Positions 1 to 64,000 of a stretch of DNA of 64,000 bases are shown piece by piece (within the stretch, counting starts at the first letter, position 1; each line of letters opens with the position of its first letter). The stretch is from the NCBI RefSeq assembly GCF_036860695.1, contig NZ_JAYKGJ010000001.1, forward strand, positions 1-64,000, written 5' to 3'. The notes under the pieces are model-generated. The model did not search any database. It saw nothing but the letters and a program-made list of their open reading frames with translations, and was not told the DNA's origin. The stretch comes from Rosettibacter firmus (GTDB taxonomy: Bacteria; Bacteroidota; Ignavibacteria; Ignavibacteriales; Melioribacteraceae). The position numbers and the translations under genes are program-made.

Positions 1-2
1 TT

Positions 3-88
3 GAACACAGATGACACAGATTGGACAGATGACCACAAGATTGTTCATCAGTGAACATCGTGTCTCATCAGTGTCATCTGTGTGCTAT
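3..88 (-). repeat. Palindromic ~86-bp repeat, single copy
   Basis: The element starts with GAACACAGATGACAC and ends with GTGTCATCTGTGTGC, so its ends are inverted repeats of about 13 bp. It matches the three copies at 4924-5206 but in reverse orientation, with some differences in the asymmetric core (best seen around CTTGTGGTCATC). It lies just past the tkt stop codon, so a leftward transcript would carry it as a long hairpin. No coding capacity. It resembles a small MITE- or REP-like intergenic element; mobility is inferred only. Confidence 0.85.
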
Positions 89-90
89 TC

Positions 91-2082
91 TCACAACCAA
101 TTTATTATTTTTTCTGCAACCTGTTTACCTGTAAATCCAAATTTTTCAGCCAGTACTTTATAAGGAGCTGAAGCACCAAATCTTTCCATACCTATTTTTA
201 ATAACTTCTGTCTAAATGTATCGCCCCAACCCTGCATGCTTGCAGCTTCAATTATAACAACAGGCACATTATCAGGGAACAAAGATTTTTTATAATCTTC
301 TGATTGCTTTTCAAAAATTTCTTTTGATGGTATTGAAACAACTCTGATAGATAATTTATCAGCTAATATTTTTTTTGCTTCTACTGCAACAGGGACTTCA
401 GAACCACTTGCAGCAATAACCAAATCAAGTTTTCCATTTTCTTTTGAAACAATATAAGCACCCTTTAATACATCTTCTGGTTTAAAATCTGACTCTCTTT
501 CAAAAGCATCTATTTTCTGACGAGTTAGAATTAAAGCAACCGGTCCTTCTTTATGTCTTAATGCATATGCCCATGACATAGCTGTTTCGATACCATCTGC
601 TGGTCTAAGAACAGTAACATTTGGAATTGCTCTTAAAACCGGAAGATGTTCGACAGGTTGATGAGTTGGTCCATCTTCACCAACAAATATTGAATCGTGT
701 GTAAAAACATAAATAACAGGAATTTCCATTAATGCTGCCAATCTAATTGTTGGTCGCATATAATCAGAAAAAACAAAAAATGTAGCACCAAACGGTCTAA
801 AGCCTCCATAAAGTGCAATACCATTAATTATTGCACCCATAGCATGTTCACGAATTCCAAAATGAAAATTTCTTCCATCAAATTTGCCAGGAGCTATCGA
901 AGCAAAATCTTTCATATAAGTGTTGGTTGATGGTGCTAAATCAGCAGAACCTCCAACAAAGTTCGGAACTATTTGAGCAATTTTTTGAATTACTTTACTT
1001 GATAGCGAGCGAGTTGCATTAGGTTCTTTTGGAGCTGCGGCTAATAATTCTTCTTCTAAGTTTTCTGGTAACCAGTTATTTATGTATTTATCAAAAAGTT
1101 CTGCTTTATCGGGATTTGATTTTTTCCATTCATTAAATTTATGATTCCATTCTTCATATAATTTTTTTAATTCTTTCTTTCTATCATCGAAAAGCTTTTT
1201 AACTTCTTCTGGAATATAAAATTCTTTATCCAGTGGCCAGTTAAGATTTTTCTTGGTTTCAATCAATTCTTCTGGACCAAGTGGGGCACCATGAACTTCT
1301 GCTGTATCAACTTTATTTGGGCTTCCATAACCAATATGAGATCGAGTAATAATTAAAGATGGTTTTTCTTTTTCATTTTGTGCTTCAATAATTGCTTTAC
1401 GAATTTCTTCGTGATTATATGCATCGGCTCTTAAGACCTGCCAGCCATAAGCTTCAAATCTTTTTTGAATATCTTCTGAAAAAGTAATTTCAGTTTTACC
1501 TTCGATTGTGATATGATTATCATCGTAAAAATAAATTATATTTCCTAATTTCAAATGACCTGCAATTGAAGCTGCTTCGTGTGAAATTCCTTCCATCAAA
1601 TCGCCATCGCTAACTATAGCATAAATATAATGATTACCAAACAATTGATTATTTTCATCATTAAATCTTGCTGCAATCATTTTAGAAGCAATAGCCATTC
1701 CTATACCATTACCAAATCCCTGACCTAATGGACCTGTAGTAGTTTCAATTCCTGGCAACAAACCATACTCAGGATGACCAGCAGTTCTACTTCCCCACTG
1801 ACGGAATGATTTTAAATCATCAAGTGTAACATCATAGCCACTAAGATGTAACATAGTATAAATTAACATTGAACCATGACCTGCTGAAAGAACAAATCGA
1901 TCGCGATTATACCATTTAGGATCATCAGGATTATGTTTTAAAAATTCTGTCCATAAGATCATAGCAACATCTGCCATTCCCATTGGCATACCTGGATGAC
2001 CGGAGTTAGCTTTCTGTACACCTTCAGCAGCAATAATTCTGATTGTGTTCGCTGCTAATTTCTTTAAGTCAGTATTAGTCAT
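91..2082 (-). CDS. tkt: Transketolase
   Basis: Thiamine-diphosphate enzyme moving two-carbon units between ketose and aldose phosphates in the non-oxidative pentose phosphate pathway, cytosolic. The protein has about 663 residues, the usual length. An N-terminal NSGHPGMPMG segment, the TPP/Mg motif GDGDLMEGISHEA near residue 160 and the central GIREHAMGAI segment are family hallmarks. Two ATGs lie two codons apart. An AGGAG at 2091-2095 is only 2 nt from the first (2088) but 8 nt from the second (2082), so 2082 is preferred. It is the last gene of the leftward run exuT-uxaC-uxaE-eda-uxuB-kdgK-larA-gnd-tkt, 81 bp after gnd. Its position suggests it recycles the ribulose 5-phosphate made by Gnd. 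It is followed at once by a palindromic repeat. Confidence 0.97.
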   Translation of the reverse strand: MTNTDLKKLAANTIRIIAAEGVQKANSGHPGMPMGMADVAMILWTEFLKHNPDDPKWYNRDRFVLSAGHGSMLIYTMLHLSGYDVTLDDLKSFRQWGSRTAGHPEYGLLPGIETTTGPLGQGFGNGIGMAIASKMIAARFNDENNQLFGNHYIYAIVSDGDLMEGISHEAASIAGHLKLGNIIYFYDDNHITIEGKTEITFSEDIQKRFEAYGWQVLRADAYNHEEIRKAIIEAQNEKEKPSLIITRSHIGYGSPNKVDTAEVHGAPLGPEELIETKKNLNWPLDKEFYIPEEVKKLFDDRKKELKKLYEEWNHKFNEWKKSNPDKAELFDKYINNWLPENLEEELLAAAPKEPNATRSLSSKVIQKIAQIVPNFVGGSADLAPSTNTYMKDFASIAPGKFDGRNFHFGIREHAMGAIINGIALYGGFRPFGATFFVFSDYMRPTIRLAALMEIPVIYVFTHDSIFVGEDGPTHQPVEHLPVLRAIPNVTVLRPADGIETAMSWAYALRHKEGPVALILTRQKIDAFERESDFKPEDVLKGAYIVSKENGKLDLVIAASGSEVPVAVEAKKILADKLSIRVVSIPSKEIFEKQSEDYKKSLFPDNVPVVIIEAASMQGWGDTFRQKLLKIGMERFGASAPYKVLAEKFGFTGKQVAEKIINWL

Positions 2083-2163
2083 TCTCATTTCTCCTAGTAA
2101 TTAGTAGTTTAATCATGCAAATCTAATAAAATTATAAAACAGTCTGAACCTAACAAACATAAA

Positions 2164-3615
2164 TTAAACATTATAAGTAGTTGAAGATGTTGTACCTCCT
2201 CTACCTGTCCAGTTAGTATGGAAGAATTCTCCACGTGGCCTATCAACTCTTTCGTATGTATGAGCTCCGAAATAATCTCTCTGAGCCTGTAATAAATTAG
2301 CAGGCAATCTTCCATTACGATATCCATCAAAGAAATTCAATGCTGTTGATAAAGCTGGTATCCAGATTCCATTTGTAATTGCAGTTGATACAACTCTACG
2401 CCATGATTCTTGAGAAGATAATATTTTCTCTTTGAAGAATGGATCAAGTAAAAGATTTGGTAATTCAGGATTATTATCAAAAGCTTCTTTTATTTTACCC
2501 AAGAATGCAGAACGAATAATACATCCTCCGCGCCACATTAAAGCTATGCCACCATAATTTAAATTCCAGCCATAATCTTTTGCTGCTTGACGCATTAACA
2601 TAAATCCCTGTGCATACGAAACAATTTTTGATGCATAAAGTGCTTTTCTTAAATCTTCTATAAATTGTTTTTTATCTCCATCAAATTTTGGAGTTGGACC
2701 ATGCAATATTGTAGAAGCATAAACTCTTTCGGCTTTCAGTGCAGATAGAGATCTTGCATAAACTGCTTCGCCAATTAATGTCAGTGGAATTCCAGAGTCT
2801 AACGATGCTATAACTGTCCATTTACCAGTTCCTTTTTGGCCTGCTGCATCAAGAATTTTTTCAACGAGGGGCTGCCCATCATCATCTTTATAAGCAAGAA
2901 TATCTCGTGTAATTTCAATTAAATAACTTTCAAGTTCACCTTCATTCCATTCTTTAAAGATGTTATGCATCTCTTCGTAACTTAATCCAAGGAGATCTTT
3001 CATAATTTGATATGTTTCGCAAATAAGTTGCATATCACCATATTCAATACCATTATGAACCATTTTAACAAAATGTCCAGCACCATTTTCACCAACCCAA
3101 TCGCAGCATGGTGTTCCATCAGATACTTTAGCAGCAATAGCTTGAAATATTGGTTTAACAAGTTCCCATGCTTTTGGTGAACCACCAGGCATAATTGATG
3201 GTCCTCTTAAAGCACCTTCTTCGCCACCTGAAACTCCAGTTCCAATATAAAGCAAACCTTTTTCTTCAACATATTTAGTCCTTCTAATTGTATCAGGGAA
3301 ATGTGAATTACCACCATCAATTATTACATCTCCAGGTTCAAGAAGTGGAATTAATAGTTCAATAAAGTCATCTACTGGTTTGCCTGCTTTAACCATTAAC
3401 ATTACTTTACGTGGCTTTTTTAAATTAGCAACCAGTTCTTCAAGTGAATGTGTTCCAATAATATTTTTTCCTTTACCTCTTCCATTAACAAAATTATCGA
3501 CTTTTTCAACAGTTCGATTATATACAGCAACAGTAAATCCGTGACTTTCCATATTTAATACTAAATTCTCTCCCATAACAGCAAGTCCAATTAATCCAAT
3601 ATCTGCTTTGCTCAT
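2164..3615 (-). CDS. gnd: 6-phosphogluconate dehydrogenase, decarboxylating
   Basis: Oxidises and decarboxylates 6-phosphogluconate to ribulose 5-phosphate with NAD(P)+. The 483-residue length is that of the long enterobacterial-type enzyme. The Rossmann start GLIGLAVMGENL and the NRT segment that favours NADP are at the N-terminus, and the active-site stretch GAGHFVKMVHNGIEYGDM with the catalytic Lys is near residue 180. A GGAG precedes the ATG by 6 nt. It sits between the LarA-family epimerase (18 bp upstream) and tkt. A Gnd inside a uronate cluster is unexpected for the classical route through KDG, and it is one reason to suspect that mannonate or gluconate carbon enters the pentose phosphate pathway here. 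Confidence 0.97.
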   Translation of the reverse strand: MSKADIGLIGLAVMGENLVLNMESHGFTVAVYNRTVEKVDNFVNGRGKGKNIIGTHSLEELVANLKKPRKVMLMVKAGKPVDDFIELLIPLLEPGDVIIDGGNSHFPDTIRRTKYVEEKGLLYIGTGVSGGEEGALRGPSIMPGGSPKAWELVKPIFQAIAAKVSDGTPCCDWVGENGAGHFVKMVHNGIEYGDMQLICETYQIMKDLLGLSYEEMHNIFKEWNEGELESYLIEITRDILAYKDDDGQPLVEKILDAAGQKGTGKWTVIASLDSGIPLTLIGEAVYARSLSALKAERVYASTILHGPTPKFDGDKKQFIEDLRKALYASKIVSYAQGFMLMRQAAKDYGWNLNYGGIALMWRGGCIIRSAFLGKIKEAFDNNPELPNLLLDPFFKEKILSSQESWRRVVSTAITNGIWIPALSTALNFFDGYRNGRLPANLLQAQRDYFGAHTYERVDRPRGEFFHTNWTGRGGTTSSTTYNV

Positions 3616-3633
3616 TTTTTTACTCCATTTATT

Positions 3634-4905
3634 TTAATTAATAAATTTTCCTTTATAAGCCCATAATCCTAATGCAGGATTAGATATGTAAAAAATAATT
3701 TCTCCATCAACTTCATTAAATCCATCTTTTAATTTTTCTGGATTATATTTTTTCAAAATTTCATTCAAGTCGGCGTAGTTGAAATTAACACTTTCAATCT
3801 CTTCTTTTGAAAGATAGCCAGGACAATAAGTGATTGTAAATCTATTTTCTGATGAACCATGGATTAGATGTGCAGCTGCACTTAAGTTGTTTTTAAGTTC
3901 ATCATTTTCTTGAACATATTGCAAAATTTCTGGTGTTGTTTTGTAGCCATATTTTCTAATTAATCTATCTATTTCTTTATCTTCTCCAAATTCTTTAAGA
4001 CCAGGGGCAAGTACAATTAATTCTCCTCCATCAGCAATTGCCATTCGAGTTCTATAAATACTTTTATTACCAAGCCAGGTACTTTTAAATTCATGAGGAT
4101 CAAGATAAACAACAACTTTTTTAAGAGGTTCATCCAGCATTTCAAAATTAACTTTGAGTGAAAGATCGGCTGCGAGTTTGAAGCATTCAAAATCATCACC
4201 AATATATAATCCTTTTAAGACCAGTTCATTATTTTCATCTTTTCCAATTACAGTAAGTATATAAATTATTGGTAAATCTTTTGCGAAATTATCTGACGCA
4301 TAATTCATTACTTTTCTAACAGGATTATCAGCTCTTCCCATTATTCTTTCCATACCGTAGACTGCACCTAAAAAATGGCTTTTATTAATTCCTTCTGAAC
4401 CACCTGTTCCAACAAAAATATTCTTATTATAATTTGCCATTCCAATTACTTCGTGAGGGACAACCTGACCGATAGATAAAATTAAATCATATTTTCCATT
4501 AACAAGAAGTTTATTTACCTGTGCAGGCCATGAGTAATTTACTTTTCCTTCTGAAACTTCATAAACAAAATCTGAAGGAACTTCGCCAAGTGTAACCAGA
4601 TCTTCTCTCCATCTATGAACACGGAATAAATTTTTTGGAATGTTTCCAAACATAATTTCAATTTCATAATCACTCATTGGTGCATGTGTTCCAAGAGCAG
4701 GTAAAATATCTGTAAGTTTTTCTTTAAAATATTCATATGTATAACGCGTTAAATCTCCAGCTTTAGAATGAAATCTCGTAAAATCTGGAGGAATAACTAA
4801 AACTTTTTTTCGATTTCCAATTTTATCAAAAACTGAAAATAGAGCTTCTTTTATTTCTGTTACACTAAAAGATTTATCTGGAGATCCATTAGCATAGTAA
4901 ATCAT
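3634..4905 (-). CDS. LarA-family nickel-pincer hydroxyacid racemase/epimerase (possible gluconate/mannonate 2-epimerase)
   Basis: A 423-residue member of the lactate racemase (LarA, DUF2088) superfamily. These enzymes invert C2 of a 2-hydroxyacid by hydride transfer to a nickel-pincer nucleotide. By comparison with Lactobacillus LarA, the key residues are all visible: Asp41 and Arg44 in DFTR, the general-base histidines His74 (GTHAP) and His151 (VPHEVIG), Lys161 that holds the pincer, and Ni ligand His177 (NKSHFLG). The spacings 151-161-177 equal those of LarA (174-184-200). The family is known to include racemases for lactate, malate and phenyllactate and a D-gluconate 2-epimerase. The setting between kdgK and gnd makes gluconate/mannonate the most attractive substrate pair, but that is inference. 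The cofactor genes larB, larC and larE are not in this window. Confidence 0.85.
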   Translation of the reverse strand: MIYYANGSPDKSFSVTEIKEALFSVFDKIGNRKKVLVIPPDFTRFHSKAGDLTRYTYEYFKEKLTDILPALGTHAPMSDYEIEIMFGNIPKNLFRVHRWREDLVTLGEVPSDFVYEVSEGKVNYSWPAQVNKLLVNGKYDLILSIGQVVPHEVIGMANYNKNIFVGTGGSEGINKSHFLGAVYGMERIMGRADNPVRKVMNYASDNFAKDLPIIYILTVIGKDENNELVLKGLYIGDDFECFKLAADLSLKVNFEMLDEPLKKVVVYLDPHEFKSTWLGNKSIYRTRMAIADGGELIVLAPGLKEFGEDKEIDRLIRKYGYKTTPEILQYVQENDELKNNLSAAAHLIHGSSENRFTITYCPGYLSKEEIESVNFNYADLNEILKKYNPEKLKDGFNEVDGEIIFYISNPALGLWAYKGKFIN

Positions 4906-4923
4906 ATATTCCTCTTAACAATA

Positions 4924-5206
4924 GAACACAGATGACACTGATGAGACACGATTCTCACTGATAATAATCTTGTGGTCATCTGTCTAATCTGTGTCATCTG
5001 TGTGCAATCATTAAATTATTTTTTTGAACACCGATGACACTGATGAGACACGATTCTCACTGATAATAATCTTGTGGTCATCTGTCTAATCTGTGTCATC
5101 TGTGTGCAATCCTTAAATTATTTTTGAACACCGATGACACTGATGAGACACGATTCTCACTGATAATAATCTTGTGGTCATCTGTCCAATCTGTGTCATC
5201 TGTGTT
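4924..5206 (+). repeat. Three tandem copies of the ~86-bp palindromic repeat
   Basis: Copies begin at 4924, 5026 and 5126 with GAACAC(A/C)GATGACAC and end at about 5009, 5111 and 5206 with GTGTCATCTGTGT. The AT-rich linkers (TTAAATTATTTTT) are nearly the same between copies, so the period is 100-102 bp and the array looks like a recent tandem duplication. Copies 2 and 3 share ACCG where copy 1 has ACAG. The array fills the 309-bp gap between kdgK and the LarA gene. It is in the opposite orientation to the single copy at 3-88, so the pair brackets larA-gnd-tkt. Confidence 0.9.
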
Positions 5207-5214
5207 CTATTCAC

Positions 5215-6297
5215 TTATCTTTGAATTCTTGCAGAGCCACCTTTAGCAAAAGCTCTAACTTCTTCCAGAGTAGCCATTGTTGTATCACCTGGATAAGTAG
5301 TAAGTAAAGCACCGTGTGCCCAACCGAGTTTAACGGCTTCTTCGGGATCTTCATCAGTCAATATTCCATAGAAAAATCCAGCTGCAAAACCATCACCACC
5401 ACCAACTCTATCATATACATCAAGTTCTGCAGTAGGAGCTTGATATACTTTACCATTAATCCAGGCAACAGCACTCCAGCTATGTCGATTAGTAGAATGC
5501 ACTTCGCGTAAGGTTGTAGCAACAACTTTAACATTAGGAAATTTTTTAACTACATCATCAATCATAGCAACAAAAACAGAAGGATCAAGTTTAGATTTAG
5601 CAGTAACATCTGGACCAGGAATTCCCAGACCTTTTTGTAAATCTTCTTCATTTCCAACAAGAACATCAACATGTTCAACAATTTGGTTAATCACTTCGAC
5701 AGCCTTTTTTTCTCCACCCCATATATTCCACAATTTTGCTCTAAAATTTAGATCAAAACTTGTAACAGCTCCTGCAGATTTTGCAGCTTTCATTCCTTCA
5801 ATTATTAATTTACCGGTTGTTTCTGAAAGTGATGCAAAAATTCCTCCACTATGAAACCATTTAACACCATTCGAAAAAATTGAATTCCAATCAATATCAC
5901 CTGGTTTTAATAAAGCTGCAGCTTCGTTACTACGATTATAAAAAACTACAGGTGCACGAGAACCATATCCTCTATCACTATAAACAGTAGCCATATTAGG
6001 TCCATTTACTCCATTATGTTGAAACTCCTTAGCAAAGAGTTTCACACCCATAGCTCTTACTCTTTCGGCAATTAAATCACCAATTGGATATTTAACAATT
6101 GCAGTAACAATTCCAGTATTAAGTCTAAAACAATCAGATAAATTTGCAGCTACGTTATACTCACCACCACTAACATGAATTTTACATTCTGTTGCTTTTC
6201 TAAAAGGAATGATGCCAGGATCAAGACGATGCACAAGTGCTCCAAGTGAAACTAAATCTAAAGAAGCATTCTGATTAATTTGAAGACCATACTTCAT
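5215..6297 (-). CDS. kdgK: PfkB-family sugar kinase, probable 2-keto-3-deoxygluconate kinase
   Basis: Ribokinase-fold (PfkB) kinase of 360 residues, predicted to phosphorylate 2-keto-3-deoxygluconate (KDG) to KDPG with ATP. The substrate-site SGGEYNVAANL (Gly44-Asn48) is near the N-terminus, and the C-terminal signature YDRVGGGDGFAAG ends in catalytic base Asp302. The signature departs from the usual DTxGAGD in the way many KdgK-type kinases do. It lies 76 bp after uxuB and upstream of the repeat array. The presence of Eda supports KDG as substrate. A gluconate or other aldonate specificity cannot be excluded, since no separate gluconokinase is in view. Confidence 0.85.
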   Translation of the reverse strand: MKYGLQINQNASLDLVSLGALVHRLDPGIIPFRKATECKIHVSGGEYNVAANLSDCFRLNTGIVTAIVKYPIGDLIAERVRAMGVKLFAKEFQHNGVNGPNMATVYSDRGYGSRAPVVFYNRSNEAAALLKPGDIDWNSIFSNGVKWFHSGGIFASLSETTGKLIIEGMKAAKSAGAVTSFDLNFRAKLWNIWGGEKKAVEVINQIVEHVDVLVGNEEDLQKGLGIPGPDVTAKSKLDPSVFVAMIDDVVKKFPNVKVVATTLREVHSTNRHSWSAVAWINGKVYQAPTAELDVYDRVGGGDGFAAGFFYGILTDEDPEEAVKLGWAHGALLTTYPGDTTMATLEEVRAFAKGGSARIQR

Positions 6298-6373
6298 TTA
6301 TAAATTCCCCTATGATTTTTTAATAAGAAGTTTAATGTATTTTGTTATGAATAATAATTATAACGTTGAACTA

Positions 6374-7219
6374 TTAAACACCAGCAAATGCATTAAATCC
6401 ACCGTCAACTGGAATTACAACACCTGTGACAAATTTTGAAATATCGGAAACTAAATAAAGCAGTATACCAATTAACTCTTCTGGTTCACCAAAACGACCC
6501 ATTGGAGTATTAGCAATAATTTTTTTACCTCTTTCAGTAAGTTGATTTGTATCTTTATCAATAAGCAAAAATCTATTTTGTTCTGTTAAGAAAAATCCAG
6601 GTGCAATTGCATTTACTCTAATATTTAATTTAGCAAGATGAACAGCCAGCCATTCAGTTAAATTATTAACCGCAGCTTTTGCAGCTGAGTAAGCCACAAC
6701 TCTCGTAATTGGTCTATATGAACTCATTGATGAAATATTTACAATTACACCTCCACGACCAATCATATCTTTGGCAAAAATCATTGTAGGTAAAACTGTT
6801 CCCATAAAATTCAAATCAAATACACTTCGAAAGCCATCAAGTTCTAAACCAAAAAAACTTTTTGATAAGTCATTAATATCATCATTTGTTAAAATTTCTT
6901 TTGAAGTAGTAGCAGTTGGATTATTTCCTCCTGCACAATTAACGAGAACATCTATTAAACCAAATTTGTCATTAATTTCTTTTTTTGCATTAAGCAAAGC
7001 TTCTCTATCGAGTACATTTGCAGCTAAGCCAATAGTAGATTCAGGATACATTTCATTTAAATTACTGGCAACACTTTCAGCTTTTTCTTTTTTAGTACCA
7101 ATTATTACAACCTTAGCTCCAGCATCTGCAAGTCCCATAGCCAAAGCTCTACCAAGAATACCACTTCCTCCCGTAATTACACACACTTTCCCTTTAATAT
7201 CATCCATAAAGTATTTCAT
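6374..7219 (-). CDS. uxuB: SDR-family D-mannonate oxidoreductase (fructuronate reductase)
   Basis: Short-chain dehydrogenase of 281 residues, predicted to reduce D-fructuronate to D-mannonate with NAD(P)H. It has the cofactor motif TGGSGILG near residue 17, NCAGGNN, and the catalytic Ser and YSAAK (Tyr-x3-Lys) around residues 160-180. GGNNP and the long insert after it are features of the YjmF/UxuB type of SDR found in Bacillus and Thermotoga uronate clusters, unrelated to the larger E. coli UxuB. An AAGGAG lies 5 nt before the ATG at 7219. It is 10 bp downstream of eda. Its product, mannonate, would normally go to UxuA, which is missing here. Confidence 0.87.
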   Translation of the reverse strand: MKYFMDDIKGKVCVITGGSGILGRALAMGLADAGAKVVIIGTKKEKAESVASNLNEMYPESTIGLAANVLDREALLNAKKEINDKFGLIDVLVNCAGGNNPTATTSKEILTNDDINDLSKSFFGLELDGFRSVFDLNFMGTVLPTMIFAKDMIGRGGVIVNISSMSSYRPITRVVAYSAAKAAVNNLTEWLAVHLAKLNIRVNAIAPGFFLTEQNRFLLIDKDTNQLTERGKKIIANTPMGRFGEPEELIGILLYLVSDISKFVTGVVIPVDGGFNAFAGV

Positions 7220-7229
7220 AATTACTCCT

Positions 7230-7877
7230 TTATTTATTTAAAACACTTTTAATACTATTCATTACAATTTTAGCATTTTCTGTAAGTTTTTCATATTTCT
7301 CATTTTGAATTGCTTCTTTATCGAGCAATGCAGAACCAATTCCAACTGCACATGCACCAGCTTTTAACCACTCACCTGCATTAGTAAGAGTAACACCACC
7401 TGTTGGCATTAATTTTAAGTGCGGCATCGGAGCTAATATACCTTTGAAAAATGCCATACCTAAAACATCAGCTGGAAAAACTTTTATTATATCTGCTTCC
7501 GATTCGTATGCAGTTTGAATTTCTGTTGGAGTAAAACATCCCGGCATTGCAGGAATATCATATTGATGAGCTTTTTCAATTATTTCTTTTTTGAAAATTG
7601 GACTTACGACATATTTTGCACCAGCTTTTATTGCATCTTCAGCTGTTTGTACATTAAGTACAGAACCAACTCCTATTATGATATTTTTATCGAGTTCATA
7701 ACTCATTTTTTCAATTAGTTGAATGGCATTAGGGACAGTCATTGTAATTTCTGCTATTGTAATTCCACCTTCAGCTAATGCTTCGATTACTTTTCTTAAT
7801 TTTTCCGGTTCTTTAATTCTTAGAACCGCAACTGCTTTTCGATTTAATATTTCATCTACAATTTCTTTTCTGTTCAT
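7230..7877 (-). CDS. eda: KDPG/KHG aldolase
   Basis: Class I aldolase of 215 residues that splits 2-keto-3-deoxy-6-phosphogluconate into pyruvate and glyceraldehyde 3-phosphate. The Schiff-base lysine is Lys132 in IIKVFPA, and the general acid/base Glu43 is in AEITMTVPN. The arginine found two residues before the proline region in E. coli Eda is a threonine here, as in many family members labelled bifunctional. The phosphate-binding GG(V) loop is at MPTGGVT. The start codon overlaps the uxaE stop by one base (TAATG), which suggests translational coupling. It marks the Entner-Doudoroff end of the uronate route. Confidence 0.93.
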   Translation of the reverse strand: MNRKEIVDEILNRKAVAVLRIKEPEKLRKVIEALAEGGITIAEITMTVPNAIQLIEKMSYELDKNIIIGVGSVLNVQTAEDAIKAGAKYVVSPIFKKEIIEKAHQYDIPAMPGCFTPTEIQTAYESEADIIKVFPADVLGMAFFKGILAPMPHLKLMPTGGVTLTNAGEWLKAGACAVGIGSALLDKEAIQNEKYEKLTENAKIVMNSIKSVLNK

Positions 7878-9424
7878 TATTTAAATGGCTCCAGATGTTT
7901 TTTGAAATGATTTATAATAAATTCATAATGAGTATCTTCATTCTCTTTCAAACATTTGATAATTTTATCTTTAAATAAAAACTCACCTGAAGAATTTTTT
8001 TCTGTCAATACTTTTCCGAAAGTTACATGTAATACTTGACGAACATCATTTGAATTAAACAAATCAACTAACTCAGCATCGGAATATTCTTTAGCAGGTT
8101 TAACTCTATTAATGTCTGCCGAAACATGATAACTTCTTTTTTCTGTTTCATAAAGTCCTTTACTAAAATCTAAAATTTCTCTAAATAAATCTGGTTGTTT
8201 TGCTGCTACAACTTTTAAAGCTTCAAGATAACTTGTTCCTGCTGTTTTAACATGAGTATATGCATCTTTCAATGAACCTATAACTCTGTAGGCAGAAAAC
8301 TTATCGCTACCTGAATGTAAACTTATTTTATAACTACCAAAATACTTTGTTATAGCCAGATGTTTTTCATATTCTGTTTTAAATAAATTCAAATCACCTT
8401 TATAATCAATTCCCTTTTCAAAATCGCCAATAAATCTTGGAGCAAGACTAATAAATTTCACTCCCAATCTATTCAATTCATTAGCAAAGAAAAAGTGTTC
8501 GAATGGCGATGTAACAGATTCGGTTTCGTCAACTGAAACTTCGACTTCAAATTTTCCTTGTTCAGCTTTAGTACTCAGGTAATCATACATTTTTTTAATA
8601 TGAATAATTGCTCTCCCATATTTTGCATATGCTCTAAGAAAATTTTCTTTTGAAACTTCTATTGATAATTTTTCTGAAATATTAAATTTCTTTTGAACAT
8701 ATCTTTTTTCAGCTTCATCATAATTATCATTCAGCTCATCCCAATTAATTGTTTTTACTTTTTCGAGTAATTCATTTTCATTATAATGGTCTGCTTGATT
8801 GTCAACATGTTCACTCGGATCAAAAGTATACATAGTAAAGCCAGCATTTAGCATTAAATCTATATCCTGAAAAGTTTTAAGATGATCTGCATCTGAACCA
8901 AAACCATCTTTATAACCTTCCTGAAAAACAGCCCAAACTGCAGCATCCATAACTTCTTGTGGAGTTCTTTGTGTGCGTGTCAATTCTCTTATTGATTGTT
9001 GAGCTAAAATTGGTTTGAACCCACTGTTTCTTATTGCTCTTATGTGTCCAGCATTTGCAAGTCCTAATCTATCACCACAACCAAATGAATTACACAAGCC
9101 CAATGGTTTTGCAATAGTAAAATCAAATAATTTTTGTAATTCCAATCGATTGTTTGTGGTTAGCTGACACTTTTTTAATGAAATATTATTACCAGCATCA
9201 ATTACTTCACCAACAAAATTTTTTGAGTGAGAATCATTTGTGTAAACAACAAATAAAAATTTTTCATTATTCTCTTTACCTAAAAAGAAATATGTATCTT
9301 CAAATTTATTTACAGAATATGGATATACTTTTATTTTTATTGAGTTATTAATTTGAACATCAACAAGATTATTGTTCACTATAGTATTATTGTTTACTTC
9401 GTCAATTAATGTTTGCAGTTCCAT
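7877..9424 (-). CDS. uxaE: Tagaturonate/fructuronate epimerase
   Basis: A 515-residue protein of the UxaE family, first recognised in Thermotoga uronate clusters. It interconverts D-tagaturonate and D-fructuronate, so galacturonate can join the glucuronate branch without UxaA/UxaB. The recognisable family segments are GFGSDADHLKT (around residue 195), FDPSEHVDNQ and, near the C-terminus, KISLHSGSDKFS; their conserved His/Asp/Glu residues are likely metal or substrate ligands. It lies between uxaC (18 bp away) and eda (1-bp overlap). The assignment rests on sequence features and on the gene order uxaC-uxaE-eda-uxuB. Confidence 0.85.
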   Translation of the reverse strand: MELQTLIDEVNNNTIVNNNLVDVQINNSIKIKVYPYSVNKFEDTYFFLGKENNEKFLFVVYTNDSHSKNFVGEVIDAGNNISLKKCQLTTNNRLELQKLFDFTIAKPLGLCNSFGCGDRLGLANAGHIRAIRNSGFKPILAQQSIRELTRTQRTPQEVMDAAVWAVFQEGYKDGFGSDADHLKTFQDIDLMLNAGFTMYTFDPSEHVDNQADHYNENELLEKVKTINWDELNDNYDEAEKRYVQKKFNISEKLSIEVSKENFLRAYAKYGRAIIHIKKMYDYLSTKAEQGKFEVEVSVDETESVTSPFEHFFFANELNRLGVKFISLAPRFIGDFEKGIDYKGDLNLFKTEYEKHLAITKYFGSYKISLHSGSDKFSAYRVIGSLKDAYTHVKTAGTSYLEALKVVAAKQPDLFREILDFSKGLYETEKRSYHVSADINRVKPAKEYSDAELVDLFNSNDVRQVLHVTFGKVLTEKNSSGEFLFKDKIIKCLKENEDTHYEFIINHFKKHLEPFK

Positions 9425-9442
9425 GTTATTTCCTCTTTTTAA

Positions 9443-10855
9443 TTAATTCCAGAAATCAAAATAATTTCTTGCATTGTTATAAGAGATGTCTTCAACTATT
9501 TTACCAACTAATTTAATATCGTTAGGTATTAAACCCTTCTCTATTTCTTCTCCCAAAATATTGCAAAGAATTCTTCTAAAATAATCATGTCGTGAGTATG
9601 ATAAAAAGCTTCTTGAATCTGTTAACATACCAATGAATCTACTTAATAAACTCATATTTGAAAGAGCATCAATTTGTTTTTCAATTCCACTTTTTTGATC
9701 TAAAAACCACCATGCACTTCCATATTGTAATTTACCAGGAACAGAACCATCCTGAAAATTACCAATCATAGTTGCTATTAATTCATTATCAGCGGGATTA
9801 AGGTTATAAATAATTGTTTTTGTTAATTTATTCTGGCTATCAAGTCTATCTAAAAATTTAGCAAGTGGTCTTGCAATTTCAAAGTCTCCAATAGAATCCC
9901 AACCTGTATCTGGACCTAATGTTTTAAACATTCTTGAATTATTATTTCTCAATGCCCCGATGTGCAATTGTTGAACCCAGCCTTTTTCGTGATCCATAAT
10001 TCCGAATTCATACATCATTGCAGATTTGAATTTGAGAATTTCAATTTGAGTTAATTCTTTTTTAGCTAATATTTTTTCAAAAATTAATTTGATTTCATTT
10101 TCTGTATAATCTTCTGCATAAGCTGTTTCAATTCCATGGTCAGAAAGTCTGCAATCATTTTCATGAAAATAATCATGACGTTTTCTGATAGCCGTAATAA
10201 AATCATTAAAGTTATTTATAGAAATATTCGAAGCTTCTTCAACTTTCTTCAAATATTTATGAAACTCATCAATGTTTTCCACTGCCATTGCTTTATCTGG
10301 ACGAAAAGCAGGAATAACTTTAGTGCCAAATGGTTTCTCTTTAATTTTTTTATGATATTCAAGTGAATCAACAGGATCATCTGTTGTGCAGATAACTTCT
10401 ACATTCCATTGTTTAATTAGTCCCTGCGTTGAAAAATCATCCTGTTGTAATAATTCATTGCAGCGATTCCATATTTCTTCAGCAGTTTCAGGATTCAGTA
10501 ATTTATCTGAAATACCAAAAGGTTTTTTCAGTTCCATATGTGTCCAGTGGTATAATGGATTTTTGATAGTATATGGAACTGTTTCTGCCCATTTAAAAAA
10601 CTTTTCTTTATCAGATGCATTTCCTGTAATAAATTTTTCATTAACCCCATTAGTTCTCATCGCACGCCATTTATAATGATCACCGTATAACCAGACGTGC
10701 GTGATATTTTTAAATTTTATATTCTCAGCAATTTCATTTACGGGAAGATGACAATGATAATCAATAATTGGCATTTTAGATGCATGTTCATGATAAAGAA
10801 TTTGAGCGGTTTTGTTTGTTAACAAAAAATTTTCATGAATAAATATATTGCTCAT
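9443..10855 (-). CDS. uxaC: Uronate (glucuronate/galacturonate) isomerase
   Basis: Amidohydrolase-superfamily isomerase of 470 residues, turning D-glucuronate into D-fructuronate and D-galacturonate into D-tagaturonate. The metal-binding HxH appears as DYHCHLPVNEI near residue 32. WLYGDHYKWRAMR and the C-terminal MLTDSRSFLSYSRHDYFRR are typical UxaC blocks. A Shine-Dalgarno-like AAAGGA precedes the ATG. It is the second gene of the cluster, 58 bp after exuT, and is the first catabolic step for imported hexuronates. Confidence 0.95.
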   Translation of the reverse strand: MSNIFIHENFLLTNKTAQILYHEHASKMPIIDYHCHLPVNEIAENIKFKNITHVWLYGDHYKWRAMRTNGVNEKFITGNASDKEKFFKWAETVPYTIKNPLYHWTHMELKKPFGISDKLLNPETAEEIWNRCNELLQQDDFSTQGLIKQWNVEVICTTDDPVDSLEYHKKIKEKPFGTKVIPAFRPDKAMAVENIDEFHKYLKKVEEASNISINNFNDFITAIRKRHDYFHENDCRLSDHGIETAYAEDYTENEIKLIFEKILAKKELTQIEILKFKSAMMYEFGIMDHEKGWVQQLHIGALRNNNSRMFKTLGPDTGWDSIGDFEIARPLAKFLDRLDSQNKLTKTIIYNLNPADNELIATMIGNFQDGSVPGKLQYGSAWWFLDQKSGIEKQIDALSNMSLLSRFIGMLTDSRSFLSYSRHDYFRRILCNILGEEIEKGLIPNDIKLVGKIVEDISYNNARNYFDFWN

Positions 10856-10913
10856 AAAACTTGTCCTTTAACTGTTCTTTAATGTAAAAAATCTATAATC
10901 ATTAAAATGATTT

Positions 10914-12233
10914 TTATAATTCAACTTTTTTCATTTGAGGTGCAAGTAAATTGAAAATTACCCATGCACCTAAATAAGCAGTACCACAAATAATGAACAT
11001 TACATAATAACCTGTTTCAATATTTCCCAGAGCTTTGAAATGATCTAACAAAGCACCAGCAACTCTTGCAATTAAAATTCCTCCAATAGCTCCAGCCATT
11101 CCGCCTATTCCAGTAACAGATGCAACTGCTTTTTTGGGAAACATATCAGAAGTAGTTGTAAAAATATTTGCAGACCAGGCTTGATGGGAGGCAGCTGCAA
11201 GTCCAATAATTAAAACAGCATACCAGTAGCTATAAGTACCTAAAGCCTGAGCGAAAACAACTGGCAATACTAATAATGCAAAAATAAGCATAGCTGTTCT
11301 TCTTGCTTTATAAACTGGCCAACCTTTTCCAATAAAATAACCTGATAACCAACCTCCAAAAATGCTACCAACTGTAGTTAAAGTATAAACAACAGCAATT
11401 GGTAATGCCAGATCAGTTTTAGTCATACCATATTGTTTATTTAAAAATGAAGGTAACCAGAATAAATAGAACCACCATACAGGATCAGTCATAAATTTAC
11501 CAATTACGAAAGCCCATGTTTGTCGATAAGTTAACAATTTAAACCAACTTACTTTTTCTTTATTTTCATTTTCAGCTCTTTCATCTTTATCACTATGAAT
11601 ATATTCAAATTCTTCTTTACTTAACTTCTTATGTTTTGAAGGAATTTCGTACACCGCAAACCAGAAAATCAACCAGATTAAACCAATAGCTCCCGTAATA
11701 ATAAATGCTTCTTGCCAGCCCCATGCAGCTGCAATAAAAGGAACTGATAGTGGTGCCAATATTGCACCTACATTTGTACCTGAATTAAAAATTCCAGTAG
11801 CTAAAGCTCTTTCTTTTTTGGGGAACCATTCTGCTACTGTTTTAATTGCAGCTGGAAAATTACCTGCTTCACTTAATCCTAATAATCCACGTGCTGCCAT
11901 AAATCCAAGTGTACTTTTTGCAAATGCATGACCAATTGCTGCAAGACTCCAAACAGCTAACGAAATAGCATAACCAAGTTTTGTCCCAACCTTATCAATA
12001 AACCAACCCACTACAAGCATTCCAAGTGCATAACACAATTGAAAAGCCACAACAATGTTTGCATAATCAGTTTCACTCCAGTTAAACTGAGGCTCAAGAT
12101 AATCATCCTTTAATAGACTAATTACTTGACGGTCTAAATAATTAACAGTCGTGGCAAAAAAGACAAGTGCTAAAATTACCCAGCGGTATTTACCAACTTT
12201 AGATTTCGAATGAACATTTTCTGAAGATGTCAT
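10914..12233 (-). CDS. exuT: MFS hexuronate (anion:cation) symporter
   Basis: Major facilitator of 439 residues with about 12 hydrophobic segments, of the anion:cation symporter family that carries galacturonate and glucuronate. The N-terminal block RWVILALVFFATTVNYLDRQ and the ARGLLGLSEAGNFPAAIK motif (around residue 115) are characteristic of ExuT/GudP-type carriers. The central cytoplasmic loop is charged (around residues 200-225). It is the promoter-proximal gene of the nine-gene leftward cluster, so the promoter should be in the ~160 bp between it and the tRNA-Ser gene. I found no convincing operator there. Confidence 0.9.
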   Translation of the reverse strand: MTSSENVHSKSKVGKYRWVILALVFFATTVNYLDRQVISLLKDDYLEPQFNWSETDYANIVVAFQLCYALGMLVVGWFIDKVGTKLGYAISLAVWSLAAIGHAFAKSTLGFMAARGLLGLSEAGNFPAAIKTVAEWFPKKERALATGIFNSGTNVGAILAPLSVPFIAAAWGWQEAFIITGAIGLIWLIFWFAVYEIPSKHKKLSKEEFEYIHSDKDERAENENKEKVSWFKLLTYRQTWAFVIGKFMTDPVWWFYLFWLPSFLNKQYGMTKTDLALPIAVVYTLTTVGSIFGGWLSGYFIGKGWPVYKARRTAMLIFALLVLPVVFAQALGTYSYWYAVLIIGLAAASHQAWSANIFTTTSDMFPKKAVASVTGIGGMAGAIGGILIARVAGALLDHFKALGNIETGYYVMFIICGTAYLGAWVIFNLLAPQMKKVEL

Positions 12234-12394
12234 AACGACCTCTTTTATTAATGTAAGTAAAATAAATTATATCGTATACTTTATCGATTACTAAATTATA
12301 CAAAAAATATTTCTATTCCAATAAAAATCCTCCAATATAAATTAAACTAATTAACATAATTCCTTTTTTACACATAATAAATTATTATAAGTTG

Positions 12395-12483
12395 CGGAGA
12401 GAGTGGGATTCGAACCCACGGTGGCGCTTTAGCGCCACACACGCTCTCCAGGCGTGCCAGTTCAACCACTCCTGCATCTCTCC
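12395..12483 (-). tRNA. tRNA-Ser (GGA)
   Basis: An 89-nt class II tRNA. The acceptor stem GGAGAGA/TCTCTCC with discriminator G, a D-arm with AGTGGTTGAA, anticodon loop CTGGAGA (anticodon GGA), a long variable arm (TGGCGCTAAAGCGCCA) and T-loop GGGTTCGAATCCC are all present. The 3' CCA is not encoded. It reads UCC/UCU codons. Confidence 0.95.
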
Positions 12484-12520
12484 TATTAAAAATGAACTCT
12501 TATCAGAAAAAATAACACTA

Positions 12521-12528
12521 CAAATATA
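12521..12528 (-). promoter_or_regulatory. Possible -7 element for tRNA-Ser(GGA)
   Basis: On the minus strand this reads TATATTTG, a full match to the Bacteroidota -7 consensus TAnnTTTG, 37 bp before the tRNA. The -33 region is a plain T run instead of TTTG, so support is moderate. Confidence 0.35.
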
Positions 12529-12736
12529 GAAATATTACTATTTACTAAAAAAAATTTTATAAAAATTCAAAAGTCAATTACAAAAAAGTGTTATTTAATA
12601 TATGTAATTGTAAGTGTTTTTTTCTAATTTTGTTCTGTGATTTTTGAATGCAACAGGAATATTACAGTGTAAATGCTCGTTCATCTCAAGTAGAAATTCA
12701 GCAGTGAAAATTTATATTCTTTGTTCTGATTTTATT

Positions 12737-12805
12737 GGAAAAGTTGACGAGTGGTTGTATATCCTCCTGTGGAAATGTGTAGTCTCGAAAATGTAAACTC
12801 TTTTT
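12737..12805 (+). pseudogene. Possible decayed tRNA-Ser copy
   Basis: The sequence around GACGAGTGGTTG (12746-12757) matches GGCAGAGTGGTTG of the intact tRNA-Ser at 12825. A preceding T-rich stretch and a following GTCTCGAAAA are also shared in the same order. The acceptor stem (GGAAAAG) and variable arm no longer pair, so it cannot be a working tRNA. It lies in the 341-bp gap 12484-12824, where a TAATTTTG (12625-12632) could be a -7 element; nothing else was recognised there. Confidence 0.3.
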
Positions 12806-12824
12806 TCTTTGTTTTAATTTTACT

Positions 12825-12913
12825 GGAGAGGTGGCAGAGTGGTTGAATGCGGCGGTCTCGAAAACCGTTTGGTGCACTTTAGCGCCACGGGGGTTCGAAT
12901 CCCCCCCTCTCCG
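12825..12913 (+). tRNA. tRNA-Ser (CGA)
   Basis: An 89-nt class II tRNA. It has acceptor stem GGAGAGG/CCTCTCC and discriminator G; anticodon stem GCGGT/ACCGT with loop CTCGAAA (anticodon CGA); a long variable arm (TGGTGCACTTTAGCGCCA, partly paired); and T-arm GGGGGTTCGAATCCCCC. It reads UCG codons. A small secreted-protein gene starts 24 bp downstream. Confidence 0.95.
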
Positions 12914-12937
12914 CATTAACATAATTTTTATTTAATA

Positions 12938-13381
12938 ATGAAAAACAAATTTCCTTCAGTTATAATAAATTTACTTTTTCTTTTTCTCTTTTTATCTATC
13001 ACAGAAACTTCTTTCTCACAAGAAAATAATTCTAAGTGGCTAATAATTAATAACAAAACATTTATTGATACTTCTAACATACTGATATCGAATGATGAAT
13101 TATATGTGTGGGTTTTAGAATTAAATTCTCCTCCTTTAATAATTGAAAACATCGATAGAGAAATTTTTAAAACAAAAACTTATTATCTAATAAATAAAAA
13201 TCTTAAAAGATATAGTATTCTCCAGATAATATATTATGACAAAAAAGAAAATGTGATTAAAAGTTTTTCATATAATTATGATTGGGATGATATTACACTA
13301 AAATATAGTACCCCCATCCTTGAAGGTTCAACTATGGATACAGTCCTGAATAAGTGCATGGAATTTAGTTTGAATAAATAA
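12938..13381 (+). CDS. Small exported protein of unknown function
   Basis: 147 residues that I do not recognise as a family. Residues 1-27 look like a signal peptide: a charged MKNK, a hydrophobic core rich in Leu and Phe, and a likely cleavage after TSFS. The mature part is lysine- and asparagine-rich with alternating hydrophobic residues, which suggests a small beta-rich domain. It contains no cysteine until near the C-terminus and no transmembrane helix beyond the signal. It begins 24 bp after tRNA-Ser(CGA) and may be read from that transcript. It ends 6 bp from the mtgA stop codon on the other strand. That it is a real gene is supported by the signal peptide and length. Confidence 0.6.
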   Translation: MKNKFPSVIINLLFLFLFLSITETSFSQENNSKWLIINNKTFIDTSNILISNDELYVWVLELNSPPLIIENIDREIFKTKTYYLINKNLKRYSILQIIYYDKKENVIKSFSYNYDWDDITLKYSTPILEGSTMDTVLNKCMEFSLNK

Positions 13382-13387
13382 AAATCA

Positions 13388-14080
13388 TTACAACATTTTT
13401 TTAATGTACAATCTTCCACCAATTAAATCCATTTGTTCCATTATTTTAATTCTTCTATGTAATAAATAACTGCTTGGCTTTAAAGGATTTCTCTTTTTAG
13501 GGTTTGGTAAAACTGCAGCTATTGTTGCAGATTCTAATTTGCTTAATTTAATTGGAGCTTTCTTATAATAAATCTTTGATGCTTCATATATTCCATAAAT
13601 ATTTTTTCCCATTTCTGCTGAATTTAAATAAACTTCGATTATTCTTTTCTTTGACCATAAACATTCTATAAGAACTGTATAATATGCTTCGAGTGCTTTT
13701 CTAAAGAATATTTTTGATGGGAATAAAAATAAATTCTTTGCAACCTGCATTGTAATTGTACTTGCACCTCGAATTCTTTTTCTATGTTCATTTTCTTTTA
13801 TAGCTTTTTCAATCTGTTCAAAGTCAAAACCAAAATGTTCAAAAAATCTCTGGTCTTCCGAAGCTATAACAGCTAATGGTACATACAAAGAGACTTTATT
13901 GATAGAGATTGGTTTATACTTTACATCGTTATCGATAAGTGATTTAAAATTATCAGTAGTATTTGTATAGATAAATGCAGTAGAAGCAGGATTAACAACT
14001 CTAAAAAAAAGAAGAAGAAATATTACCCACAAATTAAATACAATAAAGGTTCGGAATAAAACTTTAAATATCTTTACCAT
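13388..14080 (-). CDS. mtgA: Monofunctional peptidoglycan transglycosylase
   Basis: GT51 glycosyltransferase of 230 residues that polymerises lipid II into glycan strands. One transmembrane helix (about residues 10-28) anchors it in the inner membrane. The catalytic motif ASEDQRFFEHFGFD, with Glu75, and the RGASTITMQVAKNLFL block are intact, followed by KKRIIEVYLNSAEMG. No transpeptidase domain follows, so this is MtgA and not a class A PBP. No clear Shine-Dalgarno sequence. It is convergent with the small secreted gene and divergent from ferritin. Confidence 0.93.
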   Translation of the reverse strand: MVKIFKVLFRTFIVFNLWVIFLLLFFRVVNPASTAFIYTNTTDNFKSLIDNDVKYKPISINKVSLYVPLAVIASEDQRFFEHFGFDFEQIEKAIKENEHRKRIRGASTITMQVAKNLFLFPSKIFFRKALEAYYTVLIECLWSKKRIIEVYLNSAEMGKNIYGIYEASKIYYKKAPIKLSKLESATIAAVLPNPKKRNPLKPSSYLLHRRIKIMEQMDLIGGRLYIKKML

Positions 14081-14175
14081 AAATCAAAATAAATGAACTA
14101 AAAAAATTAAATTTTGTTTGGTTTTAAAATTATTTGTATAATTAATCATTCAACAAAAAATAAAAAGGAGTATAT

Positions 14176-14664
14176 ATGATATCAAATAATATGGAAAAAG
14201 CATTAAATGAACAACTAAATGCAGAATTATTCTCATCTTACTTATATTTATCTATGGCTGCATACTTTGAATCAAAAAATTGGTTTGGTTTTGCTAAATG
14301 GATGAAAAAACAATCAGAAGAAGAATATGGTCATGCAATGAAGTTTTTTGGATATATAAATGAAGTGGGTAAAAAAGTTACACTCGAAAAAATTGAAAAA
14401 CCAAAAAATGAATGGCAATCTCATCTCGAGATATTTGAAGAAGCATTAAAACATGAACAATATATTACAAAAAGAATTAATGACCTTGTGAATTTAGCTA
14501 TAAAAGAAAATGATCATGCAACCAACAATTTTCTACAATGGTTTGTTAAAGAACAAATCGAAGAAGTATCATCAGTTCAAAAAATTGTTGAAACTCTCAA
14601 GTTAATTGGTGATCAAGCTGGAAGTTTATTTATGTTAGATCATGAACTTGGAAAACGTGAATAA
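14176..14664 (+). CDS. ftnA: Non-haem ferritin
   Basis: Iron-storage ferritin of 162 residues that forms a 24-mer cage and oxidises Fe(II). The ferroxidase residues Glu17, Glu50, His53, Glu94, Gln127 and Glu130 fall at the same numbers as in E. coli FtnA, so the centre is complete. There is no haem-binding methionine pattern of bacterioferritin. A strong AAAAAGGAG lies 7 nt before the ATG. It is a single gene, followed 75 bp later by rpmB. Confidence 0.96.
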   Translation: MISNNMEKALNEQLNAELFSSYLYLSMAAYFESKNWFGFAKWMKKQSEEEYGHAMKFFGYINEVGKKVTLEKIEKPKNEWQSHLEIFEEALKHEQYITKRINDLVNLAIKENDHATNNFLQWFVKEQIEEVSSVQKIVETLKLIGDQAGSLFMLDHELGKRE

Positions 14665-14739
14665 TTTTAATATCTAAGTTTTTTTATTTAGTATATTTTT
14701 ATTATGTTTGCCTGCAAAAAAATTATAAATGGGAATATA

Positions 14740-14979
14740 ATGGCTCGAAGATGTCAAATAACAGGGGTTGGTCCTGTAAGTGGTCACAATATTTCACATG
14801 CACATAATAAAACCAAAAGAAGATTTCTCCCAAATCTTCAAAAGAAAAGAATCTGGGTTAAAGAACTCAATAGATTTGTGACTGTGAAATTGACAACCAG
14901 TGCCTTAAGAACACTTGCTAAAAATGGGACTGGAGAATTAGCAAAATTAATAATGGAAAAGAAAATTAAAGTTAGATAG
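14740..14979 (+). CDS. rpmB: Ribosomal protein L28 (bL28)
   Basis: 79-residue 50S subunit protein. It starts MARRCQITG, the normal L28 N-terminus, continues with SGHNISHAHNKTKRRF and ends in a basic tail. An in-frame ATG 36 bp upstream would add a 12-residue leader unlike any L28, so 14740 is chosen. A weak GGGA lies ahead of it. It carries only one Cys in the N-terminal region, so it is the zinc-free form. A strong hairpin terminator follows. Confidence 0.96.
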   Translation: MARRCQITGVGPVSGHNISHAHNKTKRRFLPNLQKKRIWVKELNRFVTVKLTTSALRTLAKNGTGELAKLIMEKKIKVR

Positions 14980-14980
14980 T

Positions 14981-15014
14981 AAAAAGAGACCTCATAAATA
15001 TGAGGTCTCTTTTT
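14981..15014. terminator. Bidirectional intrinsic terminator
   Basis: A 16-bp perfect inverted repeat (AAAAAGAGACCTCATA / TATGAGGTCTCTTTTT) with a 2-nt spacer. A runs on the left and T runs on the right make it work for both rpmB and the convergent DUF6600 gene that ends at 15021. Confidence 0.92.
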
Positions 15015-15020
15015 TAAGCA

Positions 15021-16121
15021 TTATCTTTTTCTCCCATCATTTCTTCTTTCAGTTTCTTTATATTCTCTTTTTGGATTTAATCTTCTAACAGATTTATCAT
15101 TATCGATTTTAAATTTTTCATATGTATTTCGTTTATCATTCTCATTACCCCTGCGATCAAAAGAACGAGAATTTTCTCTTTCTACTCCATTTCTTATAAT
15201 ATCATTATTGTATTGGTTCCCTTTTATATTTTCATTCTCTTCTCTTCTATATGAATCATCACCTCTTCTTTTAATTTCCCTTTCCGGGAAAATTAAATCA
15301 TCTCTCCGAAGAGAACTTTTTCTTTCTGGTCTTCTCAATTCAAAATCTTTTATTCTATCCAGATTTCTATAATCTTGTTCATTTACTCTATAAATAACAA
15401 TTTTATTTTCATCCCTTCTTCTCTGGATTTCAAAAGTTTTGTAACTGTCTATATCACGAATTTCATATTCACGAATTCTCTTATTTATTCTTTTCTCAAT
15501 CTGGCGAGGTTCAATTCCTTCATTAATAATTCTTCCATCTCTATAGTAATAATCACTACGATATTTTGTTCTATTAAAAATTTTAGGAATTACATTTGAA
15601 CTGATTACATAATGATGAATACTATGATTATGAAAATGTTCATATCTTACAAAATTCCAGTAATGATAATGTGAATGCCAGTTAATTGTAAAGTGAATAC
15701 CAATATCAATCCTAAAATGTGCATAAGGTGGAAGCGGAGCCCAACCTATGTAAAAATCATCATAACGCCATTCAACCCAGGCTGGTCCCCATTCATCATC
15801 TGGTATCCAGATCCAGCCATAATAATCATCATAATACCATCTACCATAATGATATACTGCCCAGCCAAATGGCTCGAACGAATCCCAATACCAACCATAT
15901 TTAGTCCAGCACCATCTTCCTATTAAATACGGTTTCCAGCCAATCTGAATTCTTATGGGTCGCCACACAATTACATCTCTTTCTATTTCAATCCACTCAC
16001 CGTATGGCTTTAATGGAGCATAAAAAATTTTATATGTATGTTCTCGAAATGGTTGTTTGGCATTGATTGTTGTAATTAAACTAATTAAAAATAATAGATA
16101 AACGATTTTTCTGTTCATCAC
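15021..16121 (-). CDS. Exported DUF6600-type tryptophan-rich protein with a charged tail
   Basis: 366 residues of unknown function. A signal peptide (residues 1-21, cleavage near INAK) is followed by a Trp/Tyr-rich region (about 30-135) in which GxW, YGWYW, YGWIWIPDDEWGPAWVEWR and YIGWAPLPP repeat. This pattern is typical of the DUF6600 (WxWxP-type) exported proteins of Bacteroidota and Acidobacteria. Residues from about 195 to the end are extremely rich in Arg, Glu, Asp and Asn, low in hydrophobics, and probably disordered. Such a basic/acidic tail could bind polyanions or cell wall, but no function is known. It stands alone, with an 8-nt-spaced GGAGGT ahead of the start. Confidence 0.75.
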   Translation of the reverse strand: MMNRKIVYLLFLISLITTINAKQPFREHTYKIFYAPLKPYGEWIEIERDVIVWRPIRIQIGWKPYLIGRWCWTKYGWYWDSFEPFGWAVYHYGRWYYDDYYGWIWIPDDEWGPAWVEWRYDDFYIGWAPLPPYAHFRIDIGIHFTINWHSHYHYWNFVRYEHFHNHSIHHYVISSNVIPKIFNRTKYRSDYYYRDGRIINEGIEPRQIEKRINKRIREYEIRDIDSYKTFEIQRRRDENKIVIYRVNEQDYRNLDRIKDFELRRPERKSSLRRDDLIFPEREIKRRGDDSYRREENENIKGNQYNNDIIRNGVERENSRSFDRRGNENDKRNTYEKFKIDNDKSVRRLNPKREYKETERRNDGRKR

Positions 16122-16212
16122 AACCTCCAGATTTTAATTTTATAATCTCAATAACTATACCATTAATAATCATTGAATTTTTTTATTTTTTACAATGTTA
16201 TTTATTCATAAG

Positions 16213-16243
16213 TTTAATTAAAAAGACATAAATTTTATTTTTG
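16213..16243 (+). promoter_or_regulatory. Bacteroidota-type promoter
   Basis: TTTA at 16213-16216, a 19-nt spacer and TATTTTTG at 16236-16243 match the -33/-7 pattern TTTG-N19-21-TAnnTTTG with one mismatch. The expected transcript start is about 16 bp before the ATG at 16266. Confidence 0.45.
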
Positions 16244-16265
16244 AATACAGTAAAATAAAGTAGTT

Positions 16266-16892
16266 ATGGCAGTAGAATTTTTCTTAAAGAATAAACTAAT
16301 CAATGGGATAAATTATAATGAATATTTTAATTCATTAAAAAATAAGATTGAACTTATTGAGAAGAATAATCTGAAGGAAATTAATGGATATCCCGCTGAA
16401 CTATATAAATTAAATTACCAGCGTTCAACACGAATTGAAAAAACTTATAAAGTAAATGAAGAATTAATGAGATTAATTAAATATATATCAGAGCAATACT
16501 GGCTTATTATTACTGAACACTGGTGTGGAGATTCAGCACAGATAGTACCATATATTTCAAAGATTGCTGAGTGTAATGAAAAAATAAATTTAATTATTAT
16601 TGAAAGAGATAAAAACCTTGATATAATGGATATGTATTTAACAAATGGGACAAGAAGCATTCCCAAATTGATTGCTTTCGATTATGATGGTAAAGAGTTA
16701 TTTCAGTGGGGACCAAGACCAAAAGAGGCACAGGAATTAATTAATAAAGCAAAAGCAGAAGGAAAATCTAAAAAAGAATTCCTTGAATTATTACATAAGT
16801 GGTATGCAAAAGACAAAGGTAAATCTATTGAAAAAGAATTTTATGAAATCATTAATAGTCTTATCAATCATTATAATCAAAAGGAAAAATGA
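16266..16892 (+). CDS. Thioredoxin-fold protein with a single active-site cysteine
   Basis: 208 residues of the thioredoxin superfamily. The active-site loop is WCGDS (Trp86-Ser90), so the second cysteine of CxxC is a serine. The cis-proline is Pro133 in RSIPK. No signal peptide, so it is cytoplasmic. It resembles the WCGDC-type thioredoxin-like proteins of Bacteroidota and Bacilli, whose role is not settled. With one cysteine it cannot form the usual internal disulphide, and monothiol or bacillithiol-type chemistry would be needed. It overlaps by 29 bp, tail to tail, with the MORN/TonB_C gene on the other strand. A promoter-like site lies just upstream. Confidence 0.75.
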   Translation: MAVEFFLKNKLINGINYNEYFNSLKNKIELIEKNNLKEINGYPAELYKLNYQRSTRIEKTYKVNEELMRLIKYISEQYWLIITEHWCGDSAQIVPYISKIAECNEKINLIIIERDKNLDIMDMYLTNGTRSIPKLIAFDYDGKELFQWGPRPKEAQELINKAKAEGKSKKEFLELLHKWYAKDKGKSIEKEFYEIINSLINHYNQKEK

Positions 16893-18042
16893 TTTTAACT
16901 TTTGCATCTACATCTTTACCACCTGATCTTGCAGGATTAAATTTAGTTTCCATTAATGCAGATTCAACTGCTTCATCACATCCATATCCAATTCCCTGCA
17001 AAACTTTCGTATCCCGTACAATACCAAATTTGTCAATAAATGTTTCAATAATAATTTCACCCTTCAACTTTAATCTTTTTGCTATAAAAGGAATTCTTAA
17101 ATGATCATTTATGCTTCTTAAACCACCAACAGGATAAGGACATTCTTCAAAATCACAAATTATTTCTGTTTTTGTTCTGATGTTTTCCGGAGATTGACTT
17201 GTTATAATATTTTGTTTTTTATTTTCATTATTAACATTATTTTCTTGAGTTGTCTTATTATTATCAAAAGTTCCGTTATTCAATACTAAAGACTTATCAA
17301 AAATCTTAAATTCAACATTAAGTGTAACTCTTGAACGAACTACTTTGCCATCTTTTTGACCAGGAATAAATTTTGTTTTTTTCACTGCTTCTTCAGCAGC
17401 TTCGTTGCAACCCAATCCCAAACCTTTTATGATTTCAGTTTCAACAACATCTCCCTTTTCATCAATTGTGGCTATTAAAATTACAGTTCCTTCGAGTCCA
17501 TACATTAAAGCATGTTCTGGATAAATTAAATTATCCTGAATAATTTTCATTCCCCCAAGTGGTATTGGACAAATATCAACATCACAAATTAAATCCTGCT
17601 TTTTCTTTTTAAGCAATTCCTGTTGTCTGTTGCCAGCTAAATACAATTCTGGAGGTGCTACGTAGGTAGAGTCATAATCAAAAAGTTTTGAAGAGATAAG
17701 AATTCCATTTTCGTATATATTTATTTCTTTCAAAGCTCCGTTATCATAATAGATCCGATGAGTGCCATCTTTAATACCATCTTTTACAAAATATTCTTCT
17801 TTAATTAATCCACTTTCATAAAACTCACGAACCAGACCATGAAGTTTACCTTTACTGAATTCTTTAATCATCATTAAGTTACCATTAGGGAAATACCAAT
17901 ATGAAGTTCCATCGAGTATGTCATTAACATATGAAATTTCATAATATAGATTACCATCTGGATAATAGCCTTTTACTATACCATTTTGAGCAAAAGATTT
18001 ACTCAATATTACTAAAAAGCAAGTAATTATAATTTTTTTCAT
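16864..18042 (-). CDS. Exported MORN-repeat protein with two TonB C-terminal-type domains
   Basis: 392 residues. A signal peptide (1-19, ending SFAQ) precedes about four MORN_2-type repeats (about 21-118; DG or NG followed by an aromatic at ~23-residue spacing), then a Lys-rich linker. Two TonB_C-like domains follow (about 153-248 and 296-390). Each has the same cysteine pattern: CDxxxCPxPxGG (Cys153/158 and Cys296/301) and GxGxGCxEA (Cys212 and Cys355). There is no transmembrane anchor or Pro-rich span, so it is not a normal TonB and is probably periplasmic or at the outer surface. The two domains look like an internal duplication. A single gene, tail-to-tail with the thioredoxin-like gene. 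Confidence 0.78.
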   Translation of the reverse strand: MKKIIITCFLVILSKSFAQNGIVKGYYPDGNLYYEISYVNDILDGTSYWYFPNGNLMMIKEFSKGKLHGLVREFYESGLIKEEYFVKDGIKDGTHRIYYDNGALKEINIYENGILISSKLFDYDSTYVAPPELYLAGNRQQELLKKKKQDLICDVDICPIPLGGMKIIQDNLIYPEHALMYGLEGTVILIATIDEKGDVVETEIIKGLGLGCNEAAEEAVKKTKFIPGQKDGKVVRSRVTLNVEFKIFDKSLVLNNGTFDNNKTTQENNVNNENKKQNIITSQSPENIRTKTEIICDFEECPYPVGGLRSINDHLRIPFIAKRLKLKGEIIIETFIDKFGIVRDTKVLQGIGYGCDEAVESALMETKFNPARSGGKDVDAKVKIIFPFDYND

Positions 18043-18131
18043 ATAAATCTTATTCTTCTATAAATCAATAAAATAACTTGAATCATAAATATAAAATGAA
18101 AAAACTTAATTAAAGAAAGCAAATTTAACTT

Positions 18132-18162
18132 TTTGATATTTCTTAAGTTTTGCATAATTTTG
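18132..18162 (+). promoter_or_regulatory. Bacteroidota-type promoter of tRNA-Leu (and tig-clpP)
   Basis: TTTG at 18132-18135, a 19-nt spacer and TAATTTTG at 18155-18162 match the Bacteroidota sigma consensus exactly. The -7 element ends 9 nt before the mature tRNA. Since tig begins 33 bp after the tRNA with no other promoter visible, tRNA-Leu, tig and clpP may share this start. Confidence 0.65.
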
Positions 18163-18171
18163 CAAGCCAAT

Positions 18172-18255
<84 letters not shown>

Positions 18256-18287
18256 GAGAAATAATTAAATAAACTAAAGAGGTATCA

Positions 18288-19592
18288 TTGGAATATAAAG
18301 TAAATCAACTCGAAGATTCGATTCAAGAACTCGAAGTAAACTTAACTTATGAGGAAATATTGCCTGATATTGAAAAGGCATATGAAGAAGAAAGAAAAAA
18401 TATAACTATTGATGGTTTTCGAAAAGGTAAAGCACCTATTTCGTTAATCAAAAAATTTTATGGCGAAGCAATAGAACATGAAGCAAGTGAGAAAATCGCT
18501 AATAAAAAATTCTGGGAAATTATTGAAAAAGAAAACATTCAACCTATAAGTGTTCCCATTCTTACTGATATTAATTATGTCAAAGGTGATAAACTTTTCT
18601 TTAAAATAAAATATGAAATAACTCCAAAAATAGAATTAAAAAATTATAAAAATCTTGAAATCGAAAAACCAATTTTTAAAGTCAATGATGAAGAAGTAGA
18701 AAAAGAAATTGAATTTTTACTAAACTCAAATGCAAGTTTCGAAGAAGCTGAATCAGTAGAAAATAATAATTATCGAATAACTGTCAACTTACAGAGAGTT
18801 GATGAGTCTGGATTACCAATAATTGGACAACGAACGGAAAATATTGTAATAGACTTAAAAGATGAAAGAGTAAATCAACAAATTGTAGAAAATGCTATCG
18901 GGAAAAAAGTTGGTGAAAAATTTCCATTCCATTTTGTTGATGAACATCATCATGGAGAAGAACTTCATAGAGAAGAATATCATTATGAAGCTGAAATTAT
19001 AAAAATCGAGAAAAAAGTAATCCCCGAACCCAATGAAGAGATTATTAAGAAGATTACCAATAATAAAGCCTCGAATTTAGAAGAATGGAAAAACTTGATA
19101 AGAAAAAATATTACCGAATATTATAACGAACAATCTGAAGATATTTTTACAAATAATCTATTAAATGAAGTCGTAAAGAACAACGATTTTAATCCACCTC
19201 CAAGTTTTGTTGAATCACTTCACAAAAGATTTGTTGAATATGAGAAAGAAAATGCCAAGAGATTAAGACAAAGAATTGATGAGCAGATTGTATCTGAATA
19301 TTACAAACCAAAAGCTGAATGGAATGCAAAATGGCAAATTATTCTTGAAAACATTGCAAAAGCAGAAAATATTACTGTCGATGATTCAGATCTTGAAAAA
19401 CTTGCTAAAGAAGAATCAGAAAAAATAGGGATTAGCGTTGAAAAGCTTGTAAAATACTATAAAGACACAAATAAAATTTATACATTGCTTGAAAATAAAG
19501 TAATCAACTTCTTAAAAGAAAATACTAAAATAAAAGAAGTAGATGCAGAAGAATATTTAAAAGAGAAAAGGGAAAATAAAAATGAAACATAA
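18288..19592 (+). CDS. tig: Trigger factor
   Basis: Ribosome-associated chaperone of 434 residues. The N-terminal ribosome-binding domain contains the signature GFRKGKAP (about residues 43-50, FRK loop). The middle peptidyl-prolyl isomerase domain is reduced and carries a His-rich stretch ([16 protein letters not shown], near residue 230). The rest is the helical C-terminal arm. The start is TTG at 18288, fixed by AAAGAGG at 18276-18282, 5 nt upstream; it gives the normal MEYKV beginning. It overlaps clpP by 11 bp, the usual tig-clpP pairing. Confidence 0.93.
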
Positions 19593-20256
19593 TAATTCTG
19601 AATTTCCTTTATATCAAAAAAAATATGAAATATATAATCAACTTGTTCCTTATGTAATTGAGCAGACTGGCCGTGGCGAACGAGGAATGGATATTTTCTC
19701 GAGATTGCTTCGTGAAAGAATTATATTCCTTGGAACAGCAATCGACGATCATGTTGCAAGTCTTGTAATTGCTCAATTACTCTTCCTCGAAGCTGAAGAT
19801 CCTGATAAGGATATTTATCTTTACATAAATTCTCCTGGAGGTAGTGTTTCTGCTGGATTGGCAATTTATGATACGATGAGATATATACGTTCTAAAGTTT
19901 CAACAATATGTGTGGGACTCGCAGCAAGTATGGCAGCAGTTCTTTTAGCAGGTGGTGAAGAAGGTAAACGCTCTGCACTCCCCCACTCAAAAATATTAAT
20001 TCACCAACCTTGGGTTGGAGGCTTACAAGGTCAAACAACCGATATTGAAATTCATGCTCGAGAAATGATTAAAACTCGTGATACAATTTATAAAATACTT
20101 TCTGAACATACTGGAAAACCTTATGAACAAATTGCTAAAGACTGTGATAGAGATTATTTCCTTACTGCAGAAGAAGCAAAAGAATATAATTTAATCGACA
20201 ATATTTTAACTCATCGTTCTTCACCTACAAATGAAAAGGATAAAAAATCAGCATAA
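19582..20256 (+). CDS. clpP: ATP-dependent Clp protease proteolytic subunit
   Basis: Serine protease of 224 residues that forms the double-heptamer chamber of ClpXP/ClpCP. The triad is visible as Ser116 (GLAASMAAV), His141 (LIHQPWVGG) and Asp191 ([11 protein letters not shown]). About 20 residues precede the mature protease. The ATG lies inside the end of tig (11-bp overlap), so translation is probably coupled. No clpX follows in the window; the Clp ATPase here is clpC at 39.2-41.7 kb. An intrinsic terminator follows at 20307-20328. Confidence 0.97.
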
Positions 20257-20306
20257 TTAATGAGTCATTTTAAAAATACTTTTTATAATATAAAATTTAC
20301 ATTTAT

Positions 20307-20328
20307 AAAGGGGGCTTATACCCCCTTT
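20307..20328 (+). terminator. Intrinsic terminator after clpP
   Basis: Perfect stem AAAGGGGG/CCCCCTTT with loop CTTATA, followed by TCTTTTTT. It lies 51 bp after the clpP stop. Confidence 0.9.
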
Positions 20329-20372
20329 TCTTTTTTAAATTTCAATACTTAATTAAAACTACAGAGGATTTT

Positions 20373-22526
20373 ATGAAGAGAATAAAGTTTATTTTTTTGT
20401 TTTTATTCTTTTATTTACCATTTATCTATCCCCAAAACAAATTATTGACTATTGAAGATGTTGTAATTAATTCTTACACAAAATTGTTACCTTCCAATCT
20501 ACAACAATTAAGCTGGATACCTTTTACTGATAATTATGCATATGTAGATAATCCAAATAATAATGCTGCACTTATTAAATTTGGAATCAAAAGCAATAAT
20601 CCCGATACTATTTTAAAACTTACAGAACTAAATAAACTATTAAAATCACAAAACTTCAACGAAGTATCTCACTTCCCTACTATCAACTGGTCAAATAAGG
20701 ATTCTTTTTATTTCTGGATTGAAAATAATTTATTTACTTACAACTGCATTACAAAAAAATTAACATTAACGAATTCCACAGAAGAAAACGCAGACAATAA
20801 AACAATTGCCCCTAATTCAAAATATGTAGCATATACTAAAGCAAACAATCTCTTTATTTCACTTGAACCTTCAAAACCAATTCAAGTTACTTTTGAAACA
20901 GATACAAATATTGTATGTGGTCAGGCAGTTCATAGAAATGAATTTGGGATTCAAAATGGAATTTTCTGGTCTCCAAAATCAAACTACATCGCTTTTTACA
21001 GAATGGATCAAACTATGGTGACAGATTATCCCATAATTGATATTTCATATACCCCTGCAAAAATAAAAAACATAAAATATCCAATGGCTGGCCAAAATAG
21101 TCACCATGTAACTGTGGGAATTTATAATCTTAATTCAGGAAAAACAATTTATCTAAATTCAGGTGAACCATTAGATCAATATTTAACTTGCTTAACATGG
21201 TCTCCTGATGAAAAATATTTTTACATAGCACATTTAAATAGAGACCAAAATCATCTTCAATTAAAAAAATATGATGTTACTTCTGGTGAATTAGTAAAAA
21301 TCTTATTTGAAGAAAAAAATGATAAATATGTTGAACCAGAAAATCCCTTAATATTCCTACCAAATTCTAACACAAAATTTTTATGGTTCTCTGAAAGAAA
21401 TGGATTTAATCATCTTTACTTATATGATACTGATGGGAATTTATTAAGACAGGTAACTAATGGAAACTGGGAAGTAACAAACTTTATCGGCTTTGATGAT
21501 AAAGGAAAAACCATTTTAATTACGGCTACAAAAGAAAGTCCTCTTGACAGGCATGTTTATAAAGTAAATCTTGAAAATGGTAGAATAGAAAGAATTACAA
21601 ACGAACAGGGTATTCATAACATAAAAGCAAATTATAATCATAAATTTTTTATTGATTCATACTCAAATTTAAATACACCTCGTCAAATTAATTTATTAAA
21701 CCACAAAGGAGAAGTAATAAAAAATCTTCTAACATCAGAAAATCCTTTGAAAGATTATAAAATTGGAAGCACAAAAATTTTCAGTATTAAAAATGATGGT
21801 ATCGATCTTTACTGCAGAATGATTTTACCTCCAGATTTTGATGAAACAAAAAAATATCCAGTAATAGTGTATGTATATGGTGGTCCTCATGCACAGGAAG
21901 TAACAAATTCTTTTGGATATGGAAGATATTTTTTATGGTTTTACATGATGGCTCAAAAAGGTTATATAATATTTACTCTTGATAATCGTGGTTCGGCAAA
22001 TAGAGGTCTTGAATTTGAACAAGCAACTTTCAGAAGATTAGGAACTATTGAAATTAAAGATCAAATGGCAGGCATTAACTACTTAAAATCACTTCCATAT
22101 ATTGATACAACAAGATTTGGTGTATTTGGCTGGAGTTATGGTGGATTTATGACTACATCTTTAATGTTAAGAACTAATAATACATTTAAAGTTGGTGTTG
22201 GTGGTGGAGCTGTAATTGATTGGAAATTCTACGAAGTTATGTATACAGAAAGATATATGGATACACCTCAAAATAATCCTGATGGTTATAAGGAAGCTTC
22301 GTTATTAAATTATGTCCAGAATTTAAATGGTAAACTTCTTTTAGTTCATGGAACATCTGATCCTGTTGTTGTATGGCAACATACATTATCTTTTGTTCAA
22401 AAAGCAACACAATTAAACAAACCTCTGGATTATTTCCCATACATTGGACACGAACATGGTGTTACTGGCAAAGATGCTCTTCATCTTTTTACTAAAATTA
22501 CTAATTATTTTCTCGATAATTTATAA
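20373..22526 (+). CDS. Exported dipeptidyl-peptidase IV-like S9B peptidase
   Basis: 717 residues. A signal peptide (1-20) sends it to the periplasm. An N-terminal beta-propeller (about 40-460) and a C-terminal alpha/beta-hydrolase domain follow. The catalytic residues are Ser588 (GWSYGGF), Asp663 (GTSDPVV) and His695 (GHEHGV). It cleaves X-Pro or X-Ala dipeptides from peptide N-termini, as the family does, and so helps use external protein. A GAGG lies ahead of the ATG. It is a single gene between the clpP terminator and the receiver-array gene. Confidence 0.9.
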   Translation: MKRIKFIFLFLFFYLPFIYPQNKLLTIEDVVINSYTKLLPSNLQQLSWIPFTDNYAYVDNPNNNAALIKFGIKSNNPDTILKLTELNKLLKSQNFNEVSHFPTINWSNKDSFYFWIENNLFTYNCITKKLTLTNSTEENADNKTIAPNSKYVAYTKANNLFISLEPSKPIQVTFETDTNIVCGQAVHRNEFGIQNGIFWSPKSNYIAFYRMDQTMVTDYPIIDISYTPAKIKNIKYPMAGQNSHHVTVGIYNLNSGKTIYLNSGEPLDQYLTCLTWSPDEKYFYIAHLNRDQNHLQLKKYDVTSGELVKILFEEKNDKYVEPENPLIFLPNSNTKFLWFSERNGFNHLYLYDTDGNLLRQVTNGNWEVTNFIGFDDKGKTILITATKESPLDRHVYKVNLENGRIERITNEQGIHNIKANYNHKFFIDSYSNLNTPRQINLLNHKGEVIKNLLTSENPLKDYKIGSTKIFSIKNDGIDLYCRMILPPDFDETKKYPVIVYVYGGPHAQEVTNSFGYGRYFLWFYMMAQKGYIIFTLDNRGSANRGLEFEQATFRRLGTIEIKDQMAGINYLKSLPYIDTTRFGVFGWSYGGFMTTSLMLRTNNTFKVGVGGGAVIDWKFYEVMYTERYMDTPQNNPDGYKEASLLNYVQNLNGKLLLVHGTSDPVVVWQHTLSFVQKATQLNKPLDYFPYIGHEHGVTGKDALHLFTKITNYFLDNL

Positions 22527-22640
22527 AGGATTGTATAGTGCAAGGATCAATAATGTTCTATAAAAATGAATATTAAGAAGAACGTAGTTTTAACTATAAA
22601 TCAATTTTTATATCTTTAAATTAATTTTAAGAAAAAATGT

Positions 22641-24968
22641 ATGTATAATGAACTTAATGAAATAGTATTACGACTTTTTGAATTAGCAGAGTTTGCCAAA
22701 AGAAGAGATAAATTTTTCCTTGATGAAGTTTGCAACTTTTTAGTCAAAGAATTTAATCTCGAGGCTGCTGTAATTTTTAGATTAAACGATAATAAAACTC
22801 TAAAATTATTAGGTAAACCGAATAACATAAGCAAAGAATTCTTAAAGAATAATAATTTTTATTGTAATGATTGCAATAATATTACAGAAGACAATCAATA
22901 CACAATAAATACAAAATTAGAGTGTAATGCAAAAATTACAAATAATAAATTCCCTGAATCCTGTATTTACGTCAAAATATCTGATACCATAAAGCTTATA
23001 ATCAAAATTGCTTATAAAACAGAATTAGAAAAACAGAAAAAAAATATAATTGAAAATACTTTACGTCTTATAGGATTATTCATTCAATACTGGTTTAATC
23101 GTCAACCTGATTCAATAAATTATTTCCCTAATATAGTTACCCGCATTACACAGGAATTAAAACTTAATGCCAATACAATAATTAATTCATATACTGCCCT
23201 TTCATCGAGTAAAGAAATTAATCAAGAATTATTAACATCAATAAAGAAAAATGTCCAGAGTATTTTATTAAATATTAACGATTTGAATGAACTATCTAAA
23301 TATGAATCCAATAATTTGCAAATTAATGCTCAGGAGATAAACCTATATAACTTTTTAAATGATATTATAAATCTATTTAAGAGTAAGGTAAACAAAAATT
23401 TAAATTACGAATTAGAAATTGTAGACATTAAACAACCAGTAAAAAAAGATGAACAAAAACTCAAATATATTTTAAGTACATTAATTTATGTTGCTACTAT
23501 TTTAGCAGAAGAAGGTAAAATACATATTAAGGTATTACCTCGTACATATGGCTTAGAATTTTATATATCAAATGAAGGGAAGAACTTATCAGAAGATATA
23601 TTAAACAATTTCTTTGAACCATATAAACTTCAACATATAGATGAATTTAAGAATTCAAATCTGACAAATTTAAGCTTAACATTAGTTCAAAAATATATTA
23701 ATTTTCTTGGTGGAAATATTACTGTTAAAAATAATAAACAAAAAGGAATAACTTTTAACTTTACAATAAATGGAGCTAAGATGTCAGAATTAGAATCTAC
23801 AATATCAAAACTACCACAATCTTCTACAAATAAGAATAAAGTTCTTGTAATAGAAGACGATTATGCAACATCAAAGCTTCTTAGCAATTATCTTAATAAA
23901 TGGGGTTACGTACCTTCAATTGTTAGTACAGAAGAACAGGTATTTGATATTATAAACAATGAACATTTGTTAGCAATAATTCTGGATATCGAAATTACGA
24001 GTACAAATGGATTGGAACTTCTCAAAAAAATTCACGAACATCCAAATACTAAAAATGTACCCGTTATTGTTTGTTCTATTGAACCAGAACAACAAAAAGC
24101 TTTCTTGATGGGAGCAGTAGAATATTTTGTTAAGCCAATCAATTATAATTATCTCGTAGAAGTTTTAACAAATTATAAATTAAGAAAAAATTCAACAATA
24201 CTTTGTGTAGATGATGATGTTCCTACTCTGAACTTAATTAAACAAGCTATTGAGAGTGCTGGCTTTAATGCATTAGCAGAAAATGTTTCGGCAAATGTTA
24301 TGGATTTAATTAAAGATAAAGATATTGACTTAGCAATTATCGATTTAGATATGCCTTATCCAAATGGATTTGAATTAATAAAAATGATTAAATCAGAAAA
24401 ACGTTTTACACATCTACCAATAATTATTTATACTGGAAAAGAAAATTATAAAGAAGACCTCAGTAAAATTGAAGGATTGTTTGATGAACTATTAGAAAAA
24501 CGTTCCACAAATATTGAAGACCTTGCTGATGTAATCAATGTAATGATTAATCGTTATGAAGTTCCACCACCTGCACAGGAAGTTCTTTCTAAAAAAGGAG
24601 TTAAAAAAATATTATTAGCAGAAGATTATAAACACTCACAAATTATAGTAACCAGATTATTAAAGAAAAATAATTTTGAAGATATCGTTGTTGTTGAAAA
24701 TGGAGAAGATGCTGTAAGGATGGCAAAACAAGAAAAATTTGATTTGATACTGATGGATATGCAAATGCCAATTATGAATGGTTTCGAAGCAACAGAAAAG
24801 ATACGACAATTACCTGAATATAAAGACGTACCTATTATTGCTCTTACCGCTTTTGCTATGAAAGGTGATAAAGAAAAATGTCTTGAAGTTGGTGCTACAG
24901 ACTATATACCTAAACCAATTGATAGTAAAGAATTTATTGAAAAAATAAAATATTATACGAATACATAA
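22641..24968 (+). CDS. Pseudo-histidine kinase fused to three receiver domains
   Basis: 775 residues, cytoplasmic. An N-terminal GAF-like segment (about 15-150) with a CNDCNN motif is followed by a helical dimerisation region and an ATPase-like region (about 160-385). The H-box histidine is Gln171 (ITQELK). The N-box asparagines and the DxGxG of the G1 box are also missing, so kinase activity is unlikely. Three receiver domains follow: REC1 (Asp406, phosphoacceptor Asp449, VKP lysine), REC2 (Asp524, Asp568) and REC3 (Asp662, Asp706, canonical DMQMP and PKP). REC2 has EKR in place of KP. It could integrate phosphate from several kinases. No output domain and no partner gene adjacent. Confidence 0.82.
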   Translation: MYNELNEIVLRLFELAEFAKRRDKFFLDEVCNFLVKEFNLEAAVIFRLNDNKTLKLLGKPNNISKEFLKNNNFYCNDCNNITEDNQYTINTKLECNAKITNNKFPESCIYVKISDTIKLIIKIAYKTELEKQKKNIIENTLRLIGLFIQYWFNRQPDSINYFPNIVTRITQELKLNANTIINSYTALSSSKEINQELLTSIKKNVQSILLNINDLNELSKYESNNLQINAQEINLYNFLNDIINLFKSKVNKNLNYELEIVDIKQPVKKDEQKLKYILSTLIYVATILAEEGKIHIKVLPRTYGLEFYISNEGKNLSEDILNNFFEPYKLQHIDEFKNSNLTNLSLTLVQKYINFLGGNITVKNNKQKGITFNFTINGAKMSELESTISKLPQSSTNKNKVLVIEDDYATSKLLSNYLNKWGYVPSIVSTEEQVFDIINNEHLLAIILDIEITSTNGLELLKKIHEHPNTKNVPVIVCSIEPEQQKAFLMGAVEYFVKPINYNYLVEVLTNYKLRKNSTILCVDDDVPTLNLIKQAIESAGFNALAENVSANVMDLIKDKDIDLAIIDLDMPYPNGFELIKMIKSEKRFTHLPIIIYTGKENYKEDLSKIEGLFDELLEKRSTNIEDLADVINVMINRYEVPPPAQEVLSKKGVKKILLAEDYKHSQIIVTRLLKKNNFEDIVVVENGEDAVRMAKQEKFDLILMDMQMPIMNGFEATEKIRQLPEYKDVPIIALTAFAMKGDKEKCLEVGATDYIPKPIDSKEFIEKIKYYTNT

Positions 24969-24987
24969 ACTTTATATAATTTTTCTA

Positions 24988-25488
24988 TCAACTTTCTTTA
25001 TTTAGTTCTGAATCTTTTTTTAGAACTTCTTCTTCCATTCTTATTTTATATTCTTTAAGCTTACTTGCAAGATTATTATCATTAATAGAAAGTATTTGAA
25101 CTGCAAGTAAGCCAGCATTTTTAGCTCCATCAATTGCAACTGTAGCAACAGGTACTCCTCCTGGCATTTGAACAATAGAAAGTAAAGAATCAAAACCATT
25201 AAGTGCCCCACTTTTTAATGGTACTCCAATAACAGGAAGATAAGTATAAGATGCAACTACACCAGGCAGATGTGCAGCCAAACCAGCTCCAGCTATAATA
25301 ATTTTAATTCCTCGCTCTGACAAACCTGTAACATACTCTCTTACATGATTAGGAACTCTATGTGCAGAAAGAATTCTCATTTCATATTTAATCTTAAATT
25401 CCTCCAGAACATCAGCAGCTTTTTTCATTACTGGAAGATCTGAATCGCTCCCCATAATTATACTTACCAATGGATTACTTTCAATCAT
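24988..25488 (-). CDS. purE: N5-carboxyaminoimidazole ribonucleotide mutase (class I PurE)
   Basis: 166-residue enzyme of purine synthesis that moves the carboxylate of N5-CAIR to give CAIR. The motifs MGSDSDLPVM, SAHRVPN and the active-site loop AGLAAHLPGVVAS are complete. The AHLPGV loop is that of class I (PurK-dependent) enzymes. No purK is adjacent. A GGAGT precedes the ATG by 5 nt. It is convergent with the receiver-array gene, 19 bp apart. Confidence 0.95.
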   Translation of the reverse strand: MIESNPLVSIIMGSDSDLPVMKKAADVLEEFKIKYEMRILSAHRVPNHVREYVTGLSERGIKIIIAGAGLAAHLPGVVASYTYLPVIGVPLKSGALNGFDSLLSIVQMPGGVPVATVAIDGAKNAGLLAVQILSINDNNLASKLKEYKIRMEEEVLKKDSELNKES

Positions 25489-25529
25489 AGTTACTCCTTA
25501 AAATTTTGCTATCTAATATATTAACAAAA

Positions 25530-25562
25530 AAGGCAGAGTTCAAAATTTCAACTCTGCCTTTC
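25530..25562 (-). terminator. Intrinsic terminator of the GIN-domain lipoprotein gene
   Basis: Stem AAAGGCAGAGTT/AACTCTGCCTTT (12 bp, perfect) with a 9-nt loop. In the leftward direction it ends in TTTTTTG. It separates the lipoprotein gene (ending at 25586) from purE. Confidence 0.9.
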
Positions 25563-25585
25563 AAGCTAAGGAGTATTGAATAAAT

Positions 25586-26239
25586 TTATTTACGAGTAAT
25601 CGATCCTACACCAGAAACATTTGTTTTTGTTTCTTTTGGATTTCCATAATATTTAATTGAACCAATACCAGATACAGAAGCATTAAGATAATTTTTTGCA
25701 TAAACTTCTGCATTCCCTGCTCCACTTACTGAAACATATACATCATATGCTTTTAAATCCTTTGCTTCTAAATTACCAGCTCCAGAAATTCTTGCAATTA
25801 ATATTTCACAATTTCCATTTAATTCAATATTTCCTGCACCACTTAATTCAACATCAAACTTATCAGTTTTTATATCCGATACTTTTATCATACTTGCACC
25901 AGAACTGTTTAATTCTTTTAGTTCTTTTGTGTAAATTTCAATTAATATCCCTCTTCTTGGTGAAAGATTTTTTTCGTTATATATCTTTAATTTATTATCA
26001 CGAATCTGTGTTTTAATGTATGGTAACAAATTTTCTTCTGCAGATATTTTAATTGAGCTTTCATCTCCATGCTTAACATTAACTTTATATGCCCCACTAA
26101 TTTCTAAGTTCTTAAAATCTTTTATATCTCTCACTTCTGTTTTTAATTTACCATTTCCCCTAATGCCCCAGATTACACATCCACAACCACTAATAACCAA
26201 AGTAAATATTAATATCAATGATAACATTCTGTTCTTCAT
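25586..26239 (-). CDS. GIN-domain (DUF2807) lipoprotein
   Basis: 217 residues. The N-terminus has a lipobox LVISGC (Cys near residue 19), so it is a lipoprotein. The rest is the head-GIN/DUF2807 domain: a right-handed beta-solenoid with repeated SGAG/SGIG turns (SGAYKV, SSGASMI, SGAGNIE, SGAGNLE, SGAGNAE, SGIGSI, SGVGSI). Such proteins are common in Bacteroidota, with no proven function; adhesin-like roles are suggested. A TTG four codons upstream is in frame, but GGAGG lies 5 nt before the ATG at 26239, which is chosen. The gene stands alone with its own terminator. Confidence 0.88.
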   Translation of the reverse strand: MKNRMLSLILIFTLVISGCGCVIWGIRGNGKLKTEVRDIKDFKNLEISGAYKVNVKHGDESSIKISAEENLLPYIKTQIRDNKLKIYNEKNLSPRRGILIEIYTKELKELNSSGASMIKVSDIKTDKFDVELSGAGNIELNGNCEILIARISGAGNLEAKDLKAYDVYVSVSGAGNAEVYAKNYLNASVSGIGSIKYYGNPKETKTNVSGVGSITRK

Positions 26240-26379
26240 ACTAACCTCCAATTTCTGATAAATTAGACGATACTTAATAAAAAAAGTTATATAAATAATT
26301 ACAACAGTTTATAAAGATTATAGTAAAAACTCATTTCTTTTTTTATTTTCTATTATGAAATAAAAATTTTTCAATAAAG

Positions 26380-29300
26380 ATGACAAATGAAGAATTAAAT
26401 AATCTTCAAGCAGAAGCTTATGAACATCTCTGGAATGGCAGATATAGATTAGCACTTTCTACTGCAGAAAAAGTTTATCAATATCGTCCAGACGATAGCG
26501 AAGCAGCAATATGTCTGGCTTGGGCATATCTTGAAAATGGAAATCCCTCTAAAGCACTTGAATTTGCAAACCTTGCTGTTGAATTAAAAGGTGAATCATC
26601 CCATACCAGATTTTTCAGAGCTTACCTCCTTTCGCGTTTAAGTATATTTGAAGGTGCTATTGCAGATATTGAAAAATCAATTAAAAGTGAAAAAGAATTA
26701 TTGAGCTGGACTTATCTCACACTTGCTCGTTCTTATGCTGGTTTGAATAAATTCGATAATGCATTAAACGTATTAAAGTTAGAATCTCTATTAGAAAATG
26801 AAAATAATCAGGCAGTAAATAAACTTAATATACTTATTCAAAAAGCAAAACAATATACAAGTAAAGAATTTGAGTTCACATCCAATCGAATAAAAGAAAT
26901 ATTAAATGATGCTATTGATGCTATTAAATCAAAAGAATATTGGTTTTCGTTACTTACATCAAGAATTTTATTATCATTAAACATTTCTGAAAAAATAAAA
27001 GAAGAAGCTGAGTTAATTGAGCTTGAATCGATGTTCCATTTATTTCAATATCGTCCTGCACTGAAAAAGGCAGAATCATTAAAAAGCAAGTTCAACAAAA
27101 ATCAAAAATTTAATTTCATCTATAATTCACTCAAAAAATATTTAACTGTAGAAGAAGAGAGTCAGGAAGAACCATTACAAAGCATAAAAATAAAACATGA
27201 ATACTCATTCGAGTTACCAGATTTATCCAATATTGAAGAGAAAGTGCAATATAAATTTAAATCCATTGCATATCCAAATGATTATGTAGAAATAATATCC
27301 ATTAAAATATTTGATTCAGATAAAGAAATTAAAACAGGTGAACGTAGTTTTTATAAGCAGATAGATCAAAATATCAATTGGCTTGGTGCAGAAGTAATTT
27401 TTAATAATCCATTTTACCAGAAAGAAAATCGTTCTTATGATTGCAGTTTAGTATGGTATATAAATGATTTTGAAATTGGCAGAAACGAATTTAAACTAAA
27501 CATACCTAAAGATTGGGATTCGATTATATTCACTCAAAATATGGGCTCAGATAAATCTGGTTTCTGGAAAAAAGGTCAAGCAAAGGTAGAAGTATATATT
27601 AACAATTTCAAAGTTGGTGAAAAATATTTTGGAATTGATGATACACGCCTTAACGAAGAAGAATTTACACCTCCAGAACCAAAAACAAAAACTAAAGAAA
27701 CACAAACATCAACACCTGTAATTCCAGCATCTGAAAAAAATATTGACGAACTATTAGCTGAACTGGATTCATTTATAGGATTAAATAATATTAAACAAGC
27801 TATAAGAGATTTTATTTCTTACCTCGAATTTATAAAAGAACGAAAAAAATTTGGTTTAAAGACAGAAGAAAAAATTGCTATCAATGCTGTATTTCTTGGT
27901 AATCCTGGTTCAGGTAAAACAACTATAGCAAGATTATTAGGAAGCATATTTAAAGCAATGGGCATATTACCATCAGGTCATGTTGTTGAAGTTGATAGAG
28001 CAGGATTAGTTGGACAATATATTGGTGAAACTGCACAAAAAACAGAAAAAGTAATAAATGATGCAATGGGCGGTGTACTATTTATTGACGAAGCATATAC
28101 TCTTGTAAAAAAAGGAAGTTCATCACAGGACTTTGGACAGGAAGCCATAGATATCCTTCTTAAAAGAATGGAAGATCGTAAAGGTGAATTTGTTGTAATT
28201 GCTGCAGGATATACTGATGAAATGAATGCTTTCCTTGAATCAAATCCAGGTTTAAAATCAAGATTTACTCATACTTTCATCTTTGAAGATTATACACCAG
28301 ATGAATTAGTTCAAATATTAAATCAGTATCTTAAAAAGGAAGAATATAATATTACAAATGATGCTCTGGAATTTTTACATAAAGAATTCATTAACCTTTA
28401 TAGAAATAGAGATAAAAGTTTTGGTAATGCTCGATTAATAAGAAAAATCTTTGAAGAAGCTAAAATAAATTTAAGTAAACGAGTTCTTACATTACCTGAA
28501 CACGAAAGAACAAAAGATAAATTAAACACAATAACTATTGATGATATCCTACCAATACTAAGAAAAGATAAAGGAAAAGATTTCAAACTTCCTATTAACG
28601 AAGAAGCACTGCAGGAAGCTCTTAACGAACTTAATAATCTCGTTGGTTTAAAATCTGTTAAAAAGGAAATTAACGATCTTGTAAAACTTGCAAGATTTTT
28701 TGCGGAGCAAGGTGAAGACTTAAGAGATAAAATAGCAAATCACTACTTGTTTCTGGGCAATCCTGGTACTGGAAAAACTACCGTAGCAAGAATTTTTAGT
28801 AAAATCTTTTCTGCTCTTGGAGTTTTATCTAAAGGACATCTCGTTGAAACAGATAGACAGGGATTGGTTGCAGGATATGTTGGACAAACAGCAGAAAAAA
28901 CTACTAATATAATTGATAAAGCAATAGGTGGAACTTTATTTATTGACGAAGCCTATTCTTTAACCAAACCAGAAACTCATGGAACTGATTTCGGCAGAGA
29001 AGCAATTGACATATTGCTCAAAAGAATGGAAGATGATCGTGGTAAATTTATTGTAATTGCAGCAGGTTACACAGATGAGATGAAAAAATTTATTGCATCT
29101 AATCCTGGATTGGAATCAAGATTTACCAAATCAATTTACTTTGAAGATTATACACCAGAAGAAATGTTTGAAATTATTAAAAGAAACCTTTTAAAAGATA
29201 AAAAGAAATTAACCGAAGAAGCTGAAACTTTGCTCAAAAACTATTTTAATAATCTTTACAAAACAAGAGATAAAAAATTTGGTAATGCAAGAGTAGTAAG

Positions 29301-30276
29301 AAATATTTATGAATTACTAAAACAAAAATTGATGCTCCGTATCGCAGACTTGCCACCTGATAAAAGAACAGAAGAGACTCTAAGTACCATCATTAAACAG
29401 GATATAATCGAAGTAATAGGAAAAAGCAGCAGTGCTTCTGAATATCAGGTGAAAGGAGATCCATTAAAATTGCAGGAATATATGGATGAATTAAATTCTT
29501 TGGTTGGCTTAGAAAAGGTTAAAGAAAAAATATATCAATTAATAAGTGGTTCTAAAATTATTCAACTTAAAAAAGAACGTGGTTTGCATGTAATAGAAAA
29601 AAATCTCCATTCAATATTTATAGGAAATGATGGAACTGGTAAAACAACAGTTGCAAAAATTCTAAGCAAAATATTAAAGGAACTTGGAATCTTAGAAAAA
29701 GGTCACTTAATAAAAGTAAACCGTACTGATTTAGTTGTAAATTATCAGGGTAAAACTGCAAGTAACACAGATCAAATAATTCGTGAAGCACTGGGCGGAA
29801 TATTATTCATTGATGAAGCATATGAATTGATCCAAAGTAATGACGATTTTGGATACGAAGCAATTTCCACTATTCTAAGAAGAATGAGTGAATATAAAAC
29901 TAAGTTCATTGTTATACTATCAGGAATTACTTCTAAGATGAATAAGTTTATGAAATCATATCCAGATATAATTAAGAATTTTTCAAATATAATTGAGTTT
30001 GATGATTACAATCCCCGACAGCTACTTTCTATATCATATTTGATTGCTAATAGTCACGGATATGAACTCGATGAAGGAGCTTTGCAAATGCTTCTTGAAA
30101 TTTTTACACAACTTTACGAAAAAAGAGATGAAAACTTCAGAAATGCTTTTATGGCCAAAAGTATTTTATATTCTGCAATTACCAAACAAGAACAAAGAAT
30201 TTCTTCGATTATAAATCCTACAGATGAAGATCTAAAAACAATCACACTCGAAGATGTTATGTTGATTGAAATGTAA
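26380..30276 (+). CDS. Giant TPR / triple AAA+ (CbbX/SpoVK-type) ATPase
   Basis: 1298 residues. TPR-like helices (about 1-170) are followed by a helical stretch, a beta-rich region of unknown fold (about 280-425), a Lys/Thr/Pro linker, and three CbbX/SpoVK-type AAA+ modules. Walker A motifs are at 507-515 (GNPGSGKTT), 793-801 (GNPGTGKTT) and 1082-1090 (GNDGTGKTT). Walker B acids are Asp570/Glu571, Asp856/Glu857 and Asp1145/Glu1146. Arginine fingers Arg628 and Arg914 (SRF) are present in modules 1 and 2; in module 3 the site is Asn1200 (KNF). The sensor-2 FGNAR is FRNAF in module 3. Module 3 therefore looks able to bind ATP but impaired in hydrolysis. It starts the operon with the ABC exporter genes, 2 bp away. 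Related proteins include EccA of type VII secretion and CbbX; the role here is unknown. Confidence 0.88.
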   Translation: MTNEELNNLQAEAYEHLWNGRYRLALSTAEKVYQYRPDDSEAAICLAWAYLENGNPSKALEFANLAVELKGESSHTRFFRAYLLSRLSIFEGAIADIEKSIKSEKELLSWTYLTLARSYAGLNKFDNALNVLKLESLLENENNQAVNKLNILIQKAKQYTSKEFEFTSNRIKEILNDAIDAIKSKEYWFSLLTSRILLSLNISEKIKEEAELIELESMFHLFQYRPALKKAESLKSKFNKNQKFNFIYNSLKKYLTVEEESQEEPLQSIKIKHEYSFELPDLSNIEEKVQYKFKSIAYPNDYVEIISIKIFDSDKEIKTGERSFYKQIDQNINWLGAEVIFNNPFYQKENRSYDCSLVWYINDFEIGRNEFKLNIPKDWDSIIFTQNMGSDKSGFWKKGQAKVEVYINNFKVGEKYFGIDDTRLNEEEFTPPEPKTKTKETQTSTPVIPASEKNIDELLAELDSFIGLNNIKQAIRDFISYLEFIKERKKFGLKTEEKIAINAVFLGNPGSGKTTIARLLGSIFKAMGILPSGHVVEVDRAGLVGQYIGETAQKTEKVINDAMGGVLFIDEAYTLVKKGSSSQDFGQEAIDILLKRMEDRKGEFVVIAAGYTDEMNAFLESNPGLKSRFTHTFIFEDYTPDELVQILNQYLKKEEYNITNDALEFLHKEFINLYRNRDKSFGNARLIRKIFEEAKINLSKRVLTLPEHERTKDKLNTITIDDILPILRKDKGKDFKLPINEEALQEALNELNNLVGLKSVKKEINDLVKLARFFAEQGEDLRDKIANHYLFLGNPGTGKTTVARIFSKIFSALGVLSKGHLVETDRQGLVAGYVGQTAEKTTNIIDKAIGGTLFIDEAYSLTKPETHGTDFGREAIDILLKRMEDDRGKFIVIAAGYTDEMKKFIASNPGLESRFTKSIYFEDYTPEEMFEIIKRNLLKDKKKLTEEAETLLKNYFNNLYKTRDKKFGNARVVRNIYELLKQKLMLRIADLPPDKRTEETLSTIIKQDIIEVIGKSSSASEYQVKGDPLKLQEYMDELNSLVGLEKVKEKIYQLISGSKIIQLKKERGLHVIEKNLHSIFIGNDGTGKTTVAKILSKILKELGILEKGHLIKVNRTDLVVNYQGKTASNTDQIIREALGGILFIDEAYELIQSNDDFGYEAISTILRRMSEYKTKFIVILSGITSKMNKFMKSYPDIIKNFSNIIEFDDYNPRQLLSISYLIANSHGYELDEGALQMLLEIFTQLYEKRDENFRNAFMAKSILYSAITKQEQRISSIINPTDEDLKTITLEDVMLIEM

Positions 30277-30278
30277 CC

Positions 30279-31001
30279 ATGCTAACAATTAAAAATCTAA
30301 CAAAAAACTTTGATTCTCTTACTGCTGTTAATTCTATTAATCTCAATATTCCCAGAGGTGAACTTTTTGGTTTTCTTGGTCCAAATGGTGCTGGTAAAAC
30401 AACAACCATTAAAATGATTGTTGGCTTACTTACTCCATCAGCAGGAAATATTTTTGTAGATGGAATCGATGTGTGGAAAAATCCTGTAATATCAAAAATG
30501 AAAATAGGCTATATACCAGATCAACCATACTTATACGATAAACTCTCTGGAAGAGAATATTTATATTTCAGTGGTGGACTCTACAAACTAAATAAAGACA
30601 AGATCAGAAATAAAATTGATGAATTGATTGACACATTAAAAATTGGTAACTGGATAGATAAAAGAACTGAAGAATACTCACAGGGAATGAAACAAAGAAT
30701 TGTTATTGCTTCTGCTTTCCTTCACGATCCTGAATTAATTGTTATTGACGAACCAATGATTGGATTAGATCCACCAACAGCTTACATTGTAAAAAAATTT
30801 TTTGTTGAACAAGTAAGAAATGGGAAAACAATTTTTATGTCCACTCACAGTCTGAATATTGTAGAAGAAATATGCACCTCTGTAGGTATTATTCATAAAG
30901 GTAAAATAATTTTTAATGATACCATTCAATCACTAAATAAATTAATTCAAGAAAAAAATAATAATTTCGAAGAGTTATTCATTGAACTCACAAATGATTA
31001 A
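30279..31001 (+). CDS. ABC transporter ATP-binding protein
   Basis: 240-residue nucleotide-binding subunit. Walker A is GPNGAGKT (34-41). The signature is YSQGMKQR, a common variant of LSGGQ in the ABC-2/Ecs-type exporters. Walker B is LIVIDEPMIGLD, and the switch histidine is in STHSLN. It starts 2 bp after the AAA+ gene and its stop overlaps the permease start (TAATG), so all three are likely made together. Its substrate is not known. Confidence 0.93.
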   Translation: MLTIKNLTKNFDSLTAVNSINLNIPRGELFGFLGPNGAGKTTTIKMIVGLLTPSAGNIFVDGIDVWKNPVISKMKIGYIPDQPYLYDKLSGREYLYFSGGLYKLNKDKIRNKIDELIDTLKIGNWIDKRTEEYSQGMKQRIVIASAFLHDPELIVIDEPMIGLDPPTAYIVKKFFVEQVRNGKTIFMSTHSLNIVEEICTSVGIIHKGKIIFNDTIQSLNKLIQEKNNNFEELFIELTND

Positions 31002-32695
31002 TGAAACAATTAATTCACTTACTAAAATATAAACTATTACTTTTCTTACGATTTGACAGAAAATTAAATTTTAGTGAAATTATTAAAAATTTTGGAAGCA
31101 GTCTTGTTTATATTGGCTTCAGTATAGGCACTTTTCTTTTTACTAAATTTTTAATATGGTTTTTATTAATAAAAATCAGAATCGGTCTCTTTTTGCTTCA
31201 CGAATTTATTTCAATGCTAATGTTTATTTTTTTTGTATCTGTTAATGTTGGTAATATAATTGTTTCTTATTCAACACTTTACAAATCAAATGAATTAAGC
31301 TTCTTAATTACTCGTCCCATAGAGCCACTAAAAATATTCCTCATAAAATTTCTTGATAACTTCTTTTATAGTTCTTCTACATTAATTTTAATTTTGATTT
31401 CTGTATTACTTGGCTACTCAATTTATTTCAAGATGAGTATCAGCTCAATGCTAATCTTTTTCCTGTTTAATTTTATTCCATATATTTTTTCTGCGGGATG
31501 TCTTGGTGTTATTATACTCTTATTGATATTAAAACTTGCTACAAAATATAGTCTTCGTAAAATAATTTTATCTGCTATAATTCTATATCTCATTTTAGTT
31601 TATTCTTTCTTCGAAATTCAATCACCAGTTAAACTTGTAAATTCAATTATGAAATATTATCCTTTTGAAAATCGTGATATATTTTTCGAAGAAATAATAC
31701 CACCTTTACTTAAATATTTACCAAATCACTGGTTATCGGAATCTGCCTACTGGCTTGTTAAAAATAATTTTTACAAATCTATTTCACTTTTTATTTATCA
31801 AATAATTTTCTCTATTGTACTTTTTTCTATTGCCATAATTTTAGGCAAACATTTATACTACGATACATTATTCAGTTCAATTAAATTCAAAAAAGAGAAA
31901 TCAATTTTATACAAACTACAGAACAATGTATTTACCTTTACAAAAAAATCAATATTGCATCCTGTTACAGAATCAATTCTAAAAAAAGAAATAATACTTT
32001 TTATACGTGAGCCAAGTCAAATTATTCATTTTGGTGTTATCTTTTTTTTAATTATAACATTTGCAATCAGTATCAGTAGAATTCAGTATACAGGTTTTGG
32101 AAATTATCTGCTCCAGACAATAATTTATTTATCTATTATGATTTTTAACTTCTTATTAATATCAACTCTATCTTTGCGATTTGTTTTCCCCCTCATAAGC
32201 TTAGAAGGACTTTCATTCTGGAAAATAAAATCTGCTCCTGTTAATATGAATAAATTAGCACTCAATAAATTATTTCCAGCTGGTATAGTAATTTTACTTA
32301 CAGCTTTATTCTTAAATCTATTATGCAATTTTAGATTTGGAACTGAAATTTTATTAATATCATCATTAATAACTCTCTTTACATCAATAATAATTTTATT
32401 AATTAATTATGGGATGGGAGGAATATTTGTAAATTTCAGAGAAAAGAATCCAATAAGATTAGCTTCGTCAAGAGGTGCTTCTCTCTCCTTTCTTATAAAT
32501 GTAATTGTTTTACTTATGATAATTTTACTAATATTGAATTACTTTGTTGAATATTTCTTAAGTCTAAACTTAAGCAAGAATTTTAATTACACACATATAA
32601 TTTATTCATTAATTATAATAACATTTTTATCTATCGCTATTGCTTTTATATTTTACAGGAATAGTCTGAAAGCACTTGAAAAAGATTTTATCTAA
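31001..32695 (+). CDS. ABC exporter permease
   Basis: 564-residue membrane protein with about 12-14 hydrophobic segments. The block SLEGLSFWKIKSAPVN in the second half is a mark of the large putative ABC exporter permeases (EcsB/YthQ-like). The first ~290 residues and the last ~260 look like two related membrane halves joined by a charged loop (FKKEKS). It forms a pair with the preceding ATPase. It ends 4 bp inside the convergent SDR gene. Which substrate it moves cannot be told; the link to the AAA+ protein is the only clue. Confidence 0.83.
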   Translation: MKQLIHLLKYKLLLFLRFDRKLNFSEIIKNFGSSLVYIGFSIGTFLFTKFLIWFLLIKIRIGLFLLHEFISMLMFIFFVSVNVGNIIVSYSTLYKSNELSFLITRPIEPLKIFLIKFLDNFFYSSSTLILILISVLLGYSIYFKMSISSMLIFFLFNFIPYIFSAGCLGVIILLLILKLATKYSLRKIILSAIILYLILVYSFFEIQSPVKLVNSIMKYYPFENRDIFFEEIIPPLLKYLPNHWLSESAYWLVKNNFYKSISLFIYQIIFSIVLFSIAIILGKHLYYDTLFSSIKFKKEKSILYKLQNNVFTFTKKSILHPVTESILKKEIILFIREPSQIIHFGVIFFLIITFAISISRIQYTGFGNYLLQTIIYLSIMIFNFLLISTLSLRFVFPLISLEGLSFWKIKSAPVNMNKLALNKLFPAGIVILLTALFLNLLCNFRFGTEILLISSLITLFTSIIILLINYGMGGIFVNFREKNPIRLASSRGASLSFLINVIVLLMIILLILNYFVEYFLSLNLSKNFNYTHIIYSLIIITFLSIAIAFIFYRNSLKALEKDFI

Positions 32696-33489
32696 CTTTT
32701 ATAACTTCTAATATAAAGAGAATATGCAATTTCCCCTGCTAAAGTAACAGCAATTCTTCTCGGGATTACTTTTATAAATATTGTAATTAATTTATTTTTT
32801 AATCCATCAACTACAGAAGGTTTTTTGCCAAGTGCTCTTAAAGCAGTTTTAACCACATCACTTGCTTCTCGAGGCAAAGGTCCAACACCAATCTTAGCAA
32901 TTCTTTGAAATTCTGTATTAGTACCACCAGGATTAAGTGCAAGTACATCAATGTTGTACTTTTTTAATTCCCACCATAATGCTTCTCCCATAAAAAGATT
33001 AAAAGCTTTTGTTGCAGAATATGTAGTCATCATTGGTGTTGGTTGAAATGCTACAGTACTTCCTAAAAAAATTATTGCACCTTTTTTTCTCTTAATCATC
33101 TCAGGAAGATAATAATGTGTTAATAGAGTTGGTGCAATGCAATTTACTTTAATCATCTCAATTTCCTTATCAGTATTACAACTAATAAATTCTCCTGTAG
33201 AACCAAAACCTGCATTATTAATCAGAATTCCTATTTCTTTACCATTCGTGCATTTAAACAATTCATCAAGGAAATTTTCTTTAGATAAATCTACATTAGC
33301 AATAATTGATTCTGTATTATATTCTTTTTTTAAATAATCTGATAAAGCTTCAAGTCTATATTTCCTTCTTGCTACCAATATTAATTTCATTCCCAATTTT
33401 GCCAGTTGTTTGGCAAATTCTTCTCCAATACCTGATGATGCTCCTGTAACTAATGCCCACTCTCCATATTTTTGAGAAAGGTTTAACAT
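32692..33489 (-). CDS. Short-chain dehydrogenase (DltE/YqjQ-like)
   Basis: 265-residue classical SDR. It has the cofactor motif TGASSGIG (about 15-22), the NNAG motif, catalytic Ser in FLGSTVAFQ, and YSATK. The ARRKYRLEAL segment after beta-2 suggests NADP(H). The C-terminal ~45 residues are hydrophobic and basic and may touch the membrane. The substrate is unknown. The 3' end overlaps the ABC permease gene by 4 bp, tail to tail. It is divergent from the cupin gene. Confidence 0.85.
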   Translation of the reverse strand: MLNLSQKYGEWALVTGASSGIGEEFAKQLAKLGMKLILVARRKYRLEALSDYLKKEYNTESIIANVDLSKENFLDELFKCTNGKEIGILINNAGFGSTGEFISCNTDKEIEMIKVNCIAPTLLTHYYLPEMIKRKKGAIIFLGSTVAFQPTPMMTTYSATKAFNLFMGEALWWELKKYNIDVLALNPGGTNTEFQRIAKIGVGPLPREASDVVKTALRALGKKPSVVDGLKNKLITIFIKVIPRRIAVTLAGEIAYSLYIRSYKS

Positions 33490-33585
33490 AAAATAGTTCC
33501 TGATTTTATTTTTAATAAAATGTAAATTAAATAAATGTTATATTTATTATAAAATGAATTTACAACTATAAATAAAGGAACAAAT

Positions 33586-33936
33586 ATGAAAGTAATAAAC
33601 ATCAAAAATGTTGAATCAAAAAAAGTGATGATGGATGGAGCTTTTAATGCTTACAAACAAATACCAATTTCAAAAGCAGATGGTACTCCAAATTTTTCTA
33701 TGAGAGTATTTACAATAGAGCCCAATGGATATACTCCATATCATAAACATAATTATGAACAATTAAATTATATAATTGAAGGTGAAGGAATTTTAATAAA
33801 TGAGAATCAAGATGAAATCCCGCTTAATGAAGGGGATTTTGTATTAGTTTTACCAAATGAAATTCATCAATACAAAAATAAGTCGAGCAACAAAAATTTT
33901 GTTTTTATTTGTTGTGTCCCAAAAGAATTCGAATAA
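33586..33936 (+). CDS. Small cupin protein
   Basis: 116-residue single cupin domain. The metal motifs are YHKHNYEQ (His, His and Glu) and PNEIHQY (His), so the four usual ligands are present. Function is open: such proteins include isomerases, dioxygenases and sugar- or cofactor-binding proteins. An AAAGGAAC lies 6 nt before the ATG. It is a single gene, convergent with the BMC shell gene, whose stop is 1 bp away. Confidence 0.85.
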   Translation: MKVINIKNVESKKVMMDGAFNAYKQIPISKADGTPNFSMRVFTIEPNGYTPYHKHNYEQLNYIIEGEGILINENQDEIPLNEGDFVLVLPNEIHQYKNKSSNKNFVFICCVPKEFE

Positions 33937-33937
33937 A

Positions 33938-34489
33938 TTAAATTAATTCGCTCAATAATTCTGGTCTTGGTTGAGGTATAACAACTTTATTAACAAGTAA
34001 TCCTCTATCTGAAATTACTTTTGCACCAGCTTCTACAGCACTTCTTACAGCAGCAACTTCGCCAGTTAAAGTGCAGAAAGCTTTTCCGCCCAAAGCCATA
34101 GCAAGTCGTATTTCAATAATTTTTACATTAGCAGTTTTAATAGCTGCATCTGCACCTTCAATAAGTGAAGCTACAGAAAATGCTTCCAGAATTCCAAGAG
34201 CTTCGAGCATATCAACCTGAGTATGTCCAGATAAAGCAGGAAAAATATCTTTATGAACATTTGGTATTACAAATGAATCAACAATAGCAAAATCAATTTG
34301 ATTAATCGCACTATCTACAGCCGATTGCACTTCTGCTACTTCTCCACCAATCATTACCATATATTTACCAGAACAAATACTTCTGGACAATATCAATTCA
34401 ACATGAGAAGTTTTCAACATAATATCTGCAGCTTGCATACCTGCAGCAATGCTTGTTAATTCTACTAAACCAAGAGAATTCATTTCCAT
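33938..34489 (-). CDS. Tandem-domain bacterial microcompartment shell protein (PduT-like BMC-T)
   Basis: 183 residues with two BMC domains in a row (SLGLVELTSIAAGMQAAD near the start and ALGILEAFSVASLIEGAD in the second half), so it should form trimers that mimic hexamers. Cys39 in SICSGK lies where PduT has Cys38, the ligand of a [4Fe-4S] cluster in the central pore. An electron-passing shell tile is therefore likely. The GTG nine bases upstream is in frame, but AGGTG sits 6 nt ahead of the ATG at 34489, which is chosen. It is the last gene of the clpC-to-BMC run and lies 27 bp after the PduS-like gene, its expected redox partner. No other shell gene is in the window. Confidence 0.9.
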   Translation of the reverse strand: MEMNSLGLVELTSIAAGMQAADIMLKTSHVELILSRSICSGKYMVMIGGEVAEVQSAVDSAINQIDFAIVDSFVIPNVHKDIFPALSGHTQVDMLEALGILEAFSVASLIEGADAAIKTANVKIIEIRLAMALGGKAFCTLTGEVAAVRSAVEAGAKVISDRGLLVNKVVIPQPRPELLSELI

Positions 34490-34516
34490 AATAGTCACCT
34501 TTCTCTAAATTATTTA

Positions 34517-35836
34517 TTAAGATTGTGAAGAAATTATTATATAATCATTGTTCATTTCAGTAATATTACCAGTAATTGAAGCATGAATGTTAGCTCCTAA
34601 TTGGTCTTTTTCAACAATTGCAATTAAATCGCCTTTGTTAACAAAATCTCCAACATTTACTATTGACTTTGCAGGAGCTCCTGCATGCTGTTTCAATAAA
34701 ATTTTAACCTGTTTAGGTTTTGGAACTTCTTTTATAAAAGGAGAATGAACATCATAATCTATTAAATCTAATTTTTTTATTAATAAACTTGTTGGAACTC
34801 TTCTTCCTTCTTTCATAGGATGAACTTTTGGAGGTTTTTTCTGTTCATATCTTAATTTTTCTTGCTTCATAAATACTTTCCCCTGATCGCATGCTTCTCT
34901 TGGATACAAATCTTCTGGACATGAATACAAACTGCATAAACCACACGAACAGCATAAAGCAGCATATTGATTCCATACTTCTTTTCCTGTTGTTGTAAAT
35001 GCTAAAGAACGCATTACTTTATGAGGTTGCACATCATAACCCAGCAAATATCTTGGACAAAATTCAGTGCAATAACTACATTGATCGCAGGCAGATTTAC
35101 CAATACGATTCATATCATGTATTGGTCTTATCATTCTCTTAATTAAATAATGGTCTTTAGGTAAAATTATTAAGCCAGCAGTAGTTTTAGTTACAACATC
35201 ATTTACATCGAAAGTAAGTTTACCCATCAGAATACCACTTACAAAGATTCCAAAATCCTGTATTGTTGTACCACCTACAAATTCGATTAAATCTTTAAAT
35301 GAAGTCCCAATTGGGACAAAAAAAGTGGATGGATTTTTCACTGCACCTGTTACACAAACTATTTTTTCGGTAACAGGAATATCATTTATTGCATTATTAA
35401 TATTAAAAAATGTTTCAACATTATTAACTACACAACCAACATCTAATGGTAAACCATGTGGAGGAATTAATCTTTTAGTTGTTGCATAAACCAATTCGTA
35501 CTCATCACCAGCAGGATAAAAGTCACCAAGAGTATGAATTTCAATTTTACTATTGGAAATATTTTTTTGAATTGATTCGATTGCTTTCACATTTTTTGCT
35601 TTAACACCAAAGAAAGATTTGGTAGCCGAAGTTTGCTTTAACATAATATCTACACCAGCTAAAATTTGAGGAGCAAAATTCACCATTAATTCATAATCTT
35701 TATGAATTAATGGTTCACATTCAGCACCATTAACCAACAAAAATTCTACTTTCGATTTTGCTTTTATGTGAGTAGGAAATCCTGCTCCTCCAGCTCCTAC
35801 TACACCAGCATTAAAAATTTTTTCTACAATATCCAT
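34517..35836 (-). CDS. PduS/RnfC-like iron-sulphur flavoprotein
   Basis: 439 residues of the RnfC/PduS family, which passes electrons from NADH through FMN and Fe-S clusters. The Gly-rich loop GVVGAGGAGFP (11-21) and the NGAECEPL motif mark the NADH/FMN part. Two [4Fe-4S] motifs follow: Cys250/253/256/260 and Cys295 or 296/298/301/306. The C-terminus is a barrel-sandwich domain (about 365-439). In Pdu compartments PduS regenerates cobalamin and contacts PduT. Here the same pair appears without a diol dehydratase. Its start overlaps the phosphatase stop by one base. Confidence 0.88.
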   Translation of the reverse strand: MDIVEKIFNAGVVGAGGAGFPTHIKAKSKVEFLLVNGAECEPLIHKDYELMVNFAPQILAGVDIMLKQTSATKSFFGVKAKNVKAIESIQKNISNSKIEIHTLGDFYPAGDEYELVYATTKRLIPPHGLPLDVGCVVNNVETFFNINNAINDIPVTEKIVCVTGAVKNPSTFFVPIGTSFKDLIEFVGGTTIQDFGIFVSGILMGKLTFDVNDVVTKTTAGLIILPKDHYLIKRMIRPIHDMNRIGKSACDQCSYCTEFCPRYLLGYDVQPHKVMRSLAFTTTGKEVWNQYAALCCSCGLCSLYSCPEDLYPREACDQGKVFMKQEKLRYEQKKPPKVHPMKEGRRVPTSLLIKKLDLIDYDVHSPFIKEVPKPKQVKILLKQHAGAPAKSIVNVGDFVNKGDLIAIVEKDQLGANIHASITGNITEMNNDYIIISSQS

Positions 35837-37071
35837 TATTCATTCCTTTTAATAACTACTAAAGTTTTGTCATCTTGATAACGGCTATCTGATGTACTAA
35901 ATTTTGAAACATCATCAAGTATTGAATAAACAATCTCTCTGGGAGAAAGATTAGAAGTTTTTCTAATAATTTTTTCTAATCTTTTTTCGTCATAGAATTC
36001 ATATTTATCATTTGCAGATTCTACAATGCCATCAGAATAAACAACTAAAATATCACCTTCAGCAAAGTTAATACTATCGGTTTCATATTTAGAATTAGGT
36101 GCTGGTCCTAATAATGGACCTGTTGGATAAAGATAAGTAAAAGAGTTTTTCTTTTTGCTATAAAATATTGGTGGATTTTGACCAGCATTAGCATAAAGAA
36201 ATAAACCTTTTTTATCTGTAGATAATTCACCATAGAATAGAGAGACAAACTTATCATCGCTAAATATTTTATTTACAAGTTGATTTAATCTGAACATCAT
36301 AGGAGATATTTTTATTTGAAAATTGCTTGCCATTCTTATTGCACCTGAAATATACATAGCTTCGGCTGCAGCAGCTAAACCTTTTGATGCAGCATCACCA
36401 ACAACAATTCCAAGTCGTTCTTCATCATCACCAATTTTAAGATAATCATAAAAATCTCCTGCTACATTTTCTGCAGGAATTGTAACTCCAAAAATATCAT
36501 AAAAATGAAATTTATACTCATGTTCTGGTAAAATACTTCTTTGAAGCTCTTTTGCTTTATCAATGTTTTCAATTAAATTTTTTCTTGATAAAGTTAAATA
36601 ACGTTCTCTAAGTTTAGATGTTAAAACAGTTGCAATAATATTTAGAGTATAACGAAGATCATCTCCAATTTTATCGCTATTAATTGCAATTAAATATTCA
36701 TAATATTTTTTACCATTAACATTAATCTTTTTCCCTACTCCTGAAGCTGAATAACGAAATATTCCTTTCGAGATTAATGTAGCATCTGTTTCATCTGCTA
36801 AAATTGTTCTTACAGACGTAATTTTATCGAATATTATATAATCTTTTATGTATAACTTATAATCTTTAGGAATTTTTTGAACTTTTCCTGTTTGAAATAA
36901 CAATTTATATGCTTGAATTGAAGGTTCTAATTTCCATATTCTTCCACCAGATACATTAAATTGTTCTTTGCTTACAATTTGTTCAATAACATATTTCAAT
37001 AATTCAGTATCATCATTAAAACTTCCTGATGCTATTGTATCCAATGTTTTGAATAATCTTTTTTGATCCAT
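35836..37071 (-). CDS. RsbU/SpoIIE-type PP2C serine phosphatase
   Basis: 411 residues. An N-terminal ~180-residue sensor-like region (possibly GAF) is joined by a coil to a PP2C/SpoIIE domain (about 195-410). Its metal sites are AGDFYDY, VGDAASKG, and the C-terminal YSDGIVE with QDDKT. Such enzymes dephosphorylate anti-sigma factor antagonists in partner-switching pathways. No STAS or HPK partner is next to it. It lies 1 bp after the M64 peptidase gene and overlaps the PduS-like gene by one base, so it should be made with the BMC pair. Confidence 0.88.
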   Translation of the reverse strand: MDQKRLFKTLDTIASGSFNDDTELLKYVIEQIVSKEQFNVSGGRIWKLEPSIQAYKLLFQTGKVQKIPKDYKLYIKDYIIFDKITSVRTILADETDATLISKGIFRYSASGVGKKINVNGKKYYEYLIAINSDKIGDDLRYTLNIIATVLTSKLRERYLTLSRKNLIENIDKAKELQRSILPEHEYKFHFYDIFGVTIPAENVAGDFYDYLKIGDDEERLGIVVGDAASKGLAAAAEAMYISGAIRMASNFQIKISPMMFRLNQLVNKIFSDDKFVSLFYGELSTDKKGLFLYANAGQNPPIFYSKKKNSFTYLYPTGPLLGPAPNSKYETDSINFAEGDILVVYSDGIVESANDKYEFYDEKRLEKIIRKTSNLSPREIVYSILDDVSKFSTSDSRYQDDKTLVVIKRNE

Positions 37072-37072
37072 A

Positions 37073-38341
37073 TCATTCAGAATAAAAGTTTATAATATTT
37101 TGCAAAACTCTTTTACATACTTCATTAAATTCATTAGACGAAAAAGAATTCATAATACTATTTAAGGAAGGTCTATAAACACCTTTTGAAACATAGCCCC
37201 CACCTTCAAAGACACCAATTTTATTTTTGTATTTTTCTTCTGGAGGTGTAGGTATTGGTGTGTCAGGTTGAATTAGATTTTTCCACTTAGAATTAAAATT
37301 CACAAGTGTAGTTAAATTTGGTTCCCATGGTTCAACATCAAGAGGATAGAATTCTTGATATGTGTTATCATTTCCATATTCATCACCTAAACCTGCAAGA
37401 CCATGTCCAAATTCATGTATGAAAATTTGTTTAGAATGCTCATTATCTGATGCAGTAATGTTATAAAAATTATAAATTCCACCGCCACCATATTTAGATG
37501 TATTTACTAAAATAAAAATTTGTTCATATGGTGCATTCGCAGCAATATCTCTTACAGCAAATAAATCGGTTGTCATTAAATATCTTTCACTATCAAATGT
37601 ATAAAAACTGGAATTCAAAATTGTTTGAACCCAAATACCTTTTCCTGGAATATCAACCCCACTTTGAGGTGAAGGAGCTTCTACACCCCATATATTTATT
37701 TTATTTTTATTTTCAGAAAATGGAGAGTATTCAAATAAGTAATCTACAAATCTTTTACAATCATTCTTAAATTTTTCCATTTCATTTAATGTATAACCTT
37801 CTGGAATAAAAACAATATCTAATTTTTTTGCTGGTTCTCCTGAGTAATACACTTTAAAGCTATTATAAGGTTTTTTCTTTTCTTGAATAATAAAATAACT
37901 GGCAGGATTTATGGTATATTCAAATTTTTTCTCGAAAATATTTCTTTTATTTCTTCGATGAATTTCCAGTCTAACATTTTTCTTTGGGAATGGTATTATT
38001 ACAGAACCAGGAAATGTTCTCCAAGTATTTTTTGCTTCTTCTGTTGTTTGCCATTCCTGAAAAAGTGTAGAAAAGCCTCTTGAATAAATTAATTTATTTG
38101 TTTCTTCATCATAAACCTCAAGCATATAATTTCCATAATAAAAAGTATCAATCAAATTTTTTTTTGAACCAGCCCACAATTGTTCTTTTATAATTTTATC
38201 GAAAGAGATTATTTCTGTATCTTTATTTCCAGTATGGAAAAAATCAAATCTTATTGCTTCTTCTGTAAAAAATTCATCATAATTAATTTGACTAAATATT
38301 ATTGATGTATAGAATAAAATAAAGAGAAATATTTTTTTCAT
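37073..38341 (-). CDS. Exported M64 (IgA-peptidase family) metallopeptidase
   Basis: 422 residues. A signal peptide (1-17, ending IFSQ) is followed by an N-terminal beta domain (about 20-150, M64_N type) and the M64 peptidase domain. The zinc motif HEFGHGLAGLGDEY gives the HExxH-like pair, and the third ligand is the Asp of GDEY or a nearby residue. It probably acts in the periplasm or outside on protein. It lies 17 bp after pyrE and 1 bp before the phosphatase gene. Confidence 0.86.
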   Translation of the reverse strand: MKKIFLFILFYTSIIFSQINYDEFFTEEAIRFDFFHTGNKDTEIISFDKIIKEQLWAGSKKNLIDTFYYGNYMLEVYDEETNKLIYSRGFSTLFQEWQTTEEAKNTWRTFPGSVIIPFPKKNVRLEIHRRNKRNIFEKKFEYTINPASYFIIQEKKKPYNSFKVYYSGEPAKKLDIVFIPEGYTLNEMEKFKNDCKRFVDYLFEYSPFSENKNKINIWGVEAPSPQSGVDIPGKGIWVQTILNSSFYTFDSERYLMTTDLFAVRDIAANAPYEQIFILVNTSKYGGGGIYNFYNITASDNEHSKQIFIHEFGHGLAGLGDEYGNDNTYQEFYPLDVEPWEPNLTTLVNFNSKWKNLIQPDTPIPTPPEEKYKNKIGVFEGGGYVSKGVYRPSLNSIMNSFSSNEFNEVCKRVLQNIINFYSE

Positions 38342-38358
38342 AATGTACCAACAAATTT

Positions 38359-38940
38359 TTAGGGATTGATTTTTCTTGAACCTGGTTTAATAAGTGGAAT
38401 TTTATTTTCTTTACAAAGAGGACATTCTTCAGGAAGATATGAAACAACATCAAGTTGTAAAGTACTAAATTGTGGTACACCAAAATTAACTTTATTATTA
38501 CTTCTATCTACAATATATCCAACCCCAGCAACAATACCACCATTATTTCTTACTATTTCCATAACTTCAAAAACTGAACCACCTGTAGTAACTACATCCT
38601 CACAAATTAAATATCTCTTCCCTTCTTCAATTTGAAACCCTCTTCTTAAAGATAAAGACTTGTCTTCTCTTTCAGCAAATATAGATTTTTTATTGAGTTG
38701 TCTTGCAACTTCCTGTCCCACAACAATACCACCAATAGCTGGTGAAATTACAACATCGATATTAAAACTTCGAAAGTGATTTGCAATAAGTGAACATATA
38801 AATTCATTATATTCAGGATATTGAAGAACAAGTGCACATTGAAAATATTGATTACTATGTCTACCTGAAGTTAACAAAAAATGCCCATTTAAAAGGGCAT
38901 TTGTTTTTAGAAAAATTTCAAGAATCTGGTTTTCTATCAT
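38359..38940 (-). CDS. pyrE: Orotate phosphoribosyltransferase
   Basis: 193 residues. Joins orotate and PRPP to give OMP in pyrimidine synthesis. It has the N-terminal block [19 protein letters not shown], the EREDK loop and the PRPP motif [16 protein letters not shown]. The C-terminus carries CPLCKE, a small zinc-finger-like pair of cysteines. The gene starts 1 bp after the pterin dehydratase stop. A terminator-like hairpin is embedded in codons 13-21 (see separate entry). Confidence 0.95.
38879..38902 (-). terminator. Terminator-like hairpin inside the start of pyrE
   Basis: On the coding (minus) strand, AAATGCCC - 8-nt loop - GGGCATTT is followed by TTTG. It lies about 40 nt into pyrE, within codons for [10 protein letters not shown]. 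It has the form of an intrinsic terminator or attenuator, although the U run is short. It may be chance in an AT-rich coding region. Confidence 0.3.
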
Positions 38941-38941
38941 T

Positions 38942-39220
38942 TTATAGTTGATTTATTTTATGAGCAAGATTAATATCTTTTTCAGTAATTCCACCTGCAT
39001 CGTGAGTTGATAAAAAGATTTTAACATTGTTCCAGCCATAAAGATTTATATCAGGATGATGATCTAATTTTTCTGCTTCGATACCTACTTTTACTATAAA
39101 TGCAATAGCATCAGAGAAATTTTTTAATTTCAATTCTTTCACAAGCTTATTATCAACTAATTGCCAATCTTTCAGCTCATTTAATTTTTCTGATAATTCA
39201 TCTTTATTTAATAATTTCAT
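38942..39220 (-). CDS. Pterin-4a-carbinolamine dehydratase
   Basis: 92-residue single-domain enzyme that dehydrates 4a-hydroxytetrahydropterin, or acts in molybdopterin-related roles in bacteria. The active-site motif EKLDHHPDI (two His) and the C-terminal [12 protein letters not shown] are intact. It lies 14 bp after clpC and 1 bp before pyrE, so it is part of the clpC transcript. No aromatic amino acid hydroxylase is in the window, so its substrate source is unclear. Confidence 0.93.
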
Positions 39221-39234
39221 AATATTTTCTTTTA

Positions 39235-41715
39235 TTAGCTATCCTGTTCTTCTGGTTCAGCAGCTTTTTCAGGTACAAAATATAACTCATCAGAGTTCTT
39301 TTTGTGTTTAACTATAATTTTATCTCCTTCTTTAAAATGACCGAGCAATAATTCTTCAGCAAGTGGATCTTCAACATATTTTTGAATTGCACGTTTAAGA
39401 GGTCTTGCCCCAAACTTTGGATCGAAACCTTTCTCGGTCAAGAATTCAATAGCAGATTTATGTAATTCAATACTCATTTTATTTTCACTAAGATTCTTAA
39501 TAAGGTCTTTCATTTCAATATTAATAATCTTCTTAATATCTTCTTTATCAAGATTACGGAATACAATTGCTTCATCAATTCTATTTAAGAACTCAGGATT
39601 GAAAAGTCGACGCATTGCATCTTCAACTGTATTTTTCAGACTTGTATATTGATCCGTTTCTGAAGCTGTGCCAAAACCAAAACCACCTGTAGTTTTAATA
39701 TCTTTTGTACCAACATTGGATGTCATAATTATAATAGTATTTTTGAAATCGACACGTCTACCAAGGCTATCTGTTAAAATTCCATCATCAAGAACTTGCA
39801 GTAAGATATTAAATACATCTGGATGAGCTTTTTCAATCTCATCAAACAAAACGACAGAATAAGGTTTACGACGAACTCTTTCTGTTAATTGACCACCTTC
39901 ATCATAACCAACATAACCTGGAGGAGCACCAACAAGACGAGAGACAGCAAATTTTTCCATATATTCACTCATATCAATACGTATCAATGCATCTTCGCTA
40001 TCGAATAAATATCTTGCTAATTCTTTTGCCAGTTCAGTTTTACCAACACCTGTTGGTCCCAAAAATATGAATGTACCAATTGGTTTATTTGCTCTTTTGA
40101 GTCCAGCACGAGCACGACGAATAGCTTTGCAAAGTTTACTTACTGCTTCATCCTGACCAACTATTCTTTGTTTTAAAGCTTCTTCCATCTTCATTAATTT
40201 TTCAGATTCAGCCTGAACTACACGAGTAACAGGAATACCAGTCATCATCGATACAACTGTAGCAATATCATCTTCGGTTACATCATAAACCAAGTCTTGA
40301 GTTTTAGCTTCCCATTCACGTTTAGCTATTTCGAGATCAGATTGTAATTGTCGTTCTCTATCACGTAAACGAGCAGCTTCTTCATAATCCTGTTGCTTTA
40401 CTACCTGCAATTTTAGTTGTTTTATTTTCTCAATTTCTTCTTCAAGTTTCAGTATTTCTTCTGATACAGTAAAATTACCCATATGCACACGAGCTCCAGC
40501 TTCATCAATAACATCGATAGCTTTATCTGGTAAGTATCTATCAGTTATATATCTTTCGCTTAATCGAACTGCAGCTTCTATTGCTTCTTTTGTATAGCGA
40601 ACATGATGATGTTCTTCGTACTTAAATTTTATATTCTCAAGTATTTTAATTGTTTCTTCTGGACTTGGAGGATCAATCATTACTTTTTGAAATCTTCTAT
40701 CTAAAGCACCATCAGTTTCGATATATTTACGATATTCATCAAGTGTTGTAGCTCCAATGCATTGAATATCACCACGAGCTAATGCAGGTTTGAACATATT
40801 AGATGCATCTAAAGAACCAGATGCACCGCCAGCTCCAACAATTGTGTGTAATTCATCTATGAATAAAATAACATCATCTGCTTTTTCCAGTTCATTCATT
40901 AATGCTTTCATTCTCTCTTCGAATTGACCACGATATTTTGTACCTGCTACTAAACCTGCTAAATCTAATGTAACAACTCTTTTATCTTGAAGAATTCTTG
41001 GTACTTTTCTTTGAACTATTTTTAGTGCTAAACCTTCTGCAATTGCTGTTTTACCAACACCTGGTTCTCCAATCAAAACAGGATTATTTTTCTTCCTTCT
41101 ACTTAAAACCTGAGCTACTCTTTCAATTTCTTTTTCTCGACCAATTACTGGATCTAACTTTCCTTCAAGAGCTAATTTTGTTAAATCCCTGCCAAAATTA
41201 TCAAGCACAGGAGTCTTGGTTTTTTCCACTTTTTTTGCTGTAAATGGTTGAGGTGATGAACTAAATTTGCTGGATTCTCTACTCTGTAATATGTTATTCA
41301 ATTCAGCTCTAACATTATCATAAGTTACATTGAATTGATGAAGTATTTGTGTGGCAATATTATCTTCATCTCTTAGAATTGATAATAATATATGTTCTGT
41401 TCCAATAACATCGGATTTATAAATCTTTGATTCAATTTGAGTAATTTTAAGTACTTTTTCTGCCTGTTTTGTTAATGGAATATTTCCTATTGTTAAAGTT
41501 CCACCCGAAGTTCTTACTGTATCTTCAATTGCCTTTTTTAATTTAACAAGGTCTACATCAAGATTTCTTAGAATCTTGACTGCTATTCCCTGACCTTCTC
41601 GGATAATACCCAAGAGAAGATGTTCTGTTCCAATATAATCGTGACCTAAGCGAAGAGCTTCTTCTCTGCTCAATCTAATAACTTCTTGTACTCTTTCTGA
41701 GAAATTGCCTTCCAT
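39235..41715 (-). CDS. clpC: ClpC-type AAA+ unfoldase
   Basis: 826 residues. Two Clp_N repeats (1-145) are followed by AAA1 with GEPGVGKT (near 218), a middle domain with a UVR-like segment (about 420-460), AAA2 with GPTGVGKTE (near 555), and the C-terminal D2 small domain. It unfolds proteins for ClpP (encoded at 19.6 kb) or for refolding; the UVR-like motif and length mark ClpC instead of ClpA or ClpB. It is the first gene of the leftward run that ends in the BMC shell gene. It is divergent from floA across a 323-bp gap. Confidence 0.95.
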
Positions 41716-42038
41716 TTTTCATCCTTTTTCAAATTCTTTCAATTAAACAGAAAATCTATATAATTAGTTTCTTAAATATAAACAGAGAAAACTCACATAT
41801 CAAGGTAATGAAGATTTAGTATATTTTTCGTTCAGGAAATTATAACTTTGTTTCATTCAGTAAGTCAAAGGATTTTATTTAAAATCTATATTGTAACAAT
41901 TTTTTCTTTCCAGATCTATTTTACAATTCAAAAGGTTATACTAACTAAATTATATAACTAAAAAAATTAACCTACAATTTTTAGTAAATGTCATAATTAA
42001 TTAATATTTTGGTAACAAGTTTATAAAATGGAGTTAAA
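41716..42038. other. Intergenic gap between clpC and floA
   Basis: 323 bp between divergent genes. It should hold both promoters. A TAACTTTG at 41843-41850 matches the -7 consensus toward floA, but no -33 element is at the right distance. No RNA gene, ORF or repeat was recognised. Confidence 0.4.
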
Positions 42039-43028
42039 ATGGAAGCACTTACTGGCATTTCAATTTTAATAATAATTGCTGGAATAATTTTTTTATTTCT
42101 GTTTTTATATTTTGTGCCAATTGGATTATTTATCACAGCATATTTTTCTGGTGTAAAAGTAAGGATATTCAGAGATTTAATTGGAATGCGATTGCGAAAA
42201 GTTTCGCCACAAGTAATAGTTCGTAACTTAATTTCTGCAACTAAAGCTGGTATTGATTTAAATATTTCTCTTCTTGAAGCTCATTACTTAGCTGGTGGAA
42301 ATGTAACAAATGTTGTAAATGCATTAATCTCGGCAAACAAAGCAAATTTAGATTTAGGATTTGAAAAAGCAGCTGCAATTGACCTTGCTGGTAGAGATGT
42401 TTTAGAAGCTGTAAAAATGTCTGTCAATCCAAAAGTAATAGAAACCCCAATGGTCTCTGCTGTTGCTAAAGATGGAATTCAGTTAAAAGCAATCGCAAGA
42501 ATTACAGTTAGAACTAATCTCGAAAGATTAGTTGGAGGTGCTGGTGAAGCAACTATACTTGCAAGAGTTGGAGAAGGAATTGTATCAACTATAGGCTCAA
42601 GTAATTCTCATAAGGATGTACTTGAAAATCCAGATAGCATTTCTAAAGTTGTACTTTCAAAAGGACTTGATGCAGGAACAGCATTTGAAATTCTTTCAAT
42701 TGATATTGCAGATGTTGATGTAGGAACTAATATTGGTGCAATTTTACAGGCTGATCAGGCAGAAGCAGATTTAAAGGTTGCTCGTGCAAAAGCTGAAGAA
42801 AGAAGAGCTGCAGCTGTAGCATTAGAACAGGAAATGAATGCCGAAGTAGCTCGAATGCGTGCTAAGGTAGTTGAAGCAGAAGCTGAAATCCCTAAAGCAA
42901 TTGCCGAAGCATTTCGTAATGGTAATCTTGGTGTGATGGATTACTATCATCTTAAAAATATTCAGGCAGATACAGAAATGAGAAGTGCTATTGCAAAACC
43001 AGAAGAAAAGAAAAAAGATAATCAATGA
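42039..43028 (+). CDS. floA: Flotillin-like protein FloA
   Basis: 329-residue SPFH protein (UPF0365) that sits in the inner membrane and organises membrane microdomains. One N-terminal hydrophobic hairpin (about 7-38) is followed by the SPFH domain (about 40-215) and a helical Ala/Glu/Arg-rich region (about 235-290). The family block [19 protein letters not shown] is intact. A GGAG lies ahead of the ATG. Its stop overlaps the next start by 4 bp (ATGA). Confidence 0.93.
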
Positions 43029-43591
43029 TGGATAATATAATTGAATTAATAATAACATTTTTTGTCATCTATTCTATTCTTAATATGATTATTGCAGGTA
43101 AAAAGCAGCAAAAAAGAAGAACTAATATTCCAGATGAAAAAGAATATCAAGATTTTCCATCAACTTCTAATACAAAAAGATCATCTTCAAAATATGATAC
43201 GTCTATATCAATTGAAGATTTATTTGGTTTAAAACTTCCCGAACCAGAAGATCAATATTCTCAAAATAAAAATGAAGAATATATTTCTCTTGAAAGTACT
43301 ACAAGCTGGAATCCAGAAAAAGAATTCGAAGAAAAGATAAAACAAAAAGAAGCATTAGAAAAAAGAACTATTGAAAAAAATATCCCTGTAATTGATTATG
43401 ACAAAACTCCATCTTATGAAATTGCTCCAGTAAAAAGAGTTGAGATACAAAATATTAAAGCTTATGAACAAGAAAGATTCATCAACAATAGATTAAATGA
43501 AATCAAAATCAAATTAAAAAATCCAACAACACTAAAAGAATTATTTATTGTCTCAGAAATTTTGAATAAACCAATTTCACTCCGTAAATAA
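43025..43591 (+). CDS. Membrane-anchored protein of unknown function
   Basis: 188 residues. One transmembrane helix near the N-terminus (about 4-20) is followed by a basic KKQQKRR and a long charged, likely disordered middle. The last ~35 residues ([13 protein letters not shown]..., ending [12 protein letters not shown]) resemble the short conserved tail of small proteins found beside floA, but I cannot name a family. It overlaps floA by 4 bp and the helicase gene by 1 bp, so it is translated with them. It may be a FloA partner; this is inferred from position only. Confidence 0.75.
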
Positions 43592-45585
43592 TGACAAAAA
43601 AATTCGTTATTAAAAAAGTAGATCAAATTCAGCACAAACCAGAATTTGACGAATCAAGATTTAAAATAAATTACAGAGAAGCATTAAATGCATCTCAATA
43701 TGAAGCTGTATGCTCAACTGAAGGGAATTATCTTGTAATTGCTGGTGCTGGTAGTGGTAAAACAAGAACGCTTGTTTATCGTGTAGCCAGATTAACAGAA
43801 ATGGGATATGATCCATCATCTATTCTCCTTTTAACATTTACTCGTAAAGCAGCAAAAGAAATGATGGATAGAGCAGCTATACTTCTTGATAATAGATGCT
43901 CAAAAATAAATGGAGGCACTTTTCATTCATTTGCAAATCTTACACTTCGTAAATATGCAAAAGCAGTTGGATTAGATAGTGGTTTTACTATTCTTGATCA
44001 GACCGATAGTGAAGATGTTATAAATCTGATTCGTGGACAATTAAACTTATCTCAGCACAAAAAAAGATTTCCCAATAAACAAACAATTTTCAAAGTTCTG
44101 AGTCTGAGTGTTAATACCACACGTCCTATAGAAGAAATAATTCAGGAAGAATATCCACACTTTATTGAATACACAGATAAATTTTTAGAAATAAAAAAAA
44201 TTTATGAATCATACAAAAGGCAAAATCATCTATTGGATTATGATGACCTATTAGTTTATTTGCGTAACTTTTTATTTGATTTAAGTCCAGCAGCAAAATC
44301 ATTTTTAAATACAATAAAATTTGTAATGGTAGATGAGTATCAGGATACAAATAAATTGCAGGCACAAATAATTCAGGGATTAGGACAAATTAATCAAAAC
44401 ATAATGGTAGTAGGTGATGATTCTCAATCAATATATGCTTTTAGAGGTGCAGATTTTAAGAACATTATGGAATTTCCAAAGTTATTTAAAAATGTAAAAA
44501 TTATTAAGCTGGAAGAAAATTATAGAAGTACACAAGAAATTCTAAACTTTGCTAATTACATTATTGAAAACGCTATAGAAAAATATCCTAAACATCTTTA
44601 CAGTAGAAAAGTCGGTGGAGAACTTCCTGGGATTGTAAGTGCTGCTAATGAAAATATGCAATCAAGATTTATTGTTGAAAAAATCTTAGAATTACGTGAA
44701 GAAGGAATACCATTAAAAGAAATAGCTGTACTTTTTAGATCATCATTTCATTCTTTTGATTTAGAAATTGAACTCAACAAAGCAAATATTCCCTATGTTA
44801 AATTTGGTGGAATGAAATTCATAGAAGCAGCACATGTAAAAGATTTACTTTCATTCCTTAGAATTGCTGCCAATCCATTAGACTTTGTTAGCTGGTATCG
44901 TGTGTTACTACTTCATGAAGGGATAGGACCAAAGAAAGCACAACAAATTATGGATGAAATTGCAAAAGAAAAGTTATCAATTAAAAAAGAACCAGAGAGT
45001 ACAATAAGTAAAAAGTATAGCGATAAAATTTATAATCTTTTTTCCTTACTTCACGAAATTCATACAAAAAATCAATTACCAGCAGATAAAGCAGAATTAG
45101 CATTAAAATATTATGAACCTTTATTCATCGATAAATATGATGATTGGAATAAAAGGAAAAAAGATCTCGACATTTTCATAAACATCGCAGAAAACTATCG
45201 TAGTCTTGATAGTTTCTTAGCAGATATGGCATTAGAACCACCACAGGATACTGTTATCGATGTTGAAGCTACAGATAAAGAAAAAGAATTCGTAACCTTA
45301 TCAACTATTCACTCGGCTAAAGGTTTAGAATGGCACACAGTTTTCATTATTCATGCTATCGATGGATTTTTTCCTTCAAGCCAATCTTTTGAAAAATTAG
45401 AAACTCTGGAAGAAGAAAGAAGATTAATGTATGTGGCTGCAACAAGAGCTAAACAAAATTTATATGTCTGTTATCCAATGAATATTTTCGATAGATATAA
45501 TGGAACAACTTACTCTAAACCATCAAGATTCATAGAAGGTATAACTGACGATAAAGCAGATTACTGGTTAATTGAAGAAGAATAA
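43591..45585 (+). CDS. pcrA: UvrD/PcrA-family DNA helicase
   Basis: 664-residue superfamily 1A helicase moving 3' to 5' on DNA, with roles in repair and replication restart. Visible motifs are: Q motif and ASQYEAV; Walker A AGAGSGKTR (about 53-61); TFTRKAAKEM (Ia); VDEYQDTN (II); GDDSQSIYAFRGA (III); LEENYRS (IV); LSTIHSAKGLEW (V); and VAATRAK (VI). It is slightly shorter than the usual UvrD and lacks a long C-terminal tail. Pcr or Rep identity cannot be decided from sequence alone. Third gene of the floA transcript. Confidence 0.93.
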   Translation: MTKKFVIKKVDQIQHKPEFDESRFKINYREALNASQYEAVCSTEGNYLVIAGAGSGKTRTLVYRVARLTEMGYDPSSILLLTFTRKAAKEMMDRAAILLDNRCSKINGGTFHSFANLTLRKYAKAVGLDSGFTILDQTDSEDVINLIRGQLNLSQHKKRFPNKQTIFKVLSLSVNTTRPIEEIIQEEYPHFIEYTDKFLEIKKIYESYKRQNHLLDYDDLLVYLRNFLFDLSPAAKSFLNTIKFVMVDEYQDTNKLQAQIIQGLGQINQNIMVVGDDSQSIYAFRGADFKNIMEFPKLFKNVKIIKLEENYRSTQEILNFANYIIENAIEKYPKHLYSRKVGGELPGIVSAANENMQSRFIVEKILELREEGIPLKEIAVLFRSSFHSFDLEIELNKANIPYVKFGGMKFIEAAHVKDLLSFLRIAANPLDFVSWYRVLLLHEGIGPKKAQQIMDEIAKEKLSIKKEPESTISKKYSDKIYNLFSLLHEIHTKNQLPADKAELALKYYEPLFIDKYDDWNKRKKDLDIFINIAENYRSLDSFLADMALEPPQDTVIDVEATDKEKEFVTLSTIHSAKGLEWHTVFIIHAIDGFFPSSQSFEKLETLEEERRLMYVAATRAKQNLYVCYPMNIFDRYNGTTYSKPSRFIEGITDDKADYWLIEEE

Positions 45586-45690
45586 AACACAAATCGATTA
45601 CTTTTGATAAACTTCTCAAATATTAAATAGCTAATCAAGAATTGGATAATATACTTTTTTATATTTCGTAGTAAAAATTAAGGAGTTATT

Positions 45691-47142
45691 TTGGAAAACA
45701 TTCGAGTTAGATTTGCACCAAGTCCAACTGGCTACTTACATGTAGGTGGACTTAGAACAGCACTTTATAATTATTTATTTGCAAGAAAAAATAATGGAAA
45801 ATTTATTTTAAGAATAGAAGATACAGATAGAAGTCGTTATGTAGAAGGAGCAGTAGAAAATTTGATAGCTTCTTTAAAATGGTGTGGACTCGATTATGAT
45901 GAAGGACCAGATATTGGTGGAGATTATGGACCATACATGCAATCTCAAAGATTAGATATTTATAAACAACATGCTGAAGAACTTATAAAAAAAGGTCATG
46001 CTTATTATTGCTTTTGTTCACCAGAAAGATTAGCAGCATTAAGAGAAGAACAATCAAGACTAAAAGTTCCACAAATAAAATACGATAAACATTGCTTAAA
46101 ACTTTCACCACAAGAAGTTCAAAATAAAATTGAAAATGGTGAACCATATGTAATTCGATTAAATGTTCCAGCAAATCAAACCGTAAGATTTTATGATATA
46201 ATTAGAGGAGATGTTGAATTTGACACAAACATTATTGATGATCAGATACTTATTAAAAGTGATGGATATCCCACTTATCATCTTGCAAATGTTGTTGACG
46301 ATCATCTTATGAAAATTTCTCATGTAATTCGAGGTGAAGAATGGTTATCATCAACTCCAAAACATGTTTTGCTATATGATTATTTTGGATGGGAAAAACC
46401 ACAATTTGCTCATCTTCCCCTTTTGCTTAATCCAGATAGATCAAAATTAAGCAAACGTCAGGGAGATGTTGCAGTTGAAGAATACAGAGCTAAAGGTTAT
46501 CTAAAAGAAGCTTTAATAAACTTTGTTGCTCTTCTTGGCTGGAATGCTGGCGACGATAGAGAATTTTATTATTTGAATGAATTAATAGAAAAGTTCTCAC
46601 TCGAAGGTGTAAATAAATCGGGAGCAGTTTTTGACTTAAATAAATTAATCTGGTTAAATGGAGAGCATATTAGAAAGAAAACTGTTGATGAATTATTACC
46701 ATTATTAAAAGATGAACTGAAAAAATCAAAGTATGCATCAAATAACTTTTCGGATGAGTACTTAAAACTTGTTATATCTGCAATGCAAGAACGAATTGAT
46801 TTTGTTCATGAAATAATTACAAAAAGTTATTATTTCTTCGAAAGACCAACCAGTTACGAAGAAAAAGCAATCCAGAAGAACTGGAAGCCAGAAACAACAG
46901 AACATCTTAAATTACTAATTGAAACATTTGAAAAGCTTAATAATCCCACAAAAGAAGATTATGAAAATGCATTAAATTCTGTTGCTGAAAAATTGCAGAT
47001 TAACAAAGGTAAGTTAATACATCCATTAAGACTTGCTCTATCTGGAACAAGTGCTGGACCAGGTATATTCGATTTGCTTTATATTCTTGGAAAAGAAGAA
47101 GTAATCATTAGAATTAAAAATGCAATTCAAAGTCTGGCTTAA
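45691..47142 (+). CDS. gltX: Glutamyl-tRNA synthetase
   Basis: 483-residue class I synthetase. The HIGH-type motif is PSPTGYLHVGG near the N-terminus and the KMSKS-type motif is SKLSKRQG (around residue 252). The zinc-binding cysteines typical of some GluRS appear partly as CFCSPE. The start is TTG at 45691, fixed by AAGGAG at 45680-45685; it yields MENIRVRFAPSPTG, the normal beginning. It is convergent with glnS. Both GluRS and GlnRS are present, so the GatCAB route is not needed for Gln-tRNA. Confidence 0.96.
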   Translation: MENIRVRFAPSPTGYLHVGGLRTALYNYLFARKNNGKFILRIEDTDRSRYVEGAVENLIASLKWCGLDYDEGPDIGGDYGPYMQSQRLDIYKQHAEELIKKGHAYYCFCSPERLAALREEQSRLKVPQIKYDKHCLKLSPQEVQNKIENGEPYVIRLNVPANQTVRFYDIIRGDVEFDTNIIDDQILIKSDGYPTYHLANVVDDHLMKISHVIRGEEWLSSTPKHVLLYDYFGWEKPQFAHLPLLLNPDRSKLSKRQGDVAVEEYRAKGYLKEALINFVALLGWNAGDDREFYYLNELIEKFSLEGVNKSGAVFDLNKLIWLNGEHIRKKTVDELLPLLKDELKKSKYASNNFSDEYLKLVISAMQERIDFVHEIITKSYYFFERPTSYEEKAIQKNWKPETTEHLKLLIETFEKLNNPTKEDYENALNSVAEKLQINKGKLIHPLRLALSGTSAGPGIFDLLYILGKEEVIIRIKNAIQSLA

Positions 47143-47242
47143 ATTTAAATTAATAATAAAATATTTTACACATTAAAGAATTCATAAAGTGCAAAATAGT
47201 TACTGATTGTCATTCTTGAGATAAAATTTTCAAATTATATAG

Positions 47243-48943
47243 TTAACTTGAAGACTTTGCAGCAATTTTTGCCCATGTATCCTTCAACGTTACTGTTCTA
47301 TTAAATACTAATTTTCCATCTTTAGAATATTTTGGATCGACACAAAAATAGCCTAATCTCTCGAATTGAAATTTATCCAATGGTTTTGCATTCTGTAAAA
47401 ATGGTTCAAGCTTTGCATTTGGAATTATTTCAAGAGAATTTGGATTAATATAATCCAGCCAATTATCCAGTTCACCAGGATTTTCAACATTAAATAAACG
47501 ATCGTAAAGACGAACTTCGGCATCGAAGCAATGTTTTGCAGAAACCCAGTGAATTACACCTTTCACCTTTTTGTTACTTGTTCCTGTTCCACTTTTTGTT
47601 TCAGGATCATAAGTGCATCGTAATTCCACAATTTCACCTTTTTCATTTTTAATTACTTCTTCACACTTAATTATATATGCATATCTTAATCTAACTTCAC
47701 CACCAGGCATTAAACGATGATAACCTTTAGGTGGATTTTCCATAAAGTCAGTTGATTCAATATATATTTCGTTTGAGAAAGGAATTTTTCTTGTACCAGC
47801 ATCAGGATTTTCTGGATTATTTATAGCATCTAAAAGTTCTTCTCCATTATAATTTGTAATAACTACCTTAAGAGGATTTAAAACTGCCATAGCTCTTTGT
47901 GCTGTTTTATTTAAATCTTCTCTTATAGCATATTCAAGCAAACTTACATCGGTTAATGCATCTCTCTTGGCAACTCCAATCATTTCAGTAAATTTCCAGA
48001 TTGCTTCAGGAGTATATCCTCTTCTTCGAAGTCCAGATATAGTTGGCATTCTTGGATCATCCCAGCCATCTACTATCCCTTTTTGAACGAGTTCGAGTAA
48101 TTTTCTTTTACTCATTACAGTATAACTTAGGTTTAATCGAGCAAATTCAATTTGCTGAGGATGATAAATTCCAAGTTCGTCTAAAAACCAATCATAAAGT
48201 GGTCTATGATTTTCGAACTCGAGTGTGCAAATAGAATGAGTTATTCCTTCAATTGAATCTTCGAGACCATGAGCCCAATCATAAGTTGGATAAATACACC
48301 ATTTATCACCCTGTCGATGATGTCTCTGGTGAATAATTCGATACATTACTGGATCTCTCATATTCAGGTTTGGAGATGACATATCAATTTTGGCTCTTAA
48401 TGTTTTAGAACCATCCGGAAATTCTCCCTTTCTCATTCTTTCAAATAAATCTAAATTTTCTTCTATACTTCGATTACGATATGGGCTTTCAATGCCTGGT
48501 TCAGTTAATGTTCCTCTTGTAGCTCTTATTTCTTCTGCACTTAAATCGCAAACATATGCTTTCCCTTTTTTAATTAATTCAATTGCCCATTGATACATTT
48601 GTTCAAAATAATCTGATGCAAAAAATAATCTATCTTCAAAATCTGCCCCAAGCCATTTTACATCTTCAATAATTGAATTAACATATTCAGTATCTTCTTT
48701 TTCTGGATTGGTATCATCAAATCTAAGATTAAACTTACCACCATAATATTTAGCAATTCCATAATTAAGACAAATCGCTTTTGCATGGCCAATATGAAGA
48801 TAACCATTTGGTTCAGGAGGAAATCTTGTATGAACTCTACCACCCCATCTATTATTTTTTATGTCTTCATCAATGATTTCATAAATGAAATTTTTGGGCT
48901 TTTTATCTACAGGCTTGTCGTTAATATTATTTTTATTATCCAT
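47243..48943 (-). CDS. glnS: Glutaminyl-tRNA synthetase
   Basis: 566 residues from the preferred start. The HIGH-type motif [15 protein letters not shown] and the KMSKS-type VMSKRKL mark a class I GlnRS, with the C-terminal anticodon-binding beta barrels intact. An in-frame ATG at 48985 would add 14 residues unlike the family. The ATG at 48943 (MDNKNN), with AAGG 5 nt upstream, is chosen. It is convergent with gltX and divergent from the chemoreceptor gene. Confidence 0.95.
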
Positions 48944-49202
48944 ATTTACCTTAAAATTATATTCAATACTTACAAAATTAAACAAATATTAAAAGGTGCT
49001 CAAATTATCTACGATAAAATAAGAAATTAAGTTTCATTCTCCCTAAAAATTACATTCATGTTTTTTTAAATTGAATGTGGCTGCTTTATAATTCATTCTT
49101 GATAATAACTTACCTCAAAATGATTAAACTAAATAATTTTTAATACGATAATTAATATGTAGAAATCTAAAAAATCTTATTAAATTATGACGAGCTACTT
49201 AA

Positions 49203-51710
49203 ATGAAAAATAAAATACTTAAAAAATTAGTATTCATTTCCCCAATATTAATATTACTGTCTATTTCTATTACATTTGTTACCTATTTCATATTAAAGAA
49301 CAATAATTATGCCTCAGGAAATAATATTTTTAATAATTCAATCTTTGGCTGGAGTATAATTATTAGTTTAATAATATCCTTAATTTTTTCATTACAATAT
49401 TATATAGGAATTGAAAGACCACTAAATAAAGTTAAATCTTTCATAAAAAAAATAGCAGAAAATGATGCAGCATATTTATCCACTGCTCTTACTGAATTAT
49501 CCCATGGAAATTTAACAGCCGAAATTCATGTGAATTCAAATTCATCACTTAAGACTTTTGCAATTGGTGAAGTAAAAGAAATAATAGATGATCTAAATTC
49601 AATAGCTTCTAATCTTTATGAAGCCAGCAAGGAATTTAATACGGCAACAGATGTACCCTGCAAAAGGCTTTTCTATGTTGGTGCAGATTCCTATCTGGAA
49701 GGAAAAAAATGCGGCGAAGCAATGGCAGAAGCATTGAAAGGAAAAGGAAAAGTAGCAATCATAATTGAAAGATTGGGAGTTATTGGACAGGAATTGAGAA
49801 GAAAAGGTTTTCAAAATTATTTAAAAGAAAATGCTCCACAAATTTCAGTAGTAGATATTGTAGAAGGTTACAATAATCCAGAATTATATTTAGAAAAAAC
49901 TAAATGGTTGTTAAATAAGTATCCAGATTTATCAGGTATTTATATTACACACGATGGTGGTGGTTTTTCAAAAACAATAAAAGAACTGAAATTGAAGGAT
50001 AAATTAAAAATTGTTTGTCACGATATGAGTAATAGAACAATGCAGCTAATTTCAAGCGGAGAAATTTATGCTACTTTATCACAGGATGAATTTGCACAGG
50101 GTTATAATCCAGTTATTCATTTATTTAATCATATAGTAGCTAACTGGGAGCCACCTAATCCTCGATTGTTAACAGAACTTCAACTAATTACAAAAGAAAA
50201 TTTCCATAAATACTGGCATCCTGATAAAGGAACTATTGAAAATGAAGAGAAAATTTTAAAAAGACCAAAACCAGAAAAGAAATCAAATAGATTAATTAAG
50301 ATTGCAGTTCTTGGAAGAGAAGGTTCAGATTTCTGGGTTTCCTTTAAAAAAGGCGTAGAAACTGCATCAAACATTTTAAGAAGATACAATGCTCAAGTAG
50401 ATTGGATTATACCACCAGGTTCTCATACAAAAGATAAATTTAATGTTAGTGCAGAAATTTATGGTACAGCAATAGAAGATTGCATTAATCAAAAATACGA
50501 TGCTATATGTACCGGGATTTATGATAAAAATTTAGTCTCATACATAAATAAAGCTGTTGAAACAGGTATTCCTGTTGCAACTTTCAATAGTGAACCAATA
50601 AGTCTTCGCGGATTATTAAAAACTCTATCAGAAAGAACTATTAAGTTAACCGAATTTAGCAATAACCTTTCAAAAGTTGCAAAAAATACAATTGACATTA
50701 CAAATAATAATGTTGAATCTATTCAAAACATGGTTAATAGTTTAAATGAAGAAGCAACATCTGTGAATACTGCCAATTCTAACATAGAACAAATTTCAGT
50801 AACAATTAATAATATTGCTCAGGATTCACATGAACAAAAGTTAGCTTCAGAACATGTATCAGTATCAGTAAATGAAATAGCAAAAGCAATTGATTTAGCT
50901 AATTCAATTGTTTCTTCAATTGTAAAATCATCTGAAGAATCGATTAATGTTGCAAAACAAGGTGAAAATTCTGTAATGAAAACTGTTGAACAGATGAAAG
51001 TAATCGAAAAGACTATTCAGGATTTTGCAACAACTATAGAAGAGATGTTAAAACAATCAAGACAAATAGAAGAAATAATTCAAACCATAGAATCAATAGC
51101 AGATCAAACTAACCTGCTGGCATTAAATGCAGCGATAGAAGCAGCACGTGCAGGAGAACACGGTCGTGGTTTTGCAGTAGTTGCCGACGAAGTTAGAATT
51201 TTAGCAGAAAAATCTGCTGATGCTACTAAACAAACTTCAAACATTATTTCTAAAGTACAACAAAATATTTCCAATGCTAGTAATTCAATAAAAACTATTG
51301 TTAATAATGTTGATTATGGAACAAGTTTAGCAAACGAATCTGGAATATCAATTAAAAAACTTCTTGATTCTTACTTTAATATGAATAAACAAATAGAAAG
51401 TATGGTAAAAGCAAATAATACAATTTCTGAAATAATGAAGAGTTTGCTCGAATCGTCAGATAAAATTTCATCAGTCATTCAACAAAATATGAGTGCTACA
51501 GAAGAGTGCAGTCACAGTGTAAAACACACAGTTGAGATGATAAACAATATTTCAGCTATAAGTCAATTAAATGCAAATATGATAAATGAAATTGCCAATA
51601 AAACAATTAATGCTAAAACTGAAGCTGAAGAATTAGGTAAAGTAGCTTCTAATTTATTAGAAATGGCACACGAGTTACAAGCTGCAACCGCACAGTTCAA
51701 AATAGATTGA
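49203..51710 (+). CDS. Chemoreceptor with a cytoplasmic, permuted periplasmic-binding-protein domain
   Basis: 835 residues. Two transmembrane helices (about 9-31 and 49-68) flank a short outside loop of ~17 residues. A HAMP-like region follows (70-125). Residues 152-335 match the C-lobe and closing segment of RbsB-type sugar-binding proteins ([19 protein letters not shown] to [12 protein letters not shown]). Residues 364-465 match the N-lobe ([20 protein letters not shown] to [10 protein letters not shown]). The order is thus reversed, as in a circular permutation at the first hinge strand. The MCP signalling helices (480-835) have an intact tip at about 629-672 ([29 protein letters not shown]). 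The binding domain is on the cytoplasmic side, so it should sense an internal sugar or metabolite. No cheA or cheW nearby. Confidence 0.85.
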
Positions 51711-51715
51711 TGAAA

Positions 51716-53547
<1,832 letters not shown>

Positions 53548-53569
53548 TTATTTATCATAAATTAATATA

Positions 53570-53601
53570 CAAAGTTATCAAAGATGTTAATGATTTCCAA
53601 T
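53570..53601 (-). promoter_or_regulatory. Bacteroidota-type promoter of atpDC
   Basis: On the minus strand, ATTG (53601-53598), a 20-nt spacer and TAACTTTG (53577-53570) match TTTG-N19-21-TAnnTTTG with one mismatch. The transcript would start about 25 nt before the atpD ATG. Confidence 0.5.
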
Positions 53602-53727
53602 ATAGTAAATAACATTTATGTTATAATTATTATTGAATTTAATAAAACCCATATCAAATCATTTAATAAAAAGTCAAGTGCGTATAGAGATAATCCTTCA
53701 GAAATAAACATAAAAAAATTCATAAGT

Positions 53728-54282
53728 TTAAGAGTTTACATGAAGTTTCTCTGCTAATTCACAACCTTTCATTAGAGCTTCTTTGTTTAGTGGTAATAGA
53801 TGATGATATCTTTCTGGTAAAACTTTTTTAAGTGCTTCAAATGCAGTTTCAATTGATATGACTGGCTTCTTTTTAAGATAAGCTCCAAGAATAATCATAT
53901 TCATAACTCGAGTATTTTTAAGTTTGGCTGCTTCGTTAGCTGCTTCAATAGGTAATATTTCTACATCTACTCGAGTTGGTGGATTTAATATTGTACTGGA
54001 TTCATAAATAATTAAACCATTAGGTTTAACTGCGGATTGAAATTTATCGAGTGAAGGTTGGTTAAGTGCAATTAATGTATCACATTTACTTATAATTGGT
54101 GAACTAATTTTTGAATCGCTAATTATTGTTATACAATTTGCAGTTCCTCCGCGCATTTCTGGACCATATGAAGGCATCCAGCTTACTTCTTTACCTTCGA
54201 TTACACCACCATAACATAATATCTGACCAAGCGATAAAACTCCCTGTCCACCAAATCCAGCAATAATAATTTCTTCAGTCAT
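53728..54282 (-). CDS. 2-oxoacid:ferredoxin oxidoreductase, gamma subunit
   Basis: 184 residues. The family start IIAGFGGQGVLSLG and the middle SYGPEMRGGTANC are typical of the gamma (catalytic bridging) subunit of Kor/Vor-type enzymes. It is the last of four genes ferredoxin-alpha-beta-gamma, 9 bp after beta. The enzyme oxidises 2-oxoglutarate or branched-chain 2-oxoacids to acyl-CoA and reduces ferredoxin. Confidence 0.93.
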   Translation of the reverse strand: MTEEIIIAGFGGQGVLSLGQILCYGGVIEGKEVSWMPSYGPEMRGGTANCITIISDSKISSPIISKCDTLIALNQPSLDKFQSAVKPNGLIIYESSTILNPPTRVDVEILPIEAANEAAKLKNTRVMNMIILGAYLKKKPVISIETAFEALKKVLPERYHHLLPLNKEALMKGCELAEKLHVNS

Positions 54283-54291
54283 AATTTCCTC

Positions 54292-55116
54292 TTATTCTGT
54301 TTTAGAAAGATTAGGGACTTTTAAATCTCCTAATGGATAGAAAGGAAGCATATTTTCTTCAAGCCATTTATTGGATTCTACAGGTGTCATTTTCCAGTTC
54401 GAAGGGCAATTAGAAACAATTTCGATGAAGCACAAACCTTTTTTATGCTCAAGATATTTAAAGCCATTCAGTATAGCTTTTTTAGCACGACGAACATTAT
54501 TTGGAGTATTTACAGCAACTCGTGTACAATAATAGACTCCCGGTAATTGTGCAACTAATTCAGTTATTTTAAGAGGATTTCCCATCACAGATACATCTCT
54601 ACCAAAAGGAGTTGTAGTAGATTTCATGCCAATCAAAGTAGTAGGAGCCATTTGACCACCAGTCATTCCATAAATACCATTGTTAATAAAAATAACTAAA
54701 ATATTTTCGCCTCTATTACAAGTGTGAATTGTTTCACCTGTTCCAATTGCTGCTAAATCACCATCACCTTGATAAGTAAATACATATTTATCTGGGAGCA
54801 TTCTTTTAATTCCAGTTGCAACTGCTGTAGCTCTTCCATGAGCTGCTTCAACCATGTCAATATCAAGATAGTTATAAGCAAAAACAGCACATCCTACTGG
54901 AGCCACACCAATTGTTTTATCCTGAATACCTAATTCGTCAATAACTTCTGCAATTAACTTATGAGCTACACCATGTCCACAACCTGGACAATAGTGCATT
55001 GGAATATCAATTAAAGTTTTAGGTCTCTCATAAACAAGGTATTCTTTCAAACAAATATTTTCTTCTTCTTTATGCTCACTTTGTTTTTCTTCGGCAGTTA
55101 AAATTTGATTACTCAT
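54292..55116 (-). CDS. 2-oxoacid:ferredoxin oxidoreductase, beta (TPP-binding) subunit
   Basis: 274 residues. It carries CPGCGHGVAHKLI, the TPP/Mg motif GDGDLAAIGTGE and the FINNGIYGMTGGQMAPTT block, all typical of Kor/Vor beta subunits. CPGCGHG holds part of the [4Fe-4S] site of this subunit. The N-terminal ~25 residues are charged and extra. It overlaps the alpha gene by 4 bp. Confidence 0.94.
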   Translation of the reverse strand: MSNQILTAEEKQSEHKEEENICLKEYLVYERPKTLIDIPMHYCPGCGHGVAHKLIAEVIDELGIQDKTIGVAPVGCAVFAYNYLDIDMVEAAHGRATAVATGIKRMLPDKYVFTYQGDGDLAAIGTGETIHTCNRGENILVIFINNGIYGMTGGQMAPTTLIGMKSTTTPFGRDVSVMGNPLKITELVAQLPGVYYCTRVAVNTPNNVRRAKKAILNGFKYLEHKKGLCFIEIVSNCPSNWKMTPVESNKWLEENMLPFYPLGDLKVPNLSKTE

Positions 55117-56186
55117 AATTTTTCTCCTACTAAAATATCTTCTAATTTTTGAAGAATTTCTTCTGGTGAAGGGACAATTCCACCCATTCTACCATAAAAT
55201 TCAACTGGAATTTTTCCATTTACTGCAAGACGAACATCTTCCAGCATCTGACCAGCATTCATTTCTACAACTAAGAAATTTTTTACTTTATCAGCTATAT
55301 TATTCAATTGTTGATATGGAAATGGGAATAAAGTTATTGGTCTAAATACTCCCACTTTAATTCCCTTTTGACGTGCTAATTCTGCAGCCTTTGAACAAAT
55401 TCTTGCAACAAGTCCAAATGCAACAAGTACAATTTCTGCATCTTCACAATTTAGAATTTCATATCGAACTTCATTTTTTTCAATTTGTTTATATTTTTCC
55501 TGTAAATGTAAATTAATTTCTTCCATTTTATCTGGTTCAATATGAAGAGACGTAATAATATTATGTTCTCTATCTAAAGGTTTTCCAACTGTTGCCCATG
55601 GTTCAATTTCAGTTTTACGAGGTATAGGTTCGAATAATTCTACTTTTTCCATCATTTGTCCCAATGCACCATCTGTAAGAATCATAACTGGATTTCGATA
55701 TTTAAATGCAAGATCAAAACTTAGAGGGACAAAATCTGCCATTTCCTGAACTGTAGATGGTGCCAGTACAATTAATTTATAATCACCATGTCCACCTCCT
55801 TTAACAGCTTGAAAATAATCTCCCTGTGAAGGTTGAATGGTTCCCAATCCAGGTCCACCTCTAACAACATTAACAATTAAACATGGAAGTTCTGCACATG
55901 CAATATAAGATATTCCTTCCTGCATTAAACTTATTCCTGGAGAAGATGATGAAGTCATAACTTTTTTACCTGTGCATGCAGCACCATAAACCATATTAAT
56001 TGCAGCAACTTCACTTTCTGCTTGTAAAACAACCATACCTGTTCTTGCATAAGCTTCTCTTGCTAAATATTCCAATATTTCTGATTGTGGAGTTATTGGA
56101 TAACCAAAATATCCATCACAACCAGCTCTTATAACTGCTTCGGCAAGAGCTTCATTCCCTTTCATTAAAGTTATTTCTTTTTTCAT
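55113..56186 (-). CDS. vorB: 2-oxoacid:ferredoxin oxidoreductase, alpha subunit (VorB-like)
   Basis: 357 residues. It begins with LMKGNEALAEAVIRAGCDGYFGYPITPQSEI and has AESEVAAINMVYGAACTGKKVMTSSSSPG, the marks of the alpha subunit. The sequence resembles the VorB form (3-methyl-2-oxobutanoate:ferredoxin), though 2-oxoglutarate cannot be excluded. The 3' part holds the domain that covers TPP. It overlaps both neighbours by 4 bp, so the four subunits are translationally coupled. Confidence 0.92.
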   Translation of the reverse strand: MKKEITLMKGNEALAEAVIRAGCDGYFGYPITPQSEILEYLAREAYARTGMVVLQAESEVAAINMVYGAACTGKKVMTSSSSPGISLMQEGISYIACAELPCLIVNVVRGGPGLGTIQPSQGDYFQAVKGGGHGDYKLIVLAPSTVQEMADFVPLSFDLAFKYRNPVMILTDGALGQMMEKVELFEPIPRKTEIEPWATVGKPLDREHNIITSLHIEPDKMEEINLHLQEKYKQIEKNEVRYEILNCEDAEIVLVAFGLVARICSKAAELARQKGIKVGVFRPITLFPFPYQQLNNIADKVKNFLVVEMNAGQMLEDVRLAVNGKIPVEFYGRMGGIVPSPEEILQKLEDILVGEKL

Positions 56187-56476
56187 GACCGCACCATAAC
56201 TGTTATATCACTTGATACATTTGAAATTGTTGCTATTTGTTCTTTCTTTTTATCAGTTTTGCGATAAACTGTAATTATACCTTCTGGACAAACCAGTGCA
56301 CAGTTTACACAACCAGTACAATTATCCTCTACTTTAACTACATAATGATAACCTTTTAAATTAAGTTTTTTTGATAGCCCAAGAGTATTTTGAGGACATG
56401 CAACAACGCATAACTCACAGCCTTTACATTTTTCGATATCAATTATGATATCGCCTTTAACTTTTGCCATAAACAC
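56183..56476 (-). CDS. 2-oxoacid:ferredoxin oxidoreductase, ferredoxin (delta) subunit
   Basis: 97-residue 2[4Fe-4S] ferredoxin-like subunit. Cluster motifs are CKGCELCVVACP and CTGCVNCALVCP. A long segment between them (about 30-50) is typical of Vor/Kor delta subunits. First gene of the four-gene operon; an in-frame MFMAK start allows either of two Met codons. It passes electrons to soluble ferredoxin. Confidence 0.93.
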   Translation of the reverse strand: MFMAKVKGDIIIDIEKCKGCELCVVACPQNTLGLSKKLNLKGYHYVVKVEDNCTGCVNCALVCPEGIITVYRKTDKKKEQIATISNVSSDITVMVRS

Positions 56477-56498
56477 CTCAAAATTATTTAAAATAAAA

Positions 56499-56525
56499 AA
56501 AGGTTATAGTTTGACTATAACCTTT
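56499..56525 (-). terminator. Intrinsic terminator upstream of the Vor operon
   Basis: Stem AAAGGTTATAGT/ACTATAACCTTT (12 bp, perfect), loop of 3 nt, followed leftward by TTTTATTTT. It lies in the 312-bp gap between lipA and the ferredoxin gene and probably ends the lipB-E1-E2-lipA transcript. It lies only 23 bp before the Vor start codon, so an attenuator role is also possible. The rest of the gap (56526-56788) holds nothing I recognise. Confidence 0.85.
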
Positions 56526-56788
56526 CTTCTTCTAATAAAAATTTATTAGTAATATTTCAACAAAAATTAGATTCATTTTAATTTACCATAAAAGAGCTAA
56601 ACAGAATAAAAACTACGTGCCAGAATAAAATGAACTTTAGTTTAATTATTCATAACAAAAATAATAATTATTATTCAAAAACAAAGGGATGAATTTTAAA
56701 CTTAATGTTTAGTAAATAATTATCTGATTTTATTTTTCATAAGTGAGAAATAATTTTTTTTGATTGAGAATCAAATATACTGGTTTGT

Positions 56789-57688
56789 TTATAACGAAGC
56801 ATGTTTATCTGCATGATATGAACTTCTTACAAGAGGTGAAGATTCTATAGCTTTAAATCCTAATTTTAAACCATATTCCTTATAAAATTGAAATTCTTCT
56901 AATGTAACATAACGATGTACAGGCAGGTGATTTTTAGTAGGTTGTAAATATTGTCCAATCGTAACTATATCACATCCATGATTATACAAATCATGTAAAA
57001 GTTCTATTACTTCTTCTTTTGTTTCTCCAATTCCAACCATAATTCCACTTTTAGTTTTAAGTCCTTTTTCTTTAAACCATTTAATTACGTTCAAACTTCT
57101 TTCGTATTTTGCTTGAGGTCTTACTACATGATATAATCTTTTTACAGTTTCAAGATTATGATTAAGAATGTCAGGTTTGTTTTGCATAATTATGTTAAAT
57201 GCATGCTCTTCACCTTTAAAATCAGGAATTAATAATTCAATTGTTGTCTCAGGCATTTTTTGGCGAATTAATCTAACTGTTTCAGAAAAAATTGAAGCTC
57301 CACCATCATATAATTCATCTCGATTAACTGAAGTAATAACAACATGATTTAATTTTAATACTTCAACAGATTCTGCTACTCTTCGAGGTTCATCTAAATC
57401 CACTTTATTTGGAATTCCTAATTTAACATTGCAAAATCCACAACTTCTTGTACATGTATCACCTAATATCATAAAAGTTGCTGTTCTTCTATTCCAGCAT
57501 TCAGCTATATTTGGACATTTTGCTTCTTCACAAACTGTATTCAATTTTGATTTACGCATCAATTCATAAACATCTTTATAATTTTTCCCGCTCGGTAAAC
57601 GAACTTTCAACCACTCAGGTCTTTTTCCCAACTGAATATTTTTTTCTACTTCTTTTTTGAAAGCTAATTGATGTTGATTAATCTTCAT
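56789..57688 (-). CDS. lipA: Lipoyl synthase
   Basis: 299-residue radical-SAM enzyme that adds two sulphurs to octanoyl groups on E2 or GcvH. The auxiliary cluster uses Cys53, Cys58 and Cys64 (CEEAKCPNIAEC), the SAM cluster Cys79, Cys83 and Cys86 (CTRSCGFC), and the final serine ligand is in VRSSYHAD near the C-terminus. It lies 74 bp after the E2 gene, whose product it modifies. With lipB at 61 kb the full de novo lipoylation route is here. Confidence 0.97.
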   Translation of the reverse strand: MKINQHQLAFKKEVEKNIQLGKRPEWLKVRLPSGKNYKDVYELMRKSKLNTVCEEAKCPNIAECWNRRTATFMILGDTCTRSCGFCNVKLGIPNKVDLDEPRRVAESVEVLKLNHVVITSVNRDELYDGGASIFSETVRLIRQKMPETTIELLIPDFKGEEHAFNIIMQNKPDILNHNLETVKRLYHVVRPQAKYERSLNVIKWFKEKGLKTKSGIMVGIGETKEEVIELLHDLYNHGCDIVTIGQYLQPTKNHLPVHRYVTLEEFQFYKEYGLKLGFKAIESSPLVRSSYHADKHASL

Positions 57689-57762
57689 AATTGTTTATCT
57701 TGATTTATAAATAAAATATTGAAATCGCTTATAATACTTTTACAAAAATAAATTAATTTATT

Positions 57763-58992
57763 CTATATATCTTCAAAATTTTCTAAATAATTTTTTATGA
57801 ATGAAAGAAATTTACCGCCAAGCATTCCATCAATTAATCGATGATCGTGACTCAACGATAAATACATCATTGATCTTATTGCAATACTATCGACACCATT
57901 GTTTTCAATAACAACTGGTTTCTTCGTTACACTACCAACTCCAAGAATTCCAACTTCTGGTTGATTAATTATTGGAGTTCCAATCAAAGTACCAAATACT
58001 CCATAATTAGTAATAGTAAATGTTCCATTGGTAATATCATCCAGTAACAATTTTTTTGTTCTTGCTTTATTACTTAAGTCTGCAATAGCTTTTGCAAGTC
58101 CAATAATATTCATTTCATCTGCATTTTTTATATTAGGAACAATCAGACCATCTGGTTCAATTGCTACTGCTATTCCAAGATTTATAAATTTTTTAAAAAT
58201 AATTTTATCTTCTTCAATTGTTGCATTCATTAATGGATATTCTTTTAATGCTTTGATTGCTGCATATGCGATAAATGGAAGATAAGTTAATTTAATACCA
58301 TTCTTTGCATAATGTTCTTTGTTGTTATTTATAAAATTGTAAATTCTTGTTACATCAACTTCGATAATGGAAGTAACATGAACAGAAGTATCTCTGCTTT
58401 TAATCATGTTATGAATAATTCTTTCACGAATATGATCTACAGGAATAACTTCAACTCTTGACGAAGGTGAAGATTCAAAAGTAGTTTTTCGTTCTATCTT
58501 TTCTGCTGGCATTTCTTTAATTGACTTTTTCTTTTCGATATAATCAAGAAGATCTTTTTTAGTAACCCTGCCTTTGATTCCGGTTCCAGTAATCTTATCC
58601 AGTTCTTCTAATGAAATATCTTCTTGACGAGCAATATTTAAAACTGCTGGTGAATAAAAACGAATTGATTGCTTATTATCATCTGTAATTAAATCATTCA
58701 CATTTTCTTTTTCCTGTTCGACCATCTCTTCTATTATTTCTGAATTTATATTTTCTTCGCTATCAATTATAGCTACAACTGTTCCTACTTTAGCAACTTC
58801 GTTTTCTTTTACTCTAATTTCAACTAAAGTTCCATCGCATGGCGAAGGAATTTCTGTATCAACCTTATCTGTTGTAATTTCATAAATAATCTCATCTTTT
58901 TTGACTTTATCACCTACTTTCTTATGCCATTTAATTATTGTTCCTTCTGTAATGGATTCCCCCATTTGAGGCATTATAATTTCTGTTTTCAT
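57763..58992 (-). CDS. 2-oxoacid dehydrogenase E2 (dihydrolipoyl acyltransferase)
   Basis: 409 residues. The lipoyl domain (1-78) carries Lys43 in TDKVDTE as the lipoylation site. A peripheral-subunit-binding domain (about 112-150) follows, and the catalytic domain (about 185-409) ends in DHRLIDG with His384 and Asp388. A single lipoyl domain and neighbouring E1 alpha/beta suggest a branched-chain 2-oxoacid or pyruvate type complex; the acyl substrate cannot be fixed. It lies 21 bp after E1. No E3 gene in the window. Confidence 0.93.
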   Translation of the reverse strand: MKTEIIMPQMGESITEGTIIKWHKKVGDKVKKDEIIYEITTDKVDTEIPSPCDGTLVEIRVKENEVAKVGTVVAIIDSEENINSEIIEEMVEQEKENVNDLITDDNKQSIRFYSPAVLNIARQEDISLEELDKITGTGIKGRVTKKDLLDYIEKKKSIKEMPAEKIERKTTFESSPSSRVEVIPVDHIRERIIHNMIKSRDTSVHVTSIIEVDVTRIYNFINNNKEHYAKNGIKLTYLPFIAYAAIKALKEYPLMNATIEEDKIIFKKFINLGIAVAIEPDGLIVPNIKNADEMNIIGLAKAIADLSNKARTKKLLLDDITNGTFTITNYGVFGTLIGTPIINQPEVGILGVGSVTKKPVVIENNGVDSIAIRSMMYLSLSHDHRLIDGMLGGKFLSFIKNYLENFEDI

Positions 58993-59013
58993 TTATGCTC
59001 CAATAAATAACTG

Positions 59014-61083
59014 TTAATAATTTAATAACTCTAATAAACCATTATATATTTTGAATTTATCTGGTAATATAAATTTTTCTAAATAATTAGAATAAGGGAT
59101 AGGTGAATCTTTAGCAGCAATTCTTTTAATAGGACCATCAAGATATTCAAAACAACTATCAGAGATTAAAGCAGCTATTTCTGCACCAAATCCAGCAGTT
59201 AATGTATCTTCGTGTACTATGGCAACTTTACCTGTTTTTTTAACTGATTGATAAATAGTTTCAACATCAAGAGGTTGCAATGTTCGTAAGTCAATTATTT
59301 CAATTGAGTAACCATCTTCTTCTAATTTTTTAGCAGCAAAATTTGTCTCGTGCACCATTGCTCCATAAGTTACAACTGTTAAGTCATTCCCTTCTTTTAT
59401 TATTTTAGCTTTTCCAAATGGTAATAGATAATTAGAATCTGGTTCAGGAGAAGATGCATAACTCTGTCTATACAAACCTTTATGCTCAAGGAATAAAACA
59501 GGATCGTTTAATCTAAGGGCTGTTTTTAATAAACCTTTTGCATCTGCAGCATTTGAAGGATAAGCAATAAGTAATCCAGGCATATGAGTAAAAAAACTTT
59601 CAATATTTTGACTATGATAAATTCCACCATGAATATAGCCTCCAACAGGAACTCGTATAACTACAGGAGTTTCAAATAAATTATTCGATCGATAACGATA
59701 CATAACAAGTTCGTTACGTATTTGCATAAACGCAGGCCAGATGTAATCACCAAATTGAATTTCTACGCATGGTTTAATGCCTGTTAGCGACATACCAATT
59801 GCAACACCAACTATACTTGCTTCGGCTAATGGAGAGTTAAAAACTCTATTATTTCCAAATCTGGTAGATAATCCTTTTGTAGCTGTAAATACACCACCTT
59901 TTGGATCAGCAACATCTTCGCCAAAGACAAAAATTTTTTCATTTATTTCCATTTCTTCTTTTAATGCATGATTTATTGCATCAACCATTACAATTGATTT
60001 ACCAGTCTTAAAAGACTTTTCATAATCAAGTTCATTTTTTCTATTAGATTCATCATAAACATATTTAATTGCAGTCTCTGGTTCAGGTTCTGGATACTTT
60101 AAAGCTTCATCAGCAGCTTGATTTATTTCCTGATGAATACTTTCTTTCATATTTTCAACAAATTCTTCAGAAACCAAACCTTCTTTTATTAAATATTTTG
60201 AAAATATTTTTATTGGATCTCTCTCGAAAGCTTCATCGAGTATTTCTTTTGGAATATATTTTTTCTGATCGTCCGAAGAAGAATGTGAAAAAATTCTTAC
60301 AACATCCGCTTCAACAAGAACAGGTCCCATTTTATTTCTTGCATAATCAAATGATTTAAGTGCTGCAGAATATGATTGAAAAAAATTTGTTCCATCAATT
60401 TTGATTCGATATAAATTTTCATAACCTTTCATCATTTCGGAAATAGAGCCATCTTTCCCAGAAGTTTGATTTTCGACAGGTACAGAAATTGCCCATTTAT
60501 TATTTTCAATTAAAAAGATAACTGGAAGTTTATCACGACAAGCCCAATTAACAGCTTCATGAAATTCACCTTCACTTGTAGCTCCTTCGCCACTGCTAAC
60601 CAAAACAACTCCATCTTTATTTTGCTTTTTTAAACCCAGTGCAGTTCCAACTGCTTGTAGATATTGAGTACCAGTAGGACTCGATTGTGAAGGAATATTT
60701 AGTTTTTTTGAAGCCCAATGTGATGGCATTTGTCTACCACCACTCATTTCGTCATTAGCTTTTGCAAGAAAATTAAGAAAGATTTCTTTTGGAGTTATTC
60801 CAATAGCAAGAACAAAAGCCAGATCTCTATAATAAGGATAAGCCCAATCAACTCCTTTATTCATCAATTTACCAAATGCGATTTGTACTGCTTCATGTCC
60901 AGCTCCTGCTATATGGAAAAAGGCTTTACCTTGCTTTATTAATGTCATTTGTTTATTGTCAATTTCGCGAGATAATAACATTAATTTAAATACTTCCAGA
61001 AGTTCTTCTTTTGAGAAAGAACCATCAATGCTTTTTAAAGCCTGAGAATGATTTAAAAGGTATTGATTATGATATTTATTCAT
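59014..61083 (-). CDS. 2-oxoacid dehydrogenase E1, fused alpha and beta subunits
   Basis: 689 residues. The first ~345 form the alpha part with the TPP site (SGEGATSEGEFHEAVNWA and ENNKWAIS). The rest (about 360-689) is the beta part with FGEDVADPKGGVFTATKGL and the PSNAADAKGLLKTA block. Fusion of alpha and beta in one chain is common in Bacteroidota. It decarboxylates a branched-chain 2-oxoacid or pyruvate and loads the lipoyl group of E2. It lies between lipB and E2. Confidence 0.93.
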   Translation of the reverse strand: MNKYHNQYLLNHSQALKSIDGSFSKEELLEVFKLMLLSREIDNKQMTLIKQGKAFFHIAGAGHEAVQIAFGKLMNKGVDWAYPYYRDLAFVLAIGITPKEIFLNFLAKANDEMSGGRQMPSHWASKKLNIPSQSSPTGTQYLQAVGTALGLKKQNKDGVVLVSSGEGATSEGEFHEAVNWACRDKLPVIFLIENNKWAISVPVENQTSGKDGSISEMMKGYENLYRIKIDGTNFFQSYSAALKSFDYARNKMGPVLVEADVVRIFSHSSSDDQKKYIPKEILDEAFERDPIKIFSKYLIKEGLVSEEFVENMKESIHQEINQAADEALKYPEPEPETAIKYVYDESNRKNELDYEKSFKTGKSIVMVDAINHALKEEMEINEKIFVFGEDVADPKGGVFTATKGLSTRFGNNRVFNSPLAEASIVGVAIGMSLTGIKPCVEIQFGDYIWPAFMQIRNELVMYRYRSNNLFETPVVIRVPVGGYIHGGIYHSQNIESFFTHMPGLLIAYPSNAADAKGLLKTALRLNDPVLFLEHKGLYRQSYASSPEPDSNYLLPFGKAKIIKEGNDLTVVTYGAMVHETNFAAKKLEEDGYSIEIIDLRTLQPLDVETIYQSVKKTGKVAIVHEDTLTAGFGAEIAALISDSCFEYLDGPIKRIAAKDSPIPYSNYLEKFILPDKFKIYNGLLELLNY

Positions 61084-61134
61084 TTATTTTCCTATATTAT
61101 TTAAGAAGTGGATTATTGCAGATTAATTAAATCG

Positions 61135-61830
61135 CTATTTAATTTTTATATTTGTTTTGAAGTCATTTTCATTCTGATGTATTACTTCGGAGTAATTAAA
61201 TACCTTCATGAATTCTTCAAGGATTAATTCTTTTGTTTCTTCAATATTAAGTTTTCTTCCAAGTTCTTTTTCTAATGATGTAACATAATAATCTCTTATA
61301 CCACAAGGTATTATTCCACCAAAGTAATTCAAATCAGTATTAACATTGAATGCAAATCCATGCATTGTAATCCATCTACTAACTTTAATACCAATTGCAG
61401 CAACTTTTCTGTTTGCTATCCAAACACCAGTATATTTTTGATTTCTACCAGCTTTTAATCCATAATACGAACATACTTTTATAATAACTTCTTCCAGAGC
61501 ACGAAGATATTCGTGAGTATCTTCTTTCCAGTTCGATAAATTAATAATTGGATATCCTACAATCTGACCTGGTCCATGATAAGTAATATCTCCACCCCTA
61601 TCAATTTCATATACTTTGATACCCAATTCTTTTAATTGTCTATCATTTGCTAAAAGATTATCAGGATTTGCAGTTTTGCCTAATGTATAGGTATGATTAT
61701 GTTCAAGTAAAAGGAGTGTATCATCAATTTCTTTTAATAATCTTTTTTGAAAGATAATATTTTGTAGATCCCAGGCTTCTTTATAATCGATAAATCCAAG
61801 ATTGTAATATTGTAATTTCCTGCCATTCAT
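61135..61830 (-). CDS. lipB: Lipoyl(octanoyl) transferase
   Basis: 231 residues from the chosen start. Moves octanoate from acyl-ACP to E2 or GcvH lysines. The motifs RGGDITYHGPGQIVGYPI, the catalytic Lys in AAIGIKVSRWITMHG and the catalytic Cys in GIIPCGI are intact. A longer frame starting at 61890 adds 20 hydrophobic residues not seen in LipB. The start MNGRKLQYYNLG at 61830 fits the family better, but no clear Shine-Dalgarno sequence decides it. It lies 51 bp before E1. Confidence 0.93.
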   Translation of the reverse strand: MNGRKLQYYNLGFIDYKEAWDLQNIIFQKRLLKEIDDTLLLLEHNHTYTLGKTANPDNLLANDRQLKELGIKVYEIDRGGDITYHGPGQIVGYPIINLSNWKEDTHEYLRALEEVIIKVCSYYGLKAGRNQKYTGVWIANRKVAAIGIKVSRWITMHGFAFNVNTDLNYFGGIIPCGIRDYYVTSLEKELGRKLNIEETKELILEEFMKVFNYSEVIHQNENDFKTNIKIK

Positions 61831-61959
61831 AATTTGGTTTATCCAGAAATATTTTATTAAAGAAAAAAATAATTTATTCATTAATAACAAGATGAGATTG
61901 AAAATTGTTCATTAAAGTAAAAAATATTACTAAAATGGGGAAACTAAAAATCTATCCGA

Positions 61960-63579
61960 TTATATAGTTGGTTTGTAGATGGGAATTGTAAAATAAAATT
62001 TGCTTCCTTTTCCTAATTGACTTTCAACCCAAATTTTTCCACCCTGCTTTTCACAAAATTCTTTACATAAAATAAGTCCAAGTCCAGTCCCTTTTTCTTC
62101 TGAATTACCAATTTCTTTATTGTTAACATCTATTCTAAAAAGTTTTTTTAGATCTTCGTCGCTAAGTCCAATGCCAGTATCTTCTACAGAAACTTTCACA
62201 AATCCATCTTCATCTTCTGTCCTGACAGTAACCATTCCATTTTCACCAGTAAATTTAATTGCATTGGTGAGTAAGTTACGAATAATTGTATCAAGTAAAT
62301 TTTTATCTGCATAAACCATTAAAGAAGAATTTATAAATGTATTTATTTTTATGCTCTTTTTTTCTGCTTGAGATTTCACTAATTCTACATTTTCTTTTAT
62401 AACATTTTTAATTGATAAAGCTTCTAAATTAATTTGAAGTCTACCAGATTGTGCTCTTGACCAGCTTAAAAGATTTTCTAATAACTTTTGTGTATTACGA
62501 GCAGTATCATAAATAATTTTTATATATTCTTTCTTCTCATCATCAGATAATTCATCATAATCTTCAACTAATATTTCAGAAAAACCGAGTAAGGTAATAA
62601 AAGGATTCTTAAGGTCGTGACCAATAATTGAGAACAATTTATCTTTGGCATTATTTAATTCTTCGAGTTTTTTCTCAGATTCATAAAGTTGATTATTTAA
62701 TTCAACATAACGAGCTGCTTCTTGCTCAATCTGATCTCGAGAATAAGCAATATCCTGAAGTAATTTTTCTCTTTCTAATTCTGCTTCTATGCGATCTGTA
62801 ATATCACGAATAATAAATAGAATTTGAATTGGCAAGTTCTCTTCATTTCTAATTACATCAATTTTGGATTCAACATAAAAGAATGAGTCATTTCCCTTTT
62901 TTAATCTAAAAATATAAGAGTTACAATGCTTCCCTTTCGATAATTCATTCAGGTTTTCATTAAATTTTTCCTGATCATCATAATAAACGAAATCACATAA
63001 TTTTTTACCAAATAATTCTTCTATGTTAATATTCCCTACCATTTCTATAAATTTATCTGAAGCAAAAGAGATTGTACCATCAAGTTCTGTAGTAACTATT
63101 CCATCAGGTGATGTTGATAAGATTGATTGCGAAAGCAATTCACTTTTTAGCATTTTTTCTTCGGCAAGTTTGCTTTCAGAAATGTTTTGTGCATAAACTG
63201 ATACAGCTACAATCTCATTTAATTTATTTTTTACTGGATTGAAATAAACTCTATAGTAACCATTTTCATAATTATCAAATGAAATTTCATCTTTAAATTT
63301 TTCTCCCTTTAATGCTTTTTCCAAGCAATTCTTCCAGAAGTTAACTTCATCGTCTTTAAAAATTGCTAAAAAATCATCTCCAATATTAATTTTTTTTGAA
63401 TATCGCATAAAAATGAAGTAGTAAAAATTCTTGTTGAATGCTGTTAAGTGAAAATTGCTATCAACAAACCATATATAATCGTCGGTATTATCCATTAATG
63501 ATTCGAGCAAATTTTCGGATTCAATAATATCATATTGTTCTTTATTTTGCTTTTTGTTTGTTACTATTGAACCAATCAT
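61960..63579 (-). CDS. PAS-domain sensor histidine kinase
   Basis: 539 residues, no transmembrane helix, so a cytoplasmic sensor. PAS1 (about 23-132) and PAS2 (about 148-262) are followed by a coiled coil (about 265-312), the dimerisation domain with His321 (IIGHDLKNPF) and an ATPase domain (about 395-535) with N-box Asn435/Asn439 and EDTGIGL. Kinase motifs are complete. No receiver or regulator gene lies next to it, so it is an orphan kinase. The multi-receiver protein at 22.6 kb is a possible, untested target. Confidence 0.92.
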   Translation of the reverse strand: MIGSIVTNKKQNKEQYDIIESENLLESLMDNTDDYIWFVDSNFHLTAFNKNFYYFIFMRYSKKINIGDDFLAIFKDDEVNFWKNCLEKALKGEKFKDEISFDNYENGYYRVYFNPVKNKLNEIVAVSVYAQNISESKLAEEKMLKSELLSQSILSTSPDGIVTTELDGTISFASDKFIEMVGNINIEELFGKKLCDFVYYDDQEKFNENLNELSKGKHCNSYIFRLKKGNDSFFYVESKIDVIRNEENLPIQILFIIRDITDRIEAELEREKLLQDIAYSRDQIEQEAARYVELNNQLYESEKKLEELNNAKDKLFSIIGHDLKNPFITLLGFSEILVEDYDELSDDEKKEYIKIIYDTARNTQKLLENLLSWSRAQSGRLQINLEALSIKNVIKENVELVKSQAEKKSIKINTFINSSLMVYADKNLLDTIIRNLLTNAIKFTGENGMVTVRTEDEDGFVKVSVEDTGIGLSDEDLKKLFRIDVNNKEIGNSEEKGTGLGLILCKEFCEKQGGKIWVESQLGKGSKFYFTIPIYKPTI

Positions 63580-63641
63580 ACTTAGTCTTGCCTACTTTTA
63601 CATTGTATTATCGAAAAATTTTATTTTTTTTATAGCTTAAT

Positions 63642-63672
63642 TTTACCGATTTAAAATAATTAATTAAATTTG
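63642..63672 (+). promoter_or_regulatory. Bacteroidota-type promoter of the phosphosugar mutase gene
   Basis: TTTA at 63642-63645, a 19-nt spacer and TAAATTTG at 63665-63672 match the -33/-7 pattern with one mismatch. AAGGAG follows at 63684-63689, and the ATG is at 63695. Confidence 0.55.
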
Positions 63673-63694
63673 TTAAAAAATATAAGGAGTAAGT

Positions 63695-64000
63695 ATGCCT
63701 ACACTAATGGTAAGTGTATCTGGAATTCGTGGTATTATTGGTGATGGTTTAGATCCGCAAACAATTATTAAATATACATCAGCATTTGCAGAATTTTGTG
63801 GTAAGGGAAAAATTATTCTGGGCAGTGATGGAAGAATTTCTGGAGAGATGGTAAAAAGTATAGTTATTGGTACTTTATTAGCTAAAGGATTAGATGTTAT
63901 TGATATTGGAATTTGTCCTACACCAACTGTTTTATTCAATGTAAAGAAATTAAAAGCTGCTGGTGGAATTCAAATTTCGGCAAGTCATAATCCGAATGAA
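63695..64000 (+). CDS. Phosphoglucosamine/phosphomannomutase, N-terminal part (cut by window end)
   Basis: The first 102 codons of an alpha-D-phosphohexomutase. The start MPTLMVSVSGIRGIIG is that of GlmM/ManB-type enzymes. ILGSDGRISGEMVK and the active-site serine loop ISASHNPNE at the window end are clear. Phosphoglucosamine mutase (cell-wall precursor) and phosphomannomutase are both possible. AAGGAG lies 5 nt before the ATG, and a Bacteroidota-type promoter is just upstream. The remaining ~75% of the gene lies outside the window. Confidence 0.93.
   Translation, partial: MPTLMVSVSGIRGIIGDGLDPQTIIKYTSAFAEFCGKGKIILGSDGRISGEMVKSIVIGTLLAKGLDVIDIGICPTPTVLFNVKKLKAAGGIQISASHNPNE

Follow-up and report, generated by a model that had tools for sequence, protein, structure and literature searches.

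Chemoreceptors are activated in several systems by periplasmic binding proteins, RbsB or MglB acting with Trg and MBP with Tar, and XylFII pairs extracellularly with the histidine kinase LytS. The principle that periplasmic binding proteins activate chemoreceptors is set out in PMC9602780. In TpMglB-2 (Tp0684) of Treponema pallidum (structures 5jx2, 6bgc and 6bgd), proposed as a 'Type Ic / Cluster Bc' binding protein, N-lobe strands 1–3 are carried at the C-terminus, and the protein is a glucose-binding periplasmic lipoprotein clustered with ABC transporter genes (PMC4990184). MCPs, permuted type I binding proteins (PMC4990184) and binding-protein domains serving as sensors are already in print.

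The locus described here lies in a window of 64,000 nucleotides (the whole stretch of DNA that was analysed) from Rosettibacter firmus, whose genome measures 3.24 Mb, and encodes a methyl-accepting chemotaxis protein with two N-terminal transmembrane (TM) helices, a HAMP-like segment, a Peripla_BP_4 (RbsB-type) domain and an MCP hairpin (Table 1). The open reading frame (ORF) at 49203–51710 (+) is intact, with an ATG start and 835 codons plus stop, and its Pfam matches above cut-off are MCPsignal (145.9 bits; curated cut-off for PF00015, 34.6 bits) and Peripla_BP_4 (132.7 bits in all, in two stretches). The initial annotation had given the identical ORF and the same domain order, now reproduced by Pfam and hydropathy, and its residue bounds for the two lobes (152–335 and 364–465) are correct to within a few residues of the Pfam stretches. 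The HAMP profile matched weakly, in five of 11 proteins scanned (best, 1.5e-5), the window protein being among the 11 and not among the five; when nine members of the family were scanned singly, five matched at E ≤0.1 and only L040 exceeded the cut-off (25.6 versus 25). The model helices in this part, predicted with low confidence, run over residues 73–100 and 123–147. The linker carries a conserved G-x-I and, in Ignavibacteria members, RPKP; the outgoing junction carries a conserved NSEPxSLR, with the outgoing helix predicted to begin 4–6 residues past N462-S463-E464.

Table 1. Features of the chemoreceptor gene, in window coordinates
Feature	Residues	Position	Strand	Evidence
Membrane-anchored chemoreceptor, whole ORF		49203..51710	+	835 aa; ORF and Pfam
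TM helix 1	9–27	49227..49283	+	Kyte-Doolittle mean 2.44; net charge +4 ahead
TM helix 2	46–64	49338..49394	+	Kyte-Doolittle mean 2.27; net charge +2 over next 15 residues
HAMP-like helix-connector-helix leading into ligand domain	71–147	49413..49643	+	HAMP matches of relatives; model helices
Permuted domain part 1: C-lobe and start of return into N-lobe	150–304	49650..50114	+	Peripla_BP_4 90–247
Rest of return and final C-lobe strands	305–339	50115..50219	+	phmmer matches to XylFII and GanP extend here; model strands 321–323 and 326–330
Linker, ancestral C-terminus to ancestral N-terminus	340–365	50220..50297	+	Multiple alignments
Permuted domain part 2: N-lobe strands 1–4	371–464	50313..50594	+	Peripla_BP_4 6–89; model strands
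Outgoing signalling helix (predicted)	468–519	50604..50759	+	Model helix, pLDDT about 50
MCP signalling hairpin	576–758	50928..51476	+	MCPsignal 145.9 bits

In the binding domain, a type I solute-binding-protein fold occurs in circularly permuted form. The order of the Peripla_BP_4 match is reversed, with residues 150–304 corresponding to profile positions 90–247 and residues 371–464 to positions 6–89, the two stretches together covering 6–89 and 90–247 of the 258 profile positions; taken by itself, the N-lobe piece passes the cut-off (36.1 versus 35.1 bits). When the halves were rejoined in the usual order, a single match resulted (7–247, 143.3 bits; native order, 130.5 bits), and searches against PDB sequences returned single continuous alignments to AraP (94.2 bits), XylFII (90.3 bits) and GanP (89.5 bits); the native order returned a C-lobe match and at best a weak second piece. 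As controls, each of the five other Peripla_BP_4 ORFs in this genome gave a single match in forward order, and in ordinary binding proteins with both halves matched in one place (related genomes G029, G033 and G057) the N-lobe half comes first. The forward control ORFs, together with full-length collinear relatives in other genomes and in another phylum, argue that the swapped order is not due to chance. The split-half profile search thus bears out the permutation put forward in the initial annotation, the complementary halves fusing into one Peripla_BP_4 match. A LacI origin is disfavoured, Peripla_BP_1 scoring 12.9 bits against 143.3 bits for the joined Peripla_BP_4; no HTH family occurs among the Pfam matches of the window protein, whose N-terminus consists of two hydrophobic segments.

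An AlphaFold2 model of window residues 71–520, built with 11 sequences, reached a mean pLDDT of 76.9 and a pTM of 0.68; when the binding domain is divided into 31 blocks of ten residues, 28 of these have a mean pLDDT of 80–98. In the HAMP-like part and in everything from the outgoing junction onward pLDDT is about 46–62, and these low-confidence regions coincide with the site of the coupling proposed below. The modelled chain passes from the incoming helix (123–147) through strand 157–160, the C-lobe, the return strand 290–294, the closing C-lobe strands (321–330) and the linker to N-lobe strands 365–370, 397–402, 434–438 and 458–461, and then into the outgoing helix from residue 468. Computed in this way, the domain is predicted to be one two-lobed unit rather than two separate incomplete domains, the alternative named in the initial annotation. 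Among the best 50 Foldseek matches, TpMglB-2 chains (6bgc_A, 6bgc_B, 6bgd and 5jx2) have the top four TMq values (0.43–0.48, over 364–375 columns); the other 46 have TMq ≤0.39, 42 of them spanning 176–232 columns and four 256–288, three of these four with rmsd >12 and 5er3 with 5.1. Among the best 50 VIA-align matches, 6bgc_B aligns with model residues 74–383 over 285 residues (rmsd 3.7, Z 21.6) and is outranked by 24 by Z, the others aligning over at most 211 residues. Only the naturally permuted TpMglB-2, among the PDB matches listed, spans essentially the whole domain. Strands and helices follow one another in the same order in a second model, built for L038, which is 41% identical to the window protein over the modelled region; 5er3 has the highest TMq among the best 50 Foldseek matches of the L038 model (0.48 over 249 columns), and TpMglB-2 is absent from both best-50 match lists for this model.

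Because N-lobe strands 1–4 lie on the C-terminal side in the model, the cut is placed between strands 4 and 5, and as strand 5, by the RbsB lobe boundaries that we assume here, still belongs to the N-lobe, both chain ends would lie at the edge of the N-lobe, a few residues upstream of the point where the chain first crosses between the lobes. The permutation therefore stands as annotated, with the cut moved from the first hinge strand itself to just upstream of the first crossover; similarly, both signalling helices do attach beside the hinge, but on the N-lobe edge and not one per lobe. It is extremely improbable that there is no permutation and that the protein combines two separate incomplete lobes, or stems from a recent fusion or an assembly error: HMMER does give two stretches, but they are complementary (6–89 and 90–247) and become a single match once joined, a single domain is predicted, and collinear full-length relatives occur in three phyla.

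The side of the membrane was assessed by hydropathy (Kyte-Doolittle 19-residue mean, threshold 1.6). Past residue 130, the window protein has no hydrophobic segment (top 19-residue mean, 1.03). The scan covered 30 proteins of the 32-protein set described below (all except L065 and L079), 27 of which have exactly two hydrophobic segments, all inside the first 110 residues; the exceptions are L043, with a third segment overlapping the second, L067, with one segment, and L068, with three peaks, two of them overlapping. Beyond residue 130, no TM candidate was found in any of the 30 (highest mean, 1.47). The MCP hairpin functions in the cytoplasm, and with no hydrophobic stretch between domain and hairpin, whichever of the earlier segments are genuine TM helices, the pocket is on the hairpin's side, i.e. 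cytoplasmic. This agrees with the annotated location inside the cell: hydropathy gives no TM after TM helix 2 and does not place residues 152–465 outside. A periplasmic placement was rejected in the absence of a later hydrophobic stretch, and although binding proteins of the Peripla_BP_4 family are usually exported, we give almost no credence to a domain outside the membrane, given that no TM candidate past residue 130 appears in 30 proteins (maximum 1.47 versus 1.6).

The layout is common to 32 aligned proteins from Ignavibacteria, the phylum of L038–L040 and one Chloroflexota plasmid, a set that omits the G758 fragments L076 and L078 and duplicate copies of the same genes. It is kept in three phyla, the phylum of L038–L040 being taken as distinct from that of the window by its size (82 genomes against more than 395), and a survey of other HAMP-PBP-MCP proteins, suggested at the outset, found collinear full-length relatives in all three. 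Genome searches spanned two phyla, that of the window and that of L040. With the own genome counted, full-length matches were found in 7 of the 146 nearest genomes (any match in 21), in 13 of 391 genomes of the class, in 3 of 395 genomes of the window's phylum, all three already in the class count, and in 10 of 82 genomes of L040's phylum (16 with any match, the other six being partial matches in frames of 308–372 aa, one with an internal stop). A 14th class match, L051 (G319), is a 663-aa frame that by eye reads as a CUT2-type permease fused ahead of a type I sugar-binding protein. The Chloroflexota member is a plasmid gene (Leptolinea AP024711; BCY19493.1, annotated 'hypothetical protein'), and of the 495 plasmid records matched it alone has a query coverage of at least 80%; with the Leptolinea domain as query, 36 records matched, again only itself at that coverage. 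Three phage records matched, none covering >80% of the query, and 16 stretches of viral contigs fitted a pattern, none of them a relative.

A scan of named genomes with two exact peptide patterns, which distant relatives escape, yielded 10 loci. Their proteins all match both Pfam families of the receptor, Peripla_BP_4 and MCPsignal, and can be aligned with the window protein over the full length; the closest comes from a Melioribacter sp. MAG (L031, 80% identity). Of the nine members that were scanned one by one, two belong to these 10 loci; all nine show MCPsignal and a two-stretch Peripla_BP_4 match, the best stretch lying within profile positions 86–254. The receptor family has a patchy distribution. 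Trees built separately for sensor and hairpin recover the same main groups, with four label changes, the fewest possible, in both; support is weak on many inner branches, family f10 is not a single clade in the sensor tree, the Leptolinea branch is long, and the hairpin tree carries a long-branch warning with bootstrap unsettled. One genome of L040's phylum (G760) encodes four paralogous permuted receptors (L066, L075, L077 and L079), which suggests several ligands. The incoming junction (PCxRL) contains a cysteine at residue 153 (window 49659–49661) that 30 of the 32 members share, across phyla. Relative to the window protein, L038–L040 lack 28 residues (four heptads) from each hairpin arm, symmetrically, and the hairpin tip reads VNVLALNA in these three and TNLLALNA in the other members.

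The receptor gene is flanked by glnS (47243–48985, −) and atpC/atpD (51716–53538, −), named by eye from their translations, and these neighbours point to no ligand. Outside the window's genus, comparison of neighbouring ORFs found no consistent common neighbour of the receptor loci. By eye, pentose-phosphate enzymes lie near L036 and L037, a trpB-like gene near L034–L036, and sulfatase- and glycosidase-like genes near L040; deducing the ligand from gene neighbours was dropped, since the neighbourhoods, read by eye, have no shared theme. In Melioribacter sp. fen_1284, ORFs reading as Cas9 (1431 aa), Cas1 and Cas2 lie at 5934–11570 of L032, ~3 kb downstream of the receptor.

Contacts in the pocket were mapped by eye onto RbsB, whose sugar-contact residues we take to be R141, D215, Q235, F15, F16, D89 and N190. 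Six of the seven positions matched to these contacts are near-invariant among the 32 aligned proteins (R199 in 32, D274, Q294, F377 and W378 in 31 each, N462 in 30), and position 250, the equivalent of N190, varies (Y in 10, E in 9, H in 5, D in 3 and other residues in 5 of the 32). N462-S463-E464 presumably align with the contact D89 and the next two residues; E464 is found in 30 of 32 proteins and D in two. Beyond the RbsB-matched positions, H273, Q299, N309, W315 and W338 are invariant (each 32/32). Judged by conservation in the alignment, the near-invariant pocket-type residues argue for a functional pocket and one common class of ligand. The five additional invariant positions, the cytoplasmic location close to the membrane and the lack of a neighbour gene indicating a ligand would also fit a domain that serves as docking site for a protein partner (a permease for uptake, a kinase or an enzyme) and reports that partner's state instead of binding a solute; the near-invariance of the six pocket-type residues, however, goes beyond what docking needs, and we regard this explanation as unlikely. 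Very unlikely is a binding domain that is a structural relic, with the membrane part or the HAMP-like segment doing the sensing: the N-terminal anchors and HAMP-like segment resemble those of an ordinary receptor, but in the alignment conservation is poor across the TM and loop sequence and is among the highest at pocket-type positions.

We consider it fairly probable that the protein is a membrane-anchored chemoreceptor whose cytoplasmic permuted ligand domain would respond to a solute by lobe closure and a change at CheA. The ligand would be a small neutral sugar-like cytoplasmic solute (free monosaccharide, cyclitol or similar), possibly the kind of pool read by LacI repressors. Binding would close the lobes, and closure would re-angle or re-phase the outgoing helix, since the HAMP-side and hairpin helices both join the N-lobe edge by the first hinge and the predicted helix start is only 4–6 residues past 462–464. 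The helix change would in turn alter CheA activity and flagellar behaviour, and the cell may in this way track its own internal solute supply, not the outside concentration. Weighing against this explanation are gene neighbourhoods that suggest no ligand, the variable position 250, the absence of TpMglB-2 from the best-50 lists for the L038 model and the low pLDDT in the regions where the coupling would take place. The only other Peripla_BP_4 matches of this genome (E ≤0.01) are the five control ORFs, with N-termini that by eye are LacI-like, so that Peripla_BP_4 seems to be intracellular in this organism.

Counted in its support are the agreement of the sensor and hairpin trees in their main groups and, for the preferred explanation's output side, signalling and motility ORFs of the same genome: three CheW-domain ORFs above cut-off (two short and one 590-aa CheA-like) and two flagellin-type ORFs, one reading like a hook-associated protein. 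The che- and flagellin-type ORFs lie on contig 1 at about 110–117, 140 and 175 kb and on contig 3, apart from the receptor gene. This distance would be consistent with an array that senses the ligand as proposed and controls surface motility or a second messenger in place of flagellar swimming, and non-flagellar outputs of chemosensory pathways are known (PMC8547431); the presence of flagellin-type, CheW and CheA-like ORFs in this one genome nevertheless makes such an output quite unlikely. Taking the preferred reading, internal solute sensing coupled to flagellar behaviour, one step further, these receptors could form an undescribed, widespread class in which a Venus-flytrap domain is inserted in a cytoplasmic signalling coil by its own hinge, closure on an internal sugar-like solute moves the helix, and taxis leads toward pool-filling conditions, a generalization for and against which we see the case as evenly balanced.

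In titles and abstract openings of the openly available literature, preprints aside, we found no description of an MCP containing a binding-protein domain that is permuted or cytoplasmic. The initial annotation's 'distinct design' thus holds for a permuted cytoplasmic chemoreceptor domain and not for binding-protein sensor domains as such, which are already in print. What appears new is a permuted cytoplasmic binding domain in a chemoreceptor, with well-supported anatomy and a putative ligand and mechanism. If correct, it would provide a defined intracellular small-molecule receptor for metabolism-dependent taxis, with a hinge-bending domain wired straight to the signalling helix, and because the outgoing helix is predicted to start 4–6 residues from pocket residues, the coupling of lobe closure to the helix would be testable in one soluble fragment. 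Biosensor engineers deliberately set chain ends beside the hinge, and the natural permutation of the type I fold may have a role in setting both ends there.

Like TpMglB-2, the sensor is a permuted type I fold with C-terminal N-lobe strands, and the structural match extends over nearly the whole domain; unlike in TpMglB-2, four strands are moved instead of three, the cut falling one strand later, and the domain is part of a receptor chain rather than a periplasmic lipoprotein whose gene is clustered with those of an ABC transporter (PMC4990184). Another permuted order is suggested by the sequence matches of 5er3, a Rhodopirellula baltica protein titled ABC solute-binding protein, in which residues 230–329 of 341 match the N-lobe end and C-lobe start of the joined query; judging from these match positions, its cut would lie downstream of the one described here, inside the C-lobe, which suggests that the type I fold has been permuted in nature a second time, at a different site. 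As with RbsB or MglB and Trg, or MBP and Tar, a binding protein of the same or a related fold feeds an MCP, but the separate periplasmic protein of those systems is here a domain built into the receptor, inside the cell. XylFII-LytS (5xss, 5xsj and 5xsd) likewise combines a binding protein with a signalling partner; XylFII, one of the nearest relatives of the sensor by sequence with a solved structure, is a separate, unpermuted protein. LacI-family repressors share the fold and the cytoplasmic location, but bind DNA and are unpermuted. Finally, in contrast to the typical Peripla_BP_4 protein, which is exported and serves an ABC transporter, the domain described here forms a segment of an MCP and lies in the cytoplasm.
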